Source of the DNA: Streptomyces sp. NBC_01476
GTDB taxonomy: Bacteria > Actinomycetota > Actinomycetes > Streptomycetales > Streptomycetaceae
Direction of reading: 5' to 3'
Assembly (NCBI RefSeq): GCF_036227265.1
Contig: NZ_CP109446.1
Span: 1,215,501 to 1,279,500 of the forward strand
DNA length: 64,000 bases
The notes beneath the pieces were generated by a model. That model ran no database searches. It was not told the DNA's origin and saw only the letters and a list, made by a program, of their open reading frames with translations. Shown piece after piece: positions 1 to 64,000 of this stretch. Every line of letters begins with the position of its first letter. Within the stretch, counting starts at the first letter, position 1. The translations under genes were made by a program, and so were the position numbers.

Positions 1-726
1 GTGGTCGCCGAGCAGTTCGGCGTGCTGGAGGCGCTGTTTCCGGGCCGGATCGACATGGGCCTTGGCCGGTCGGTGGGCTTCACCGAGGGCATCCGCAAGG
101 CACTGGGCGCCGGCAAGGACGCGGCCGACGGCTTCGACGCGCAGCTGACCGAGCTGCTGGGCTGGTTCACCGGCACCCAGCGGACGTATCCGCAGGTGCA
201 CGCCTGGCCGGCCGAAGGGCTGCGGCCTGCGCCGTTCGTGCTGGCCGTCGGCAGCGGCGCGGAACTGGCCGCCGCCCACGGGCTGCCGCTGGTGATCGGC
301 GGCCGCAGCGAGGACGACCTGCTGCGCTCGGTGGACCGCTACCGGGCCGCCTTCCGCCCGTCCGCGTGGGCCGCGGCGCCGTATGTGGTGCTCTCCGGGA
401 CGGTCGCGGTCGCCGAGGACCCCGAGCAGGCCCGCCGGCTGCCGGCCGCCGAGGCATGGGCGACCGCCTACAGCCGCAGCCACGGCGCCTTCCCGCCGCT
501 GGAGCCGTACGAGGCGATCGCCGCGCGGGCCATGACGGTGCAGGAGCGCGAGCGCTTCGAGGAGGCCGCGAGCCGCCAGCTGTACGGCACCCCGGAGCAG
601 GTGGCCAAGGTGCTGGAGTCGCTGCTGATCCGCAGCGCGGCGGACGAGTACCTGGTCACCACGACCGGTTACGACCGCGCCGAGCGGCTGCGTTCGTACG
701 AGCTGCTGGCCGCACTGACGCACTGA
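1..726 (+). CDS. LLM class flavin-dependent oxidoreductase, 5' end outside window
   Basis: Luciferase-like monooxygenase family enzyme, expected to use FMN or F420 on an unknown substrate in the cytosol. The visible protein opens with ALFPGRIDMGLGRSVG, a conserved stretch that normally lies about 90-110 residues into these roughly 340-residue proteins, so the GTG at base 1 is probably an internal codon and the true start lies upstream of the window. The C-terminal part carries the family's YGTPEQV segment, which normally supports the last helices of the TIM barrel. Stop TGA at 724-726. The next gene follows after 42 bases, so they could share a transcript, but that gene has its own promoter-like box. 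Family assignment is secure; substrate is unknown. Confidence 0.8.
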   Translation: MVAEQFGVLEALFPGRIDMGLGRSVGFTEGIRKALGAGKDAADGFDAQLTELLGWFTGTQRTYPQVHAWPAEGLRPAPFVLAVGSGAELAAAHGLPLVIGGRSEDDLLRSVDRYRAAFRPSAWAAAPYVVLSGTVAVAEDPEQARRLPAAEAWATAYSRSHGAFPPLEPYEAIAARAMTVQERERFEEAASRQLYGTPEQVAKVLESLLIRSAADEYLVTTTGYDRAERLRSYELLAALTH

Positions 727-756
727 ACCGGAGAACCGACGGGGGACACCGATGGA

Positions 757-762
757 TAGGGT
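757..762 (+). promoter_or_regulatory. -10-like box TAGGGT, leaderless start of MBL hydrolase
   Basis: TAGGGT fits the actinobacterial TANNNT -10 pattern and ends six bases before the ATG at 769, with no Shine-Dalgarno sequence between. This places a predicted transcription start at or next to the start codon, giving a leaderless mRNA. No convincing -35 was seen, so this rests on position and pattern only. Confidence 0.4.
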
Positions 763-768
763 CGTTGC

Positions 769-1614
769 ATGACTCAACGACAGCGGGGCGGGCTCGATGT
801 GCGCTGGCACGCGGGGTGGCCGTCGGCCAAGCACGACCCGGCGCCGGACATCCAGCTGCACTCCTACGACGAGAGCACGCTGATCCTGCGGCAGAACATG
901 TCGGTGCACTTCGAGGCGCCGTTCATGTTCCTGCTGCTGGGCGAGGAGCGCGCGCTGCTGCTGGACACCGGGGCCACCGCCGACCCGGCGTACTTCCCGC
1001 TGCGGCGGGTGGTGGACGAGGCGGTGGCGCAGTGGCTGGCGCTGCACCCGTACCCGTCGTACGGGATGGTGGTCGCGCACACCCACGGCCACGGTGACCA
1101 CATCGCGGGCGACGGGCAGTTCGCGGACCGCCCGCACACCGTGACGGTCGGCCCCGGGCTGGACGCGGTCCGCGGCTACTTCGGTCTTCCGCACTGGCCG
1201 GACGGCACCGCGTCGCTGGATCTGGGCGGCCGGGTGCTGGACGTCATCCCGGGCCCGGGGCACGAGCCGGCCGCCGCGGTCTTCCACGACCGCCGCACCG
1301 GGCTGCTCTTCACCGGCGACACCCTCTACCCCGGCCACCTCTACATCCGCGACCTCCCGGCGTACACCGCGACCGTGGACCGGCTGCTGAACTTCTGCGA
1401 GCGCCACCCGGTCACCCAGCTGCTGGGGTGCCACATAGAGATGACCACCACCCCCGGCGACGACTATCCGCGGGGCACCACCCACCAGCCCGACGAAGCG
1501 CCGCTGCAGATGGACCCCGGGCACCTGCGGGCGCTGCGGCGCGCCCTCACCGAGGCCGGGGGCCGGCCCGGTGTGCACCGCTACGCGGACTTCCTGCTGC
1601 ACATCGAGGAGTGA
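769..1614 (+). CDS. MBL-fold metallo-hydrolase
   Basis: Metallo-beta-lactamase superfamily hydrolase of 281 residues. The metal-binding HTHGHGDH motif sits near residues 104-111, followed by a later His in GPGHEP, the Asp in TGDTLY and a C-terminal His (LLGCHIEM), which together give the usual binuclear zinc site. No signal peptide is visible, so it should be cytosolic. The domain is of the glyoxalase-II/general hydrolase type rather than a dedicated beta-lactamase, and the substrate cannot be read from sequence. The ATG at 769 was chosen because it begins right after a TANNNT box and precedes the first conserved strand. The gene stands between an oxidoreductase and a cell-wall carboxypeptidase with no evident functional link. 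Confidence 0.85.
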   Translation: MTQRQRGGLDVRWHAGWPSAKHDPAPDIQLHSYDESTLILRQNMSVHFEAPFMFLLLGEERALLLDTGATADPAYFPLRRVVDEAVAQWLALHPYPSYGMVVAHTHGHGDHIAGDGQFADRPHTVTVGPGLDAVRGYFGLPHWPDGTASLDLGGRVLDVIPGPGHEPAAAVFHDRRTGLLFTGDTLYPGHLYIRDLPAYTATVDRLLNFCERHPVTQLLGCHIEMTTTPGDDYPRGTTHQPDEAPLQMDPGHLRALRRALTEAGGRPGVHRYADFLLHIEE

Positions 1615-1722
1615 CGGTGTGTCGGCTTGCCGGGTGACGGCCCGTCGGTTCCGCGTCACCCGGAGGCACGCCTTCTCATCCGGATGGGCCTCGCCGCGGT
1701 GCCGGGCGGGTGCGGGCGTTCC

Positions 1723-1728
1723 TAACGT
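1723..1728 (+). promoter_or_regulatory. -10-like box TAACGT, leaderless start of D,D-carboxypeptidase
   Basis: TAACGT (TANNNT) ends six bases before the ATG at 1735 and there is no Shine-Dalgarno sequence in between. As at 757-762, the arrangement predicts transcription starting at the A of the start codon. The -35 is unclear. Confidence 0.4.
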
Positions 1729-1734
1729 GGCGGC

Positions 1735-3078
1735 ATGACTGCCTCGCACCCTCCTCGCTCCCGTGTCCCCACCCGGGCGGCCGGACCCGCCGGCCGCCAC
1801 ACCGCCACACCGGCCTGCGCCCTCGCCGCGGCCTGCTGCCTCGCGGCGCTGAGCACGCTGCCCGCCGCTGCCGCCTCCGGCGACGGGCACGGCTCGGCCG
1901 GCTCCTCGTCCTCCGTCGCGGCCGGCGGCGCACTGCTCGGCAGGCCCGGTGTCCAGCTGCGGCCCGAGGACGACACCCCGGCGCTGCCGGCCGGCCTGTC
2001 CGCGCTCTCCTGGACCGTCTCCGACGCCCGCACCGGCCAGGTGCTCGCCGCGAAGGACGCGCACCGGCAGCTGCCGCCCGCCTCCACCCTCAAGACGCTC
2101 TTCGCCGACACGGTGCTGCCCCGTATCCCGCGCGAGACGACCCACAAGGTCACCGACGAGGACCTGGCCGGCATCGGCGAGGGCAGCAGCCTGGTCGGTA
2201 TCCAGGCCGGCCAGACGTACACCGTCGCGGACCTGTGGCGCGGGGTCTTCCTCGCCTCCGGCAACGACGCCGTGCACGTCCTGGCGCACATGAACGGCTC
2301 GGTGCCGCTGACCGTCTCCCAGATGCAGGCCAAGGCGAAGATGCTCGGCGCCGACGACACCCATGTGGTCTCACCCGACGGCTACGACGAGCCGGGCCAG
2401 GTCTCCTCCGCCTACGACCTGGCGGTCTTCGCCCGGGCGGGCCTGGCCGACCCCGACTTCGCGGAGTACTGCTCGACGGCGAGCGCGCAGTTCCCCGGCG
2501 GTTACGACGCCAACGGCAACTACGTGGAGTCCTTCGGCATCCAGAACACCAACCGGCTGCTCACCGGCGCCGACGGCGTCACCAAGTACCCCGGCGTCAT
2601 CGGGGTGAAGAACGGCTACACCACCAACGCGGGCAACACCCTGATCGCCGCCGCCACCCACGGCGAACGCACCCTCATCGCCACCGTCATGAACCCCCAG
2701 TCCGGCAAACCGCAAGCCGTCTACCACGAGGCCACCGCGCTGCTGGACTGGGGCTTCGAGGCGGCGGGACGCACCGGGTCGGTCGGCACCCTCAACAGCG
2801 TCCAGCCGGCCGCGCTCCAGGGCAGTGGGGCGAACGCCCCGGCGGCCGGCGCCCCGCACGCCGGCGCTCCGCCCGCCCGGGCCCCGCATGCGCAGGCCCC
2901 GGCCGCCGCCGCACCGGTCCGCCGCACACCGGCCACACTGCCCGCCGAGGCACCTGCCGCGCACACCGCGTCGCCGACCGGCTCGCCGACGGCCTGGTAC
3001 ATCGGCGGCGCGCTGGCCGTGGTGGCCGCCGTGTCGGTGCTGGTGCTGCGCAAGCGCGCGACGGCCAGGCCGCGTTGA
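1735..3078 (+). CDS. D-alanyl-D-alanine carboxypeptidase (serine hydrolase, S11-like), membrane anchored
   Basis: Penicillin-binding-protein family serine hydrolase of 447 residues that should trim pentapeptide stems of peptidoglycan outside the cell. An N-terminal Ala-rich signal segment ends near residue 48 (PAAAASG). Active-site motifs: STLK near residues 117-120 (SxxK), SGN near 174-176, and KNG near 290 in place of the usual KTG. The C-terminal 60 residues form an Ala/Pro-rich linker, then a single membrane helix (YIGGALAVVAAVSVLVL) with a basic tail, a D,D-carboxypeptidase-like stop-transfer anchor. The stop TGA overlaps the TTG start of the next gene. The KNG variant is seen but its effect is not known. 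Confidence 0.85.
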   Translation: MTASHPPRSRVPTRAAGPAGRHTATPACALAAACCLAALSTLPAAAASGDGHGSAGSSSSVAAGGALLGRPGVQLRPEDDTPALPAGLSALSWTVSDARTGQVLAAKDAHRQLPPASTLKTLFADTVLPRIPRETTHKVTDEDLAGIGEGSSLVGIQAGQTYTVADLWRGVFLASGNDAVHVLAHMNGSVPLTVSQMQAKAKMLGADDTHVVSPDGYDEPGQVSSAYDLAVFARAGLADPDFAEYCSTASAQFPGGYDANGNYVESFGIQNTNRLLTGADGVTKYPGVIGVKNGYTTNAGNTLIAAATHGERTLIATVMNPQSGKPQAVYHEATALLDWGFEAAGRTGSVGTLNSVQPAALQGSGANAPAAGAPHAGAPPARAPHAQAPAAAAPVRRTPATLPAEAPAAHTASPTGSPTAWYIGGALAVVAAVSVLVLRKRATARPR

Positions 3079-4598
3079 GCACCGACGGCGGCGGCCTGCA
3101 CTGCCTGGTGACCGGCGCCACCGGATACATCGGCGGGCGGCTCGTCCCCGGGCTGCTGGCCGCGGGCCACCGGGTGCGGTGCGCCGCGCGTACCCCGGAG
3201 AAGCTCCGCGACCACCCCTGGGCGGCCGACGTGGAGACGGTCCGGGCGGACGTGCTCGACGCCGGGGCGGTGGCCGAGGCGATGCGCGGCATCGACGTGG
3301 CCTACTACCTGGTGCACGGGCTGGGCGGCGCCGACTTCGAGCGGACCGACCGGGAGTCGGCCCGGATCTTCGGGGCCAGGGCCCGGGCGGCGGGGGTCCG
3401 GCGGATCGTCTACCTGGGCGGTCTCACCCCGCCCGGCGTGCCCGTGCAGGATCTCTCGCCGCACCTGCGCTCCCGCGCGGAGGTGGGCCGCATCCTGCTG
3501 GACTCCGGAGTGCCGACCGCCGTGCTGCGGGCCGCAGTGGTGATCGGCTCCGGCTCTGCGTCCTTCGAGATGCTGCGGTACCTCACCGAGCGACTGCCGG
3601 TCATGATCACGCCGAGCTGGGTCCGTACCCGGCTGCAGCCCGTCGGGGTGCGGGACGTCCTGCGGTATCTCGTGGGCTGTGCCGGGCTGCCGCCGGAGAT
3701 CAACCGGACCTTCGACATCGGCGGCCCCGACGTGGTCACCTACCGCGACATGATGCGGCGGTACGCCTCGATCGCCGGGCTCAGCCGGCGGCTGATCGTG
3801 CCGGTCCCGGTCCTCTCGCCTGGCCTGTCCAGCCACTGGGTCGGACTGGTCACCCCCGTTCCGGCCGCGATCGCCCGGCCGCTGGCCGAGTCGCTGCGCC
3901 ATGAGGTGGTCTGCGCCGAGCACGACATCGCCGAGTACGTTCCCGACCCGCCCGGCTGTCCGATCGGCCTGGACCAGGCGCTCGGACTGGCGCTGCGCAA
4001 GGTCAGGGACGCCGAGGTGGAGACGCGCTGGTCGTCGGCCGCGGTGCCGGGCGCGCCCAGCGACCCGCTGCCGACCGATCCGGACTGGGCCGGCGGCAGC
4101 CTCTACACCGACGTACGGTCGCTGCACATCGCCTGCTCCCCCAAGGCGCTGTGGCGGATCGTCGAGGGGATCGGCGGTGAGCACGGCTGGTACTCCTTCC
4201 CGCTTGCCTGGTCGGTACGCGGCCGGCTGGACCGGCTGGTGGGCGGGGTGGGACTGCGCCGGGGCCGCCGTGACGCCCAGCACCTGCGGGTCGGCGACTC
4301 CCTCGACTTCTGGCGGGTGGAGGAGCTCCAGCTCGGGCGCCTGCTGCGCCTGCGTGCCGAGATGCGGCTGCCGGGACGTGCCTGGCTCGAACTGACCGTC
4401 ATGCCCGGCGACCGGCCGGATCGCTGCCACTACCGCCAGCGTGCCCTCTTCCACCCGCGCGGCCTGCTCGGCCACGCCTACTGGTGGAGCATCTCCCCCT
4501 TCCACTCGGCCGTCTTCGGCGGCATGGCCCGCAACATCGCGGCAGCCGCGGTCCGTTACGAGCGGGGTGACGACGCAGCGCCGGAGCGGACGGGCTGA
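3075..4598 (+). CDS. SDR-family NAD(P)-binding oxidoreductase with C-terminal DUF2867
   Basis: Two-part protein of 507 residues. The N-terminal half is an extended short-chain dehydrogenase/NmrA-like Rossmann domain with the motif VTGATGYIGGRL within the first 20 residues; the C-terminal part (about residues 340-500) matches the DUF2867 domain often fused to it. The start is a TTG whose last two bases belong to the TGA of the preceding carboxypeptidase (TTGA overlap). The next in-frame GTG lies inside the nucleotide-binding loop and would destroy it, so TTG is preferred. Overlap suggests translational coupling, although a functional link between the two proteins is not obvious. Substrate unknown; a role in quinone or sugar-nucleotide chemistry would be a guess. 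Confidence 0.8.
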   Translation: MSTDGGGLHCLVTGATGYIGGRLVPGLLAAGHRVRCAARTPEKLRDHPWAADVETVRADVLDAGAVAEAMRGIDVAYYLVHGLGGADFERTDRESARIFGARARAAGVRRIVYLGGLTPPGVPVQDLSPHLRSRAEVGRILLDSGVPTAVLRAAVVIGSGSASFEMLRYLTERLPVMITPSWVRTRLQPVGVRDVLRYLVGCAGLPPEINRTFDIGGPDVVTYRDMMRRYASIAGLSRRLIVPVPVLSPGLSSHWVGLVTPVPAAIARPLAESLRHEVVCAEHDIAEYVPDPPGCPIGLDQALGLALRKVRDAEVETRWSSAAVPGAPSDPLPTDPDWAGGSLYTDVRSLHIACSPKALWRIVEGIGGEHGWYSFPLAWSVRGRLDRLVGGVGLRRGRRDAQHLRVGDSLDFWRVEELQLGRLLRLRAEMRLPGRAWLELTVMPGDRPDRCHYRQRALFHPRGLLGHAYWWSISPFHSAVFGGMARNIAAAAVRYERGDDAAPERTG

Positions 4599-4871
4599 GG
4601 CGCCCGCCGGCCGGAAACCCGGCCAGAGATCCGGTCAGAGATCCGGTCAGAAACCCGGCCCGGCGCGAGGGCGCCGGCGGACCGGCGTCGCGGTCAGGCC
4701 CTGCGCGCGGTGACCGCGATCGGGGTCCGCAGGCGACGGTTCCCGATCTTTGCCGGGCCGGTGGCGGAGAAGCGCTGACGTGGCCGTATCGTCGGCAGTA
4801 CGCTCTGTTGCCTCAAGGCCAACGCCGCCCGGGGGGGCCGGGACGTCCGCCCGGAGGGAGCCTTCTGCGTC
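4599..4871. other. Intergenic region with short direct repeats
   Basis: Between the SDR gene and the Mrr-TerD gene. It holds tandem near-copies of GATCCGGTCAGA at about 4628-4652 and GC-rich half-palindromes that might act as a terminator, but no strong T-tailed hairpin. No gene was seen on either strand. The start of the next gene lies close to a GGAGG at 4854-4858. Confidence 0.4.
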
Positions 4872-7031
4872 ATGAGCCGTCGTTCGACCGGTCCGGTGTC
4901 CACGTGGGCCGAGATACAGCGGCAGCGCCAACGGCAGACCGAGGCACAACACCGGGCCCAGGCCGTGCAGTTGCGGGAGGCGGAGCGCAGGCAGCGGGCC
5001 GCCGAGCGGGCCCAGGCACGCAGCCGGCGGGAGCAGCAGGCGGAGTACCGCTCCCGGCGGGAGGCCGACGCCCGTAACCGCACCGACGAACTCGACCGCA
5101 GAATGGCGGAGTTGTCAGGACTGCTGCGGGCCGGCTGCACCGCCGCGGTGTTCTCGCCGGACGCCCTGCTCGCCTCGGAGCAGTTGGAGCCCTTCGCACC
5201 TGGCCGGCTCGCCGACCCGCTCCCGATGCCGCGGCCCGAGGCGTATCTGCCCGCGCAGCGCTCCGGCTGGGGCTTCGGCAACCGCGCGCAGGAACAGGCG
5301 GCGCGGGCCCGCTACGAGGACGGCCTGCGCGCCGCGCAGGCCGCGGAGGCGCGGCGGCAGCAGCAACTCGCCGCCTACCGCGAGCAGTACCGCCAGTGGG
5401 CGGACAGCCGCCTGGCCGAGGTCCGGCGGCACAACGCCGAGGTGCAAACCACCCTCGCGGCGCTGCGGCGGGGCGAACCGGCAGCTGTGGTCGAGTACTT
5501 GACGGCCGCTCTCTATGCCTCGCCGGTCTGGCCGGAGGGCCTGCCCCGCCAGGTGTCGGCGTCCTTCGAACCGCCCGAGCGGCGGCTGCTGCTCAACTGG
5601 GAGCTGCCGCCCTTCGCGGTGATCCCGGAGAGTTCGCTGGTGCGCTACCTGCCGGGCGCGGACCGGGACAAGGAAGTGGCCAGGCCCGCCACCGAGCGCC
5701 GCGCCGCCTACCGCGACCTGCTCGCCCAGTGTCTGCTGCTGGTGCTGCGCGAGGTCTTCGGCGCCGACCGCTTCGAACTGCTCGACTCGGTCGTGCTCAA
5801 CGGCTTCGTGGACGACGTCGATCCGGCCACCGGGCACCGTACCCCGGTCTATCTGGCCAGTGTCGCGGTGTCCAGGTCCGACTTCGCCGCGGTCAACCTG
5901 GCCGCGGTCGACGCGGCGGACTGCCTGGTCGAGGGGCTGGGCGGGCAGTTGTCACCGCGTCCCGACCGGCGGACCGCGGTGCCGCCGGCCCGGCTGCCGG
6001 GGGCCGCGGGCCGGGCGGTCGTCTCGCACGGCGGCGAGGACGCGGACGACGAGCCCGACCTGCTGGCGATGGACCCGCTGGAGTTCGAGGAGCTGGTCGC
6101 CGAGCTGTTCCGGGCGATGGGCATGCAGGCGGTGACCACGGTCCGCTCCGGTGACGGCGGGGTGGACGTGGACGCGCTCGACCCCGATCCGATCCGCGGC
6201 GGGAAGATCGCCGTACAGGTCAAGCGTTACCGCAAGACGGTGCCGCCGACCGCGGTGCGCGACCTGTACGGCACGGTGCAGAGCATCGGCGCCAACAAGG
6301 GCGTGCTGGTCACCACCTCCGGCTTCGGCCGCAGCTCCTATGTCTTCGTCAGCGGCAAACCGATGACTCTCGTGTCGGGTACCGACCTGGTGGCACTGCT
6401 GCACCAGTACGGGCTGCGCGGGCGGCTCGGCCCGGCGACCGCTCCGGAAGCGGCCCCGCACCCGGCCGGCGGCCCCGGACAGGACACGCGGGACGCCCGT
6501 GACGCCCATGACGCTCAGGACGCCGATGACGCTGAGGACGCTGACGCCAGCGTGCTCGGCATGTGGTGGTCAGGCTCGGTCCGGCTCGATGTCTGCGCCC
6601 TGGTGTGCACGGGCGGCCGGGCCCTGGGTGACGACCACTTCGTCTTCTACAACAACCCGCGCACCCCGGACGGCACTGTGCGGATGATGCCGGCCCTGGG
6701 TACGGACAAGGCCGCGATCTGGGTGAGTTTCGACCGGCTGCCGGCCCGCGCCGACCGGGTGGTGCTGGTCGCCGCGGTCGACCCGGAGGCGGATCCGCAC
6801 GCCGATCTCACCGGCTTCACCGACGCCCGCATCCGCCTGACCGATCCGGCGGGCGACGAGGCCGACCGGCTGGAGGTCTCCGACGGCAGGCCGGGCGAGA
6901 CCGCGCTGGTGCTCGGCTCCTTCCGCCGGCGGGCGGACGGGAACTGGAACTTCGTGCCAGGTGGCAAGGGGTATCCGGGCCCCGATGGGCTGCTCGATCT
7001 GGTGCAGGAACACGGCATCGAGGTGGAGTGA
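4872..7031 (+). CDS. Mrr-type restriction endonuclease fused to a TerD domain
   Basis: A 719-residue multidomain protein. Residues 1-75 are a highly charged Gln/Arg/Glu-rich coiled coil; 75-330 is a conserved-looking region of unknown fold. About 395-505 is an Mrr_cat (PD-(D/E)xK) endonuclease: LEFEELVAELF, then GGVDVD and the catalytic AVQVKRY near 448-454, and a final GVLVTTSGF. A linker of repeated Asp-Ala-x triplets (about 535-560) leads to a C-terminal TerD domain (MWWSGSVRLDV onward, to the end). Mrr proteins cleave modified DNA; TerD proteins bind calcium and belong to tellurite-resistance/phage-inhibition loci. The fusion suggests a membrane- or Ca-linked DNA-restriction effector, an inference. 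No methylase or other restriction gene is adjacent. ATG follows GGAGG at 4854. Confidence 0.85.
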   Translation: MSRRSTGPVSTWAEIQRQRQRQTEAQHRAQAVQLREAERRQRAAERAQARSRREQQAEYRSRREADARNRTDELDRRMAELSGLLRAGCTAAVFSPDALLASEQLEPFAPGRLADPLPMPRPEAYLPAQRSGWGFGNRAQEQAARARYEDGLRAAQAAEARRQQQLAAYREQYRQWADSRLAEVRRHNAEVQTTLAALRRGEPAAVVEYLTAALYASPVWPEGLPRQVSASFEPPERRLLLNWELPPFAVIPESSLVRYLPGADRDKEVARPATERRAAYRDLLAQCLLLVLREVFGADRFELLDSVVLNGFVDDVDPATGHRTPVYLASVAVSRSDFAAVNLAAVDAADCLVEGLGGQLSPRPDRRTAVPPARLPGAAGRAVVSHGGEDADDEPDLLAMDPLEFEELVAELFRAMGMQAVTTVRSGDGGVDVDALDPDPIRGGKIAVQVKRYRKTVPPTAVRDLYGTVQSIGANKGVLVTTSGFGRSSYVFVSGKPMTLVSGTDLVALLHQYGLRGRLGPATAPEAAPHPAGGPGQDTRDARDAHDAQDADDAEDADASVLGMWWSGSVRLDVCALVCTGGRALGDDHFVFYNNPRTPDGTVRMMPALGTDKAAIWVSFDRLPARADRVVLVAAVDPEADPHADLTGFTDARIRLTDPAGDEADRLEVSDGRPGETALVLGSFRRRADGNWNFVPGGKGYPGPDGLLDLVQEHGIEVE

Positions 7032-7320
7032 CACCAGGCGCGGCACCGGCCGTGCTAAGCTCTTACTAGGGACGCATAGTTCTCGCCTTTCTGTGGCGGC
7101 TGTCCCTGATCTTCCGGGGGTCTTCTGTGATCTCCCCGTCGTGATTTTTCCGCGACGTTCTCCATGCACCGGTCTCCGGTGGCATCTCGCGGTCCGTGGA
7201 GCGTGATGGTTCTCCGCTCGCGCCGCATCCCCCTTGTGATCTTCCGCATTCTTCCTCCCCGACCTGCTCGGCCGCGCGTCGACCCGCTCGGGACTCCCGT
7301 CCTCGAAAGGACGACGATTC
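7032..7320 (+). promoter_or_regulatory. Pyrimidine-rich leader upstream of rho paralogue
   Basis: This 289-base gap contains the short motif ACGCATAGTTC and then, from about 7085 to the start codon, an unusually C/T-rich and G-poor stretch for this genome, with repeated CTTCC, TCTTCT, TTTTTCC and TCTCC runs. Unstructured C-rich RNA is what Rho loads on (rut sites), so a self-regulating leader is plausible. A GAAAGGACG Shine-Dalgarno sits at 7306-7314. No leader peptide could be assigned with confidence. Confidence 0.45.
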
Positions 7321-8466
7321 ATGACCGACATTCTTGAACGCCCGCAGGTACAGCGGGACATGCCACCGGCCACCGTGGCCGGCGTGCTCGATGTGAGCGG
7401 CGGCCGGGGCGGCCGGCTGCGTGCTTCCGGGTGGCTGCCGTCACCCGGTGACGTCCAGGTCTCCGCGGCGCAGATCCGTGCCGCGGACCTCCGCAAGGGG
7501 GACCTGGTCGAAGGGGTAACCGGCCGGTCCGGCATCCTCGATGAGGTACGGCTGGTCAACGGACGCCCGCCTGGCCTCAGTCGGCGGCACTTCGCCGATC
7601 TGACCCCGCTGCACCCGCGGCAGCGGCTACGGCTGGAGAGCGATCGGCTCAAGGGGTCGAGCGCCGCCGCCGGGCGGATCATCGATCTGATGGCGCCGGT
7701 CGGCAAGGGCCAGCGCGGGCTGATCGTGGCGCCGCCCAAAGCGGGCAAGACCATGCTGCTGCAGAGCATCGCGGCCTCCGTCGCCGCGAATCATCCCGAG
7801 GCCCATCTGATGGTGGTGCTGCTCGACGAGCGCCCGGAAGAGGTCACCGACATGCGGCGCAGCGTGCGCGGTGAGGTGATCTCGTCGACCTTCGACCAGC
7901 CGGCCAAGCAGCACATCGCGGTGGCGGAACTGGCCGTGGAGCGGGCCAAGCGGCTGGTGGAGCTGGGGCAGGACGTGGTGATCCTGCTGGACTCGCTGAC
8001 CCGGCTGTGCCGGGCGCACAACACCGCGGGCGCCGGCAGCGGACGCACCCTGTCCGGCGGCGTGGACGCGGCGGCGCTGACCGGGCCGAAGCGGCTCTTC
8101 GGCGCGGCCCGGCTGGCCGAGGAGGGCGGCTCGCTCACCATCCTGGCCACCGCCCTGGTGGACACCGGCTCGCGTGCCGACGACTTCTACTACGAGGAGC
8201 TCAAGGGCACCGGCAACATGGAGCTCCACCTGGACCGGGCGCTGGCCGAACGCCGGATCTTCCCCGCGGTCGACGTGCTCACCTCCGGCACCCGCCGCGA
8301 GGAACTGCTGTTGCCGGCCGGCGAACTGTCGGTGGTACGCGGGCTGCGCCGGGCCCTGTACGGGCGCGACGCCCAGTCGGGCATCGATGTGCTGCTGGAG
8401 CGGATGCGGCAGACCCCGGACAACGCGGCCTTCCTCAAGCAGATCCAGAGCACCCTGCCGGCCTGA
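7321..8466 (+). CDS. rho: Transcription termination factor Rho, short paralogue
   Basis: RNA-dependent hexameric helicase that terminates transcription. The 381-residue protein has a cold-shock-like RNA-binding domain (about 15-95, GVLDVSGGRGGRLRASGWL) and a complete RecA-type motor: Walker A APPKAGKT at 137-144, Walker B VVILLDSLTRL near 218-228, the Q-loop region GAGSGRTLSGGVD and the R-loop LTGPKRLFG, and the conserved DDFYYEELKGTGNMELHLDR segment split by the arginine finger region. It lacks the Rho_N helical domain and the long basic insertion of the main actinobacterial Rho (usually over 600 residues), so it is probably a second Rho. It stands alone, not beside thrB or prmC. The ATG follows GAAAGGACG. 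Confidence 0.88.
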   Translation: MTDILERPQVQRDMPPATVAGVLDVSGGRGGRLRASGWLPSPGDVQVSAAQIRAADLRKGDLVEGVTGRSGILDEVRLVNGRPPGLSRRHFADLTPLHPRQRLRLESDRLKGSSAAAGRIIDLMAPVGKGQRGLIVAPPKAGKTMLLQSIAASVAANHPEAHLMVVLLDERPEEVTDMRRSVRGEVISSTFDQPAKQHIAVAELAVERAKRLVELGQDVVILLDSLTRLCRAHNTAGAGSGRTLSGGVDAAALTGPKRLFGAARLAEEGGSLTILATALVDTGSRADDFYYEELKGTGNMELHLDRALAERRIFPAVDVLTSGTRREELLLPAGELSVVRGLRRALYGRDAQSGIDVLLERMRQTPDNAAFLKQIQSTLPA

Positions 8467-8479
8467 GCGCCCGGCGTGC

Positions 8480-8968
8480 TCGCACGGGCTGCGGATCGCC
8501 GGGGACACCGGGCAGGGCCAGTGGGTCAGCCAGCTGAGCAGCGCGCCGGCGCACATCGCGGCGGTCCGCGGCGAACAGGACGACTGCCGGCGGCACGTGG
8601 ACCGGGCGCTCGCCCGCGGCGCGGGTACGGCGATGGCACCGGGCGCGCCCTGGGCGTACTGGTCGCAAGGGCTGCTCGAACTCGGCCTGGGCCGCGCCCG
8701 GTCGGCGCCCGACCGGCTCCTCCTGCTGTCCGGGCCGTCGGTCCGGCACCACATCTGCGCCGTCCGCAGCGTCCCCGACCCGGTGGAGGCCGCGGTCCGG
8801 CTGGGCGTACCGCGGCAGGCGGACGAGCCGCCGGCCCGCTTCGAGGAGTGGGCCGCCCGCAGCCGGCAGGGCTGGGCGCACGCCCTGGTGGCCCGCTGCC
8901 GCTGCCGTCACCCGACGAACGGGCCGAGGCGCTCTGCACCGAGGCGCCGGCGGCGCACTTGCCGATGA
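8480..8968 (+). pseudogene. Remnant of a LuxR-family (LAL-type) regulator, frameshifted
   Basis: Translation in frame from about 8480 gives GDTGQGQW, AAVRGEQDDCRRHVDRAL, WSQGLLELGLGRA, SVPDPVEAAVRLG and RFEEWAARSRQGWAHALVARC, which follow the order of helical repeats that precede the HTH in large AAA/TPR LuxR regulators. Near 8895-8905 the match jumps to the next frame (SPDERAEALCTEAPAAHL), so there is a frameshift. Neither the N-terminal ATPase nor the C-terminal LuxR HTH is present. It lies directly behind rho and before a convergent GNAT gene, so it is a decayed fragment rather than a working gene. Assignment rests on motif order recognised by eye. Confidence 0.6.
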
Positions 8969-9007
8969 CCGGCTCCCGGTCAGTACGTCCCGGTCGGCAC
9001 GTCCCGG

Positions 9008-10024
9008 TCAGTAGGTGCCCGGCGCGCCCCCGATGCGGGCGTCCAGGGTGCGGCTGAGGCGGTAGGCGACCGGGCGGAAGCCGAAGGCCGGCCAGTGGCC
9101 GGCCGCGGTCGGGGAGGCGGACGGCCAGCGGGCCGACATGTAGCGGTGACCGTTGTCGTACGCCCAGGCCAGTGCGGTGGCCAGCAGCACCCGGCTGATG
9201 CCCTCGCCGCGGGCGGCGGGTTCCACGTACGCCTCGGCGAGTTCGACGCAGGACTCCGGTATCACCGGGTCCGGTATCGCCGGGTGGAGCAGCACCATGC
9301 CGATCTCCTCGCCCCGGCGGGAGGCGATCCAGGCACCGCAGCGGGGGTCGCCGAGCGCGTCGGCGTAGCGGAGCCGGAGCGCGGCCAGCGCGCCTTCCGG
9401 CTGGGGCTGGAAGACCGCGGTCTCGCGGTGCCGGCGGGAGGACTCGGCGGCCATCCGGCCGATCTGCGGCAGGTCGCCGGGGCCGGCCCGGCGGATGGCG
9501 AGCCCTTCGACGCCGCGGGGCTGCCGGCCGCGCGGTTTGACGCCCATCAGTCCATGCACGAGTTCGCGGCCGAAGCCGAGGTCGGCCCACGGGGAGGTGG
9601 CGGTCTCGCCGGCCGGCACCCAGGCGTAGTGCACCAGCCGCCGGTCGGCGACCAGGCGGGCGGCGACCCGGACGTAGAGCGCGCGCAGCACCTCGCTCTC
9701 CCGGCCGGAGGGCAGCGCGTGGCCGCCGTGCGGGACCAGCGCGGAGCGCGGATGGCTGCGCAGCGCGGCCGGGTCGTCGGGCGCGAGGTCGACCGGGATC
9801 GCGGCGAGGTGACCGATCAGCTCGCCGTCACCGTCCAGCGCGCGGCACGCCTCAAGGCCGGGGGCGGTGTGCAGCTTGCCGAGCAGCTCATCGCCCCGTA
9901 CCGGGCCGTCGGCCAGCCACGATCGCTGGGAAGGGGGGCGGCGGGCGCGCGAGAACCAGCGGTCGTACCGCTGTGCGGCCATGGGTATGTGCTCGGTGGT
10001 CAGCGGCGCGATGGCGACAGTCAT
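9008..10024 (-). CDS. GNAT family N-acetyltransferase, tandem-domain
   Basis: A 338-residue protein with two GNAT-like halves. The C-terminal half has the acetyl-CoA loop ARGEGISRVLLATALAWA and the final strand WPAFGFRPVAYRL; the N-terminal half is more degenerate, with WADLGFGRELVHGL as its matching final strand, a pattern known from tandem GNAT proteins. The ATG at 10024 begins MTVAIAPLTTEH, where the first GNAT strand starts; an upstream GTG would add only a short non-conserved stretch. The acceptor substrate is unknown. The gene converges on the LuxR remnant, and a divided triplet of GTCCCGGTCAG-like direct repeats lies just beyond its stop (8980-9012). Confidence 0.8.
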   Translation of the reverse strand: MTVAIAPLTTEHIPMAAQRYDRWFSRARRPPSQRSWLADGPVRGDELLGKLHTAPGLEACRALDGDGELIGHLAAIPVDLAPDDPAALRSHPRSALVPHGGHALPSGRESEVLRALYVRVAARLVADRRLVHYAWVPAGETATSPWADLGFGRELVHGLMGVKPRGRQPRGVEGLAIRRAGPGDLPQIGRMAAESSRRHRETAVFQPQPEGALAALRLRYADALGDPRCGAWIASRRGEEIGMVLLHPAIPDPVIPESCVELAEAYVEPAARGEGISRVLLATALAWAYDNGHRYMSARWPSASPTAAGHWPAFGFRPVAYRLSRTLDARIGGAPGTY

Positions 10025-10120
10025 GGTGCTCGTGGACGCTAGCGGGGGGCGCGGGCCCACGGCAAGGCGGGACCGGGCGAACGGCCCGCGCCGCCGGGCA
10101 CCCGTACCGGCGCGGGCCGT

Positions 10121-10756
10121 TCAGCCGGTCCAGGCGGGGTGCCGGGGGTCGTCGGCGCGTACCAGGACATCGGCGGTCTCTTCGGGCAGTGCCTCGCGGT
10201 CGTAGCGGTCGTACGCGGGCAGCGTCCACCGGTCCTCCTGCGGGGTGCGGCGCTCCAACGCGCCCTGGGAGAGCCGCAGATGAACGGTCAGGTCGAGCGG
10301 CAGCCCCTGCCCGAGCAGCAGCGGCCCGTCCAGCACCAGCACCCCGCCGGGCGGCAGTTGTACGTAGCCGGCCCGGGTGGAGCGGTCGGTGACCGGGTCG
10401 CGCAGCGAGGGCAGGGCGCGTCCGGTGCCGCCGGGGCCCAGCGGTTCGAGCACCTCGCGGCGGAGCGCGCCGGCGTCCAGCCAGAGTTGGTAGTACGCGT
10501 CGACGTCCTCGTGGCCGTACTCCAGGCGCAGCGAGGCCGGGCGCCAGAATGCCTCGGCGCGGACCCGGAGCACCGGGTGGCCGAGGGCCGGCAGCGCGGC
10601 GGCCAGGGCGTCGGCGAGTTCGCCGGTGCCGGCCGCGGGGGCGCCGTCCACCGCGACGCGCCACCAGGGTCCGGGCGGGGGCGCCGTGGCGACGCGTTCT
10701 GCCAGGGTCTCGGCCAGCCGCGGCCAGGTGATCGGGGTCAGTCGCACACCTCCCAT
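10121..10756 (-). CDS. Uridine kinase-like protein with degenerate P-loop
   Basis: A 211-residue protein of the nucleoside-kinase-like P-loop fold, as judged from overall pattern: VAVDGAPAAGTGELADAL at the N-terminal P-loop position, LRLEYGHEDVDAYY, GVLVLDGPLLLG, and VHLRLSQGALERRTPQED near the LID region. The Walker A lysine is missing: GAPAAGTG occupies the place of GxxxxGK, with Thr instead of Lys, so ATP-dependent kinase activity is doubtful. Similar proteins in streptomycetes are usually labelled uridine kinase. The ATG at 10756 is chosen; a GTG three codons later directly follows GGAGGT and is a weaker alternative. Another kinase-like gene at 40964 keeps its lysine. Confidence 0.7.
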   Translation of the reverse strand: MGGVRLTPITWPRLAETLAERVATAPPPGPWWRVAVDGAPAAGTGELADALAAALPALGHPVLRVRAEAFWRPASLRLEYGHEDVDAYYQLWLDAGALRREVLEPLGPGGTGRALPSLRDPVTDRSTRAGYVQLPPGGVLVLDGPLLLGQGLPLDLTVHLRLSQGALERRTPQEDRWTLPAYDRYDREALPEETADVLVRADDPRHPAWTG

Positions 10757-11033
10757 CCTGCCAAGGGGCGGCGGGCGGGGCCGAACGGGAGGGGCGCTCA
10801 CCCGATCGGCGGAAGTGGCCGGTCCGGAAGCGGGACCGGCGGTGGGGCGGCGCGTGGTGCGGCGGTGCCCTGCGGTGATCGCGCCGGGGCCCGGGCGGCG
10901 GGCCGCCGGGGCCTCACCCACGTGGTGGAAATTCGCTACAAATCACCCATTTGCCACCGAGCATGACCTATTACTTTTTGTGAGCCTGGAAGAACTGAAG
11001 GTGACCGTCCCCATCACCCAGGAGAAGAGCCAC
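10757..11033. promoter_or_regulatory. Divergent intergenic region with an AT-rich stretch
   Basis: Lies between the uridine-kinase-like gene (reverse) and the small membrane protein (forward). The first part is GC-rich and featureless. Bases 10930-10980 are the most AT-rich in the neighbourhood and include TTGCCA at 10951 and TATTAC at 10969, but the 12-base spacing is too short for a standard promoter. The forward gene probably starts its transcript here. No further structure was resolved. Confidence 0.35.
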
Positions 11034-11228
11034 ATGATCCTGTCCATCTCCGGCGTCGTTCTTCTCGGCGTCATCTGCTTCCTGTTCTTCCGCAAGGACG
11101 GCCTGAAGGTGTCCCACGGGCTGGTCTGCACTCTCTTCGGTTTCTACCTCGCGGGCACCGCCATCGCCCCGAGCATCAAGGCGGGCGGGCAGAGCCTGGC
11201 CAGCCTCATCGGCGGGCTCAAGATCTAG
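11034..11228 (+). CDS. Small membrane protein next to FtsK-like ATPase
   Basis: A 64-residue protein with two likely membrane segments, ILSISGVVLLGVICFLFF at the start and LVCTLFGFYLAGTAIAPSI in the middle, joined by a short basic loop. The ATG at 11034 follows AGGAGAAG (11020-11027) at good spacing; an in-frame GTG at 11001 would add eleven residues without a good ribosome site. It precedes the FtsK-like ATPase by about 150 bases on the same strand, an arrangement reminiscent of the small partner proteins of chromosomal plasmid-transfer-like genes. Function is unknown; a membrane anchor or partner for the ATPase is inference. Confidence 0.7.
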   Translation: MILSISGVVLLGVICFLFFRKDGLKVSHGLVCTLFGFYLAGTAIAPSIKAGGQSLASLIGGLKI

Positions 11229-11384
11229 CGGCCGTCCCCGACGGCCACTCCTGCCACCCCCACGGGCCCGGCGGCGGTCGACCCGCTCCGGGCCTGTACC
11301 CGTTCGGTACGGGCTGTCCCCCCGTCCCGGGCCGCGCGTCCCACAGCGCATCCCCACCCCCCGAACCACCCCATGGAGCACCCC

Positions 11385-13004
11385 GTGGTCAGGCGTCCCC
11401 TTCCCAGCATCCTGAGCAGCCGACCGGCGCTCGTCCGCGGCCGTGATCTCGCGCGCACCGCGGCCGACAGCGCGACCGACGTGCTCCACCCCGTCATCAC
11501 CATCGGCCGCGGCATGCGCCGCCAGGCCGCCTGGGCCGGTGGCTGGTGGGGCCGGACCGCCAAGGAGCAGCGCGGGCCGGCGCTGCTGCTGGCCGCGGCC
11601 GGCGTCGTCATCGTGGTGATGATGCCGTACGGCCCGATTCTCGCGGTGGTCGCGCTGATGGCGTCCGCCGCCTGGATGGGCCGCGACCGCAACTCCCCGG
11701 CTCCTGCCGGGCCCAGCGAGGCGGAGGGGGTGCGCCTGCAGTCGCTCTACGAGGCGCTGGTGCCGTACCTGTCCAATGCCGCCGACCCGGCGCCGCTGTA
11801 CGCGCACGACGGGAGCTGGGAGAAGGCGTTCAGCTCGCACGAGTTCCAGGACGGCCGGCTGGTGCGGCTGCACCTGCGCTACCCGGCGTACTTCACCGAC
11901 GGGGAGGCCGACTCGCGGGCCAGGGTCGAGCAGTTGCTGCACGCGAAGGCCGGCCGGGGGCGGGAGTACCGCTTCGACTGGAACGAGGAGGAGAACCAGC
12001 TCACGCTCACCGCGCTGCCGCCGCTGCCGACCGATGTGGTCGCGCAGCGGTTCGTCACGTCGCCCGGGGAGACGGTGCTCGGCTTCACCGACGCCGACGC
12101 GGTCCAGCGGACCGTGCCGGTGACCGTGGGCGGCGAGACCAAGGACGCGCCGCCGGTGGTGTGGCGGACCGGCGCCCGTTCCACCGAGCCGCACCTGCTC
12201 GCGCTCGGCCAGCCCGGCACCGGCACCACCAGCCTGCTGCGGTCGATCGCCCTCCAGGCGCTGGTGCACGGCGACATCGTGGTGATCGACGGGAGCGGGA
12301 CCGGTGAGTACGCGTGCCTGGCCGGCCGGCCCGGCGTGCTGGCGGTCGAGGACGGGCTGCTCGGCGCGTCGGCCACGCTGGAGTGGGCGGCGCACGAGAC
12401 CGAGCGGCGGCTGATCGCGGTCAACCGGGCGCGGCAGTCCGGCAGTCCGGCCGCCGACGACGTACGGCGCCCGCTGTGGATCCTGGTGGACCGGCCGACC
12501 GCGCTGACCCAACTGGCCCTCGCCGAGGGGCGGCCGGATCCGCAGGGGCTGCTGGACGTTCCGCTGCGGCACGGGCGGACGGCCAATGTGGCGGTCGCGG
12601 TGGCGGACCAGCTCGACGCCACGGAGACACTGGCGCCGGTCGTCATCGCGCAGACCAGGGCGCGGGTCGTGCTGGGGCCGCTGCCGCCGGAGCACGTCGC
12701 CGCGGTGCTCGGCGCCCCGCAGCGGACCACCCCGGCCGCCGAGGTGCCGCCGGGCCGCGGTTACGCCCGCCTCGGCACCGGCCCGGTCCTGCGGCTCCAG
12801 GTCCCCGCCACGCCCGACCCGTACGACGAGGAGACCTCCCCCGCGGACCGCGACTGCGTGCTGGCCCTCCTCCCGGGCGCGGCCCCGGCGGCGCCGGCCG
12901 CCACCCCCGAGCCCGAGCCCGACCCCGAGCCGCCGGCTCCCGAAGCGGTCTCCCTCGGCAAGGACGCGGTGGTCCGCACCGTCGCCGACCTCGAACTCGG
13001 CTGA
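11385..13004 (+). CDS. FtsK/SpoIIIE-like membrane ATPase with altered Walker A
   Basis: A 539-residue protein. Residues about 60-100 hold one or two membrane segments (LLLAAAGVVIVVMM, ILAVVALMASAAWM), followed by a cytosolic part with an FtsK-like ATPase: HLLALGQPGTGTTSLLRSIA at the Walker A position, VVIDGSGTGEYACL, LWILVDRPTA near Walker B and GRGYARLGTGP near the end. The Walker A lysine is replaced by Thr (GQPGTGTT), so classical ATP hydrolysis is uncertain; this seems to be a family feature in streptomycetes as I recall it. The GTG at 11385 follows GGAG at proper spacing; an ATG at 11373 is four codons upstream. The C-terminus is Pro/Glu-rich. Role unknown; DNA movement or membrane organisation are possibilities. 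Confidence 0.72.
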   Translation: MVRRPLPSILSSRPALVRGRDLARTAADSATDVLHPVITIGRGMRRQAAWAGGWWGRTAKEQRGPALLLAAAGVVIVVMMPYGPILAVVALMASAAWMGRDRNSPAPAGPSEAEGVRLQSLYEALVPYLSNAADPAPLYAHDGSWEKAFSSHEFQDGRLVRLHLRYPAYFTDGEADSRARVEQLLHAKAGRGREYRFDWNEEENQLTLTALPPLPTDVVAQRFVTSPGETVLGFTDADAVQRTVPVTVGGETKDAPPVVWRTGARSTEPHLLALGQPGTGTTSLLRSIALQALVHGDIVVIDGSGTGEYACLAGRPGVLAVEDGLLGASATLEWAAHETERRLIAVNRARQSGSPAADDVRRPLWILVDRPTALTQLALAEGRPDPQGLLDVPLRHGRTANVAVAVADQLDATETLAPVVIAQTRARVVLGPLPPEHVAAVLGAPQRTTPAAEVPPGRGYARLGTGPVLRLQVPATPDPYDEETSPADRDCVLALLPGAAPAAPAATPEPEPDPEPPAPEAVSLGKDAVVRTVADLELG

Positions 13005-13032
13005 CCCGCCGGCTTCTGGCGGGCCCTGTCCG

Positions 13033-14523
13033 TCAGGCCACGAAGAGGCTGGTGCCCTCGCCGTCCGCGCCGCCGCCGGAGCGCACCACGTCGGCGGCGT
13101 GGGCCAGCCGGGCCGCCGCCTCGGCGGCGAGCGGCCCGCTGACGGTGAAGGGGATCCGGACGTAGGACTCGAAGGCGCCGTCGACGCCGAAGCGGGGACC
13201 GGAGGGGACACGGACCCCGAGGCGTTCGCCGGCCACGGCCAGCCGGGAGCCGGAGACGTCACCGGTGCGGACCCACATGGTCATCCCGCCCCGCGGCACC
13301 GTGAACTCCCAGTCCGGGACCCGCTCCCGCAGCGCCGCCGCCAGGTCGTCCCGGCACTCCGCCGCCCGCCGCCGCCGTGCGGCCAGCGCCTGGTCCCAGC
13401 CTTGGCCGCGCAGCAGCCAGGCCACCGCCAGCTGGTCCACCACCGGCGAGCCGAGGTCCAGATAGGCACGGGCCGAGACCAGCCGCCGCACCGCGTCCGG
13501 AGTGGTGCGGACCCAGCCGATCCGCAGCCCCGCCCACACCGCCTTGCTCGCCGAACCCACCGTCATCACCGTGCCGCCGCGGTCGAACGCGGCCATCGGC
13601 CGTACCCCCGACTCCGCGCCGTCCAGCACGAGTTCGGCCATCGTCTCGTCAGCGACCAGCACCGTCCCGGCGGCCCGCGCGGCCTCCACCAGTTCACGCC
13701 GCTCGTCGTCGCCGACCAGCGTCCCGGTGGGGTTGTGGAAGTCCGGCATCACGTAGGCCATCCGCGGTGCGGCATCCCGCAGCACCCGGCGCCAGGCGTC
13801 CATCTCCCAGCCGCCGAGCCCTTCCTTCAAGGCCACCGGCACCAGCCGGGACCCGGTCTCCCGGAACAGCTCCAGCACATTGGCGTAGCTCGGTGACTCC
13901 ACGGCCACCCGCTCCCCCAGGCCCACCAGCCGCCGGGCCGCGGCACCGATCGCGCCCATCGCCCCGGTGGTCACCATGATCTGCTCGGGCATCGTCGGCA
14001 CCCCGCGCGCGGTGTACCGCTCCGCGATGGCCTCCCGCAGCACCGGGAGCCCGGCCGGGAAGTCGCCGTGGGTGGCCGCGTACGCGGGGAGTTCGGCGAG
14101 CGCGCCCTCCATCGCCCGGGTCAGCCACGGCTCGGGCGCGGGCAGCGCCGCGGTGCCGAGGTCGATCACCGAGCCGGCCGCGTCCGGCGGCAGCGGCTCC
14201 AGGCTGCGCGAGGGCAGCACGTGTCCCTCCGGGACCGCGGTCCAGCTCCCCGCGCCGCGCCGGGAGCGGGCGAAGCCCTCCGCCCGCAGCGCCTCGTACG
14301 CGGCTGCCACCGTGGTCCGGCTCACGCCGAGCGCGAGGGCCAGTTCGCGTTCCGCGGGCAGCCGGGCCGCCACCTGGACCCGGCCCTCCAGCACCAGCAG
14401 CCGTACGCCATCGGCCAGTCCGCGGTAGGCGGGCAGCCTGCGGCCGCCCCCACCGGTGCGCGGCCGGGGTTCGAGCAGCCGGGCGAGATGCGCCGCACTC
14501 ACCGACGCGGTCCACTGCGACAT
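13033..14523 (-). CDS. MocR-family regulator (GntR HTH + aminotransferase-like domain)
   Basis: A 496-residue PLP-dependent transcription factor. The winged HTH of the GntR type is in residues about 20-90 (LPAERELALALGVSRTTVAAAYEAL), followed by an aminotransferase fold-I domain with the PLP lysine in VGSASKAVWAGLRIGW. Members sense PLP or a small amine-bearing ligand and act on a neighbouring gene. It is divergent from the YczE-like gene, with only about 96 bases between the two starts, the same pairing seen for YczR/YczE in Bacillus, so it probably controls that gene and itself. The ATG at 14523 is chosen because the HTH follows normally. The family is clear; the effector is not. Confidence 0.85.
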   Translation of the reverse strand: MSQWTASVSAAHLARLLEPRPRTGGGGRRLPAYRGLADGVRLLVLEGRVQVAARLPAERELALALGVSRTTVAAAYEALRAEGFARSRRGAGSWTAVPEGHVLPSRSLEPLPPDAAGSVIDLGTAALPAPEPWLTRAMEGALAELPAYAATHGDFPAGLPVLREAIAERYTARGVPTMPEQIMVTTGAMGAIGAAARRLVGLGERVAVESPSYANVLELFRETGSRLVPVALKEGLGGWEMDAWRRVLRDAAPRMAYVMPDFHNPTGTLVGDDERRELVEAARAAGTVLVADETMAELVLDGAESGVRPMAAFDRGGTVMTVGSASKAVWAGLRIGWVRTTPDAVRRLVSARAYLDLGSPVVDQLAVAWLLRGQGWDQALAARRRRAAECRDDLAAALRERVPDWEFTVPRGGMTMWVRTGDVSGSRLAVAGERLGVRVPSGPRFGVDGAFESYVRIPFTVSGPLAAEAAARLAHAADVVRSGGGADGEGTSLFVA

Positions 14524-14619
14524 CGAATTCAGTCCACCTTCCGGTGATTGGCCGTAGAAGACCAGCATATTCAGGCCACAGAGTGTCACGTGCGTTCGAC
14601 CGACAACCAGGGGGGTTCC
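14524..14619. promoter_or_regulatory. Divergent regulatory region of MocR and YczE genes
   Basis: The 96 bases hold two GGCC(G/A)(T/C)AG-type half sites, at about 14550-14557 and 14574-14581, in direct orientation 24 bases apart. MocR regulators often bind two direct repeats at such spacing. The region also carries the relatively AT-rich AGCATATTCAG. It is the only space for both promoters and any operator; the exact sites are inferred. Confidence 0.35.
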
Positions 14620-15306
14620 GTGCCGTCACCGCCTTCTCCGCCGCCCGCGCCGTCCCGCCGGCGGCTGCCGTTCCGCGGGCCGCTGCCGTACCGCAGGCTG
14701 GTCCGCCTCTATGCCGGCCTCGGCCTCTACGGCGCGAGCGACGCCCTGGTGATCCGCGGCGACCTGGGACTCGACCCGTGGGACGTGCTCCACCAGGGCC
14801 TGTCCCGGCACACCGGGATCAGCATCGGCGATGTCTCCATTGTCGTCGGCGCGGCCGTGCTGCTGCTGTGGTGGCCGCTGCGGCAGCGGCCGGGCCTGGG
14901 TACGGTCTCCAACGTCTTCCTGGTGGGCACCGGAATCGACCTGACGCTGGCGGTCGTCCCGCACTACGGCGCCCTGGCGGTCAGGATCCCGCTGCTCGTC
15001 GCGGGCGTGGTGCTCAACGGCGCGGCGACCGGCCTCTATCTCGCCGCCCGCTTCGGCCCAGGACCGCGCGACGGACTGATGACCGGGCTGCACCGCAGGA
15101 CCGGGCGTTCGCTCCGGTCGATCAGGACCGTGATCGAACTGACCGTGCTCGCCGCGGGTTTTCTGCTCGGCGGCGGGGTAGGAGTCGGAACGGTGCTTTA
15201 CGCGACCACTATCGGCCCGCTCGCCCAGTTCTTCCTGCGGGTCTTCGCGTCACCGCGGGAGTCACCCGGGAACTACGGGCGACAGCGGTTGTCGGGGGCG
15301 ATTTAG
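14620..15306 (+). CDS. yczE: YczE/YitT-like integral membrane protein
   Basis: A 228-residue hydrophobic protein with about five membrane helices, among them LVRLYAGLGLYGASDAL, ISIGDVSIVVGAAVLLLWW and LVAGVVLNGAATGLYLAARF. The family hallmark RGDLGLDPWDVLHQGLS lies after the first helix. The GTG at 14620 follows AGGGGGG with five-base spacing; an upstream in-frame GTG at 14590 is less well placed. In other bacteria YczE sits beside a PLP-type MocR regulator, exactly as here. The transported or protected molecule is not known. It ends about 250 bases before rbpA, which has its own promoter. Confidence 0.82.
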   Translation: MPSPPSPPPAPSRRRLPFRGPLPYRRLVRLYAGLGLYGASDALVIRGDLGLDPWDVLHQGLSRHTGISIGDVSIVVGAAVLLLWWPLRQRPGLGTVSNVFLVGTGIDLTLAVVPHYGALAVRIPLLVAGVVLNGAATGLYLAARFGPGPRDGLMTGLHRRTGRSLRSIRTVIELTVLAAGFLLGGGVGVGTVLYATTIGPLAQFFLRVFASPRESPGNYGRQRLSGAI

Positions 15307-15472
15307 CCCTTGATGGCGCGGACCGGTAGTGTACGCGGTTGGCCCCGCAGCTTGACCGTTACTGCAGGAAAAGATACGACGACACCGGGTGACATCTCTG
15401 CCCAGATGTGACAAAACGGGCACCGGTGGGTACAAACAGGGCTGACACGACGGGCGACGCATATCCCGCAAC

Positions 15473-15499
15473 GGGAATCTTCACCGCCGACCGGACGTT
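15473..15499 (+). promoter_or_regulatory. SigR-type promoter of rbpA
   Basis: GGGAAT at 15473-15478 and GTT at 15497-15499 are separated by exactly 18 bases, matching the SigR consensus GGGAAT-N18-GTT used in the thiol-oxidative stress regulon of Streptomyces. rbpA is a known SigR target in S. coelicolor. The predicted start would leave a leader of about 55 bases before the ATG. A possible housekeeping promoter (TTGACC at 15352) lies further upstream but its -10 spacing is poor. Confidence 0.8.
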
Positions 15500-15561
15500 G
15501 ACCGGATGACGACGACAGCGACACCTGTCCTGTGGGCGACCAAGCCCGGGAGGCACGATTC

Positions 15562-15936
15562 ATGAGTGAGCGAGCTCTCCGCGGCACGCGACTCGGGGCC
15601 ACCAGCTACGAGACCGACCGCGGTATCGATCTGGCCCCGCGCCAGACCGTTGAGTACGCATGCCGGAACGGCCATCGATTTGAGATGCCGTTCTCGGTTG
15701 AGGCCGAGATTCCGCCGGAGTGGGAATGCCGCGCCTGCGGCCAGACCGCACTTCTGGTGGACGGAGAGGGCCCCGAGGAGAAGGCCGTCAAACCGGCGCG
15801 CACGCACTGGGACATGCTCATGGAGCGGCGCACGCTGGAGGAGCTGGAGGAGGTGCTGGCCGAACGGCTGGCCGTCCTGCGCTCCGGCGCGATGAACATC
15901 GCGGTGCATCCGCGAGACAACCGCAAGAGCGCCTGA
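15562..15936 (+). CDS. rbpA: RNA polymerase-binding protein RbpA
   Basis: Actinobacterial RNA polymerase partner that helps the housekeeping sigma factor form open complexes. Here 124 residues, the usual size. The N-terminus (MSERALRGTRLGATSYE) is the family tail and core start; a zinc-binding-like fold follows with CRNGH and CRACG cysteine pairs (about residues 34 and 56-59); the basic linker and C-terminal sigma-interaction domain contain KPARTHWDMLMERR, TLEELEEVL and EERLAVLRSG-like segments. The ATG at 15562 is preceded by GGGAGG at 15548-15553. It has a SigR-type promoter, so its level should rise during disulfide stress. Two strong hairpins follow the gene. Confidence 0.95.
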   Translation: MSERALRGTRLGATSYETDRGIDLAPRQTVEYACRNGHRFEMPFSVEAEIPPEWECRACGQTALLVDGEGPEEKAVKPARTHWDMLMERRTLEELEEVLAERLAVLRSGAMNIAVHPRDNRKSA

Positions 15937-15948
15937 CCGTGGGCCCAC

Positions 15949-15970
15949 GGGCCCGCGAAGGCGCGGGCCC
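15949..15970. terminator. Hairpin after rbpA
   Basis: GGGCCCGCG and CGCGGGCCC flank a four-base loop (AAGG), giving a nine-base-pair GC stem twelve bases beyond the rbpA stop. It lacks a T-tail, and the second, stronger hairpin follows at once. Confidence 0.6.
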
Positions 15971-15981
15971 CCGACACTTCC

Positions 15982-16027
15982 CCGCCCGGTGCGGGAGCGT
16001 ACACGCTCCCGAGCCGGGCGGTTTTCT
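15982..16027 (+). terminator. Terminator between convergent rbpA and fxsA
   Basis: CCGCCCGG at 15982-15989 pairs with CCGGGCGG at 16014-16021; an inner stem GGGAGCGT/ACGCTCCC adds further pairing, and TTTTCT follows at 16022-16027. It is a good rho-independent terminator for rbpA and would form on the opposite strand too, for the convergent fxsA transcript. Confidence 0.8.
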
Positions 16028-16170
16028 CTGTCCGCGGGGCGGACCCGGGGCGGACCGGGGCGGACCTTTGCGCGGACCCGGGACCCGCTCCCGGCCCGGG
16101 GATCCGCTCCCCCCGGTGTCACGCCCACTCCGTGTCCGTCCACGAACCGCGCACCGTTCGCCGGCCTCCG

Positions 16171-16779
16171 TCAGGGCTTGTCGCGGTCGACGACCTCGCC
16201 CGGGATGACCTTGCCGTCCGGGCGGTGGATGCGTGACTGCTCCTCGGCCTCGCGGGCCTGCGACAGCAGGTCGCCGAGCGAGCCGGGGTCGGCCGCGGTG
16301 GCCGGGGCGGAGAGCTTGCGGGCCAGCACCCGGTCCAGGATCGCGCCGGTGAGCTTACGGGTCGGCGGGAAGAGCAGCACCAGGCCGACCGCGTCCGAGA
16401 CGAATCCGGGGATGATCAGCAGCATCCCGCCCAGCATGTGCAGCCCGGTACGGCTGCCGCCGGGCTGCAGCGGCTCCTCGCCCTCGGCAGGCCCGGGGCC
16501 GCCGGCTTGGCGCTGCTGCCGCTGCACGGTCGCCGCGAGATTCCGCCAGGCGCTGCGGCCGGCCCGCTTCACCGCCGCCGCACCCAGCACGAAGCCGGCC
16601 AGGATGCACAGGAAGACGACGAACCCGTTGGTCGCCCCGGCCACCACGATCAGCAGCCAGATCTCCAGCACCGCCCACGCCGCGATCACCAGCGGCACCA
16701 CCGTGCGGGCGCGCGAGCGCCGCCGCTGGGGGCGTTCGGTCGGCTGCGGGCGGACCGGGGGCGGTGAACTCGTCGTCAT
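16171..16779 (-). CDS. fxsA: FxsA family membrane protein
   Basis: A 202-residue protein of the FxsA family, named for suppression of phage T7 exclusion in E. coli; its ordinary function is unclear. Two membrane segments, VVPLVIAAWAVLEIWLLIVVAG and GFVVFLCILAGFVLGAAAV, sit in the first half, then a re-entrant hydrophobic stretch MLGGMLLIIPGFVSDAVGLVLLFPP that is the family signature. The C-terminal 50 residues are cytosolic and charged. ATG at 16779 begins MTTSSPPP, after which the first helix starts normally. It converges on rbpA across a terminator. Not to be confused with the FxSxx-COOH peptide system. Confidence 0.85.
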   Translation of the reverse strand: MTTSSPPPVRPQPTERPQRRRSRARTVVPLVIAAWAVLEIWLLIVVAGATNGFVVFLCILAGFVLGAAAVKRAGRSAWRNLAATVQRQQRQAGGPGPAEGEEPLQPGGSRTGLHMLGGMLLIIPGFVSDAVGLVLLFPPTRKLTGAILDRVLARKLSAPATAADPGSLGDLLSQAREAEEQSRIHRPDGKVIPGEVVDRDKP

Positions 16780-16940
16780 AGTCCAAGTGTGCCGCAGTCG
16801 ACCACGCGAACGGCGCCCCGGGCGCCTGCTCCTTCGCCCTTGTCGGGCGGTCCCGCGCGATTGCGCGGAACCGTTCACACCGCCCCGTCCCCGCGAGTAC
16901 CTTGGTCGCCTGTCGGAGCGACATTTCGCCTGGGGGGGCC

Positions 16941-17486
16941 GTGGACGCAGCGGGGCAGGAATCGGTCAAAGCGGTCTTACCCAGCGGCGAATTCCTCTGG
17001 GTGAAGGTCAAGGACACCCGCGAGGCCCCGGCCGGCGGCTACGCCCAGGACGCCGGCGGTCTCCGTGACCGGCTGCGGCGCCGCGATCCGGACACCCCGG
17101 TGCCGCTCTCCGGATTCACCGAGGCGATCCACGGAATCGCCCGCAGCGTCCACGACGGCCTGCAGTCCATCGCCCCGCACAGCGTGGAGATCGAGTTCGG
17201 CCTCGACATCGAGATCGCCTCGGGCGAACTGGTCAGCATGCTCGCCGATGTGCACGCCACCTCGTCCATCAGGATCACCCTCGGCTGGGAGAACGGCCGC
17301 GCCCGGCAGCGGGAAGGCGACCAGGAGGGCAGCGGCGAGGACGACCACAGCGACGGCGACAGCGACAGCGACGGGCCCGCCGGCCCGGACGGCACCGCGG
17401 CTGACTCCGCCGCGGCCGTACCGCCCGAGGGGGGACCGGCCCCGGCGGCCCCGCCCCCGGCCCGCGGCGCGGACGCCGGTGAGTAG
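16941..17486 (+). CDS. Trypsin-co-occurring domain (Trypco1 / CU044_2847 family) protein
   Basis: A 181-residue protein. Residues about 10-115 form the Trypco1 domain: KAVLPSGEFLWVKVKD, GFTEAIHGIARSVHDGLQS, and VEIEFGLDIEIASGELVSML, the family's closing segment. The C-terminal third is an Asp/Ser then Ala/Pro-rich tail without fold. It begins at GTG 16941 behind a G-rich ribosome site. Its stop overlaps the start of the next gene (GTGAGTAG), so the two are translationally coupled. The domain was described in predicted NTP-dependent conflict systems of multicellular-type bacteria, where it partners with a trypsin-like or other effector; that function remains predicted. The partner here is the following protease/TPR gene. 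Confidence 0.78.
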   Translation: MDAAGQESVKAVLPSGEFLWVKVKDTREAPAGGYAQDAGGLRDRLRRRDPDTPVPLSGFTEAIHGIARSVHDGLQSIAPHSVEIEFGLDIEIASGELVSMLADVHATSSIRITLGWENGRARQREGDQEGSGEDDHSDGDSDSDGPAGPDGTAADSAAAVPPEGGPAPAAPPPARGADAGE

Positions 17487-19671
17487 CCCGGCGCAGGGCG
17501 CCGGTGAGCTGCAGAACCACGCGGCTGCCGCCTGCGTGGCGCTGCTCACCGCGGACGGCGCCGCCGACCTGCTCGGCTCCGGCTTCTTCGTCGCCCCCGG
17601 CAAGGTGCTGACCTGCGCGCATGTCGTCGCCGGCCATCGCCGGGTGACGGTCCGCAGCAGCGCGGGCGACGACCGCGGTGACGTCGTGCTCGCCGTCCCG
17701 CGAGAAGCGGCCGAGGAGGGCCCGTGGCCGCTGCCGGACCTGGCGCTGATCGACGTCCCCGCCACCCCTGCGGTACAGATCGACGCCTATCTGCGCCGGG
17801 TCACCGGCCATGACTCCCAGCCGTTCCGGTACCGGCCCACCGGATACCCCAAGCCGCTCGACCAGACCTACATGGCCGCGCTCGACGATGTGGTCACGGC
17901 CTCACCCGCGGCCGGCGAACTGCTGAAGCTGCTCTCCTTGATGGCCAGCGCGCCCACCCCGGTACGAATGTTCGGGAACCTGCCGGCACTCGCCGGGACA
18001 CTGCCGAGCCCCGGCCTGGCGAGCCTGCCGCAACTGCTGGAGCGCGGCGGCAGCGAGCGGGACATCGTCAATGTGATCCGCCGTCACTCGCTGGCCCGTA
18101 TCACCCTCGACCAGGACGAGCAGACCATCGAGATGCACCGCGTCCCCCAGCGGGTGATCGAGGGCTGCATCCCCGAGGCGGACCTGGGGGTCTACCGCCA
18201 TCTGATCCACCTGATGCTGCGCGAGCGCGATCTGGTCGCGGCCCGCTCGGTCTCCCAGTGGCAGATCATGCTGGACATCTGGCGGAACCTGGAGAGTTCC
18301 CAGGCATGGGACTGCACCCGTTGCGCCGGGGACCAGACCACCCGGTCGCTGATGCTGCACGTCATCCGCACGCTGATGGTCTGGGGCGAGTCGGAGCACA
18401 GCGTGATCACCGCCCGCGCGGTGCTCGCCACCTGGGAGCCGATCCTCGGCAGTGACCACACCGACATCAGGGAAGCCACCCTGGAACTCGCCAACGCGCT
18501 GCGCAACCAGGGCGCGGCGAAGGAGTCGCTGGAACTGGACCAGGCGCTCGCCGACCGGATCGAGGAGGTTCCCGACACCCGCCCGGAGATCGCGATCAGG
18601 GTGGGTCTCAACCTCGGCGGCGACCTGCGCCGGCTGGGCCGCTACGCCGAGGCCCGGGAGGTCGACGAACGCACCCGGGAGCGGGCCGCCGCGGAGTTCG
18701 GCGAGAACGACCGGCTCTCCTTGATGGCCCGGAACAACGCGGCCGTCTCCAGCCTGCTGCTGGCCGAGCCACGGCGGGCGCTGGAGCAGGACCAGGCACT
18801 CTGGCGCGACCAGCGGCGGATCCGCGGTGACGGCGACCGGGCGACGCTGATCGCCCTCAACCGGATCGCCCGCGCCCACCGCGACCTCGGGGAGTACCGG
18901 CAGGCCGCCGAGATGCAGGAGCAGACCGCGCAGCGGTGCCGCAAGCTCTTCGAACCCGACAGCGTGATCGCGCTGACCGCCACCTTGAACCTCGCCGCGT
19001 GCCTGCGGGCGGTCGGCTCGTACGACGAGGGCTGGCGGAACGTGCAGAACGTCGTGGAGCCCATGCGGCGGGTGCTCGGCGCCGAGCACCCCGAGCACAT
19101 CATGGCCCTGTCCGAACTGGCCTCCGCGCTGCGCTGCACCGGCCGGGCCACCGAGGCGCTGGTCCCCGGCCGGCGCGCGGTGGACCTCTCGGTGGCGGTG
19201 AACGGCGAGGACCACCCGTCCACCGCCATCTGCCGCAACAACCTCGCACTGGTTCATCTGGCGCTGCGGGACGGCTACTCCGCCGAGCCGCTCTTCGAGG
19301 CCGCGGCGGCCGCCTTCGGCACCTCCCTGCCGCAGGACCACCCGCACGCCCTCGCGGTCCGCGTCAACCGGGCGACCGGCGCCTGGCTGCGCCGGGAGTA
19401 CGAACGGGCGGACCGGGCGGAGACCGAGACGCAGCCGCTGCTCAACAGGACCCTCGGTGAGGACCACCCGTGGTCGCTGGCCGGCGCCGCCAACCACGTC
19501 ACCACCATCGACGCGCTCGGCTCGCCGATCCGCCGGATCGCCGCCAACGGCCAGTGGGAGCGCACCAAGTACGGCTACGCCCGCACCCTGGGCCGGGAAC
19601 ATCCGGACGCGATGGTGTGTGCCGGCCGCTCGTCCCGCGTCCTCATCGGACTGGACGCGCCCTCGGTGTGA
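17479..19671 (+). CDS. Trypsin-like/TPR protein lacking catalytic Ser and NTPase core
   Basis: A 730-residue protein from GTG 17479, overlapping the Trypco1 gene. Residues 1-95 are the first half of a trypsin-like domain: GSGFFVAPGKVLTCAHVV (His near 48) and DLALIDV (Asp near 87). The sequence then moves straight into what looks like the winged-helix end of an NB-ARC-type NTPase (residues 105-300: PFRYRPTGYPKPLDQTY, ARITLDQDEQTIEMHRVPQRVI). Residues 320-700 are tetratricopeptide repeats (EATLELANAL, SLMARNNAAVSSLLL, STAICRNNLALVHLAL). No GDSGGP serine motif and no Walker A occur anywhere, so an internal in-frame deletion of the protease end and the NTPase is likely. Coupled with Trypco1; role in defence or programmed response is inferred. 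Confidence 0.75.
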   Translation: MSSPAQGAGELQNHAAAACVALLTADGAADLLGSGFFVAPGKVLTCAHVVAGHRRVTVRSSAGDDRGDVVLAVPREAAEEGPWPLPDLALIDVPATPAVQIDAYLRRVTGHDSQPFRYRPTGYPKPLDQTYMAALDDVVTASPAAGELLKLLSLMASAPTPVRMFGNLPALAGTLPSPGLASLPQLLERGGSERDIVNVIRRHSLARITLDQDEQTIEMHRVPQRVIEGCIPEADLGVYRHLIHLMLRERDLVAARSVSQWQIMLDIWRNLESSQAWDCTRCAGDQTTRSLMLHVIRTLMVWGESEHSVITARAVLATWEPILGSDHTDIREATLELANALRNQGAAKESLELDQALADRIEEVPDTRPEIAIRVGLNLGGDLRRLGRYAEAREVDERTRERAAAEFGENDRLSLMARNNAAVSSLLLAEPRRALEQDQALWRDQRRIRGDGDRATLIALNRIARAHRDLGEYRQAAEMQEQTAQRCRKLFEPDSVIALTATLNLAACLRAVGSYDEGWRNVQNVVEPMRRVLGAEHPEHIMALSELASALRCTGRATEALVPGRRAVDLSVAVNGEDHPSTAICRNNLALVHLALRDGYSAEPLFEAAAAAFGTSLPQDHPHALAVRVNRATGAWLRREYERADRAETETQPLLNRTLGEDHPWSLAGAANHVTTIDALGSPIRRIAANGQWERTKYGYARTLGREHPDAMVCAGRSSRVLIGLDAPSV

Positions 19672-19680
19672 GGGCGCGGC

Positions 19681-19731
19681 GCCGTGCCGCGGTCACACCG
19701 CGGCACGGCGGCACGGCGGCACGGCGGCACG
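19681..19731 (+). terminator. Perfect hairpin plus 8-bp tandem repeat after TPR gene
   Basis: GCCGTGCCGCGGT (19681-19693) and its perfect complement (19697-19709) are separated by three bases. From 19700 the 8-mer GCGGCACG repeats four times (to 19731), so the right arm is itself part of the repeat. There is no T-tail. It likely ends the Trypco1/TPR transcript and could vary by slippage. Confidence 0.6.
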
Positions 19732-19763
19732 GCAATGGACACCGCAGGGGCAACGGCGACACC

Positions 19764-20600
19764 ATGACCGGCGTGACCCACTCCCCCGACGACAACGACG
19801 GACCTCCGCCCGGCGGGTCCCGGCCGCCCGTTCCCCCGGCGGCGATCGAGCGGCCGGATGTCCTGGCCGAGCGGCTGGCCCGCATCGAGGCGCTGCTGAC
19901 GACCCCGGCGCGGGGCACGTTCGACGAGGCCGAGCACCGGCTGCTGCCCGCCTGGCGGCGGGCCACCCGGGGAGAGCCGCGGTGGGCCGCGACGAGCGCG
20001 GTGGTCGCGGTGCTGGTGATCCAGTGGGTGCTCCCCGCCCGGCTGGTGGTGCCGCCGAGGCCGCTGATGCCGGCCGTCGAACTGGCCCTGCTGGCCTGCC
20101 TGATCATCCTCAACCCGCACCGCATCGAGCGCCACTCGCGCGTCTACCAGGTGGTGGGGCTGACCCTGACCGGGATCATCGGCGGCGCCAACGCGTACTC
20201 CGCGGTGCGGCTGATCGGCGGGGTGGTACGGGGGACTGACGGCGAGTCGGCGGGCCATCTGCTGCTGAACGGCGGCGGCATCTGGCTGACCAACACCGCG
20301 ATCTTCGCGCTGCTGTACTGGGAGCTCGACCGCGGCGGGCCGGCTGCCCGGGCGGCCGGTGAACGGCCGGTGCCGGACTTCCTCTTCGTGCAGATGCAGT
20401 CGCCGGATCTGGCGCCCCCGCACTGGGAGCCGGCCTTCCTCGACTACTTCTATCTCTCCTTCACCAACTCCACGGCCTTCAGCCCGACCGATGTGATGCC
20501 GGTGACGCGGAAGGCGAAGCTGTGGATGCTGGTGCAGTCGGCGGTGTCGCTGGTGGTCGTCGTGCTGGTGGTCGCGCGGGCCGTCAACATCCTCGACTGA
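19764..20600 (+). CDS. Conserved membrane protein, DUF1345-like
   Basis: A 278-residue protein with four to five membrane helices after a Pro-rich and charged N-terminus: WAATSAVVAVLVIQWVLP, AVELALLACLIIL, VVGLTLTGIIGGANAY, GGIWLTNTAIFALLYWEL, and the last one AVSLVVVVLVVARAVNIL. DYFYLSFTNSTAFSPTDVMP before the last helix resembles the pore-like signature of DUF1345 and two-helix potassium-channel-like proteins. The ATG at 19764 is used, with only a weak ribosome site; a GTG at 19773 is possible. It converges with ppm1 across about 36 bases. Function not known; ion channel-like transport is a possibility only. Confidence 0.65.
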   Translation: MTGVTHSPDDNDGPPPGGSRPPVPPAAIERPDVLAERLARIEALLTTPARGTFDEAEHRLLPAWRRATRGEPRWAATSAVVAVLVIQWVLPARLVVPPRPLMPAVELALLACLIILNPHRIERHSRVYQVVGLTLTGIIGGANAYSAVRLIGGVVRGTDGESAGHLLLNGGGIWLTNTAIFALLYWELDRGGPAARAAGERPVPDFLFVQMQSPDLAPPHWEPAFLDYFYLSFTNSTAFSPTDVMPVTRKAKLWMLVQSAVSLVVVVLVVARAVNILD

Positions 20601-20636
20601 CCGCCCGCGCCGACCCGTTGGGACTCCCGCCGGGAC

Positions 20637-21407
20637 TCAGTCCGTGCGCTTGGTGACCTTCGCGACCCGGGAGCCGACGCCCCACGCGGTCACCCGCCAC
20701 AGCGCCTCGACGAGGATGCTGCGGCTCATCTTGCTGTCGCCGCGCTCCCGCTCGACGAAGGTGATCGGCACCTCGACCACATGGAAGCCGGCCTTGACCG
20801 CGCGCCAGGCCAGATCCACCTGGAAGCAGTAGCCGGCCGACGCGACCTCGCCCAGGCCCAGGCCCTCCAGGGTCTCCCGGCGGAACGCCCGGTAGCCGCC
20901 GGTCACATCACGGATCGGCACGTCCAGCAGCAGCCGCGAGTAGGTGCTGCCGCCGCGGGAGATGAACTCACGGGACTTGGGCCAGTTCACCACCCGGCCG
21001 CCGGAGATCCAGCGCGAACCGAGCACCAGGTCGGCGCTCTTGAGGGCAGTGAGCAGCCGCGGGAGTTCCTCGGGCTGGTGGGAGCCGTCGGCGTCCATCT
21101 CGACCAGGACGCCGTATCCGGCGTCGATGCCCCACTGGAAGCCGGCCAGATAGGCCGCGCCGAGGCCCTCCTTGCCCTGCCGGTGCATGACGTGCACGTT
21201 CTCGTCGCTCTGCGACAGTTCGTCGGCGATCTTGCCCGTGCCGTCCGGGCTGTTGTCGTCGGCGATCAGGAGGTGGGCCTCGGGGACCGATGCCCGCACC
21301 CGCGCGACGATCGGCTTGATGTTCTCGGCCTCGTTGTAGGTCGGGATGATCACCAGAATCTGCCCGAGCGGGCCGTGATTCCGCTGCTCCCCGTCGTTCT
21401 CTGTCAC
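20637..21407 (-). CDS. ppm1: Polyprenol monophosphomannose synthase
   Basis: GT2-family glycosyltransferase of 256 residues that transfers mannose from GDP-mannose to polyprenyl phosphate, supplying the mannose donor for protein O-mannosylation at the membrane. Motifs in order: ILVIIPTYNEAENI near residue 18, LLIADDNSPDGTG (metal-binding DD), EMDADGSHQPEEL, and the acceptor region GSRWISGG and GGYRAFRRETL. The GTG at 21407 follows AAGGGAAG. The start lies just 9 bases after the stop of lnt, so lnt and ppm1 are one operon; in actinobacteria both enzymes act on lipoprotein and glycoprotein maturation and are even fused in mycobacteria (Ppm1). No TM domain is present here, as expected for the split form. 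Confidence 0.92.
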   Translation of the reverse strand: MTENDGEQRNHGPLGQILVIIPTYNEAENIKPIVARVRASVPEAHLLIADDNSPDGTGKIADELSQSDENVHVMHRQGKEGLGAAYLAGFQWGIDAGYGVLVEMDADGSHQPEELPRLLTALKSADLVLGSRWISGGRVVNWPKSREFISRGGSTYSRLLLDVPIRDVTGGYRAFRRETLEGLGLGEVASAGYCFQVDLAWRAVKAGFHVVEVPITFVERERGDSKMSRSILVEALWRVTAWGVGSRVAKVTKRTD

Positions 21408-21415
21408 TGCTTCCC

Positions 21416-23077
21416 TTACCCCTTTGTCATGCGTGAGCGGTCGCGCCTGCCGATCGCGACAGCGGCCGCGCAGGACAGGAGCCCCACCATAGCGAGTGTC
21501 CACTCGGGTACCGCACCAAGGCGGTCGGCGACCGTTTTCTCATCACGCAGCGGGATGTCGGCGTTGAGAACCTGCTGGGTGAACTCACCGCTGCGCTGCT
21601 CGATCTTGCCATTGGGGGCGACAATCGCGCTGATGCCACTCGTGGCGGCGGTGACCACGGCCCGGCCGTGTTCGATGGCGCGCAGCTTCGACATCGCGAG
21701 CTGCTGCTCGGGCTGGCCGGTACGCCCGTAGGTGGCGTTGTTGGTCTGCACGACGATGGCCCGGGCGCCGGCGTTGACGGTGTCGCGCACGATGCCGTCG
21801 TAGGCGACCTCGAAGCAGATGACGTCGCCGAGCTCGGCGGGACCGATCTGCAGGACGCCGGTCTTCTTTCCCGGGTAGAAGTCCCGCGGGATTTCGTCGA
21901 GGCGGCTGATGACCTTGGTGAGTTCCTTGCGGAACGGCACGTATTCACCGAAGGGCACCGGGTGCTGCTTGGTGTAGTGGGCGCCGGGTCCGGTCACCGG
22001 GTCCCAGACGATGCCCTCGTTCTGCACGTGGTCCTTGTCCGGGCCGTCCACCAGGGCGCCGACCAGGATCGGCACGCCGACCGCCTGCACGGCCTGGGTG
22101 ATCTTGTCGTACGCCTCGGGGTTGCTGAACGGGTCGAGGTCGGAGGAGTTCTCCGGCCACAGCACCAGGTCGGGCTTGGCCACCTTGCCGGCCTTGATGT
22201 CGGCGGCGAGCTTGAGGGTGGCGTCGACGTGGTTGTCCAGGATCATCATCGGGCGGCCGAGGAAGTGCAGCCCGGGCTGCTGGACGTTGCCCTGCACGAC
22301 GGAGACGCGGACGTGGTCGGCCGCGCCGGTGGGCACCGGCACGAGGAAGCCGGCCAGCAGGGCCGCCGCCGAGGCGGCCAGCGCGATGCCGCAGGAGACG
22401 GCGGTGCGCAGCCGCCGGGGCTCGGTCCGCAGCCGCCACCCGGCCAGCGCCGCGGCGGCCACCAGGGTGCCGCTGAGGGCCACCGCGAAGGTGACCAGCG
22501 GGGCACCGCCGAGCGCGGCCAGCGGGGTGTACGGGGAGCCGGTGTTGGCGAAGGCGAGGCGGCCCCACGGGAAGCCGCCGAAGGGCAGCCGGTCCCGGGC
22601 GAGTTCCTCGGTGACCCACAGGCAGGCGGCCCACAACGGCCACCACGGCAGTTTCTGGCTGAGCACCAGGCAGGCGCCCAGCGCGGCGAGGAAGAGAGAC
22701 TCGGCGACGGACAGGCCGATCACCGCGTCCCAGCCGACCACGTTGAGCCAGGCGAGCAGCCAGACGAAGAACGGCACCCCGAAGGCGAAGCCCAGCCAGG
22801 CGCCCTGCCGTACGGTCCGGCCGCGCATCAGCAGCGACAGCGCGGCGACCGCCACGACGGACAGCGGCCAGACGTCGTACGGCGGGAACGCCAGCGTCAG
22901 GACGGCGCCGCTGACGGCCGCGACGGCGGTGCTCGGCGCGGCCTTCCGGGCGGTGGCGGCGAACCGCTTGCGCCGCGTGGCGGGCGCCGGCCGGGCGGTC
23001 CCCGGCGCGGGTGCCACGACCGTCCGCTCGGTGTCCGTCGAGAGCGCCGCGGTCGCGGTCTGGGGGCGCAGGCGCAC
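21416..23077 (-). CDS. lnt: Apolipoprotein N-acyltransferase
   Basis: Transfers a third acyl chain to the N-terminal cysteine of lipoproteins at the outer face of the membrane. 553 residues: multiple membrane helices in the first half (VSGAVLTLAFPP, SVVAVAALSLLM, GFAFGVPFFVWLLAW, AVALSGTLVAAAALAG), then a nitrilase-like domain with the catalytic Glu in LWPENSSDLDP, Lys in YTKQHPVPFGEYVP and Cys in GDVICFEVAYDG, and a final helix ahead of a short basic tail. The GTG at 23077 follows AGGAAGG at 23087-23093; the frame stays open further upstream into the 105-bp repeats but that part is not expected to be translated. In one operon with ppm1. Confidence 0.92.
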   Translation of the reverse strand: MRLRPQTATAALSTDTERTVVAPAPGTARPAPATRRKRFAATARKAAPSTAVAAVSGAVLTLAFPPYDVWPLSVVAVAALSLLMRGRTVRQGAWLGFAFGVPFFVWLLAWLNVVGWDAVIGLSVAESLFLAALGACLVLSQKLPWWPLWAACLWVTEELARDRLPFGGFPWGRLAFANTGSPYTPLAALGGAPLVTFAVALSGTLVAAAALAGWRLRTEPRRLRTAVSCGIALAASAAALLAGFLVPVPTGAADHVRVSVVQGNVQQPGLHFLGRPMMILDNHVDATLKLAADIKAGKVAKPDLVLWPENSSDLDPFSNPEAYDKITQAVQAVGVPILVGALVDGPDKDHVQNEGIVWDPVTGPGAHYTKQHPVPFGEYVPFRKELTKVISRLDEIPRDFYPGKKTGVLQIGPAELGDVICFEVAYDGIVRDTVNAGARAIVVQTNNATYGRTGQPEQQLAMSKLRAIEHGRAVVTAATSGISAIVAPNGKIEQRSGEFTQQVLNADIPLRDEKTVADRLGAVPEWTLAMVGLLSCAAAVAIGRRDRSRMTKG

Positions 23078-23200
23078 GATCGCGGCCTTCCTGCAGGTGG
23101 AGAGGTGGTGAAGCCGACGGTACCCCGAGTTGGCTCCAGGGTGGGTCGCGGGGATGCAAAGCGTCCCTCCTGTCCCCACCAGCACCCCGCCGCCCCAGCG

Positions 23201-23457
23201 CACACGGAACGGGCCCGGACACCCTTCGGGCCGACCTGGGACCCTCCCCCAGACTCCGTCCGGGGGCACCCCCAGCTGCGAGCCCACACCCCACCCGCCC
23301 CACCACACACGGAACGGGCCCGGACACCCTTCGGGCCGACCTGGGACCCTCCCCCAGACTCCGTCCGGGGGCACCCCCAGCTGCGAGCCCACACCCCACC
23401 CGCCCCACCACACACGGAACGGGCCCGGACACCCTTCGGGCCGACCTGGGACCCGCT
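23201..23457. repeat. 105-bp tandem repeat, about 2.5 copies
   Basis: CACACGGAAC begins at 23201, 23306 and 23411, an exact 105-base period. Copies one and two are near identical over the full unit; the third stops matching near 23457. Each unit includes CCTCCCCCAGACTCCG followed by CGGGGGCACCCCCAG, a GC-rich inverted repeat typical of streptomycete intergenic sequence elements. Because 105 is divisible by three, the reverse frame remains open and encodes repeated 35-residue blocks, but the composition suggests non-coding DNA. Confidence 0.9.
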
Positions 23458-23716
23458 GGCTGCGAGTCGGTACCAAGGCCGTTGTCTACTGGGTGTCCGG
23501 GCCCTTCCCGGGTCACACCTGCCGATCGGGCGGCCCTCCCGCTCCGTACCCTCGCGGGTGGAGGGGCCGACTGGCGAGCCGCGTTCCGCGTCATGCGCGC
23601 TGGACCTGGCTGCCAGTGGCGCGTGCACGTGCGGGTGCGACGCCCCATGGCCCAGCGGTGCTCGACGCGGGGCTGCGGAGTGCCCCCGGTCCGGCGTCCT
23701 GTGGTGGACTCCGCCG

Positions 23717-23747
23717 AACCTACTCGCCCCCGACCAGCCACTGTCAA
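23717..23747 (-). promoter_or_regulatory. Candidate promoter for lnt-ppm1 operon
   Basis: On the reverse strand TTGACA (23747-23742) and TAGGTT (23722-23717) are separated by 19 bases. The -35 is perfect for the housekeeping sigma factor and the -10 fits TANNNT, though the spacer is one or two bases longer than ideal. lnt is the next gene downstream, 640 bases away. Confidence 0.5.
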
Positions 23748-23755
23748 CACCCCTG

Positions 23756-23788
23756 TGACCTGCGGACTTTCGCCAAATCAGCAGGTCA
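23756..23788. promoter_or_regulatory. Perfect inverted repeat upstream of the lnt promoter
   Basis: TGACCTGC at 23756-23763 and GCAGGTCA at 23781-23788 are perfect complements 17 bases apart, located just upstream of the reverse-strand -35 box. The position suits an activator site. The binding protein is unknown. Confidence 0.4.
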
Positions 23789-23868
23789 GTACGGACTGCC
23801 GCGCCGTCCTGCGACACGCCGCAGCGGGGTGAGGGCACACCGTTCGGCGGCATGTACGAAACCGCAGG

Positions 23869-25542
23869 TCACCCGTTCGGCCGCGCGAAGACGGTGCGGC
23901 CGCCGACCACCGTGCGCAGCGCCGTGGGCAGATCGCCGCCGGGTGTCACATCGGGCAGCCCGGGGGTGCCGGAGCGCGGGTCGGTCGACCAGTTGGCGAC
24001 GCGGTCGTCGGGCGCCTGGACCACCAGGTCGCCGACCGACCAGACCGCGTAGTCGGCGGGCGCGCCGGGCACCAGGACGCCCGCGTCGTCGCGGCCGACG
24101 GCCCGCCAGCCGCCGCGGGTGTGCGCGTTGAAGGCGGCGCGCGCGGAGATCCGGTGCCCCGGGGTGCGGTGGAAGGCGGCGGCCCGCACCGCGCCCCACG
24201 GGTCGAGCGGGGTGACCGGGCTGTCCGAGCCGAGCACCAGCGGCACCCCGGCCCGGGTCATCGCGGCGAAGGGGTTGAGTGCCGCCGCCCGCTCCGCGCC
24301 GAGCCGGCGGGCGTACATGCCGTCCGTACCGCCCCAGGCGGCGTCGAAGGCGGGCTGTACAGACGCCACCAGGCCGAACGCGGCGAACGCGGCGATGGAC
24401 CGCTCGCTCATCAGCTCGGCGTGCTCCACCCGGTGCCGCAGCGCCCGTACCCGGTCCACTCCCGCGGTCTCGGCGGCGGCCCGGACGCCGGCCACCACCG
24501 CGTCGACCGCGGCGTCCCCGATGGCGTGGAAACCGGCCTGTACGCCCGCCTGGGTGCACAGCGCGAGGTGCCGGGCGATGGTCTCCTCGTCCAGGTGGCT
24601 GACGCCGGTGTGCGGCGCGTCGGCGTAGGGGCTGTGCAGGCGCGCGGTGTGCGAGCCGATCGAACCGTCCACGAAGAGGTCGCCGCCGGCGCCGGTCGCG
24701 CCGAGGTCGCGGAGCCGGTCGAGGTCGCCGGGGCGCTGCCAGGCTTCCGCCCAGTAGCCGTGGACCCGCGGGCCCGGCTCGGCGGCGGCCAGCGCGAGCA
24801 GTCCGGTCAGGTCGTCCTCGCCGGAGATGTCGGGGCCGGCGCACTCGTGGACGGAGCCGATGCCCTGGGCGGCGGCGTGCGCCAGTGCGGCACGCTGCGC
24901 GGCGGCCCGCTGAGCGGGTGTGACGGCCGCGTGGGCGGCCCGGCGCACCGCGTGGTGGGCGTCGCGGGTCAGCGGCTGCCGCGGGTCGTAGCCGGGCTGC
25001 TGCTCGATGCCGGGGACGAGGGCGAGCAGGGCGGTGCTGACGGCCGCGGAGTGCACATCGGTACGGGTCAGGTAGAGCGGCCGGCCCCCTGCCACCTGGT
25101 CCAGTTCCGCGCGGGTCGGGGGGCGGCGCTCGGGCCAGCGGGTCTCGTCCCAGCCGTGGCCGAGCAGGACCCGGTCGGCGGGGTGGGCGGCGGCGTGCGC
25201 GGCGGTGCGGGCCAGCGCCTCGGCGAGCGAGCCGGCACCGGTCAGGTCGAGACCGGTGAGCGCCAGGCCGGTGGCGGTGGTGTGCACATGCGCGTCCGTG
25301 AAGGCGGGGGTGACCAGCGCGCCGTCGAGTCGCACCACGGCGTCCACGCCGTCCGCGAAGGAGTCAGCGGCCCCTTCGGAGCCGACCCAGGCGACGGTGT
25401 CGCCGTCCACCACCATCGCGGTGGCGAAGGGGTCCGCCGGGCTGTAGACGAACCCCCCGCGCAGCAGCACGGTGCGGCTTCCCGCGGGGTTCCGGGTGGA
25501 TACGTTCACGTCGTCGGCCGGACGAGCGGAGGTGTCGTGCAT
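23869..25542 (-). CDS. YtcJ-like metal-dependent amidohydrolase
   Basis: Amidohydrolase of 557 residues (amidohydrolase_3 family). Metal-binding motif DAHVHTT near residue 88, a subsequent His cluster in FHAIGDAAVD and HRVEHAELM, and the final Asp in LGSDSPVTP. N-terminal strand FVYSPADPFATAMVVDGDTVAWVG is the composite beta sandwich usual in this family. Likely cytosolic hydrolysis of an amide or cyclic amide; substrate unknown. The ATG at 25542 follows a G-rich ribosome site. The Lrp/AsnC gene upstream is on the same strand with about 65 bases between, so regulation by that protein is possible. Confidence 0.85.
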   Translation of the reverse strand: MHDTSARPADDVNVSTRNPAGSRTVLLRGGFVYSPADPFATAMVVDGDTVAWVGSEGAADSFADGVDAVVRLDGALVTPAFTDAHVHTTATGLALTGLDLTGAGSLAEALARTAAHAAAHPADRVLLGHGWDETRWPERRPPTRAELDQVAGGRPLYLTRTDVHSAAVSTALLALVPGIEQQPGYDPRQPLTRDAHHAVRRAAHAAVTPAQRAAAQRAALAHAAAQGIGSVHECAGPDISGEDDLTGLLALAAAEPGPRVHGYWAEAWQRPGDLDRLRDLGATGAGGDLFVDGSIGSHTARLHSPYADAPHTGVSHLDEETIARHLALCTQAGVQAGFHAIGDAAVDAVVAGVRAAAETAGVDRVRALRHRVEHAELMSERSIAAFAAFGLVASVQPAFDAAWGGTDGMYARRLGAERAAALNPFAAMTRAGVPLVLGSDSPVTPLDPWGAVRAAAFHRTPGHRISARAAFNAHTRGGWRAVGRDDAGVLVPGAPADYAVWSVGDLVVQAPDDRVANWSTDPRSGTPGLPDVTPGGDLPTALRTVVGGRTVFARPNG

Positions 25543-25608
25543 ACCGCCAGTCTCCCCCGCCGCCCGGGGCCGCCCGTCCCGGGGGTCACCCCCGGCCGGC
25601 CCGGCCCG

Positions 25609-26049
25609 TCAGATGCGCGGCGGCCGTGACTCGTAGGCCGTGGAGAGCACCACGGTGGTGCGGGTGGAGACCCCGGCCAGGCTGCGGATGCGGCCCAGCA
25701 GGTGCTCCAGCTCGATGGGGGTGGCGACCCGGACCTTGAGGATGTAGTTCTCGTCGCCGGCCACGCTGTGGCACGCCTCGATCTCCGGCACCTCGGTGAG
25801 CCGCTCGGCGATGTCGTCCGGAGCGCTGGGGTCGAACGGCTTCACCGAGATGAACGCGGTCAGCGACAGGCCGACCGCCTCGGCGTCGATGATCGCCGCG
25901 TAGCCGCGGATCACCCCGCGCTGCTCCAGCCGCCGTACGCGCTGGTGCACCGCCGAGGTGGACAGGCCGGTGGCCTTGCCCAGGTCGGTGTAGCTCATCC
26001 GCCCATCGGCGACGAGAAGTTCCACGATGTGCCGGTCAAGCTCCTCCAC
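25609..26049 (-). CDS. Lrp/AsnC family transcriptional regulator
   Basis: A 146-residue regulator: N-terminal HTH (DLGKATGLSTSAVHQRVRRL, residues about 22-41) and C-terminal RAM ligand-binding domain (ITAFISVKP-like strand, then VPEIEACHSVAGDENYILKVRV). Members respond to amino acids and bind as octamers. GTG at 26049; on the reverse strand a TAAGGT box (26063-26058) lies eight bases upstream and no Shine-Dalgarno is evident, so the transcript is probably short-leadered or leaderless. Its neighbours are the amidohydrolase downstream and alditol oxidase upstream; either could be a target. Confidence 0.88.
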   Translation of the reverse strand: MEELDRHIVELLVADGRMSYTDLGKATGLSTSAVHQRVRRLEQRGVIRGYAAIIDAEAVGLSLTAFISVKPFDPSAPDDIAERLTEVPEIEACHSVAGDENYILKVRVATPIELEHLLGRIRSLAGVSTRTTVVLSTAYESRPPRI

Positions 26050-26096
26050 AGCCGATGACCTTACCGGCTGTGGAGCCGCCGGCGGCAGGCCCGCGG

Positions 26097-27634
<1,538 letters not shown>

Positions 27635-28084
27635 ATGCGTAACCACATGCGTCGCAATGGCAGTGAGCGGACCGGGTCCGCTTTCGAGGAGGGCGACGAA
27701 CGCGAGTTCGCGCTCGCGCTCGCCGCGCAGGACGGGGAGAGCGACGACGCGGACGAGGCGTTCGAGGACGAGTTCGGCGATGTCGTCCGGCTGGCGTGCC
27801 CGGACTGCGGGCGGCCGATCGCGGTCTTCACCGACGAGGAGAGCCTGCCGCAGCACGCCCTGTGCCCCACCCCCTGGAACCCGTTCGGCCTCACGGTCTG
27901 CGGCGGCTCGGGCCGCGCGGTCGACGACGCCCGCCCGGTGACCGTCGAGCAGGACCAGGAGCAGGAGCTGGCGACGCTGCTGACGCTGCCGGCCGAACTC
28001 GACTGGCGCACCCAGCCGTTCAGCCACGTGGGCGGACCCGGCTCCCGGCCGTTCCGGATGCCCGCGCCGCGCCTGGCGGCCTGA
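27635..28084 (+). CDS. Conserved hypothetical protein with zinc-ribbon-like Cys motifs
   Basis: A 149-residue protein, acidic in its first 50 residues. The central part has LACPDCGRPIAVF and LCPTPWNPFGLTVCGG, giving a four-cysteine set that could bind one zinc. The C-terminus has LPAELDWRTQPFSHVGG. The ATG at 27635 is preceded by GGGGGAGACG. It has no recognised enzyme motif, and its family seems restricted to streptomycete-like bacteria as far as I can recall. It is convergent with the acyl-CoA dehydrogenase. Possible role in nucleic-acid or protein binding is not proven. Confidence 0.65.
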   Translation: MRNHMRRNGSERTGSAFEEGDEREFALALAAQDGESDDADEAFEDEFGDVVRLACPDCGRPIAVFTDEESLPQHALCPTPWNPFGLTVCGGSGRAVDDARPVTVEQDQEQELATLLTLPAELDWRTQPFSHVGGPGSRPFRMPAPRLAA

Positions 28085-28162
28085 CACCCGGTCGGCGGCA
28101 CCGCTCGCGGGAGGCATCCGGGGAGTCCCCCAGTGGACGCTGGGGGCGCCCCCGACGCTTCG

Positions 28163-29353
28163 TCAGTCCCGGGACTCGGGTCCCGCGAGGTGGCGGGAGA
28201 TGACCATCCGCTGGATCTGGTTGGTGCCCTCCACGATCTGCAGCACCTTCGCCTCGCGCATGTACCGCTCCACCGGGAAGTCCGCGGTGTAGCCGTACCC
28301 GCCCAGCAGTTGGACGGCGTCGGTGGTGACCTGCATGGCGGTGTCGGTGCAGAAGAGTTTCGCCATGGCGGCCTGCGGCGAGAAGTCCTCGCCCGCGTCG
28401 CGCATCCTGGCCGCGGTCAGACAGAGCGCGCGGCCCGCCTCGATCCGGGTCGCCATGTCGGCGAGCATGAACCGCAGTCCCTGGAAGTCGGCGATCGGGC
28501 GGCCGAACTGCCGCCGCTCCAGGGTGTAACCGAGCGCCGCGTCCAGCGCCGCCTGGGCCACCCCTATGGCGCACGCGGCGATGCCGAGCCGGCCGGCGTC
28601 CAGCGCGGCCAGCGCGATGGCGAAGCCGTGCCCCTCGTCGCCGATCCGCCGGTCGTCGGGCACCCGCACCCCGTCGAAGTTCACCTGGGCGGTGGGCGAT
28701 CCCTTCATGCCCATCTTCCGCTCGGGCGACGCGGCGGACAGCCCCGGGGTGTCGCCGGGCACCAGGTACGCCGAGATGCCGTGCGCGCCCGCGCCGCCGC
28801 TGCGGGCGAGGACGGTGTAGAAGTCGGCGACGCCGCCGTGGGTGATCCATGCCTTGGTGCCGTCGATGGTCCAGGTGTCGCCGTCGCGCACCGCCCGGGT
28901 GAGCAGGTGCGCCGCGTCCGAGCCGGCGGCCGGCTCGGAGAGGCAGTAGGCGCCGAGCAGTCCGCCGCCGAGCATCGCGGGCAGGTGGTCGGCGCGCTGC
29001 TGTTTGCTGCCGAAGGCGGCCAGCGCGTGGCAGGCCAGGGTGTGCACGCTGACCCCGAGGCCGATGGTGAGACGGACCGCGGCCAGTTCCTCCAGCACCT
29101 GCAGATAGACCTCGTAGGGCTGCCCGCCGCCGCCGTGCTCCTCCGGGTACGGCAGGCCGAGCAGACCTGCCTCGCCGATCAGCCGGAAGGTGTCGCGCGG
29201 AAAGACCCCGGCGTCCTCCTCGGCGGCGGCCGTGGGGGCGATGGCCCGCTGGGCGATCTCGCGGGTCAGGGCGAGCAGTTCACCGGCCTCTTCGGTCGGC
29301 AGCCGGCGGTGGACGGGTCGGGGACCTCGTGGGTCCTGTCCGTGCTGCGTCAT
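28163..29353 (-). CDS. Acyl-CoA dehydrogenase
   Basis: FAD-dependent enzyme that introduces a double bond into acyl-CoA. 396 residues. The three domains are visible: N-terminal helices (EIAQRAIAPTAAAEE), the middle beta domain with CLSEPAAGSDAA and WITHGGVADFY, and the C-terminal helical domain with RRQFGRPIADFQGLRF, QLLGGYGYTADFPVERYMR and VEGTNQIQR, where the catalytic Glu is placed. The ATG at 29353 follows GGGAGGAC at eight bases. No electron-transfer or thiolase partner is next to it, so the exact substrate (fatty acid or branched amino acid) remains open. Confidence 0.9.
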   Translation of the reverse strand: MTQHGQDPRGPRPVHRRLPTEEAGELLALTREIAQRAIAPTAAAEEDAGVFPRDTFRLIGEAGLLGLPYPEEHGGGGQPYEVYLQVLEELAAVRLTIGLGVSVHTLACHALAAFGSKQQRADHLPAMLGGGLLGAYCLSEPAAGSDAAHLLTRAVRDGDTWTIDGTKAWITHGGVADFYTVLARSGGAGAHGISAYLVPGDTPGLSAASPERKMGMKGSPTAQVNFDGVRVPDDRRIGDEGHGFAIALAALDAGRLGIAACAIGVAQAALDAALGYTLERRQFGRPIADFQGLRFMLADMATRIEAGRALCLTAARMRDAGEDFSPQAAMAKLFCTDTAMQVTTDAVQLLGGYGYTADFPVERYMREAKVLQIVEGTNQIQRMVISRHLAGPESRD

Positions 29354-29655
29354 TGCGGGACGTCCTCCCTGTGTCGGGGCGACGGCGGCACCGCTGAGGG
29401 TGTGGCGGAGCCGTCCGGCGGGCGATACCCCGTACCCGATATTCCCCTGCCGGGTCGCGGCACACGAGTGATCAACGGGTCCGGGGGGTTGGAGTATGCC
29501 CGATCCGGGCCGCTCCGTCACGACCGTTCCGGCCCGGCTGCGGGGGTCTTCGACGCATGGGGACCCGTTACGCCTGTTGGGGGGCGCGACGGGCGCCGGG
29601 TACCGGTTTCGGGATCCGGCGGGGGCGCGGCACAGGCGCGTCGTACGCTTCCGCC
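29354..29655. other. Divergent intergenic region, few signals
   Basis: The 302-base gap lies between the acyl-CoA dehydrogenase and the kinase gene. It holds GGGAATATCGGG on the reverse strand near 29436-29447 but no partner GTT at 18 bases, so a SigR site was not called. The kinase -10-like box at 29644 is the only convincing element. Confidence 0.35.
29644..29649 (+). promoter_or_regulatory. -10-like box TACGCT, leaderless start of kinase gene
   Basis: TACGCT (TANNNT) ends six bases before the ATG at 29656 with TCCGCC between and no Shine-Dalgarno. It predicts a leaderless transcript for the kinase. Confidence 0.45.
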
Positions 29656-31410
29656 ATGGAGAGATTGGGGGCCGCCGATCCGCAGTCGGTCGGTGGATAT
29701 CCGCTGTTCGCGCGGCTGGGTGCGGGGGGCATGGGCCAGGTGTATCTGGCACGTACCCCGGCCGGCCGGGCGCTGGCGCTGAAGACCGTACGGTCGGAGT
29801 TCGGGCTTGACCCCGCGTTCGGGGAGCGCTTCGCCCGGGAGATCCGGCACGCCGACCGGGCGCGGTCGCCGTGGACGGTGGCGGTGGTGGACTTCTCGCC
29901 GCCGGGCACCAGCCCGCAGTGGCTCGCCACCGAGTACGTCGCGGCGCCGTCGCTGGCCGAGTGGGTGACCGCGCACGGGCCGCTGCCCGCGCCGAGCCTG
30001 ACCGCGCTCGCGGCGGAGCTGTGCGAGGGGCTCCACACCGTCCACCAGGCGGGGCTGGCCCACCGGGACGTGAAGCCGTCCAATGTGCTGCTGCCCGGCA
30101 CCCGCCCGCTGCTGATCGACTTCGGCATCGCCCGCGCCGCCGAGGACTCCCGGCACACCCGCACCGGCGGGGTGATCGGCTCACCCGGCTACATGGCACC
30201 CGAGCAGGCCACGGCGGGGGCCTCCGCCGAGCCGGGGGACGTCTTCGCGCTGGGCGCGGTGCTGGTCTACGCGGCGACCGGCCGCGGCCCGTTCAACCGC
30301 CTCGGGGAGGAGCCGTCCACCCCGGCGCTGCTCTACCGGGTGGTGCACGAGGAGCCCGACCTGGACGGCGTGCCGGCGGAGGTTCTGCCGCTGATACGGG
30401 CCTGTCTGCTGAAGGACCCGCAGGAGCGGCCCACGGCGCACGCGGCGCTGGAGCTGCTGCCCGCCGCGGAGCGCGGGACCGGCGGCTGGGCCGAGCGGCA
30501 GCCGCCGGGGCTGGCGGCGGACCTGCGGGCGCGTGAGGACGAGATGCGGGCCCTGCTGGGTGAGCCGGCGGCCCAGGACCCGGCCCGTCCGCCGATGACC
30601 GCCGCGGCGACCGCGGACGCGGCGCTGGGTCCCTCCCCGTACGCCCCCACGACGACGCGCCCGGCGGCCTACCACCCGGCGTACCGGACCGGCCCGTCCG
30701 CAGCGGCCCCCGTACCAGGGCAGGCCCGGCCCGGACAGTCCGTGCCCGCGCAGCCCGGACCGTCCGGGCCGACGAGCGGCGGCTGGGGCCCGGTGCCGCC
30801 GCCCGCACGGCCGCCCGGTGCCTCCGGCGGCCCCCACAGGCGCGGCCCGCTGATCGCGGGCGTGGCGGCCGCGGTGGTGGTGCTGGTGCTCGTCGGCGTG
30901 CTGGTGGACAAGCTGAGCGGCTCCGGCTCCGACAACGCCGGCTCGACCGGGGGCGGCGGCGGTACGCCGTCCACCTCGGCGCCGAGCACCGCCAGCGAGA
31001 GCGCCGACCCGGACGCGCTGCCCGCCGCGATGGTGGGCACCTGGACCGGCTCGGGTCCCGGCGATCCGAACGCCTCGGGTTTCCAGCCGGCCACCGACAG
31101 CGTCAAGGTCACCCTCACCCTGCGCGCCGGCCAGAAGGGCAGTGTGGTCGGCCAGGACATCGCCAGCATCAGCGCGGTCGGCACCGGCGCCGAACTCGGC
31201 TGTACGGAGCAACTGCTGCTGACCGGTGTGCAGGGCAGCAGCGTGCAGCTCGGCGTCAGCAGCGCCCGGCCCACGGACCCGAACGCGACGGACACCTGCC
31301 TGACCGAGAACGTCTACACGCTCACCCTGACCGACTCCCGGCACATGAAGCTCGGCCTGGCCGGGGGGACGGTGGCGAACGGGGCCCCGGACTCCCTCAC
31401 CAAGCAGTGA
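29656..31410 (+). CDS. Receptor-type Ser/Thr protein kinase (PknB-like)
   Basis: A 584-residue membrane kinase. Residues about 15-270 are the kinase domain: glycine loop LGAGGMGQVYLA, ATP lysine in LALKTV, catalytic loop HRDVKPSN, DFGIA magnesium motif and MAPEQ. A Pro/Ala-rich juxtamembrane stretch (about 310-395) leads to one membrane helix (LIAGVAAAVVVLVLVGVLV) near 400-420. The external part (about 460-584) begins after a Ser/Gly/Thr linker and is a compact domain with two Cys (LGCTEQL, DTCLTENVY), not a PASTA repeat. External ligand unknown. Converges on the permease. Confidence 0.88.
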   Translation: MERLGAADPQSVGGYPLFARLGAGGMGQVYLARTPAGRALALKTVRSEFGLDPAFGERFAREIRHADRARSPWTVAVVDFSPPGTSPQWLATEYVAAPSLAEWVTAHGPLPAPSLTALAAELCEGLHTVHQAGLAHRDVKPSNVLLPGTRPLLIDFGIARAAEDSRHTRTGGVIGSPGYMAPEQATAGASAEPGDVFALGAVLVYAATGRGPFNRLGEEPSTPALLYRVVHEEPDLDGVPAEVLPLIRACLLKDPQERPTAHAALELLPAAERGTGGWAERQPPGLAADLRAREDEMRALLGEPAAQDPARPPMTAAATADAALGPSPYAPTTTRPAAYHPAYRTGPSAAAPVPGQARPGQSVPAQPGPSGPTSGGWGPVPPPARPPGASGGPHRRGPLIAGVAAAVVVLVLVGVLVDKLSGSGSDNAGSTGGGGGTPSTSAPSTASESADPDALPAAMVGTWTGSGPGDPNASGFQPATDSVKVTLTLRAGQKGSVVGQDIASISAVGTGAELGCTEQLLLTGVQGSSVQLGVSSARPTDPNATDTCLTENVYTLTLTDSRHMKLGLAGGTVANGAPDSLTKQ

Positions 31411-31419
31411 GCGGGGCGG

Positions 31420-32670
31420 TCAGCCGATCCGCAGGCCCGCCCAGAGCGCGACCGTCGAGGCGAGCAGCGTCGGCGGCACGGTGAGCAGGCCCAGCCGGGT
31501 GAAGGTCCGCAGCGAGGCGTCGGTGCCGTGGTCGTGCAGCACCCGGCGCCACAGCAACGTGGCGAGCGAGCCGACGTAGGTGAGGTTGGGGCCGAGGTTG
31601 ACGCCGATCAGGACGGCGAGCACCGGCCCGGGGCCGCTCTCGGCGACCAGCGGGAGCAGGGCGAGGACGGCCGGCAGGTTGTTGATCAGGTTGGCCAGCA
31701 CGGCGGCGAAGGCGGCGATGCCCAGCAGGGCGGGCAGTCCTGAGCCGCCGGGCAGCACCTGGCCCGCGGCGTCGGCGAGCCCGTTGTCCACCACCGCCTT
31801 CACCACGACGCCGAGCGCCAGCACGAAGAGGCAGAAGAGCGGTCCGGCCGCCACCACCAGCCCCCGCACGGTGGCCCGGCGGCGGCGCAGGGCCCGTACA
31901 CCCAGCACCAGCGCGCCCGCGAGCGCCGCCCAGGCGGGGTTGACGCCGGCGAACGAGGTGACCGCGAAACCGGCGAGCGTCAGTGCCAGCACCACCAGCG
32001 TGAACACCGGCACCTTGGGCGGTTCGCCCTGCTCCGGGGGGTGCTCGGTGCCGGCCAGGTCCGCGGCGAAGTACCGGCGGAAGACCGCGTACTCGATCCC
32101 CACCGAGAGCAGCCAGGGCAGCGCCATCAGGGCGGCGAACCGGGTGAAGGTGATCCCGGCGGCGGAGAAGGCCAGCAGGTTCGTCAGGTTGGAGACCGGC
32201 AGCAGCAGGGAGGCCGAGTTCGACAGGTGCGCGCACGCGTAGACGTGCGGCCGGGCCCTGGCGCCGGTCCGTGCCGCGGTCGCGATGATCACCGGCGTGA
32301 GCAGGACCACGGTGGCGTCCAGGCTCAGTACCGCGGTCACCACCGCGGCGACCGTGAAGACCCCCGCGAGCAGCCGCCCCGGCTCACCCCGGCAGGCCCG
32401 CGCGACCGCGTCGCCGGCCGCGGTGAACAGCCCGTCGTCGGCGCACAGTTCGGCCAGTACCAGGACCGCGGCGAGGAATCCGACGACCGGCGCCAGCTCC
32501 TTGATCTGGTCCCAGGCGTCGCCCCGCCCGACCGCCCCGACCGCGATCAGCAGGGCCGCGGCCGGCACCGCCGCGGCGGCCTCCGGCAGGCCCCGGGGGC
32601 GCACCACCGCGAAGGCGAGCACCCCGAGCAGGCAGGCCACGGAGAGGACCTCGGCGGTGGCGGTGTTCAG
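31420..32670 (-). CDS. SLC13/ArsB-like anion permease
   Basis: An integral membrane permease of the ArsB/NhaD/SLC13 superfamily with about ten helices; LSLDATVVLLTP and LSNSASLLLPVSNLTNLLAF are the two conserved re-entrant motifs, with a second copy LINNLPAVLALLPL and IGVNLGPNLTYVGSLATLLW. Possible substrates are arsenite, dicarboxylates or other anions. I place the start at a CTG at 32670, because the GGGAG site at 32676-32680 precedes it and it restores the full first helix (AEVLSVACLLGVLAFAVV); the next standard start, GTG 32640, would cut that helix to about 12 residues. The protein is then 416 residues. No arsR or arsC is adjacent, so arsenic resistance is not implied. Confidence 0.7.
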   Translation of the reverse strand: MNTATAEVLSVACLLGVLAFAVVRPRGLPEAAAAVPAAALLIAVGAVGRGDAWDQIKELAPVVGFLAAVLVLAELCADDGLFTAAGDAVARACRGEPGRLLAGVFTVAAVVTAVLSLDATVVLLTPVIIATAARTGARARPHVYACAHLSNSASLLLPVSNLTNLLAFSAAGITFTRFAALMALPWLLSVGIEYAVFRRYFAADLAGTEHPPEQGEPPKVPVFTLVVLALTLAGFAVTSFAGVNPAWAALAGALVLGVRALRRRRATVRGLVVAAGPLFCLFVLALGVVVKAVVDNGLADAAGQVLPGGSGLPALLGIAAFAAVLANLINNLPAVLALLPLVAESGPGPVLAVLIGVNLGPNLTYVGSLATLLWRRVLHDHGTDASLRTFTRLGLLTVPPTLLASTVALWAGLRIG

Positions 32671-32763
32671 CGGTTCTCCCGGGCGGCTCGGTGGGCGAAC
32701 CTCGTCACCCGGTCACAGACGCGTACCCGGTGATTCCATCACGGCACCTGCCGGCCGGTGGCG

Positions 32764-34998
32764 TCAGCTCGCGTCCGCGAGGAGCAGCGTGTGCAGGCGG
32801 TCCGGCGGTCCCGGGCGGGCGTAGTACCAGCCCTGGCCGGTGTCGCAGCCCAGTTCACGGAGGTAGTCGGCCTGGGTACGGGTCTCGATGCCTTCGACGG
32901 TGACGGTGAGGCCGAGGGCGTGCGCCAGCGAGACGATGCCCTCGACGATCTTGAGGTCGACCGGGTCGGCGGGCCGCCGGCGCATGCCGCGGGTGAAGGC
33001 GCGGTCGAGCTTGAGCACGCTGACCGGCAGCCAGCGCAGCGAGGAGAGGTTGGAGTAGCCGGTGCCGAAGTCGTCGAGCGCGATGGACACCCCGAGGTCG
33101 GCGATCCGGCGCAGCGGCTTGAGCTGGTCCTCGTCGGCGCCGATCAGGGCGCTCTCGGTGACTTCGAGGCAGAGCGACTCGGGGGCGAGACCGGTCTCGT
33201 GCAGCACCCGGGCCACGTCGACGACGAGATCGGGGTGGTGCAGCTGGATCGGCGAGAGGTTGACATTGACCCGCGGGGCGCGGCCACCGCGGTGTTCGAG
33301 CTGCCAGTCGCGGGCCTGCGCGGCGGCCTGCTCCAGCACCCAGCGGCCGAGCGGCACGATCTGTCCGGTGTCCTCGGCCAGGGATATGAACCGGTCGGGG
33401 CCGAGCACGCCGTGCACCGGGTGGCACCAGCGCACCAGGGCCTCCGCGCCGTGCACGGCGCCGTCCTCCAGTCCGATCAGCGGCTGGTACTCGACGAAGA
33501 ACTCGCCCCGTTCCAGGGCGGTGGGCAGCCGGTTGGTCAGCCCGTGCCGGGTGATCGCGCGGGCGTCGGCGTCGGGGTCGGCGACCTCGTAGCGGTTCCC
33601 GCCCAGCTCCTTGGCCCGGTACATGGTGATGTCGGCGCTGCGCAGTACGTCGGCGGCGGCGCGTCCGCCGGCCGGGCCGTGCACGATGCCGATGCTGCCG
33701 TGCACCGTCAGTTCGCGGCCATCGAGCAGGACCGGGGTGGCCAGGGCAGCGAGGATCCGGCCGGCCAGGTCGGTGACCTCGCGCAGGCTCGGCGGGTCGG
33801 TGTGGACGGCGACGAACTCGTCACCGCCGATCCGGGCGACCAGCTGCTCCGGCGAGGTGAGGCAGCCGCTGAGCCGCTCGGCGACCGCGACCAGCAGCTG
33901 GTCGCCGACCGCGTGCCCGAGGCTGTCGTTGACCGTCTTGAAGCCGTCGAGGTCCAGGTAGCAGATCCCGATCTGCCGGTCGGGCTCGGCCAGTGCCTGG
34001 TCGAGCCGCTCGAAGAAGAGCGCCCGGTTGGGCAGGCCGGTGAGCGCGTCATGGGTGGCCTCGTGACGCAGCCGCTGGAGCAGCCCGCGGCGTTCGGTGA
34101 TGTCCTCGAAGAGGGCCAGTTGGTACTGGGGACGGCCGGCCGGGTCGCGCAGCACGGACGCGCGGACGTTGGCCCACAGCAGGGAGCCGTCGGCCCGCGG
34201 GTAGGCCTTCTCCACGTGGTAGGCGTCGATCTCGCCGCGCATCATGTCGGTGTTGAGCCCGCGGAAACGGGCCGGGTTCTCGGCGTGCACCCATGCGTCG
34301 ACGTTGCGGCGCATCGCGTGCGCCTGACCGCCGAACATCCGGGCCAGCGCGTCATTGATCTCCAGCACCCGGCCCTCGGTGTCGGCGATGCCGATCCCGA
34401 TGGCGGCGCCTTCGAAGACCGCCCGGAAGCGGGCCTCGCTCTCGGCGAGTGCGCGTTCGGCGTCGGCCTGCGCGGCGAGTGCGGCGCGGGAGAGGGATTC
34501 CTGCTCGGCCAGGGTGCGTTCGCGCAGCGCCGCGGAGAAGCCGACGGCCACCGCGTGCTGGAGCCGGGCGCAGCGGGCCCGGCTCTCGTCGGCGGGTGTG
34601 CCGGGGCCGGGTGCGCAGTACAGCACCAGATAGGCGTCGATGACGCCGAGCACGCTGGGCAGCGACTCGGGGTCGGTGCAGTGCGCGGCGACCAGGGCGG
34701 CGCCGACCGGGACCGCCGCCCGCGGGTCGAAGCGGTCGGCCCGCAGCGCGTCGCGCAGCACCCGGGCCAGCGGCACCAGGTGCTCCTCGAACTCGGGGCG
34801 GGTCATCGAGGTGGCGGTGACCGGGTAGATCGCCCGGCTCCAGATCGCGGCGAACCGGCGCAGGCTGCTCTCCTCGACCTCGTCGGCGGAGGCGACGACG
34901 CCGGTGGGAGCGCCGGTGGGGGCGCCGGTGGTGGCGGCTGCGCCGGCCGCTCCCGCGACCCCCGCGTCCCGCTCGCCCCCGGCCGGCCCCGCGGTCAC
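32764..34998 (-). CDS. PAS-GGDEF-EAL bifunctional c-di-GMP protein
   Basis: Predicted to make and break cyclic di-GMP, which in Streptomyces controls development through BldD and WhiG/RsiG. 744 residues: an N-terminal helical region, a PAS domain (about 195-310, SEARFRAVFEGAAIGIGI), a GGDEF domain with an intact GGDEF at about 391-395, and an EAL domain with EAL at about 519-521 (AEALVRW) plus DDFGTGYSNL and LKLDRAF. Both active sites look complete. No membrane segment was seen. GTG at 34998 overlaps the stop of the upstream methyltransferase (GTGA), so the two are coupled. It resembles the RmdA type of streptomycete cyclase/phosphodiesterase. Confidence 0.88.
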   Translation of the reverse strand: MTAGPAGGERDAGVAGAAGAAATTGAPTGAPTGVVASADEVEESSLRRFAAIWSRAIYPVTATSMTRPEFEEHLVPLARVLRDALRADRFDPRAAVPVGAALVAAHCTDPESLPSVLGVIDAYLVLYCAPGPGTPADESRARCARLQHAVAVGFSAALRERTLAEQESLSRAALAAQADAERALAESEARFRAVFEGAAIGIGIADTEGRVLEINDALARMFGGQAHAMRRNVDAWVHAENPARFRGLNTDMMRGEIDAYHVEKAYPRADGSLLWANVRASVLRDPAGRPQYQLALFEDITERRGLLQRLRHEATHDALTGLPNRALFFERLDQALAEPDRQIGICYLDLDGFKTVNDSLGHAVGDQLLVAVAERLSGCLTSPEQLVARIGGDEFVAVHTDPPSLREVTDLAGRILAALATPVLLDGRELTVHGSIGIVHGPAGGRAAADVLRSADITMYRAKELGGNRYEVADPDADARAITRHGLTNRLPTALERGEFFVEYQPLIGLEDGAVHGAEALVRWCHPVHGVLGPDRFISLAEDTGQIVPLGRWVLEQAAAQARDWQLEHRGGRAPRVNVNLSPIQLHHPDLVVDVARVLHETGLAPESLCLEVTESALIGADEDQLKPLRRIADLGVSIALDDFGTGYSNLSSLRWLPVSVLKLDRAFTRGMRRRPADPVDLKIVEGIVSLAHALGLTVTVEGIETRTQADYLRELGCDTGQGWYYARPGPPDRLHTLLLADAS

Positions 34999-35810
34999 GC
35001 CTTCAGCCCCACACCCGCGAGCCCATGGAGTACGGCGGGGTCCTCGATCTCGGGCTCGGGGGTGTCCGGGCGCCAGTACGGCAGCGGGACGATGCCGGGT
35101 TCGACGATCTCGAAGCCCGCGAAGAAAGGTTCCAGCTCGGCGACGCTCCGCATCAGCAGCGGTGTGCCGGTGCGCTGGTACGCCTGCTGTACGCCGCGCT
35201 GGCCGTCCGGGGTGTGGCCGTGCTCCAAGGTGGCGTGGGTCATCACCATGACGCTGCCGGGCGCCAGCGCGTCGCGCAGGGTGGCGATGGCCTCGGCCGG
35301 GTGCGCCGAGTCCGGCAGGAAGTGCACCACCGCGACCAGCATCAGGGCGACCGGCCGGTCGAAGTCGAGCAGCCGGCGGGTCTCCGGGTGGTCCAGGATG
35401 CTCTGGGGTTCCCGCAGGTCTGCCGCGGCGACAGTGGCGTTGTCGACCTTCTCCAGCACCGCGCGGCTGTGGGCGACGGCCACCGGGTCGTAGTCGACGT
35501 AGACGACCCGCGCGTCGGGGTCGATGCCCTGGGCGACCTCGTGCACATTGCCGAAGGTGGGGATGCCGGAACCGATGTCCAGGAACTGGGTGATGCCGCG
35601 GCTCATCGCGAACCGCACCGCGCGGCGCATCACGGCCCGGTTCGCCTGGCTGATTTTCGGTGCGCTCGGCATGGCCAGCAGCGCCGCCCGGGCCGCTTCC
35701 CGGTCCACCTCGAAGTTGTGCGAGCCGCCGAGGAAGTAGTCGTAGATCCGGGAGACGCTGGGCGCGTTCATGTCGATGCCCTGCGGGGCCCAGGACGGAC
35801 GGTCGGTCAC
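34995..35810 (-). CDS. SAM-dependent methyltransferase (PF04672 family)
   Basis: A 271-residue methyltransferase of the family once called DUF574, very common in streptomycetes. Motifs: PSVSRIYDYFLGGSHNFEVDR near the N-terminus, the SAM-binding FLDIGSGIPTFGNVHE, the second strand VVYVDYDPVAVAHSR and ALMLVAVVHFLPD. The GTG at 35810 follows GGAGAC; an in-frame GTG at 35825 sits upstream. Its substrate is unknown. It is the first gene of the operon with the c-di-GMP protein and its stop overlaps that gene's start, so the two may act together. A hairpin and a 16-bp palindrome lie further upstream. Confidence 0.82.
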   Translation of the reverse strand: MTDRPSWAPQGIDMNAPSVSRIYDYFLGGSHNFEVDREAARAALLAMPSAPKISQANRAVMRRAVRFAMSRGITQFLDIGSGIPTFGNVHEVAQGIDPDARVVYVDYDPVAVAHSRAVLEKVDNATVAAADLREPQSILDHPETRRLLDFDRPVALMLVAVVHFLPDSAHPAEAIATLRDALAPGSVMVMTHATLEHGHTPDGQRGVQQAYQRTGTPLLMRSVAELEPFFAGFEIVEPGIVPLPYWRPDTPEPEIEDPAVLHGLAGVGLKA

Positions 35811-36003
35811 GGTCGGTGTCTCCACAGGTATCGGGCTCAACGGACGCGTCTGGTACGGAGGTTCGCCGAGTGCAGGCCCGCGCCGGATGAGGGGCGCGTG
35901 CTGCGAGGTGCTGTCAACGAGGCTACTGATCACTTGTTCGGAGGGAAACACGAAACCGGAGATCCAGCGTCCGTTTTCAGCCAACAACGACCGCCATGCG
36001 TAT

Positions 36004-36019
36004 ATGCGCGTACGCGCAT
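36004..36019. promoter_or_regulatory. 16-bp perfect palindrome upstream of methyltransferase operon
   Basis: ATGCGCGTACGCGCAT reads the same on both strands. It lies about 195 bases upstream of the methyltransferase start and 22 bases from the terminator-like hairpin behind the chitinase. It suits a dimeric regulator site; the regulator is not known. The neighbouring stretch is AT-rich (TATATG). Confidence 0.4.
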
Positions 36020-36040
36020 CTGCGGGGACACGCAGACGCC

Positions 36041-36079
36041 GGAGCGGGTCCGCGACGGTGTGCGCCGCGGACCCGCTCC
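36041..36079 (-). terminator. Strong hairpin after chitinase gene
   Basis: GGAGCGGGTCCGC (36041-36053) and its perfect complement (36067-36079) give a 13-base-pair stem with a 13-base loop, about 75 bases beyond the chitinase stop. It lacks a long T-run but is the clearest terminator candidate for the chitinase gene in the gap 35811-36151, which otherwise holds only the palindrome at 36004 and promoter space. Confidence 0.65.
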
Positions 36080-36151
36080 CGGGATCAGGACAGTGCCGGC
36101 AAGCCGCCGGACAAGCGCCCGCGCGGTGTCAGCGGGCGCCCCGGCATTGTG

Positions 36152-37387
36152 TCAGCAGGCGCCCTCGTCCTGCCACACGCCCCACTCGCCGGTGGTGCCG
36201 GGCTCCTCGTTGGTGGTCCACCACTTGGCCTTCCACTTGTGGCCGTTGTGCGCGACCTCGTTACCGTTGGTGTAGACCGCGCCGGCTGTCCACTGCGGGA
36301 CGGTGCAGGAGCCGCCGGACGGCGGAGTGGTCGGCGGCGTCGTGGGCGGGTTGGTGGGCGGGGTGGCCCCGGCGAACCGCACCGAGTACTTGGCGAAGTC
36401 CCACGCGCCCTGCGCCACACTGCTGCACGTGCCGGAGGTGGTGCCGTTGTCCGGCGGGCTGCACTGGCGGTCGCGGTTGAGCGACCAGAAGGTGAAGCGG
36501 CCCATGCCGTGGCTGGTCGCGTAGTCCAGCACGGTCTGGAAGTCGGCCTGGTAGAAGTACTCGCCGGAGTCGCTGCGGCCGTTCATCCCGGAGAAGCCCT
36601 CGTGGGCGTACGCGGTCGCGGTGTCCCAGCCGAAGGTGGTCTTGAGCAGGCCGTTGAACGCGGTGAGCGCGCTGGTCTGGGAGGCCGCCCCGTTGAAGCC
36701 GCCGTCGAACGGCATGATGGAGAAGTTGTTCGGCGTGAAGCCCTGCGCCTTGGCCTCGTTGAGCATCTGCTGGCCGAACCAGCCGGTGCCGGCCGCGGTG
36801 CCCGCGGTGGTCACCGAGATGAACAGGCCCGGGTTGTTCTGCTGGAGGATCTTGGCGGCGCCGATCTCGTGCGCGACCGCGGCGGTGTTCTCGTACTCCG
36901 GCTCCTCCAGGTCGAAGTCCATCGCCTTGAGCTGGTACTTGTTGATGACCTGCTGGTACGCGGCGGCCGTGGAAGCCGCGTCGGAGCACGCCTGGCCGAG
37001 CTTGGTGCCGCCGTAGCCGCCGATGGAGGCGGACACGTCACCGCCCTTGGCGCGGATCGCGGAGATCACGGCACTCACCGCGGTGTCGGAGGAGACCGCG
37101 CTGGTGCCGCCCCAGGTCGGCGTACAGCCGCCGGAGTTGGGCGCGAGGATGAAGGCGAGCTGGAAGGCCTTCAGACCGGTGGCGTCCATGATCTGGCCCG
37201 CGTCCGGCGGATTGTTGTCCAGAGGCATCAAGTAGGGGGCGGCGGCGTACCAGTTGTTGCCGAGCGCGCTTGCCGCTGACGTCGCGGCGCCGGCCTGCCC
37301 CGCGCTGACGGCCGCTGCGGCGCCGAGCCCCGCGACGGCGAGCACGGCGGCGGCGACACCCGAACCGAGAGCTTTGAGTCGTCTCAC
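36152..37387 (-). CDS. Secreted GH18 chitinase with chitin-binding domain
   Basis: A 411-residue exported enzyme that hydrolyses chitin. The N-terminus is an Ala-rich signal peptide (VRRLKALGSG, then AAAVLAVAGLGAAAAVSAGQAGA). The catalytic TIM barrel carries DFDLE near residues 157-161, the DxDxE active site in MDFDLEEPEYEN, and earlier VSASIGGYGG. A Pro/Thr linker (TPPTNPPTTPPTTPP) leads to a C-terminal carbohydrate-binding domain (about residues 360-411) with WTAGAVYTNGNEVAHNGHKW and a closing WGVWQDEGAC. The GTG at 37387 is preceded by AGAGAGG. Two DasR-like operators lie upstream, so chitin or GlcNAc induction is likely. Confidence 0.92.
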   Translation of the reverse strand: MRRLKALGSGVAAAVLAVAGLGAAAAVSAGQAGAATSAASALGNNWYAAAPYLMPLDNNPPDAGQIMDATGLKAFQLAFILAPNSGGCTPTWGGTSAVSSDTAVSAVISAIRAKGGDVSASIGGYGGTKLGQACSDAASTAAAYQQVINKYQLKAMDFDLEEPEYENTAAVAHEIGAAKILQQNNPGLFISVTTAGTAAGTGWFGQQMLNEAKAQGFTPNNFSIMPFDGGFNGAASQTSALTAFNGLLKTTFGWDTATAYAHEGFSGMNGRSDSGEYFYQADFQTVLDYATSHGMGRFTFWSLNRDRQCSPPDNGTTSGTCSSVAQGAWDFAKYSVRFAGATPPTNPPTTPPTTPPSGGSCTVPQWTAGAVYTNGNEVAHNGHKWKAKWWTTNEEPGTTGEWGVWQDEGAC

Positions 37388-37453
37388 GTCGGACCTCTCT
37401 ATGGGGGGATGTGGCAGCAGAATCCTGCCTTCGCCGTGCACCCGTCAATGATT

Positions 37454-37465
37454 TGGTCCAGACCT
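37454..37465. promoter_or_regulatory. DasR-like operator (dre) upstream of chitinase, site 1
   Basis: TGGTCCAGACCT matches the core of the DasR operator (A[G/C]TGGTCTAGACCA[G/C]T) and also the 12-base direct repeat known from chitinase promoters in Streptomyces. It sits 67-78 bases upstream of the GTG, next to a TTGACG that could be the -35. Confidence 0.65.
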
Positions 37466-37483
37466 TTAGAGCAATCCACAAAT

Positions 37484-37495
37484 TGGTCTCTACCA
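37484..37495. promoter_or_regulatory. DasR-like operator (dre) upstream of chitinase, site 2
   Basis: TGGTCTCTACCA begins 30 bases from the start of site 1 in the same orientation and is followed by CTT, so TGGTCTCTACCACT resembles the DasR consensus with two mismatches at the centre. The spacing of about three helical turns puts both sites on one face of DNA. Confidence 0.6.
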
Positions 37496-37615
37496 CTTGG
37501 ACCGGAACGGGCCGCCCCCTTCCGTAACGAAGGGGGCGGCCCGCTCAGCTGCCGGACGCCGGTGTCCGGGCTCTCCTGATGCTCCCGATGCTCCGGGTCC
37601 TCCGGGTCCTCCGGG

Positions 37616-39019
37616 TCAGGCGACGCCCACCGAGGCCAGCGCGCGACGCTGCGCCGGGGACGGCTTGGCGGGGAAGTAGAGGTAGCAGACCCCGCCGCTG
37701 CCGCTGGAGACTCCGCCGGAGGCGTTGAGCCGCTTGGTCCTCAGCCAGATGGTCTCGAACTGGGCCCGCTTGTAGACGTTGCGGACCACCGCGTCGCTGT
37801 CGCTCGCCGGGTCGTTGGCGACCACGTCGCCCTCGGGGGTGAAGCCGACCAGGCACATCAGGTGGCCTGAGGTGCCGTAACCGGCCCCGTCGAGCTCACT
37901 GGCGAGGAAGGACTGAGACGTTATCACCGGGATACCGGCCTTGATCAGCCGCTCGACGTCGTTGAGCGAGTGCAGCCGGGTGACGACGCCCTGGAGGTCC
38001 TTGTAGGTGGCCGCGTAGGCGGCGTTGAAGGGCCAGTTGCCGCAGCCCTCGTACTGGTAGTCGTAGGTGTAGCGCGCGCCCTGGTCCACCTGCGGGTCGG
38101 CGTAGGAGGGGTCCACCCAGGCCAGGTCGGCCTTGGTGGGGCCACGGCCCCAGTACTCGATCGCCATGGTGGACGAGGTGGGGCTGCACCACGCCTCGCC
38201 GCCGTTGTCGTACTGCGGGTACTCGCCCTTGTGGATGTTCTGCGAGTACGGCGGCACCGGGAGTTCGACACCCGCGCCCACGCCCGGCACGGAGGCCGGC
38301 ACGGTGTAGCGGTCGGGGATGTTCGACGCCATCGCCCCCAGCCGCCAGACGGTCGGGGTCTCCCGGCTGCCGGGCTTGCGGAAGAGCGTCAGCCGCAGCC
38401 GGTAGGAGGCCAGCAGCGGGCCGGCCGCCGCGTCGTCGATGGAGAAGGTGTCGGTCCAGATGCTGCTCTTGCCGTCGGTCTGGTCGTCGACGGAGGTGCG
38501 CCGGATGTCCTCGGGGCCGTCGCCCGCGGTCCAGCGGCCCATGATGTAGGCGGGGGTGGCGGTGCCGTCGGTGTACGTACCGAGCAGTTCGATCTGGATC
38601 CAGGTGCCGGCCGGGGTGTGGGCGTTCCAGGAGGCGACCAGCTCACTGGCCGGGTGCGGCACCCGGCGGACCGGGGAGGTCCACGAGGCCGACTCCCAGG
38701 TGGCGGTGGTGCCGGTGTGCGGGTCGGTGTAGTCGAACGTGCCGGTCGCCCGGGCGATCCGTACGCCCGGCCGCTGCCCTGGCAGCGGGAGCGTCCCCTT
38801 GTGCACGCCGAACAGCCAGTCGGGGTACGACGTCCAGCCGTGGTAGTCGACAGGCGCGTCGTCGGGAGCGGGCTTGCCCCCGGAAGTCCGCGGTGCGGCA
38901 TTGGGGGCGGCGGCACCGGCGGGGGCCGGGACGGCTTCCGCGGTGGACGCGGTCGCGGCGGCGGCGGCGACCGCGAGTGCGGCGGTCAGCACGGCACGCC
39001 GGGGCGCGTGGTGGGTCAT
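37616..39019 (-). CDS. Secreted C39-like cysteine peptidase family protein
   Basis: A 467-residue exported protein. An Ala-rich signal peptide (AVLTAALAVAAAAATASTAEA) is followed by a lectin-like or beta-sandwich half (residues about 70-240). The C-terminal half is a Peptidase_C39_2 papain-like domain: catalytic Cys near residue 277 in GGEAWCSPTSSTMAIEYWG, His in SGHLMCLVGFTP and the Asn/Asp in VANDPAS. Substrate is unknown; cleavage of wall or matrix proteins is an inference. The ATG at 39019 begins MTHHAPRRAV, a normal twin-charged signal start. A DasR-like operator lies about 142-155 bases upstream. Confidence 0.85.
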   Translation of the reverse strand: MTHHAPRRAVLTAALAVAAAAATASTAEAVPAPAGAAAPNAAPRTSGGKPAPDDAPVDYHGWTSYPDWLFGVHKGTLPLPGQRPGVRIARATGTFDYTDPHTGTTATWESASWTSPVRRVPHPASELVASWNAHTPAGTWIQIELLGTYTDGTATPAYIMGRWTAGDGPEDIRRTSVDDQTDGKSSIWTDTFSIDDAAAGPLLASYRLRLTLFRKPGSRETPTVWRLGAMASNIPDRYTVPASVPGVGAGVELPVPPYSQNIHKGEYPQYDNGGEAWCSPTSSTMAIEYWGRGPTKADLAWVDPSYADPQVDQGARYTYDYQYEGCGNWPFNAAYAATYKDLQGVVTRLHSLNDVERLIKAGIPVITSQSFLASELDGAGYGTSGHLMCLVGFTPEGDVVANDPASDSDAVVRNVYKRAQFETIWLRTKRLNASGGVSSGSGGVCYLYFPAKPSPAQRRALASVGVA

Positions 39020-39160
39020 GGCTGAATCCCTCGGTTTCCCTCGACGTGAACGGGAAAAGCCCGCCCGCGCCCTAAAAGGACGCGAGGGCGGATGCTGACC
39101 ACTATCGCCGTTCACCGGCCGTTTCCACCAGGGTTTCCGGCTGCGTGGCGCAACCAATAT

Positions 39161-39174
39161 TGGTCTGGACCACT
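39161..39174. promoter_or_regulatory. DasR-like operator (dre) upstream of C39-like peptidase
   Basis: TGGTCTGGACCACT differs from the DasR core TGGTCTAGACCACT at one base; on the opposite strand it reads AGTGGTCCAGACCA. An adjacent palindrome, CCAATATTGG, lies at 39154-39163. The site is in the gap upstream of the peptidase gene. Confidence 0.7.
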
Positions 39175-39179
39175 GGCGG

Positions 39180-40319
39180 TCAACCGGGAAGAATCACCAG
39201 GTCACGCCCGGTCAGATTGAGTCGCTCACCGCCCTCGTCGGTACAGACGGCGATGTCCTCGATCCGGGCGCCGAAGGTGCCGGGGAGATAGATCCCGGGT
39301 TCGACGGAGAAGGCCATGCCCGGCTCCAGCGGGCGGGCGCTGCCGGCCACGATGTACGGCTCCTCGTGCGTCTCCATGCCGATGCCGTGGCCGGTGCGGT
39401 GGATGAAGTGCTCGCCGTAGCCCGCACGGGTGATGATGTCGCGGCCCACCGCGTCGAGTTCCTCGGCGGTGACGCCGGGCCGGACCGCGTCGGTCTGCGC
39501 GGTCTGGGCGCGCAGCAGCACGTCGTAGAGCTCGCGGAAGGCGGCGGGCGGCTCGCCCACGGCATAGGTGCGGGTGGAGTCCGAGCAGTAGCCCTCGGCG
39601 GTGGTGCCGCCGATGTCGACCACCACCGGGTCCCCGGCCCTGATCACCCGGTCGGAGACCTCGTGGTGCGGGCTGGCGCCGTTGGGTCCCGACCCGACGA
39701 TCACGAAGTCCACGGTGGCGTGGCCGGCCGCGATGATGGCGTCGGCGATGTCCTTGGCGACCTCGCGCTCGGTGCGGCCGGGCTTGAGCCACTCGCCGAT
39801 CCGGCGGTGCACCCGGTCGATGGCCGCGCCGGCCCGGCGCAGGGCGGCCACTTCGGCGGGCGTCTTGCGCATCCGCAGGCCGGAGAGCACGTCGCCGGCC
39901 AGCACGGCCTGGGCGCCGGGCAGTGCGGCCTGGAAGGCGAGCAGTTTCTCCGCCCACATGTGGTTGTCCACCGCGAAGAGGCGGGTGTTCGGCGGGAGGC
40001 GGCGGGCGATCAGCTCGTACGCGTCGTCCGTCTCGCCGAACCCGGTGATCTCGATGCCGAGCGCGCCGGCCGGGGACGCCTCGGCGGCGGCCTTCTCCAG
40101 TGCGGGCACCACGAGGAACGGGTCCGCCTCGGCCGGTACGACCAGGCAGGTGAGCCGCTCCAGCGGGAGGGCGTGGTATCCGGTCAGATAGCGCAGGTCG
40201 GCGCCGGGCGCCACCAGCAGCGCGTCGAGCCCCGCCTTTCCGGCGGCCCGCCGTGCGAGCGCCACCCGCTCCGACGAGAACAGTTCCCCAACGCCTTCAC
40301 TTCCACTCACGCCCTCCAC
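39180..40319 (-). CDS. M24 family aminopeptidase P-like (Xaa-Pro) peptidase
   Basis: Metal-dependent peptidase that removes an N-terminal residue preceding proline. 379 residues: an N-terminal creatinase-like domain (about 1-150) and a C-terminal pita-bread domain with metal ligands Asp in VVDIGGTT and Asp in CSDSTRTY, His in RTGHGIGMETHEEP, Glu in FSVEPGIY and Glu in ARIEDI. The GTG at 40319 is used; a second GTG at 40310 directly after GGAGGGC is an alternative. It is encoded head to tail with the secreted peptidase but has no signal peptide. The upstream gap holds the inverted-repeat array. Confidence 0.88.
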   Translation of the reverse strand: MEGVSGSEGVGELFSSERVALARRAAGKAGLDALLVAPGADLRYLTGYHALPLERLTCLVVPAEADPFLVVPALEKAAAEASPAGALGIEITGFGETDDAYELIARRLPPNTRLFAVDNHMWAEKLLAFQAALPGAQAVLAGDVLSGLRMRKTPAEVAALRRAGAAIDRVHRRIGEWLKPGRTEREVAKDIADAIIAAGHATVDFVIVGSGPNGASPHHEVSDRVIRAGDPVVVDIGGTTAEGYCSDSTRTYAVGEPPAAFRELYDVLLRAQTAQTDAVRPGVTAEELDAVGRDIITRAGYGEHFIHRTGHGIGMETHEEPYIVAGSARPLEPGMAFSVEPGIYLPGTFGARIEDIAVCTDEGGERLNLTGRDLVILPG

Positions 40320-40355
40320 GTTACCGGTCCCCTCGCGGTCAGCGGTGCCCTACCA

Positions 40356-40838
40356 GGGGCGCGAGGAACTGCGCGACCAGCCACGACGCCGCCGTACCCC
40401 GCCACCGGCGCAAAGGGGCAGTCGCTGTCGTGTCCGGACCACCGGCCGGTGGGTGGTTGCTCGCGCAGTTCCCCGCGCCCCCATGGGGCGAGCCACTCCG
40501 CGAAGAGAACCCGCGCCCCGAAGGGGCGCGAGGAACTGCGCGACCAGCCACGACGCCGCCGCACCCCGCCACCGGCGCAAAGGGGCAGTCGCTGTCGTGT
40601 CCGGACCACCGGCCGGTGGGTGGTTGCCCGCGCAGTTCCCCGCGCCCCCATGGGGCGAGCCACTCCGCGAAGAGAACCCGCGCCCCGAAGGGGCGCGAGG
40701 AACTGCGCGAACGGCCACGACAGGGCCGCACTCCGTCACCGGCCGAGAGGGGCTGTCGCTGTCGTGTCCGGACCACCGGCCGGTGGCCGGTTGCCCGCGC
40801 AGTTCCTCGCGCCCCTGGTGGGGCACCCCGTGCCGGGA
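40356..40838. repeat. 167-bp tandem array of inverted-repeat elements
   Basis: GGGGCGCGAGGAACTGCGCG starts at 40356, 40523 and 40690, an exact 167-base period. Copies one and two are almost identical; copy three has diverged in its middle. Within each unit the opening CGCGAGGAACTGCGCG pairs with CGCGCAGTTCCCCGCG near base 115, so every unit can fold into a long hairpin. Similar GGAACTGCGCGACCAGCC elements are scattered in streptomycete intergenic DNA. A REP- or MITE-like nature is inferred. Confidence 0.85.
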
Positions 40839-40918
40839 AGGCGCCCCGCGCCCCTGGTAGGGCACCCCGTGCCGGGAAGGCACCCCGCGGCCCTGGTAGG
40901 GCACCCCCGTGCCGGGAG
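40813..40918. repeat. 39-bp tandem repeat, about 2.7 copies
   Basis: CCCTGGTGGGGCACCCCGTG begins at 40813, and CCCTGGTAGGGCACC at 40852 and 40891, an exact 39-base period. Each has GGGGCACCCCGTGCCGGGA, a short imperfect palindrome. It directly follows the 167-bp array and runs into the promoter of the next gene. Confidence 0.85.
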
Positions 40919-40950
40919 GGGGACGCCGGGCGGGGTCGGGGTGGGTGGCA

Positions 40951-40956
40951 TACGCT
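40951..40956 (+). promoter_or_regulatory. -10-like box TACGCT, leaderless start of kinase-like gene
   Basis: TACGCT lies seven bases before the ATG at 40964 and no Shine-Dalgarno is present between them. It matches the pattern at 29644-29649 exactly. Confidence 0.4.
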
Positions 40957-40963
40957 CGGCCGC

Positions 40964-41578
40964 ATGGGCGACCTCACGCTGCCGCGGCTTGCCGCACTGC
41001 TCCCCACGCTCGCACCCTCGTGCGGCCCCGTGCGGCTCGTGGCCGTGGACGGGCACGCCGGGTCGGGGAAAACGACGTTCGCCGCCCGGCTGGCCGCGGA
41101 GCTGGGCGGCGCCCCCACCGTGCACACCGACGACCTCGCCACGCACGAGCAGCCGTTCGACTGGACCGACCGCCTCACCGAACAGGTACTGACCCCACTG
41201 GCCGAAGGCCGCCCCGCCCGCCATCAGGTGTACGACTGGGTGGCCCGCCGGTTCGCCGGCGAAGAGGAGGTGCCGCCCGCGCCCGTGGTCCTGCTGGAAG
41301 GCGTCGGCACCGGCCGCCTCGCCGTACGCCCGCACCTCGCGCTCCTGCTGTGGCTGGAGGTGGACCCCGGCACCGCGCGCCGGCGGGGACTGCGGCGCGA
41401 CGGCCCGCAGCTCGCGCACTTCTGGACCGGCTGGACCCGCGACGAGGACGCGCACTTCACCGCCGACCCGTCCCGGCCCTTCGCGGACCTGCTGGTTCAC
41501 CAGACCTCCGACGGCTACCGGGCCGAAACAGGAGGGGCGGTACGGACGGTTCCCACCGTACGAGGTCACCGTACGTAG
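40964..41578 (+). CDS. Uridine kinase-like P-loop protein
   Basis: A 204-residue nucleoside/phosphate kinase-like protein with a full Walker A, VDGHAGSGKTTFAARL near residues 28-43, the motif TDDLATHE in place of the substrate-binding aspartate region, VVLLEGVGTGR, and LWLEVDPGTARRRGLRRDG near the LID. The C-terminus is variable. Unlike the gene at 10121 it keeps the P-loop lysine, so it should bind ATP. Its substrate cannot be deduced. The ATG at 40964 is the first start after the TANNNT box, and the P-loop follows at the expected distance. Confidence 0.75.
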   Translation: MGDLTLPRLAALLPTLAPSCGPVRLVAVDGHAGSGKTTFAARLAAELGGAPTVHTDDLATHEQPFDWTDRLTEQVLTPLAEGRPARHQVYDWVARRFAGEEEVPPAPVVLLEGVGTGRLAVRPHLALLLWLEVDPGTARRRGLRRDGPQLAHFWTGWTRDEDAHFTADPSRPFADLLVHQTSDGYRAETGGAVRTVPTVRGHRT

Positions 41579-42006
41579 CGGGTTGACGGCGACCCGCGCC
41601 GGAGGCATACCCGGCCTCGTACAGCCGCCCCAACACCGCTTGACCGCCCGGGTATCCAGCAATTACGTTTTCAACAAGCGGCAGGAAAGCGGCCGCTCAG
41701 CAGACGCGGAGCCCCCGGTTGTTCCCCCGTGACCGGGGGCTCCGTCCTGTCCGCCCGCCCGGTATGCCCGCCTTGCGAGCCCGGCGCTCTCACTCCCCGT
41801 GATCACCCCGGCACCTCGCGTCCTGAACGCCACCTGGGTTCCGCTTCTCACGGCACCCTACGGCGTTCGGAGTATCGCGGGTACGATGCCGAAAGGGGGG
41901 CGGCGCGGTGGCATGGGGGATGCCGTTGCCTGCCTCAACTCCCAACCCGTGGCCAGGGGTTGGGACGAGGCAGCGTCGGCGCGGGGGACGGATGGGTGGG
42001 GACTTG
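41579..42006. other. Intergenic region with terminator, before the TPR-AAA gene
   Basis: This 428-base gap contains the hairpin at 41708-41743. Between 41750 and 42006 there are no confident promoter hexamers; TACGAT at 41882 resembles a -10 without a -35. GGTGGGGAC precedes the ATG at 42007. No gene seen in either strand. Confidence 0.4.
41708..41743 (+). terminator. Terminator after kinase-like gene
   Basis: GGAGCCCCCGG (41708-41718) pairs perfectly with CCGGGGGCTCC (41733-41743), with a 14-base loop, then GTCCTGT. It is a strong hairpin though without a pure T-run, about 130 bases beyond the kinase-like gene. Confidence 0.65.
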
Positions 42007-43899
42007 ATGGACTTCGGCACCGACCGTCCGGGAGCCCCGGCCGATCTCGCCTGGCTGCGCGGGGTCGACGCGTACACCATGGGCGCCTACGTCCAGGCCG
42101 AGGAGGAGTTCCGCGCCGCGGTACGGATGGACCCCGGGATGGCCGACGCCTGGCTGGGCCTGCACGCGCTGCGCGCCGACACCTCCACCGCCCTGCTCCA
42201 GATGTACCGGCACCGCGACCGCTTCGGCGAGCAGCGGGCCGCCCACCGGCGCACCCTCAACTCCTGGTACTGGCTGGGCTGGTGGGTGCAGCCGGTGCTG
42301 GAGACCAGCCGCGACCTGCTGCTCGCGCACGCCTCGCACTGGCTGGACGGCCGCCATGTCGCCGAACTCGACCGGGCGCTGGCGGACTGCCCGCCGATCG
42401 ACACCGATCCGCAGGTCCGCTTCCTGCACGCCTGCCGGGCGTATCTGGTCAAGGACTGGGAGCACCTGGTCCGGCACACCGAACCGCTGCTCGGCGACCC
42501 GGTGCTCGGCATCGAGGCCGGCCTCTTCGGCGGCATGGCCCGGGTCCGCCTGGAGATGTGCGGCCAGGCCGAACCGCTGCTCGCCGCCGCCCTGATGCGC
42601 TGCCGCAGCGAACAGCCGCAGCGCAAGGAGCTGCGGTACTGGCTGGCCCGCGCCTACGAGGGCACCGGCCGTACCGCCGCCGCCGTACCGCTCTACCGGG
42701 CCGTGCACCGGGTGGACCCGGCCTTCATGGACACCGCCGCGCGGCTGGCGGCGATACACGAGACCGACGACGGGCTGGACGAGGGCGTGGGCCTGGCGGC
42801 CGTGTCGCTCGGCGGCACCGGCCAGGCCGTACCGGAGGGCGCGGCCGACCTGGAGCCGCCGCTGCTGCCCGACCCGGCGGGCGCGGCCGGCCCCGGCCCC
42901 GACCTGGAGGACTCGCTGCTGGGCCCCGGTCCGCTGGAGGACGGCATACGCGACCGGTCCTCGGCCCCGCTCGCCGGCGCCCTGCCGCCCCAACTGCCGC
43001 TCGGCGGCTCCGATCCGGTGCTCCTGACCCAGGCGCTCGCCGAACTCGACCGGATGGTCGGCCTGGAGCCGGTCAAGCGGCAGGTCAAAGCGCTGTCGGC
43101 GCAGCTGCGGATGGCCCGGCTGCGCTCCGGTCAGGGGCTTCCGGTGCAGCCGCCGAAGCGGCACTTCGTCTTCTCCGGCCCCTCGGGCACCGGCAAGACC
43201 ACCGTGGCCCGGATCCTCGGCCGGGTCTTCTACGCACTCGGACTGCTGGGCGGCGACCATCTGGTGGAGGCCCAACGCTCCGATCTGGTGGGCGAGTTCC
43301 TGGGGCAGACCGCGGTGAAGGCCAATGAGCTGATCGACTCGGCGCTGGGCGGGGTGCTCTTCGTGGACGAGGCGTACGCGCTGTCCAACTCCGGTTACAG
43401 CAAGGGCGACGCGTACGGCGACGAGGCGCTCCAGGTGCTGCTGAAACGCGCGGAGGACAACCGCGACCGGCTGGTGGTGATCCTGGCGGGGTATCCCGAG
43501 GGGATGGACCGGCTGCTCGCCACCAACCCCGGGCTCAGCTCGCGCTTCACCACCCGGGTGGACTTCCCCAGTTACCGTCCCGCCGAGCTGACCCGGATCG
43601 GTGAGGTGCTGGCCGCCGAGAACGGTGACCACTGGGACGAGGAGGCGCGCGAGGAGCTCTCGGCGATCAGCGGTCACGTGGTGGACCAGGGGTGGATCGA
43701 CGAACTCGGCAACGGCCGGCTGCTGCGCACCTTGTACGAGAAGAGCTGCGCCTACCGGGACCTGCGGCTTTCCGAGTACCCGACGACCCCCGGCCGCGAC
43801 GAGCTCTCCACCCTCCGCCTCCCCGACCTCATGCAGGCGTACGGCGAGGTCCTCTCCGGCCGTGGTCCCGGCACGCCTCCGCCCGACCCCGCGGAGTAG
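42007..43899 (+). CDS. TPR-containing AAA+ ATPase (CbbX/SpoVK/EccA class)
   Basis: A 630-residue AAA+ protein. Residues 1-280 are TPR-like helices (AYVQAEEEFRAAVRMDPGMADAWLGL, YWLARAYEGTGRTAAAVPLYRAVH). After a disordered Pro/Gly/Asp-rich stretch (about 280-335) comes the ATPase: LDRMVGLEPVKRQVKAL, Walker A GPSGTGKT near 391-398, Walker B VLFVDEAYAL, sensor region RLVVILAGYPEGMDRLL and arginine finger GLSSRFTTRVDFPSY. The layout is that of EccA, the cytosolic ATPase of type VII secretion, but no ESX component is nearby, so a different chaperone-like role is equally likely. ATG 42007 (MDFGTDRPG) is chosen over ATG 41992. Confidence 0.85.
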   Translation: MDFGTDRPGAPADLAWLRGVDAYTMGAYVQAEEEFRAAVRMDPGMADAWLGLHALRADTSTALLQMYRHRDRFGEQRAAHRRTLNSWYWLGWWVQPVLETSRDLLLAHASHWLDGRHVAELDRALADCPPIDTDPQVRFLHACRAYLVKDWEHLVRHTEPLLGDPVLGIEAGLFGGMARVRLEMCGQAEPLLAAALMRCRSEQPQRKELRYWLARAYEGTGRTAAAVPLYRAVHRVDPAFMDTAARLAAIHETDDGLDEGVGLAAVSLGGTGQAVPEGAADLEPPLLPDPAGAAGPGPDLEDSLLGPGPLEDGIRDRSSAPLAGALPPQLPLGGSDPVLLTQALAELDRMVGLEPVKRQVKALSAQLRMARLRSGQGLPVQPPKRHFVFSGPSGTGKTTVARILGRVFYALGLLGGDHLVEAQRSDLVGEFLGQTAVKANELIDSALGGVLFVDEAYALSNSGYSKGDAYGDEALQVLLKRAEDNRDRLVVILAGYPEGMDRLLATNPGLSSRFTTRVDFPSYRPAELTRIGEVLAAENGDHWDEEAREELSAISGHVVDQGWIDELGNGRLLRTLYEKSCAYRDLRLSEYPTTPGRDELSTLRLPDLMQAYGEVLSGRGPGTPPPDPAE

Positions 43900-43948
43900 C
43901 GGTGCCCCGGGAGACCGGGGCACCGCCACCCGTTAGGGCACCGCGCCG

Positions 43949-45046
43949 TCAGCGGACGAGTTCGGCCGGGTCCGCCTCCGGGGAGGTGGGGGCCGGGACG
44001 TCCGCGTCCCGGTGGGCGGGGTCGCGGACCTCCCCCACCAGCATCTCCAGCACGTCCTCCAGCGCGACCAGACCCAGCACGCGCCCCGACGCGTCGGCGA
44101 CCGCCGCCAGATGGGAGGCGGCCCGCCGCATCGCGGTGAGCGCGTCGTCGAGCGGCAGGTCGGCCCGGAGTGTGGTCATCGGCCGCCAGAGCCGCTGCGG
44201 CACCGCCCGGTCCACGTCCTCCGCGTCGAGCACGTCCTTGACGTGCAGATAGCCGAGGTAGCCCGGCCCACCGCCGTCCGCGGCGGGCGCCGCGACCGGA
44301 AAGCGGGAGTACCCGGTGCGTACCGTCAGCTCCTCGATCTCCCGGGGCGTCGCGCTCGGCGGCAGGGTGATCAGCTCGCCGGGGGTGAGCAGCACCTCGG
44401 TGACCGGCCGGGTGCCCAGTTCGAGGGCGTCCTCCAGCCGCTCCTGCTCGTCGGAGTCGAGCAGCCCGGCCCGCCGGGCGTCCTCGACCAGCAGCGTCAG
44501 CTCGGCGCTGGTGAACACCGCGTCCACCGCGTCCTTCGGCTCGACCTTGAAGACCCGCAGGATCAGCCGCGCGCTCGCGCCGAGCACCACGATGACCGGC
44601 CGGAACACCCGGGCGAAACCGATGAGGCCGGGACTGAGCCACAGTGCGGTCTTCTCGGGGTCGGCCATCGCCAGGTTCTTCGGTACGAGTTCGCCGATCA
44701 CCAGGTGCAGGAAGACCACCAGGGCCAGCGCGATGACGTAGCCGGCCGGGTGCACCAGTTCCCCGGGCATCCGCGCGGCGGTGAAGAGCGGTTCCAGCAG
44801 GTGCGCGACGGTCGGTTCGGCGACCGCGCCGAGGGTCAGCGAGCAGACGGTGACCCCGAACTGCGCGGCGGCCATCATCTGCGGCAGGTGCTCCAGGCCG
44901 TGCAGGACGGTACGGGCCCGGCGCTGCTCGGCGGCGAGCGGTTCGATCTGGCTGCGGCGGACCGAGACCAGGGCGAACTCGGCGCCGACGAAGAAGCCGT
45001 TGCCGAGCACCAGAAGTGCCGCGAGCAGGAGTTGGAGCGCGCTCAT
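43949..45046 (-). CDS. CorC/HlyC-type membrane protein with CBS pair (DUF21)
   Basis: A 365-residue member of the hemolysin/CNNM-like family linked to magnesium or cobalt homeostasis. DUF21 membrane domain: LQLLLAALLVLGNGFFVGAEFALVSV, GVTVCSLTLGAVAEP and VIALALVVFLHLVIGELVPKNLA. Two CBS domains follow (about 215-340). There is no long C-terminal transporter-associated domain, unlike its partner. The ATG at 45046 overlaps the stop of the upstream gene by four bases (ATGA), so it is translated with it. Such pairs, one with and one without the C-terminal domain, are common in actinobacteria. The role in metal export is inferred from the family. Confidence 0.87.
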   Translation of the reverse strand: MSALQLLLAALLVLGNGFFVGAEFALVSVRRSQIEPLAAEQRRARTVLHGLEHLPQMMAAAQFGVTVCSLTLGAVAEPTVAHLLEPLFTAARMPGELVHPAGYVIALALVVFLHLVIGELVPKNLAMADPEKTALWLSPGLIGFARVFRPVIVVLGASARLILRVFKVEPKDAVDAVFTSAELTLLVEDARRAGLLDSDEQERLEDALELGTRPVTEVLLTPGELITLPPSATPREIEELTVRTGYSRFPVAAPAADGGGPGYLGYLHVKDVLDAEDVDRAVPQRLWRPMTTLRADLPLDDALTAMRRAASHLAAVADASGRVLGLVALEDVLEMLVGEVRDPAHRDADVPAPTSPEADPAELVR

Positions 45047-46374
45047 CGCTCGCTCTCCTCGCCCGCGACCGGACCGGTACGCACGATCCGTACCCGTTCG
45101 GCGCGGTGGTGGCCGACTTCCTCGACCCGCAGCAGCCACTGCGGCAGTTCCACGGTGTCACCGACCTCCGGGATTCTGGCCAGCAGGTCGGCCACCAGGC
45201 CGGCGACCGTCTCGTACGGTCCCTCCGGCGCGTACAGGCCGATCCTGGCCAGCGTGTCGATCCGGCTGCCGCCGTCGGCGTCCCAGGCGGGGTGGCCGTT
45301 CTCGGCCGGGGCGGCGGCGAGTTCCGGCACGTCCACGGCGTCGTGCTCGTCGCGGACCTCGCCGACCAGCTCTTCGACGATGTCCTCCAGGGTGACCACC
45401 CCGGCGGTGCCGCCGTACTCGTCGACCACCACCGCGATCGGCTGCTGGCTGCGCAGCAGTTCCAGCAGCAGCTGGGCCGGCAGGGTCTCCGGCACCAGCA
45501 GCGGGGCAACCGCGATCCGGCCGGCCGAGGTGCGGTCGCGCAGCTCGGCGGGGACGGCGAGGGCGTCCTTGAGGTGCACCATGCCGGAGATGTCGTCCAG
45601 CCGCTCCCGGTAGACCGGGAAACGCGACAGGCCGGTGGCCCGGGTGAGGTTGAGGACGTCCGCGGCGGTCGCGGTGTCCTCCAGCGCGCTGACCCGCACC
45701 CGCGGGGTCATCACGTTCTCCGCGGTGAGGTGGCCGAGCGACAGGGTGCGGACGAAGAGGTCCGCGGTGTCCTGCTCCAGGGCGCCGGCCAGCGCGGAGT
45801 GCCGGGCCAGCGAGACCAGCTCGGAGGGTGAGCGGGCGGAGGCGAGCTCGTCGGCGGGCTCGACACCGAGCATCCGCACCAGGCGGTTGGCGGTCCCGTT
45901 GAGCACTTCGATGACCGGCCGGAAGGCGCGGGAGAAGACGCGCTGCGGTCCGGCGACCATCCGGGCGACGGCCAGCGGGCGGGAGACCGCCCAGTTCTTG
46001 GGGACCAGCTCGCCGATCACCATCTGGACGGCGGAGGCCACGATCATGCCCAGCACCACCGCGACGGCGGGGGCGACGCCGTCCGGTATCCCGACCGAGC
46101 CGACCGGCCCGGAGAGCAGGTCCCCGAGGGCGGGTTCGGCGAGCATGCCGACCACCAGCGAGGTGATGGTGATGCCCAGCTGGGTGCCGGAGAGCTGGAA
46201 GGAGAGCTTGCTCAGTGCCGCCACCACACTGCGGGCACGGCGGTCACCGGCTGCCGCGGCACGTTCGGCGGCGGGTCGTTCCACGGTCACCAGGCCGAAT
46301 TCGGCGGCGACGAAGAATCCGTTGGCGAGGATCAGCACGAAAGCTGCCGCGAGCAGCAGCAGAGAGGTGCTCAT
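45043..46374 (-). CDS. CorC/HlyC-type membrane protein with CBS and CorC_HlyC domains
   Basis: A 443-residue protein with a DUF21 membrane part (LLLLAAAFVLILANGFFVAAEFGLVTV, GTQLGITITSLVVGMLAEP, VIGELVPKNWAVSRP), two CBS domains (about 210-330), and a C-terminal CorC_HlyC domain (about 350-435) containing WDADGGSRIDTLARI and VAGLVADLLARIPEVGDTVEL. PIAVVVDEYGGTAGVVTLEDIVEELVGE is the family signature in the second CBS. ATG 46374 follows a start with a clear first helix. It is first in a two-gene operon. The 224-base gap upstream (46375-46598) separates it from the PH-domain gene and has no evident structure. Confidence 0.9.
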   Translation of the reverse strand: MSTSLLLLAAAFVLILANGFFVAAEFGLVTVERPAAERAAAAGDRRARSVVAALSKLSFQLSGTQLGITITSLVVGMLAEPALGDLLSGPVGSVGIPDGVAPAVAVVLGMIVASAVQMVIGELVPKNWAVSRPLAVARMVAGPQRVFSRAFRPVIEVLNGTANRLVRMLGVEPADELASARSPSELVSLARHSALAGALEQDTADLFVRTLSLGHLTAENVMTPRVRVSALEDTATAADVLNLTRATGLSRFPVYRERLDDISGMVHLKDALAVPAELRDRTSAGRIAVAPLLVPETLPAQLLLELLRSQQPIAVVVDEYGGTAGVVTLEDIVEELVGEVRDEHDAVDVPELAAAPAENGHPAWDADGGSRIDTLARIGLYAPEGPYETVAGLVADLLARIPEVGDTVELPQWLLRVEEVGHHRAERVRIVRTGPVAGEESER

Positions 46375-46598
46375 GAGGCCGCCGCTCCTCGGGCCGGGGT
46401 GGAGATCTCCAGGGCGGGAGGGGCGGCGCACGTACTACCGGACGGTTCGTCCATCGGGCTGTGGAAGTCACTCCTCAGTCGGTCGGGGCCCCGCGGGCCG
46501 CGGTGCGGCAAGGGGGTGCGGGGCGGGCGCGGTCGGCGCCGTCCGCTCCAGGGTAGTCATTGCGGCGGGCGACGCGAAGGCGCGTGTGCCGGGTGCGG

Positions 46599-47096
46599 TC
46601 AGTACGACTCGTGCGTGGCACTGCCGTGGGCCTCGCCCAGTTCCTCGACCAGGGTGCGCAGTCGCAGTGCGTCACGGAGCGCCTGCCCCTTGGCGATACC
46701 GGGCTGGATGCCCATCACGGCCAGGCTGGTGCCGTCGGCGAGGTCGAGGTGGACCCAGGCGTCACCGTTGCGCAGGTGCACGGCCAGCACCTCGGGCCAG
46801 GCAAGCCGGCGCTTGACGACGAGGTTGACGACGGTGAGGCCGGCCGCGTCGGCGACCGCCTTGGGCCGGCTGAGCAGCACCAGCACCGCGCAGAACACCG
46901 CGCCGGTGAGGCTCACCACGACCCGCTCCCCGGTGCTCCACGGGGCGGCGCCGTCGTGCGGCATCGCGACGGCGACCGCGGTGAGCGCGGCGAACAGGGC
47001 GGCACCCAGGGTGAGCAGCACCACCCGGGTGACGACCGGCCGGAAGGTCACCGGCAGGTCATCCCGGGTGGCGCCGTGGTGACCGGTGGAGGTCAC
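46599..47096 (-). CDS. PH-domain-containing membrane protein
   Basis: A 165-residue protein with two membrane helices at the N-terminus (VVTRVVLLTLGAALFAALTAVAVAM, GERVVVSLTGAVFCAVLVLL) and a C-terminal bacterial PH-like (bPH2/DUF304) domain: GLTVVNLVVKRRLAWPEVLAVHLRNGDAWVHLDLADG. The start GTG at 47096 overlaps the hisG stop (GTGA), so it is read through from the his/rib operon. Its function is unknown; it is conserved next to hisG in streptomycetes as far as I recall. Final gene of the minus-strand his/rib run. Confidence 0.75.
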   Translation of the reverse strand: MTSTGHHGATRDDLPVTFRPVVTRVVLLTLGAALFAALTAVAVAMPHDGAAPWSTGERVVVSLTGAVFCAVLVLLSRPKAVADAAGLTVVNLVVKRRLAWPEVLAVHLRNGDAWVHLDLADGTSLAVMGIQPGIAKGQALRDALRLRTLVEELGEAHGSATHESY

Positions 47097-47941
47097 AGCC
47101 GGGCGGCGTGGATGCCGGTGGTCAGGATGGCCCGGGCGCCGAGGTCGTACAGCTCGTCCATGATCCGCTGGGCGTCGGCGGTGGGGACCATGGCGCGGAC
47201 CGCGACCCAGCCCTCGTGGTGCAGCGGGGAGACGGTGGGCGACTCCAGGCCGGGGGTGAGGGCGACGGCCCGCTCGACCTGCTCGACGCGGATGTCGTAG
47301 TCCATCATCACGTAGCGCCGGGCGACCAGGACGCCCTGCAGCCGGCGCAGGAACTGCTGCACCTTGGGGTCGTCGGCGTCGGCGCCGACCCGGCGGATGA
47401 CGACCGCCTCCGACTCCATGATCGGCTCGCCGAAACTCTCAAGACCGGCGTTGCGCAGGGAGGTGCCGGTCTCCACCACATCGGCGATGACCTCGGCGAC
47501 CCCGAGCTGGATCGCGGTCTCCACCGCGCCGTCGAGGTGGACCACGGAAGCGGCCACACCGTTGTCGGCGAGGTGCTTCTCGACGACGCCCTCGTAGGAG
47601 GTGGCGACCGTCATCCCGACGAGGTCCTGCACGCTGGTGGCGGTGCCGGGCCTGCCGGCGTACCGGAAGGTGGAGCGGGCGAAGCCGAGCTGCAGGATCT
47701 CCTCGGCGTTCGCCCCGGAGTCCAGCAGCAGGTCGCGGCCGGTGACGCCGATGTCGAGCCGGCCGGTGCTGACGTAGATCGCGATGTCGCGGGGCCGCAG
47801 GTAGAAGAACTCGACGCCGTTGACCGCGTCGACCATGACGAGTTCCTTGGACTCCTTGCGCTGGCGGTACCCGGCCTCATGCAGCATGGCCGCCGCAGGC
47901 GCGGACAGTGAGCCCTTGTTGGGGACGGCGATGCGCAGCAT
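47093..47941 (-). CDS. hisG: ATP phosphoribosyltransferase
   Basis: First enzyme of histidine synthesis: ATP plus PRPP to phosphoribosyl-ATP. 282 residues, the long form with a C-terminal ACT-like regulatory domain (about 210-282), so feedback inhibition by histidine is expected. Conserved segments: LRIAVPNKGSLSAPA at the N-terminus, FYLRPRDIAIYVSTGRLDIGVTGRDLL, and VMMDYDIRVE before the regulatory part. ATG 47941 follows AAGGAAA at good spacing. It lies about 130 bases behind hisE, and is followed by the PH-domain gene with a 4-base overlap. Confidence 0.95.
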   Translation of the reverse strand: MLRIAVPNKGSLSAPAAAMLHEAGYRQRKESKELVMVDAVNGVEFFYLRPRDIAIYVSTGRLDIGVTGRDLLLDSGANAEEILQLGFARSTFRYAGRPGTATSVQDLVGMTVATSYEGVVEKHLADNGVAASVVHLDGAVETAIQLGVAEVIADVVETGTSLRNAGLESFGEPIMESEAVVIRRVGADADDPKVQQFLRRLQGVLVARRYVMMDYDIRVEQVERAVALTPGLESPTVSPLHHEGWVAVRAMVPTADAQRIMDELYDLGARAILTTGIHAARL

Positions 47942-48071
47942 GAGGACGGTTTCCTTCTCTTGGCTGGTCGGGGAGTCTGCTGGTGCGACGGTGGCGTACT
48001 GCCGGGTGCTGCCGGCTGCCGCCGGTGGTGCTGATGGTGCCCGTGCTGCCGCACGGGAACGGGCGGCAGCC

Positions 48072-48344
48072 TTACAGATGGGCGTAGACGTCGTCCAGGG
48101 AGATTCCCCGGGCGACCATCATCACCTGAACGTGGTAGAGCAGTTGGGAGATCTCCTCGGCGGTGGCGGCGGCCCCTTCGTACTCGGCCGCCATCCACAC
48201 CTCCGCGGCCTCCTCGACCACCTTCTTGCCGATCGCGTGCACACCCTTGCCGACGAGTTCGGCGGTGCGGGACTGGCTGGGGTCGCCGGTGGCGGCCTTG
48301 TGCTGAAGCTCGGTGAAGAGCTCCTCGAATGTCTTGTTGGCCAT
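48072..48344 (-). CDS. hisE: Phosphoribosyl-ATP pyrophosphohydrolase
   Basis: Second histidine-biosynthesis step, removing pyrophosphate from phosphoribosyl-ATP. 90 residues with the MazG-like four-helix fold: [33 protein letters not shown] (metal-binding Glu cluster) and [22 protein letters not shown] 48344 is preceded by AGGA. It stands between ribH and hisG on the same strand, so histidine and riboflavin genes share one run. HisG and HisE catalyse consecutive steps, making their neighbourhood natural. Confidence 0.93.
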
Positions 48345-48377
48345 GGTGGTCCTAGCGTACGGGGAAGTGCCCGCCGG

Positions 48378-48863
48378 TCACCGCCATGGTTCAGATACTG
48401 AGCGCAGGATGGTCGCGGTGGCCACCGCGGCGGTCACCGCCTCGTGCCCCTTGTCCTCGTTCGAGCCGGGCAGCCCGGCCCGGTCCAGTGCCTGCTCCTC
48501 GGTGTCGCAGGTCAGTACGCCGAAGCCGACCGGGACGCCGGTGTCCACGGCGACCTGGGTCAGCCCGGAGGTGACGCCCTGCGAGACGTACTCGAAGTGC
48601 GGGGTGCCGCCGCGGATGATCACCCCGAGCGCCACGATGGCGTCGTAGCCACGGCCGGCCAGCACCTTGGCGACGACCGGGAGTTCGAAGCTGCCCGGCA
48701 CCCGCAGCAGGGTCGGCTCGTCGATGCCGAGGTCGTGCAGGGCGCGTACGGCCCCGTCGACGAGCCCGTCCATCACCTGGGTGTGCCACTGCGCCGCGAT
48801 CACCGCGACCCGCAGGTCGCCGCAGTTCTTCACGGTCAGCTCGGGGGCGCCCTTACCGCTCAC
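48378..48863 (-). CDS. ribH: 6,7-dimethyl-8-ribityllumazine synthase
   Basis: Condenses 5-amino-6-ribitylaminouracil with dihydroxybutanone phosphate to form the precursor of riboflavin. 161 residues, usual for the icosahedral or pentameric enzyme. Segments: [20 protein letters not shown] (Trp substrate residue), [28 protein letters not shown], and [16 protein letters not shown]. The GTG start at 48863 follows GAGGAG. It is the fifth gene from the FMN riboswitch, 127 bases after ribBA. Confidence 0.95.
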
Positions 48864-48990
48864 TTCTCTCCTCGGTGCTCAGTGCTGGATGTGCTGGGTG
48901 TACTGGGTGGAGTGGACATACGTGCTGTACCGGCTGTGCGTGCCGTGCCGGGTGCGCCGGCCGTTCCGGCGGTACCGGACCGGCCGGTGA

Positions 48991-50310
48991 TCAGTGGGCC
49001 GCCGCGTCGAGCCACGGCAGGTCGTGGCCCATCCGGTCGCGCTTGGTCCGCAGGTAGCGCAGATTGTGCTCCCCGGCCGCGACCGGCATCGGCTCGCGGC
49101 CCCTGACGTCCAGACCGTGCCGGACCAGCGCGCCGGTCTTCTCGGGGTTGTTCGTCATCAGCCGCAGCGAGCGCACCCCGAGGTCGGCGAGGATGCTCGC
49201 GGCGGCGCCGTAGTCACGGGCGTCGGCGGGCAGCCCGAGCTCCAGGTTGGCGTCGAGGGTGTCCCGGCCGCGCTCCTGGAGTTCGTACGCCCGCAGCTTG
49301 GACATCAGGCCGATGCCGCGCCCCTCGTGCCCGCGCAGGTAGAGCACCACTCCGCGGCCGGCCTCGGCGACCTTGCGGAGCGCGGTCTGCAGCTGCGGAC
49401 CGCAGTCGCAGCGCTGGGAGCCGAAGACATCGCCGGTCAGGCACTCGGAGTGCACCCGGACCAGGACGTCGTGGCCGTCGCCGATGTCACCGGCGACCAG
49501 CGCGATGTGCTCCACGCCGTCGTCGGTGGCGCGGTAGCCGTAGGCGCGGAAGTCGCCGTGGACGGTGGGCAGCGCGGTGCTGGCCTCCCGCCGGACGGTG
49601 GGCAGCGGGGCGGCGCCGGCCTCCCGGCGGACGGCGGGCTCGGCGGAGCGGCGGTAGGCGATCAGGTCCTCGATGGAGATGACCGACAGGCCGTGCTTGC
49701 GGGCGAAGGGCACCAGCTCCGGCAGCCGGGCCATCGTGCCGTCCTCCAGCGCGATCTCCACGATGGCCGCGGCAGGCCGCAGCCCGGCGAGCCGGGCCAG
49801 GTCCACGCCGGCCTCGGTGTGGCCGGGCCGCACCAGCACCCCGCCGGCGCGGGCGCGCAGCGGGAAGACATGCCCCGGACGGACGAAGTCGGCCGCGGCG
49901 GCGGACGGGTCGGCGAGCAGCCGGATGGTGGCGGCCCGGTCGGCGGCGGAGATACCGGTGGTGACACCGTGCGCCGGGCCGGCGTCCACCGACACGGTGA
50001 AGGCGGTACGCATCGACTCGGTGTTGGCGCCGACCATCTGCGGCAGGTCAAGCCGGTCGAGTTCGCCCGGCTCCATGGGGACGCAGATCAGTCCGCGGCA
50101 CTCGCTCATCATGAAGGCGACGATCTGCGGGGTGATCTTCTCGGCGGCGACGATCAGGTCGCCCTCGTTCTCCCGGTTCTCGTCGTCGACGACCACCACC
50201 GGCCGGCCGGCCGCGATGTCGGCGATGGCACGCTCGACCGGGTCGAGCACGAGGGCGGTGTCGTCGTACCAGTGCTCGCTCGCGTCCTGCACTGCTGTCA
50301 CGGCGTTCAT
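48991..50310 (-). CDS. ribBA: Bifunctional DHBP synthase / GTP cyclohydrolase II
   Basis: Supplies both riboflavin precursors. 439 residues: the N-terminal DHBP synthase (about 25-215; [16 protein letters not shown] and [15 protein letters not shown]) and the C-terminal GTP cyclohydrolase II (about 245-430; zinc ligands in [17 protein letters not shown], and [14 protein letters not shown]). The two are joined by a linker containing two imperfect VRREA repeats. ATG 50310 overlaps the stop of the pnuC-like gene (ATGA). The whole operon is under FMN control. Confidence 0.95.
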
Positions 50311-50984
50311 GCCGTCACTCCTTCCGCGACGGTGGAGGTGCTGGTCCTGCTCCTGGCCGGGCCGGTGGGCGTACGCCGGGTCTGCTGCCACCAGGCGTAC
50401 ATACCGGCGATCACCAGGACGAAGTAGATGATGTAGACCAGCCCGGAGAAGGGCAGTCCGCTGTGGAAGTTCAGCGGCACGCCGACCAGGTCGACGGCGA
50501 GCCAGGCGAACCAGAACTCGACCCAGCCGCGGGCCTGCGCGACCATCGCGGCGAGGGTGCCGGTGAAGATGTACGCGTCCGGCCACGGGTTCCAGGACAG
50601 CGAGGGGAAGGCGAGGAAGAGCGAGGCGACCGCGACGGTGCCAAGACCGGTGGCGGCCACCAGGACGGCCCGCTCCCGCCAGGTGGCGAAGCGGATGGCG
50701 AGGCGTCCGTCGCCGGACCGGCCGCGCCGCCACTGGTACCAGCCCCAGCCGGCCACCGTGATCACCACGAACTGCTTGCCGACGCCGCCGCCGAGGTGCG
50801 CGCCCCAGAAGGCGGCGACCAGCACCGCCCCGGAGAGCAGCTGGACCGGCCAGGTGAGCACGGCCCGCCGCCAGCCCAGCGCGAGAGCGGCCAGGCCGAG
50901 CAGGTTGCCGATCAGGTCGGACCAGACCACGTGCTGGTCGAAGGCGGTGAACGCCTCGCTGTTCAGCCAGTGCACGGCAGTCAC
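50307..50984 (-). CDS. pnuC: PnuC-family vitamin transporter in the riboflavin operon
   Basis: A 225-residue protein with about seven membrane helices, including [33 protein letters not shown], and [40 protein letters not shown] split by the WP-containing loop. PnuC proteins carry nicotinamide riboside; PnuX members in actinobacteria carry riboflavin. Its position between ribE and ribBA under an FMN riboswitch, with overlaps on both sides (GTGA and ATGA), favours riboflavin or a related flavin. The GTG at 50984 is fixed by the overlap. Substrate assignment is inference from context. Confidence 0.82.
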
Positions 50985-51592
50985 TTGGCACCGGTCCCTT
51001 CGGCCGCCGGCTGCATCATGCGCTCCACGTACTTGGCGATGACGTCCACTTCGAGGTTGACCGGGTCACCCGGCTGCTTGATGCCGAGCGTGGTCAGCGC
51101 GAGGGTGGTCGGGATGAGGCTCACCGTGAAGTGACCGGCCGCCGCCTCCACCACGGTGAGGCTGATGCCGTCCACCGTGATCGAGCCCTTCTCCACGACG
51201 TAGCGGGCGAGTCCGGCGGGCAGTGCGATCTTCACGATCTCCCAGTGCTCGCCCGGGGTGCGCTCCAGTACGGTGCCGGTGCCGTCCACATGGCCCTGGA
51301 CGAGGTGCCCGCCGAGCCGTCCGCCCAGTGCCATCGGCCGCTCCAGGTTGACCCGGGAGCCGGGGGCTAGGGCGCCGAGGCTGGAGCGGTTCAGCGTCTC
51401 GGCCATCACGTCGGCGGTGAAGGCACCGTCCCCGAACTCGACCACGGTCAGGCAGACGCCGTTGACGGCGATGGAGTCGCCGTGCTTGGCGTCCTCGGTC
51501 ACGACCGGGCCGCGGACGGTGAAGCGGGAGGCGTCGCCGAGGTTCTCGACGGCGGTGACCTCACCCAGTTCTTCGACGATTCCGGTGAACAC
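50981..51592 (-). CDS. ribE: Riboflavin synthase, alpha subunit
   Basis: Final step to riboflavin, a dismutation of two lumazine molecules. 203 residues with the two homologous barrels: [11 protein letters not shown] (N-terminal signature), [14 protein letters not shown], and repeat two [16 protein letters not shown] and [18 protein letters not shown] 51592 follows GGAGAG and is one base after the ribD stop, so coupled with ribD. Overlaps pnuC-like gene by four bases downstream. Confidence 0.95.
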
Positions 51593-51593
51593 T

Positions 51594-52688
51594 TCAACTC
51601 TCCTGACGGGCGGTGGGGACGGCGGTGACACGCAGATCGGGTCCGAGTCGTTCGACGTCTGTCACGTCGAGCCGGAACGCCTGCGCGATGGTGCTGATTC
51701 CTGCGCCGGCGAGCACGGCCGGGCCGGCGCCGAGCAGTACGGGAGCGAGGTAGCCGGTGACGGTGTCGACCGCGCCGGCCGCGACGAAGGCCCCGGCGAG
51801 CGTCGCCCCGCCCTCCAGCAGCACCGAGCGCACCCCGCGGGCGTGCAACTCCGCGAGCAGGGCGGTGACTTCGAGGCCGATGCCGCTCTTGGCGTACGGC
51901 AGTGCGACGGTGTCGACGCCGGGCAGGTGGGAGGTGTCGGCGTCCTCGGCGACGGCGATCAGGGTGGGGGCGGTGTCGTCCAGCACCCGGGCACCGGGGC
52001 TGATACGGGCCCTGGTGTCGACGACCACCCGCAGCGGCTGGGTGGCACCGTCGATGCCGCGCGCCGCCAGCTGGGGGTCGTCGGCGAGCAGGGTGCCGGA
52101 GCCGACCACGACCGCGTCGGACTCGGCACGCAGCCGGTGGACGTCGGCTCGCGCCTGCGGGGAGGTGATCCAGCGGCTGCTGCCGTCGGCGGCGGCGATC
52201 CGGCCGTCCAGGGTGGCGGCGTACTTCCACCGCACATGGGGGCGGCCCTTGCGGACGGCGGTGAGCCAGGCGGTGTTGACCGCCTCGGCCTCCGCGGCGA
52301 GCAGGCCGCTGTCGACGTCCACGCCTGCGGCGCGCAGCGTCTGTCCGCCGCCGGCCGCGGCCGGGCTGGGGTCGGCGACGGCGTAGACGACCCGGGCGAC
52401 GCCGGCCTGGATCAGCGCCTGGGCGCAGGGGCCGGTACGGCCGGTGTGGTTGCAGGGTTCCAGCGTGACGAGCGCGGTGCCGCCGCGGGCGCGCTCCCCG
52501 GCGGCGGCCAGCGCGTGCACTTCGGCGTGCGGGCCGCCGGCCTTGCGGTGCCAGCCTTCGCCGGCCGGCTCGCCGGCGGCGTCCAGGATCACACAGCCGA
52601 CCACCGGGTTGGGTGCGGTGGCGCCGAGCGCGCGGGCGGACAGCGCGACAGCGCGACGCATCGCGTCGGTTTCCGTGGCGGTGGCCAC
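51594..52688 (-). CDS. ribD: Bifunctional pyrimidine deaminase / reductase
   Basis: Second and third steps of riboflavin synthesis. 364 residues. N-terminal deaminase with zinc motif HAEVHAL and PCNHTGRTGPC (about 55-95), C-terminal reductase (about 155-364) with VRWKYAATLDGRIAAADG, VVVGSGTLLADDPQL and VLLEGGATLAGAFV. GTG 52688 is preceded by AGGAGGACCC. First gene of the operon and directly behind the riboswitch. Confidence 0.95.
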   Translation of the reverse strand: MATATETDAMRRAVALSARALGATAPNPVVGCVILDAAGEPAGEGWHRKAGGPHAEVHALAAAGERARGGTALVTLEPCNHTGRTGPCAQALIQAGVARVVYAVADPSPAAAGGGQTLRAAGVDVDSGLLAAEAEAVNTAWLTAVRKGRPHVRWKYAATLDGRIAAADGSSRWITSPQARADVHRLRAESDAVVVGSGTLLADDPQLAARGIDGATQPLRVVVDTRARISPGARVLDDTAPTLIAVAEDADTSHLPGVDTVALPYAKSGIGLEVTALLAELHARGVRSVLLEGGATLAGAFVAAGAVDTVTGYLAPVLLGAGPAVLAGAGISTIAQAFRLDVTDVERLGPDLRVTAVPTARQES

Positions 52689-53066
52689 CGGGTCCTCCTG
52701 CCTCTTCGGGCACGGACTCCGGGGCGTGGTGGGACTTGAAGCGGAACGGTCCTCGCTGCACACCGGAACACTCGCGGGAACCACGCTGTCCGCGTGACCC
52801 GCCGTGCGGCGGCGTACCGTGATGAACGCCCGCCGCGCACTGCCTCCCATCCGGACTTTAACCGTCGGTCCAGGAGTTTCACCTGGTCAACCGGCCGCTG
52901 GTTGCGGTCGGGTCGCGGACTGTAACCGCCGGTTCGGAATTGCACCGACCCCGGAGTGCGCAAACGTCACTGATACGTCCTCCATGGTGCCACGCCGCTC
53001 CACGCCCGGCCCGGCCTTCCCCTGTGCGGTCTCTCACACAGTGCGGGGGTTTGCCCGGCGGGACGG
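52689..53066. other. Gap between ribD and ROK gene
   Basis: The 378-base gap holds the FMN riboswitch (52835-52961) and, beyond it, the ribD promoter on the reverse strand. From 52962 to 53066 no reliable promoter was resolved; the 3' end of the ROK gene enters the same region. Confidence 0.5.
52835..52961 (-). promoter_or_regulatory. FMN riboswitch (RFN element)
   Basis: On the reverse strand the conserved RFN segments appear in order: GGGGTCGGTGCAATTCC, GAACCGGCGGTTACAG, TCCGCGACC, GGCCGGTT, then GTGAAACTCC, ACCGACGGTTAAAG and TCCGGATGGGAGG. The 5' GCGCACTCC and the 3' GGCAGTGCGC close stem P1. It sits about 150 bases upstream of ribD. FMN binding should repress the ribD-ribE-pnuC-ribBA-ribH run, most likely by sequestering the ribosome site or terminating early; a T-run was not evident. 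Confidence 0.92.
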
Positions 53067-54269
53067 TCAGGCCCGGGGGGCGAAGAGCGCGTCCTGGGCG
53101 GCGTCCACCGCCGTGATCACCGCGCCCCGCAGGATCGCCTCCCCTTCGACCGCTGTGACCTGGACCGCGGTCCGCAGCGGCGAGAGCCGGGCCAGCCGCC
53201 GGCCGACCAGCGCCGCCAGCGCGGGACCACCGGCCTGCCCGACCTCTCCGGCCAGCACCACCCGTCCCGGGTCCAGCACGGCGCACATCGCCGCCGCGCC
53301 GAGCGCGATCCGCGCCGCCAGTTCGTCCAGGAACGCCTCCCCGGACGCCCCGGACGCCAGCGCGGACCGCACCGCCTCGCCCGCCGCTCCGGCGTCGGCG
53401 AGCGGGCCGGTGGCGATCCCGTGCCGCGCCGCGAGCGCGCACACCGCCCGGCTGCCAACCAGCCCGTGGTACCCGTTGTCGCAGTCGGTGGCCGTCGGCA
53501 GTTCCCCGGTCGGCGAGATCGGCAGGAAGCCGACCTCGCCCGCTCCCCCGGAGACCCCGCGCCGCAGTCTGCCTTCCAGTACGACCCCGGCGCCGACGCC
53601 GCCCCCGATCCACAGCAGGACGAAGGTGTCGGGGCCGCCGGTCCGCAGTTCCGCCACCGCCGCGAGGTTCACCTCGTTCTCCAGCAGCACCGGCACCCCG
53701 AAGTGCTTGCGCACCTCGTCCACCAGGTCGCTGTGCCAGGCGGGCAGCGCCCCGGAGGAGCTGAGCCGGCCGGTCACCGGGTCGATCAGCCCGGGCGCGC
53801 CGAAGGCCACGGTGTGCAGCCCGGTGGAGGCGCCGGCCGCCCGCACCGTCCGGTCGAGCAGCGCGATCCCCGCCGCGACGATCTTCTCCGGCGGCAGGTC
53901 CGGGGCGACCGGCAGTTCCGCCCGGCCGGCGGTCCGCCCGAGCAGGTCGGCGATCTCCACCCCGATGCTCTCGATGCGGACGTCGAGGCCGGCGACGTAG
54001 GCCCGGTCGGCCACGATCCCGTAGACCCGGGCGTTGGGTCCCCGCTTGGCCTCCCCCGCCTCGCCGACCACCTGGATCAGGCCGGACTCCTGGAGCCGTT
54101 CGACCAGGTCGGCGACGCTGGGCCGGGACATCCCGGTCAGTTCCTTCAACCGCCCCGCGGTGAGCGGCCCTTCCTCCTGGAGCAGCCGCAGGGCGAGCCG
54201 GTCGTTGATGGCGCGGGCGGTACGGGGCGACGCATTGCGCCCGGGATACGCGCGGGTCACGGCGGTCAT
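53067..54269 (-). CDS. ROK-family transcriptional repressor
   Basis: A 400-residue sugar-responsive regulator: N-terminal MarR-like winged HTH (TAGRLKELTGMSRPSVADLVERL, about 40-65) and a C-terminal ROK sugar-kinase-like domain (AFGAPGLIDPVTG, NEVNLAAVAE, WIGGGVGAGVVLEGRL). A zinc motif of the ROK type is degenerate (TDCDNGYHG). The ATG at 54269 follows GGAAGGA. It is divergent from the MFS gene by 66 bases, so it probably controls it. It lacks the ATP-kinase role. Confidence 0.88.
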   Translation of the reverse strand: MTAVTRAYPGRNASPRTARAINDRLALRLLQEEGPLTAGRLKELTGMSRPSVADLVERLQESGLIQVVGEAGEAKRGPNARVYGIVADRAYVAGLDVRIESIGVEIADLLGRTAGRAELPVAPDLPPEKIVAAGIALLDRTVRAAGASTGLHTVAFGAPGLIDPVTGRLSSSGALPAWHSDLVDEVRKHFGVPVLLENEVNLAAVAELRTGGPDTFVLLWIGGGVGAGVVLEGRLRRGVSGGAGEVGFLPISPTGELPTATDCDNGYHGLVGSRAVCALAARHGIATGPLADAGAAGEAVRSALASGASGEAFLDELAARIALGAAAMCAVLDPGRVVLAGEVGQAGGPALAALVGRRLARLSPLRTAVQVTAVEGEAILRGAVITAVDAAQDALFAPRA

Positions 54270-54335
54270 GCGGCGATCCTTCCAGACCGGAAAACTCCTT
54301 ATCATTCAGGGAGCCTTCCTGATAGTTTACCGGCC
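54270..54335. promoter_or_regulatory. ROK/MFS divergent regulatory region
   Basis: Contains AAACTCCTTATCATTCAGG and, after seven bases, CCTGATAGTTT, an imperfect inverted repeat with arms roughly TATCA..CAGG and CCTGATA. It overlaps the forward -10-like TAGTTT (54323-54328), which ends seven bases before the ATG. A repressor bound here could block both promoters. Confidence 0.5.
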
Positions 54336-55568
54336 ATGCAGAGCGCTGACGCCACCGGGCGCGCCCCCGCTTCGGCCCGCCGGGCCCACCTGACCATCGC
54401 CGTCGCCTTCGCCGTGCACGGTGCGGCGAACGGCACCTTCGCCACCCGTATCCCCTGGCTCAAGGATCATCTGCACCTGAGTGCGGGCCAGTTGGGCCTT
54501 GCCCTGGTCTGCCCGGCGATCGGTTCCTCGCTGCTGATGCCGCTGGCCGGCCGGCTGATGCACCGGTTCGGCTCCCGGACCGCGCTGCGGATGCTGCTCG
54601 GTCTGTGGTGCGTGGTCCTCCCGCTGCCGGTCCTCGCGCCCGGACTGCCCTGGCTCTGCCTCGCGCTGCTGCTCTTCGGCGCCAGCGCCGGCATGGCGGA
54701 TGTGGTGATGAACGCGCTCGGGGTCGGCATCGAGGAGATCAAGGGCAAGTCGATCATGTCCGGGCTGCACGGGATGTGGAGCGTCGGCACCCTGATCGGC
54801 GCCGCGGTCGGTGTGCCGGCCGCGCACGCCGGGCTGGACGCCCGGGTCCATCTGGGCCTGGTGTCGGCGGTGCTGCTGGTGGTCGGCCTGCTGGTCTGCG
54901 CGGGCGCGCCCGACATCCACCCGGCGGAGGACGAGGAGGCACCACCGCGGTTCGCGCTGCCGCCGCGCGCCGCCCTGGTCATCGGCGCGGTCGGCTTCTG
55001 CGGGGTCTTCGCCGAGGGCGGCACCTCCGACTGGTGCGCGGTCTATCTGCGGGACATCGCCCATGCCTCACCGGCGGTCGCGGCACTGGCGTACACCGCT
55101 TTCTCGTGCACGATGGCGACGGCCAGGCTGCTGGGCGACTTCGTGGTCCGCCGGCTGGGCGCGGTCACCGCGGTGCGGGCCGGCGGGGTGGTGGCCACGA
55201 TCGGCGGCACGATGGTGGTGCTGGCGCACAGCCCGGTCCCGGCGATCGCGGGCTTCGCCCTGGTGGGCGTGGGCGTCTCGGTGGTGGTCCCGCTCTGCTT
55301 CGCCGCCGCCGGGCGGCGCGGGCCGGTGCCGAGCCAGGCGATAGCCGGTGTCGCCACCGTCACGTACACCTCGGGGCTGGTGGCGCCGGCCGCGATCGGC
55401 GGGATCGCGGGCGCCAGTTCGCTCTCCGTCTCCTTCACCCTGGTGACGGTGCTGACGCTGGGCCTGGTACTGGGCGCCGGGGTACTGAGGCCGCCGCCGA
55501 GGACGCTGATCCCCTCGCCCGCCGGCTCCGAGTCGTCGCCGGTGCCCAGCAGGAGCGCGGTGGACTGA
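54336..55568 (+). CDS. MFS transporter
   Basis: A 410-residue major facilitator with twelve predicted helices and the loop GRLMHRFGSRTALRML between helices 2 and 3. Helix-breaking AAGRRGPVPSQAI appears in the second half. The C-terminus is Pro/Ser-rich. The ATG at 54336 follows TAGTTT directly with no Shine-Dalgarno, so the mRNA is probably leaderless. Divergent from a ROK repressor, which suggests a sugar or sugar-related substrate, though several such transporters export small molecules. Confidence 0.82.
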   Translation: MQSADATGRAPASARRAHLTIAVAFAVHGAANGTFATRIPWLKDHLHLSAGQLGLALVCPAIGSSLLMPLAGRLMHRFGSRTALRMLLGLWCVVLPLPVLAPGLPWLCLALLLFGASAGMADVVMNALGVGIEEIKGKSIMSGLHGMWSVGTLIGAAVGVPAAHAGLDARVHLGLVSAVLLVVGLLVCAGAPDIHPAEDEEAPPRFALPPRAALVIGAVGFCGVFAEGGTSDWCAVYLRDIAHASPAVAALAYTAFSCTMATARLLGDFVVRRLGAVTAVRAGGVVATIGGTMVVLAHSPVPAIAGFALVGVGVSVVVPLCFAAAGRRGPVPSQAIAGVATVTYTSGLVAPAAIGGIAGASSLSVSFTLVTVLTLGLVLGAGVLRPPPRTLIPSPAGSESSPVPSRSAVD

Positions 55569-55675
55569 CCGGGCCGGCGGCGGTCAAGGCGGTGCGGGGA
55601 TACGGGGTGGTCCCGGGGGCAGAGGCCCCGCGGGTCACCCGGCCGGGGCCGGGCCCGCAAGCAGTACGGATAAGG

Positions 55676-55714
55676 GTCCGGCGGGCACGCACGGGGGAAT
55701 CGAGCCCGCCGGAC
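55676..55714. terminator. Hairpin after MFS gene
   Basis: GTCCGGCGGGC (55676-55686) and GCCCGCCGGAC (55704-55714) form a perfect 11-bp stem with a 17-base loop. It is about 110 bases beyond the MFS stop. A bidirectional terminator for the convergent genes is likely. Confidence 0.6.
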
Positions 55715-55731
55715 CGTGGTCATTACGTTAG

Positions 55732-55762
55732 CCGCCCGTCCCGGCCGGTTGGAGACGGGCGG
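55732..55762. terminator. Second hairpin between MFS and XRE genes
   Basis: CCGCCCGTC (55732-55740) and GACGGGCGG (55754-55762) pair perfectly over nine bases with a 13-base loop. It lies between the first hairpin and the XRE stop. Confidence 0.55.
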
Positions 55763-55867
55763 CGCGAAATCATGCCGCGGGAATACGCCATGGCACAGGC
55801 GCGCCGCCATCACCCGTACGGGCAGGGGGAGTTGGGCCCGTCAGCGGCCGGGGAACCCGGGCGCCGC

Positions 55868-56710
55868 TCAGCTCGCGGTGAGGTCCTGCAGTCCCACCAC
55901 GCGCAGCAGCCGCAGCCGTTCGTACGAGGCGGTCCCGGGGCGGGCGCTGTGCACGATCAGCCGCTGGTCGTGGCCGGAGCTCAGCAGCACCTCGCGGTCC
56001 AGCACGAGTTCGCCGACCACCGGGTGCCGCAGGCGTCGGACGTCGCAGGGGCGTGGGAGGGCCCCGGGGCCGTCCCACAGCCGGGCGAAGAGCGCGCTGG
56101 CCGCGAGGAGTTCGGCGACCAGCGCGGCCGGCCGCGGGTCGCCGGGGCGGGCCGCGAGCAGCTCCCGCAGGTGCGCCACGTGCTCGCGGGCCAGCGCCTC
56201 GTGGTCCGCGGCCGGGATGAGGGCGAGCGCGTCCGGGTCGGTGAACAGCCGCCGCACGAGGTTGCGGTCGCGCGGCGCACGGGCCGAGATGTCGCCGAAG
56301 AGCGCGGCGGCCATCGTGTTCTGCGCGAGTACGTCCCCGAGCTCGGTGACCACCTCGGCCGGGGTGTCGTGGAGCCGGTCCAGGACGAGCAGCAGGCCGG
56401 GGCGGACGTGCCCGCAGCCGCCTGCCTCCCGCGGCGGCTCCTCGTCCGCCAGGACGAACAGGCGGTCCCGCTCGCCGGCGGTCAGCCGCAGCGCCCGGGC
56501 CATCGCGGTCAGCATCTGCCGGGACGGGCGCGAGGCACGGCCCTGTTCCAGCCGGGTGTAGTAGTCGGCCGACATCCCGGCGAGCCGGGCCACCTCCTCC
56601 CGCCGCAGCCCGGGCGAGCGCCGCCGGGCGCCGCCGGTGAGACCCACGTCGGCGGGGGCCAGCCGGGAACGGCAGCGGCGCAGGAATTCGGCGAGGTCCG
56701 GAGGGTTCAC
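55868..56710 (-). CDS. XRE-family regulator with MmyB-like ligand domain
   Basis: A 280-residue regulator. HTH in residues about 12-72, with GARRRSPGLRREEVARLAGMSADYYTRLEQG, and a PAS-like MmyB ligand-binding domain (about 100-270; RPGLLLVLDRLHD, AQNTMAAALFGD). Typical targets are adjacent reductases or dehydrogenases. GTG 56710 is preceded by GGAAGGC. The nearest divergent gene is DUF5995, 187 bases away, and could be the target. Confidence 0.85.
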   Translation of the reverse strand: MNPPDLAEFLRRCRSRLAPADVGLTGGARRRSPGLRREEVARLAGMSADYYTRLEQGRASRPSRQMLTAMARALRLTAGERDRLFVLADEEPPREAGGCGHVRPGLLLVLDRLHDTPAEVVTELGDVLAQNTMAAALFGDISARAPRDRNLVRRLFTDPDALALIPAADHEALAREHVAHLRELLAARPGDPRPAALVAELLAASALFARLWDGPGALPRPCDVRRLRHPVVGELVLDREVLLSSGHDQRLIVHSARPGTASYERLRLLRVVGLQDLTAS

Positions 56711-56897
56711 GCCTTCCAGGATGCGGCCGCGCGGGCCCTGCGGCCAGGCGCTGTCCAGGGAGCATTACTCCCCGGATAACCGCCCCCGCGCCGTTTGGAG
56801 CGCTGCCGGGCGTGCCGCAGCGGCCGTGTTCACCATTTCGGGGGGCCGGGGTGTGCCGCCGCCGGGCCGGCGGGGCCGGGGGCGGCACGCTGGGGGG

Positions 56898-57587
56898 ATG
56901 ACGACCGCACGGCGCCCCGACCCGGCAGACGTGGCCCAGGTGCTCTCCCGGATGCGGAGCCTCAACGCGGCGCTGCCGCACCGGGACGGGGTCGCGGTCT
57001 TCAACCGGGTGTATCTGTCCGTCACCGAGGAGGTGCGGCGGCGCCTGGCCGCGCGGGAGTTCGCCGACCAGGACGCCGCCGGCGAGCTGGCCGTACGGTT
57101 CGCGGGCCGCTACCTCGCCGCGATCGAGGACGACATCGCCGGCCGGCGCCCGCCCGCATGCTGGCGCCCGCTGCTGCGGCTCCGCGGCCACCGCGGCATC
57201 CGTCCCGTCCAGTTCGCGCTGGCCGGGATCAACGCGCACATCGGCCACGACCTGGCGCTGGCGGTGGTGGACACCTGCCGGGCGGGCGATCTCGAACTGC
57301 GCACGCTGGAAGGCGACTTCGACCGGATCGGCGACGTGCTGACCGCGATCGAGGAGCGGGTCAGGGAGGAGCTGATGCCCGGCCCCGACGTACTGGAGCT
57401 CGCCGACCCGCTGACCCATGTGGTGGGCGCGTGGAGCCTGGAGCGGGCCAGGGACGCGGCCTGGGCGGCGGCCCGGCTGCTGTGGGCGCTGCGGGAGACC
57501 GACGACGCCTACGACGAGTGCGTGACCCGGCTCGACGCGGGCGTCGGCCTGGTCGGCCGCTTCCTGCTCACCCCGCTGGGCGACTGA
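56898..57587 (+). CDS. DUF5995 family protein
   Basis: A 229-residue protein with the DUF5995 pattern: MRSLNAALPHRDGVAVFNRVYLSVTEEV, then GRPFALAGINAHIGHDLALAV-like segment and a C-terminal helical bundle. It has several conserved Asp, His and Asn (NAHIGHDL) that suggest a metal or phosphate site, but the enzymatic role is unknown. ATG 56898 lies after GGGGGG. It converges with the monooxygenase gene across only five bases. Confidence 0.78.
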   Translation: MTTARRPDPADVAQVLSRMRSLNAALPHRDGVAVFNRVYLSVTEEVRRRLAAREFADQDAAGELAVRFAGRYLAAIEDDIAGRRPPACWRPLLRLRGHRGIRPVQFALAGINAHIGHDLALAVVDTCRAGDLELRTLEGDFDRIGDVLTAIEERVREELMPGPDVLELADPLTHVVGAWSLERARDAAWAAARLLWALRETDDAYDECVTRLDAGVGLVGRFLLTPLGD

Positions 57588-57592
57588 CCGCC

Positions 57593-59296
57593 TCAGTCCT
57601 CCGGCAGCAGCACCGGCGCGATCTCCTCGTAGACGTCCCCAGGGCCGGGGTTGAGCGGATCCGTGGCGCCGCCGAGGTGGTGCAGCACGCCCCACACCGC
57701 GTTGAGCGCGGTCTGCACCGCGCCCTCCGCCCACCCCGCGGTCCACGAGATGTCGTCCCCGGCCAGAAAGATCCCCCGCTTCTGCGGGGGCAGCGTGTCC
57801 TGCATGAAGTGCGTGAACAGCCGCCGCTGGTAGCGGTAGTGCCCCGGCAGATTCGCCTTGAACGCCCCCATGAAGTACGGCTCGTTCTCCCACGAGACGG
57901 TCACCGGATTGCCGATCACATGCTTCCTGATGTCCACCCCGGGATAGATCTCACCGAGCGACGTCAGCATCACCTCCATCCGCTCGTGCGCGCTCAGCGG
58001 CAGCCACTTGAGGCTGTCGTCGGCCCAGGTGTACGACAGGCAGATGGCGGCGGGACGGTCCGGCCCGTCGTCCAGCAGGTACGTACCGCGGGTCATCCGG
58101 TCGGTGAGCGTCATCGACATCAGGTCCCGGCCGGTCCGCGGGTCCTTGTCCCGCCAGAACGGGCGGTCGACCGGCACGAAGAGCTTGCTGGACTCCATGT
58201 AGTGGGTCCGCTCGACGGCGGTCCAGTGGTCGATCGGGAAGAGCGAGTCGTCGCAGGCGATCTTGGACAGCAGCATCCAGCTCTGCGCGGTGAAGACCAC
58301 CGCCCGGTAGCCGCGGATGTCGCCGGACGAATCGGTGACGGTGATCCGGTTGCCCGCGGTGCGGTGCAGCGCGGTGACCGCGGGCCGTGGCTCGCCGCCG
58401 TGCAGCGAACGCAGCGACGTGCCGCGCGGCCAGTGCAGCAGCTTGTCCGGCTGGTGTTCCCACAGCCGCAGGGGGAGTTGCCGACTGCCGCCGACGATGC
58501 CGCGGTGGTCGTCGTCGGCGCCGGTGTAGACGACCCGCAGGATCTCCAGGATGGAGTTGGGGAAGTCGGTGTCCCAGCCGCCGGTGCCGAAGCCGACCTG
58601 GCCGAAGATCTCCCGGTGCCGGAAGGAGCGGAAGGCCGGGGAGTCGCAGAGGAAGCCGTAGAAGGTCTGGTTGTCCAGCTTCTCGACCAGCGGGGACCAG
58701 ATCGCGCGGATCGCCGGCACGTCCCGGGTGCGCAGCGCACGCTGCATCGCGGAGAAGTCGGCGCCGTCCTCCAGGCAGGTGTTCCAGGCACGCATCACCT
58801 GGTGGAAGACCTCGGGGAGGTCGTCCACCGACGTGGCGTAGTGGCTCTCACCCTTGAGGTCCACCACGGTCGAGGGGGTGACCGGTGCCAGCGGGTTGGG
58901 GAACGGCCTGGTCTCCAGGCCGACCAGGTCCACGTAGTGCTGGAAGGCGGTGGAGGACGGCGGGAAGCGCATCGCGCCCATCTCGGCGGTGAGCCCGGGG
59001 TCGCAGCCGTCGAAGGTGACGGTACGCAGCCTGCCGCCGATCCGGTCGGCCTCGTAGAGGACCGGCCGCAGTCCCATTCTCATCAGCTCGTACGCGGTGA
59101 CCAGGCCGGACAGCCCGCCGCCGACGACCGCGACCTCGGTGCCGTGCTCGGTGGGCGGGACGGCGCCGAGGCCGGCCGGGTGCGCGAGGTAGTCGTCGTA
59201 GGCGAAGGGGAAGTCGGGGCCGAACATCGTGATGGGCGGCTGCGCCTGCGCCTCGATGTGCTGCTCGTCGTGGACGGCGGTGGGCACGGACGTCAT
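57593..59296 (-). CDS. davB: DavB-like L-amino-acid 2-monooxygenase (flavin amine oxidase fold)
   Basis: FAD-dependent enzyme of 567 residues. It matches L-lysine 2-monooxygenase (DavB), which decarboxylates and oxidises lysine to 5-aminovaleramide, along its length: PPITMFGPDFPFAYDDYLAHP, the Rossmann VAVVGGGLSGLVTAYEL, FGQVGFGTGGWDTDFPN, FVPVDRPFWRDKDP, and ITVSWENEPYFMGAFK-like and AGDDISWTAGWAEGAVQT near the end. The ATG at 59296 overlaps the stop of the amidase gene (ATGA). The adjacent amidase supports an amide product. Substrate could instead be arginine or another amino acid; lysine is the best guess. Confidence 0.82.
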   Translation of the reverse strand: MTSVPTAVHDEQHIEAQAQPPITMFGPDFPFAYDDYLAHPAGLGAVPPTEHGTEVAVVGGGLSGLVTAYELMRMGLRPVLYEADRIGGRLRTVTFDGCDPGLTAEMGAMRFPPSSTAFQHYVDLVGLETRPFPNPLAPVTPSTVVDLKGESHYATSVDDLPEVFHQVMRAWNTCLEDGADFSAMQRALRTRDVPAIRAIWSPLVEKLDNQTFYGFLCDSPAFRSFRHREIFGQVGFGTGGWDTDFPNSILEILRVVYTGADDDHRGIVGGSRQLPLRLWEHQPDKLLHWPRGTSLRSLHGGEPRPAVTALHRTAGNRITVTDSSGDIRGYRAVVFTAQSWMLLSKIACDDSLFPIDHWTAVERTHYMESSKLFVPVDRPFWRDKDPRTGRDLMSMTLTDRMTRGTYLLDDGPDRPAAICLSYTWADDSLKWLPLSAHERMEVMLTSLGEIYPGVDIRKHVIGNPVTVSWENEPYFMGAFKANLPGHYRYQRRLFTHFMQDTLPPQKRGIFLAGDDISWTAGWAEGAVQTALNAVWGVLHHLGGATDPLNPGPGDVYEEIAPVLLPED

Positions 59297-60108
59297 GGGG
59301 TGGTTCTCCGGGTGAGCGCGCCGTACAGCTCGGGCCGGCGGTCGGACAGATAGGGGGTCTCTGCGCGGGCGGCCCGCAGCACCGCGGGGTCGACGTCGCC
59401 GACGAGGAGTTCGGCGCCGCCGCCGGCCCGGGCCCGGACGGCGCCGTCGGGTCCGGCCAGGCAGCTCAGCCCGGCGAAGTCGTAACGGCCTTCAGGGCCG
59501 CAGCGGTTGACGTAGGCGAGGTGCAGACCGTTCTCGTAGGCGCGGGCCGGCACCAGGGTGTGGGCGACAAAGTCGTACGGCCGCATCAGCGCGGTGGGCA
59601 CCACCAGCAGCTCGGTGCCGGTCAGCGCGTGCGCGCGCACCGTCTCGGGGAATTCCACGTCGTAGCAGATCAGCAGGCCGATCCGCACGCCGTCGAAGCC
59701 GGCCTGTACGACGGGTTCTGCGCCCGGGCGGAAGATCTCGCGCTCGTACTCACCGAAGAGATGGGTCTTGCGGTAGGCGGCCAGCAGCCGGCCGTCGGCG
59801 CCGACGAACCGCGCGGTGTTGAGGACGGCGTCGCCGTCCCGCTCGGGGGCGCCGTAGACGATGCCGATCCGGTGCCGGGCGGCGATCTCCGCCACCCGCT
59901 GCTCGGAGGCCCCGCCGGCGGGTTCGGCCAGCTCCGCCATCCGGCCGCCGACCGCGTAGCCGGTCAGGAAGAGTTCGCTGGTCACCAGCAGCCGCGCCCC
60001 CCGGCCCACCGCGGTGCGCGCGGCCCGCTCCAGTGCTGCCAGGCTCTCCGCCACTGCGCCGGGCACTCCCGGGGGGCCCTGCAGCAGCGCGACGCGCAAC
60101 GGTGCCAT
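59293..60108 (-). CDS. davA: DavA-like carbon-nitrogen hydrolase (amidase)
   Basis: Nitrilase-superfamily amidase of 271 residues. Catalytic triad: Glu in TSELFLTGY (about 45), Lys in YRKTHLFGEYE (about 113) and Cys in LLICYDVEFPE (about 146). The sequence follows 5-aminovaleramidase (DavA) closely: PLRVALLQGPPG-like start, IVYGAPERDGDAVLN and MRPYDFVAHTLVPARAYENGL. It should hydrolyse the amide made by the downstream monooxygenase to the acid. ATG 60108 follows GGAAGAGG. It is the first gene of a two-gene operon. Confidence 0.83.
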   Translation of the reverse strand: MAPLRVALLQGPPGVPGAVAESLAALERAARTAVGRGARLLVTSELFLTGYAVGGRMAELAEPAGGASEQRVAEIAARHRIGIVYGAPERDGDAVLNTARFVGADGRLLAAYRKTHLFGEYEREIFRPGAEPVVQAGFDGVRIGLLICYDVEFPETVRAHALTGTELLVVPTALMRPYDFVAHTLVPARAYENGLHLAYVNRCGPEGRYDFAGLSCLAGPDGAVRARAGGGAELLVGDVDPAVLRAARAETPYLSDRRPELYGALTRRTTP

Positions 60109-60206
60109 GGGGCCTCTTCCGCCAGGTCAGGTGGGGGTGGTGAATCCCCCTCGACGGTACGCGGCGCCCTGACCCGGCGGAAGCCGCGAACATTGCGGCC
60201 GGCAGA

Positions 60207-60250
60207 GCGATTCGTTGCGTCTTCGGAACCCTTTACGGCGATTCGTTGCG
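60207..60250. promoter_or_regulatory. 13-bp direct repeat upstream of davA-davB operon
   Basis: GCGATTCGTTGCG occurs at 60207-60219 and again at 60238-60250, a 31-base period (three helical turns). It lies 99-142 bases upstream of the davA start. The position suits a regulator binding on one face of DNA. The encoded Lrp/AsnC protein at 61463 is one candidate. Confidence 0.5.
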
Positions 60251-60289
60251 CGGGTCCTCGGGGGTGGCGGCGCGGCCGTGACACGCCTC

Positions 60290-60326
60290 GGCCCCGGGCG
60301 GCCCGTCGTGCGGGCCGGCCGGGGCC
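60290..60326 (-). terminator. Terminator after PRC-barrel gene
   Basis: GGCCCCGG (60290-60297) pairs with CCGGGGCC (60319-60326), and inner GGCCCG/CGGGCC adds a second stem. Found about 30 bases beyond the PRC-barrel stop in its direction. No T-tail. Confidence 0.55.
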
Positions 60327-60353
60327 GGGGTGCTGCCGAGCGGTGCCGGACCC

Positions 60354-61322
60354 CTAGCGGAATCGGGGGTCGTCGCGGCCCTGGTCGGCTGAGGGCGCGG
60401 ACTTCTCGGCGGTGTCGGAGTCGGCGAGGTCGGTCTCGATACGCTCCTTGCGGACCCGGCCGTGCACCGTCTTCTGTTCGACGTGCTCCTCGACGCGCAT
60501 CCGGACGCGCTCCTTGGGGACCACCCGGGTGTCGATGACGGGCTGCTCCTCGTGGAGGACCACCTCGTGCTCGGCCTCGCTGATCTCCGACCCCTTCAGG
60601 GCGGCGCCGCGGTTCTCCTCGGTGATCGGCTCGCGTTCGAGCCGTACCTCCTCGTGCCGGATCGGGATGGTCTGCTCGACCTCCTCGACCTCGACATACT
60701 TGTGCAGCCGGGCCCGCCCCGCGGTGCGGCGCTCGACCTCGACGTGCATCTCCTCCTCGGAGCGGGTCATCGCGTCGTCCTCGATGCCCGAGAGGCGCTG
60801 CGCAGGTCCGGTGCGGCCGGCCGCGTAATCGGCGGAGCCGCTGCCCACGCCCGCTTCGCTGCCGCTCATCCCCTCGGCGGACGTCCGCTCGCCGGCCATG
60901 TCCTGGCCGGACTCCTTGCGCATGCCGGCGGCTCCGCCCGCGCCTGCCGCCCCGGCCGTCCCCGCCTCGGCTCCCGGCGTTCCGCTGTCGCCGCCCGCGC
61001 CCCGGCTCTCCATCCCGTAATAGCTGTACAGATGGCGTTCCTCTTCGACCGAAAGGTGGCCGCCCGAGTCGACGTCGACGTTCGGCGCACCCTTCACCTG
61101 GTCCTTGTCGTACGGGACTTCCAGGTGATCTTCGGTCAGGCGGGCGGCACGCGTCGGCACGAACGTCTCGTTGTTGCCGAAGAAGCCGGTCTTGACGGTG
61201 ACCCACTCCGGCTCGCCGGTGCGGTCGTCCAGGTACATGTGCTTGGCGTCGCCGATCTTCTTCCCCTGGGAATCATGGACCGGATGGCCCACGACCTGGG
61301 GTATCTGGTCGCGCGTGATCAT
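60354..61322 (-). CDS. PRC-barrel and DUF2382 stress-type protein
   Basis: A 322-residue protein. Residues about 5-90 are a PRC-barrel (IGDAKHMYLDDRTGEPEWVTVKTGFFG and VPTRAARLTEDHLEVPYDKDQVKGAP); 110-190 is a Gly/Ala/Ser-rich low-complexity linker; 205-300 is DUF2382 with HKYVEVEEVEQTIPIRHEEVRLEREPI. Such proteins are acidic, soluble and often induced by salt or osmotic stress; no enzyme role is known. ATG 61322 follows AAGGAGG. Followed by a strong hairpin. Confidence 0.85.
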   Translation of the reverse strand: MITRDQIPQVVGHPVHDSQGKKIGDAKHMYLDDRTGEPEWVTVKTGFFGNNETFVPTRAARLTEDHLEVPYDKDQVKGAPNVDVDSGGHLSVEEERHLYSYYGMESRGAGGDSGTPGAEAGTAGAAGAGGAAGMRKESGQDMAGERTSAEGMSGSEAGVGSGSADYAAGRTGPAQRLSGIEDDAMTRSEEEMHVEVERRTAGRARLHKYVEVEEVEQTIPIRHEEVRLEREPITEENRGAALKGSEISEAEHEVVLHEEQPVIDTRVVPKERVRMRVEEHVEQKTVHGRVRKERIETDLADSDTAEKSAPSADQGRDDPRFR

Positions 61323-61462
61323 GTCGCCTCCTTGGACTGCCGGGGCCGATCTGGCCTTGGCCTCATCCATGCGACTAACCACGCCAGACAGCCCGAAACA
61401 AAACAATCACCTCAAAAGCGACATTCACTCCATCGTGTGGCTGCCCTGGACGCTGCCGGAGG

Positions 61463-61918
61463 TCAGTCCGGGCTCCCGGCCCCGTACCTGCGCAGCAGCG
61501 GCGAGAGCACCAGCACCGACTTCGTCCGGGTGACGAACGGCTCCCCCGCGATCCGCTCCAGCACCTGCTCGAAGTGCCGGACGTCGGCGGCGAAGACCTG
61601 CACCACCGCGTCGGCCTCCCCGGTCACCGTGGAGGCCGACGCCACCTCGGGATAGCGGGCAAGGCCGCGCCTGATGTCGGAGGGCGAGGTGTTGTGGCGG
61701 CAGTAGAGCTCGACCAGCGCCTCGGTCTGCCAGCCGAGCGCCGCCGGGTCGACCCGTACCGTGAACCCGGTGATCGCGCCGGCCGCCAGCAGCCGGTCCA
61801 CCCGGCGTTTGACGGCCGGCGCCGACAGGCCGACCTCGGCGCCGATGTCCGCGTAGGAGCGGCGTGCGTCGGCGGCCAGCGCGTGGACGATCCGCTCATC
61901 CAGCTCGTTCAGGGGCAT
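61463..61918 (-). CDS. Lrp/AsnC family regulator next to guaB1
   Basis: A 151-residue regulator with HTH (ADIGAEVGLSAPAVKRRVDRLL, about 23-44) and RAM domain (EALVELYCRHN, VASASTVTGEADAVVQVFA). Its ATG at 61918 comes two bases after the guaB1 stop, with no Shine-Dalgarno, so translation depends on guaB1 ribosomes. Members sense amino acids; it may act on guaB1 or on the davA-davB operon across the PRC-barrel gene, both unproven. Confidence 0.85.
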   Translation of the reverse strand: MPLNELDERIVHALAADARRSYADIGAEVGLSAPAVKRRVDRLLAAGAITGFTVRVDPAALGWQTEALVELYCRHNTSPSDIRRGLARYPEVASASTVTGEADAVVQVFAADVRHFEQVLERIAGEPFVTRTKSVLVLSPLLRRYGAGSPD

Positions 61919-61920
61919 GG

Positions 61921-63438
<1,518 letters not shown>

Positions 63439-63616
63439 TCACGGTGGTGGCTTCCGCCGGCTCCCGGCCCGCCCTCGCCGCGTTCCCGGAGAGGTACCCC
63501 GGACGGCTCCGCCCGGCTGGTCGGTGCCCCCGCGCTGTCGTTCAGTGGGGATGCGCGGCCCCGATCCGGCGGGCCGTCAGCCGCCCGCCAGGGCCGCCCG
63601 GACCAGAGGAGTCCCC

Positions 63617-64000
63617 GTGAGGCACCACGCCAGAGCAGTCACCGCAGCAGCCGCCGTCGTACTCGTGGCCGCGGCCGCCACCGCCTGCTCCGACAGCGGC
63701 AAGAGCGCGTCGAGCAGCGCGTCCGCCACCTCGGTCGCGCCGGAGGCCGCGGCGGACGCCGCGTCGGTGACGGTGGCCTCGCACAAGGGGAATCTGGGCA
63801 CGATCCTGGTGACCAGCAAGAACCAGGTCCTCTACCTCTTCCAGGCGGACAAGAAGAAGAACCAGTCCACCTGCAACGGAGCGTGTGCCTCGGCGTGGCC
63901 TCCGCTGATCGTGAAGGGCAAGCCGACCGCGGGCAGCGGGGTCAAGGGCAGCCTGCTCTCCACCGCCACCCGCAGCGACGGCAGCAAGCAGGCCACCTAC
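63617..64000 (+). CDS. Secreted-repeat (Yx[FWY]xxD-type) lipoprotein, 3' end outside window
   Basis: Starts at GTG 63617, behind GGAG at 63608-63611, and runs open to the window edge (128 codons seen). A basic then hydrophobic signal (HHARAVTAAAAVVLVAAAA) leads to a lipobox ending in TAC near residue 24, so the protein is likely lipid-anchored and processed by Lgt/Lsp/Lnt, the last of which is encoded here. After a Ser/Ala linker comes the PF03640 repeat: GNLGTILVTSKNQVLYLFQAD with ACASAWPPLIV. Family role unknown; electron transfer or wall attachment has been proposed for similar proteins. Confidence 0.75.
   Translation, partial: MRHHARAVTAAAAVVLVAAAATACSDSGKSASSSASATSVAPEAAADAASVTVASHKGNLGTILVTSKNQVLYLFQADKKKNQSTCNGACASAWPPLIVKGKPTAGSGVKGSLLSTATRSDGSKQATY

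Follow-up and report, generated by a model that had tools for sequence, protein, structure and literature searches.

The window analyzed in this study, a 64,000-nucleotide stretch of the Streptomyces sp. NBC_01476 genome, carries a tandem array of hairpin-forming repeats in the spacer between a gene for an M24 metallopeptidase / creatinase-N protein and a gene for a uridine-kinase-like P-loop protein (Table 1). A TACGCT sequence (a TANNNT box) is located at 40951-40956, 7 nt upstream of the kinase ATG, and similar boxes are readable upstream of the kinase gene in several orthologues; if such boxes act as leaderless promoters, the array would fall outside both transcripts.

The preliminary description of this DNA had reported three copies with an exact 167-bp period, two of them near identical, and this was borne out. 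A repeat search delineated three head-to-tail units of 167 nt each (starts at 40355, 40522 and 40689, spacings of 167 and 167, total span 40355-40855) with 100, 99 and 77% identity to copy 1, and TRF returned 40355-40815 with a period of 167, 2.8 copies and a score of 810, the top of 28 rows for the window. Each unit is composed of a 126-bp inverted doublet (two 20-bp arms with 86 bp inside) and a 41-bp linker. The arms are GGGGCGCGRGGAACTGCGCG and its reverse complement, as had been stated, with the exception of the right arm of copy 3, which reads CGCGCAGTTCCTCGCG. Between copies 1 and 2 there are 2 differences in 167 positions (40395 and 40461, T/C in each case), and between copies 2 and 3 there are 37; the suggested recent amplification is therefore supported for copies 1 and 2 only. 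Outside the units, the left extension GGTGCCCTACCA is for the most part complementary to the right outer flank, and the cluster therefore lies within a longer palindrome.

Table 1. Coordinates of the array, its parts and the neighboring genes (positions in the window)
Feature	Position	Strand	Remarks
M24 metallopeptidase / creatinase-N protein, left neighbor	39180-40319	-	Transcribed outward from the array; start at 40319 or at a more internal codon
Left outer extension GGTGCCCTACCA	40344-40355		Largely complementary to the right outer flank (inverted repeats)
Doublet 1	40356-40481	+	Arms 40356-40375 and 40462-40481, 86 bp inside
Linker 1	40482-40522		41 bp; 3' end GCGCCCCGAA able to pair with GGGGCGC of the next arm
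Doublet 2	40523-40648	+	98.4% identity to doublet 1
Linker 2	40649-40689		Identical to linker 1
Doublet 3	40690-40815	+	87-89% identity to doublets 1 and 2; 20-bp arms perfectly complementary
Three 39-bp repeats	40805-40921		Arm end plus outer flank each; 100/92/74%
Uridine-kinase-like P-loop protein, right neighbor	40964-41578	+	PRK model, 23.4 bits (cut-off 22); reads away from the array

The proposed hairpin folding of the copies was upheld. Folded as single-stranded DNA, the three 126-nt doublets gave z-scores of -4.75, -3.75 and -7.13 against 200 dinucleotide shuffles each, with 0 of 200 shuffles as stable for each of the three. Folded as RNA, the 521-nt stretch 40340-40860 gave a z-score of -13.2 against 100 shuffles.

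An intergenic doublet with near-fixed spacing

The array belongs to a dispersed, REP-like intergenic element, as had been anticipated. A genome-wide census found the exact 20-mer arm in 126 copies (55 and 71 by strand) and the reversed control in none. With up to 2 mismatches allowed, stretches fetched around the matches (431,927 bases of the 8.40 Mb genome, covering 120 of the 126 exact arms) contained 66 clusters with a total of 132 arms, none of which was located more than 30 bp inside an open reading frame predicted by a rough in-house gene caller. Counting plain arms together with those split by a mini-hairpin (loose criterion for the split form), these stretches held 164 arms, among which 29 doublets were recognized. 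The repeat unit is thus inverted and double, with 86 bp inside in 25 of the 29 cases, 87 in three and 85 in one; further bins of spacing examined in the range 60 to 124 gave four pairs in one bin (76-83) and none in six. No partner at the doublet spacing accompanied 106 of the 164 arms, and therefore the doublet is only a presumed unit of spread.

Arms are often in tandem. Within the fetched stretches, 12 of the 29 doublets were grouped into five tandem clusters, the window array and four others, so that the preliminary view of a tight tandem array as unusual was not sustained; ordered tandem clusters are also the commonest higher-order REPIN arrangement in Pseudomonas fluorescens SBW25 (PMC3116915). 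The first two window copies are the most similar pair compared (98.4%, with 88-96% in the other clusters), and the 163 pairs of doublets from different loci of this genome had a mean identity of 83.7% and a maximum of 96.0%. Head-to-tail arrays of single arms were detected as well, for example a run near 1.884 Mb in which five arms follow one another every 74 bp.

Along the genome, 31 of the 66 arm clusters are located within 0.64 Mb (4.96-5.60 Mb). Among the first 100 of the 126 places in position order, the window array is the leftmost copy and the initial 1.256 Mb (1-1255855) is free of exact arms, this left boundary having been set post hoc by the outermost match. At the outer arm edge, CCCCGAA stands directly 5' of 27 of the 132 arms, giving a CCCC-GAA-GGGG mini-hairpin, with AAA the next most frequent (12). 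Whether C(GNA)G triloops are generally enriched among perfect intergenic hairpins was considered as well; the signal was weak (8 GAA, 5 GCA and 4 GGA of 162), and no general claim is therefore made; GAA, GCA and GGA triloops are absent from the listed top 15 for 264 perfect genic hairpins.

An alignment of long elements took in 28 of 32, leaving out four with a spacing of 145-153; the invariance of its arms is partly a product of selection, the arms having been chosen at up to 4 mismatches. Across the 126-bp doublet in these 28 sequences, pair covariation contributed a term of -0.04 in -59.06 kcal/mol, and within the 20-bp arms only one pair varies (columns 9-134), being broken in 6 of 28. Because most arm pairs never vary, doublet covariation is uninformative.

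A second mini-hairpin, of approximately 31 nt, occurs at one exact point in about a fifth of the arms, giving a split form that reads GGGGCGC, then the insert, then GGAACTGCGCG. With 1 mismatch allowed, the mini-hairpin CCCCCGGACGNAGTCTGGGGG has 46 copies in the genome, compared with 0 for the control, and directly adjoins the inner arm part in 27 of the 30 copies with loci given; a wider set of 40 distinct copies (42 rows, up to 3 mismatches) shows this adjacency too, with those three copies as the only exceptions. Twelve of the 29 doublets have one split arm, with the spacing kept, and none has two. The split pattern was found in 17 of 394 genomes of the family, the sole match in one of them (G250) being a join of two arms.

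The stem of this mini-hairpin differs between species with its pairing mostly kept. Across 25 distinct 48-nt rows, 98.2% of stem cells pair, and the pair at columns 23-29 is CG in 14 rows, AU in 5, GC in 4 and other in 2. The covariation score was 0.215, compared with 0.119 in shuffles (0 of 500 as high) and at most 0.080 when slid; the single pair changed on both sides (496 of 500 shuffles) and the eight further pair types (384 of 500) were not above shuffles. With eight further distinct 48-nt rows added (n = 33), some of them out of register through a tetraloop or a shifted stem, 279 of 297 cells pair and the 23-29 pair is CG in 15, GC in 6, AT in 5 and other in 7. Outside both counts stand the other-length rows from G004, G005, G009, G026, G032 and G120, some other-length rows of G003, G016, G203, G269, G323 and G324, three two-arm joins (G028, G203, G250) and two shortened inserts (G028, G269). 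With one pair, three pair types and related rows, the covariation may be considered suggestive and is no proof.

Of the 25 rows, 24 have GAA or GGA in the mini-hairpin loop, and GNA loops give unusually stable DNA minihairpins. Additionally, a separate 105-bp tandem repeat in the window (23183-23454; 2.6 copies, 97%) carries the mini-hairpin TCCCCCAGACTCCGTCCGGGGGCACCCCCAG in units 1 and 2; its absence from unit 3 supports the mini-hairpin being a separate module.

Distribution, turnover and the search for a transposase

Arms are patchy among species. Exact arms are present in 230 of 394 Streptomycetaceae genomes and absent from 164, and among 393 genomes of the class they were found in 26, namely 26 of the 44 from this family and 0 of the 349 others. 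Within the genus, which is most likely Actinacidiphila, since several loci are identical to named records mostly of that genus, 25 of 35 genomes carry exact arms, at 0 to 478 per genome. Diverged arms were rejected as the main cause of the ten arm-free genomes, where a few hidden copies may exist: at up to 3 mismatches these genomes gave 21 to 50 matches compared with 16 to 30 in the reversed control, each being 1.1- to 2.5-fold above its own control (e.g., 24/18, 43/30, 32/18, 50/20).

The presence of arms also differs at orthologous spacers of related species. When 100 kb of A. bryophytorum (G004, so named from its match to a named record) were compared with A. paucisporea (G011) and with 32 kb of A. 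cocklensis (G005), elements were present, absent or different at eight orthologous spacers. Filled and nearly empty sites included a spacer of 445 bp with three arms vs. one of 7 bp, at apparent converging stop codons, 377 vs. 12 bp, and a reverse case of 40 vs. 398 bp, from which it follows that copies of the element come and go. Because the flanking alignments are only 76-94% identical, exact insertion points are unreadable, and some of the empty sites could be deletions. The element also contributes to differences in intergenic DNA among close species.

The kinase gene provided a comparison of array size at the locus itself, with a kinase match in every one of 34 genus genomes (in 32 at 65% identity or higher). 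Among the 30 kinase loci compared, four have arms in the spacer; the three-doublet array is found in the NBC_01476 genome only, with a single doublet in G028, one arm in G001 and two arms in G022. A phage or plasmid vehicle is not favored, with no match among 50,697 phage records and 3 matches among 72,556 plasmid records, all from Streptomyces and each covering 33% of the query.

RAYT transposases are the common explanation for REP-type palindromic repeats, and both REPINs and BIMEs are tied to them (PMC2817692, PMC3116915). A matching transposase did not materialize here: the Y1_Tnp model (PF01797), a single Pfam model that is blind to a diverged RAYT, gave 0 matches in the NBC_01476 genome, and it did give matches in 5 of 14 control genomes. 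In the genus, Y1_Tnp matches were found in 7 of 35 genomes, six of these without an exact arm, which leaves 1 of 25 arm-bearing genomes with a match; the two features are anticorrelated (Fisher p 0.0008, relatedness ignored). RAYT-driven spread is therefore unsupported for this genome. The word mobile in the preliminary description holds for the turnover between related species and not for a mobilizing enzyme, none having been found with this model. One genus genome without an exact arm (G014) has 18 Y1_Tnp matches, several of them partial.

The anatomy is REPIN-like. As in the REPINs of Pseudomonas and other bacteria described in PMC3116915, there are inverted doublets with a spacer that fold into hairpins, singlets beside doublets, an extragenic location and ordered tandem clusters of units that are near-identical including their flanks. 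The Streptomycetaceae element differs from those REPINs in its 20-bp arms and 86-bp spacer, in arms that can be interrupted by a second mini-hairpin, in being found only in Streptomycetaceae among the genomes sampled, and in the missing Y1_Tnp/RAYT match of this genome, together with the anticorrelation in the genus. With the BIME/REP systems treated in PMC2817692 it shares palindromic units, alternating orientation and a tandem basic module, and the window and the four other clusters display the BIME-2 trait of a tandem array of alternating palindromic units with linkers; those systems carry a RAYT, whereas this genome has no RAYT match. The REPs listed there mostly start with GTAG and some with TGTGGGAGC, whereas a GTAG is not conserved next to the present arms: within 15 nt outside the arm, GTAG occurs on the arm strand at 0 of 132 arms and its complement CTAC at 8 of 132, the window cluster being among the latter (40350, 40857, 40896). 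Dispersed intergenic stem-loop repeats are also a feature of the Bor, Ype and Efa families, which are reported for Bordetella, Yersinia and Enterococcus; in the text of that source (PMC1590033), "Streptomyces" occurs once, in the reference list only. Overall, the element resembles a REPIN in its anatomy, its position outside genes and its high copy number; because no match to the defining RAYT partner was found in this genome, it is not filed as a REPIN member. A search of the open-access literature, with text that included arm and mini-hairpin pieces, gave no recognizable description of it; as most subscription journals lie outside that scope, the family is not thereby established as unreported.

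Explanations for the array

We consider it probable that the three units form a cluster of a hairpin repeat of Streptomycetaceae that is REPIN/BIME-like and non-autonomous and is copied by something other than a Y1/RAYT transposase, and that this cluster was extended by local tandem duplication and is probably tolerated. Doublets or arms would be copied to new intergenic sites by a machinery that reads the hairpin or the doublet. At the window site, one doublet with its 41-bp linker would have undergone tandem duplication, either through slippage or through unequal exchange involving the repeats, the latest such event giving copies 1 and 2. The cluster would be flanked by two divergent promoters, would belong to neither predicted transcript and would probably be tolerated rather than needed.

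A more far-reaching version of this explanation is tentative, and we regard it as somewhat doubtful. The element would be a RAYT-less REPIN-like system, served by a hairpin-reading machinery and parasitized by the ~31-nt mini-hairpin, which would enter arms at one exact position. Inside each genome the mini-hairpin would be homogenized, and from one species to the next it would be replaced, its stem staying mostly paired; this would suggest that what is copied is a folded single strand. Since a repeat with REPIN-like anatomy occurs in 230 of 394 sampled genomes of a family in which many antibiotics are made, and is anticorrelated with RAYT in the one genus tested, the question of what copies it becomes testable by comparing arm-rich and arm-free sister species.

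Among the alternatives, a functional RNA or terminator family, whose hairpins would end or stabilize transcripts and would have multiplied as useful at gene ends, is unlikely. The strong folds and the mostly kept pairing of the mini-hairpin stem between species are in its favor. Additionally, the 63 element regions (42 co-directional, 15 convergent and 6 divergent), compared with 148 spacers of at least 60 bp without arms (89, 24 and 35), are rarer in divergent spacers (6/63 vs. 35/148, p 0.02), as this alternative would have it; however, the enrichment in convergent spacers is not significant (15/63 vs. 24/148, p 0.24), the window array lies between two divergent starts, and 164 of the 394 family genomes are without an exact copy. 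No T-run follows the window doublets or arms, where CATGGGG or TGGTGGG is found instead. As to an RNA product, which had been proposed as a check, 40200-41100 gave nothing above the gathering cut-off in Rfam and five matches at E up to 1, all to miRNA models and far below the cut-off (e.g., 32.2 of 196 bits).

A MITE-like element derived from an ordinary DDE insertion sequence, with the arms serving as terminal inverted repeats for movement, is improbable. Inverted ends and near-fixed spacing would suit such an origin, but most arms are unpaired (106 of 164) and no target-site duplication was seen by eye at the eight orthologous spacers, although the flanks there have diverged too far for a firm reading. 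Protein-binding or chromosome-architecture sites kept by selection, by analogy with E. coli BIMEs as gyrase or IHF sites, appear more improbable still: arms that are similar in sequence across genera and the arm-free first 1.256 Mb (among the first 100 of 126 places) would be consistent with such a role, but 10 of 35 genus species have no exact arm and the positions differ between related species. Finally, an assembly artefact is hardly credible, a simple assembly duplication being unlikely in a one-contig genome with copies that are distinguished at 2 and 37 of 167 positions and with similar clusters elsewhere.
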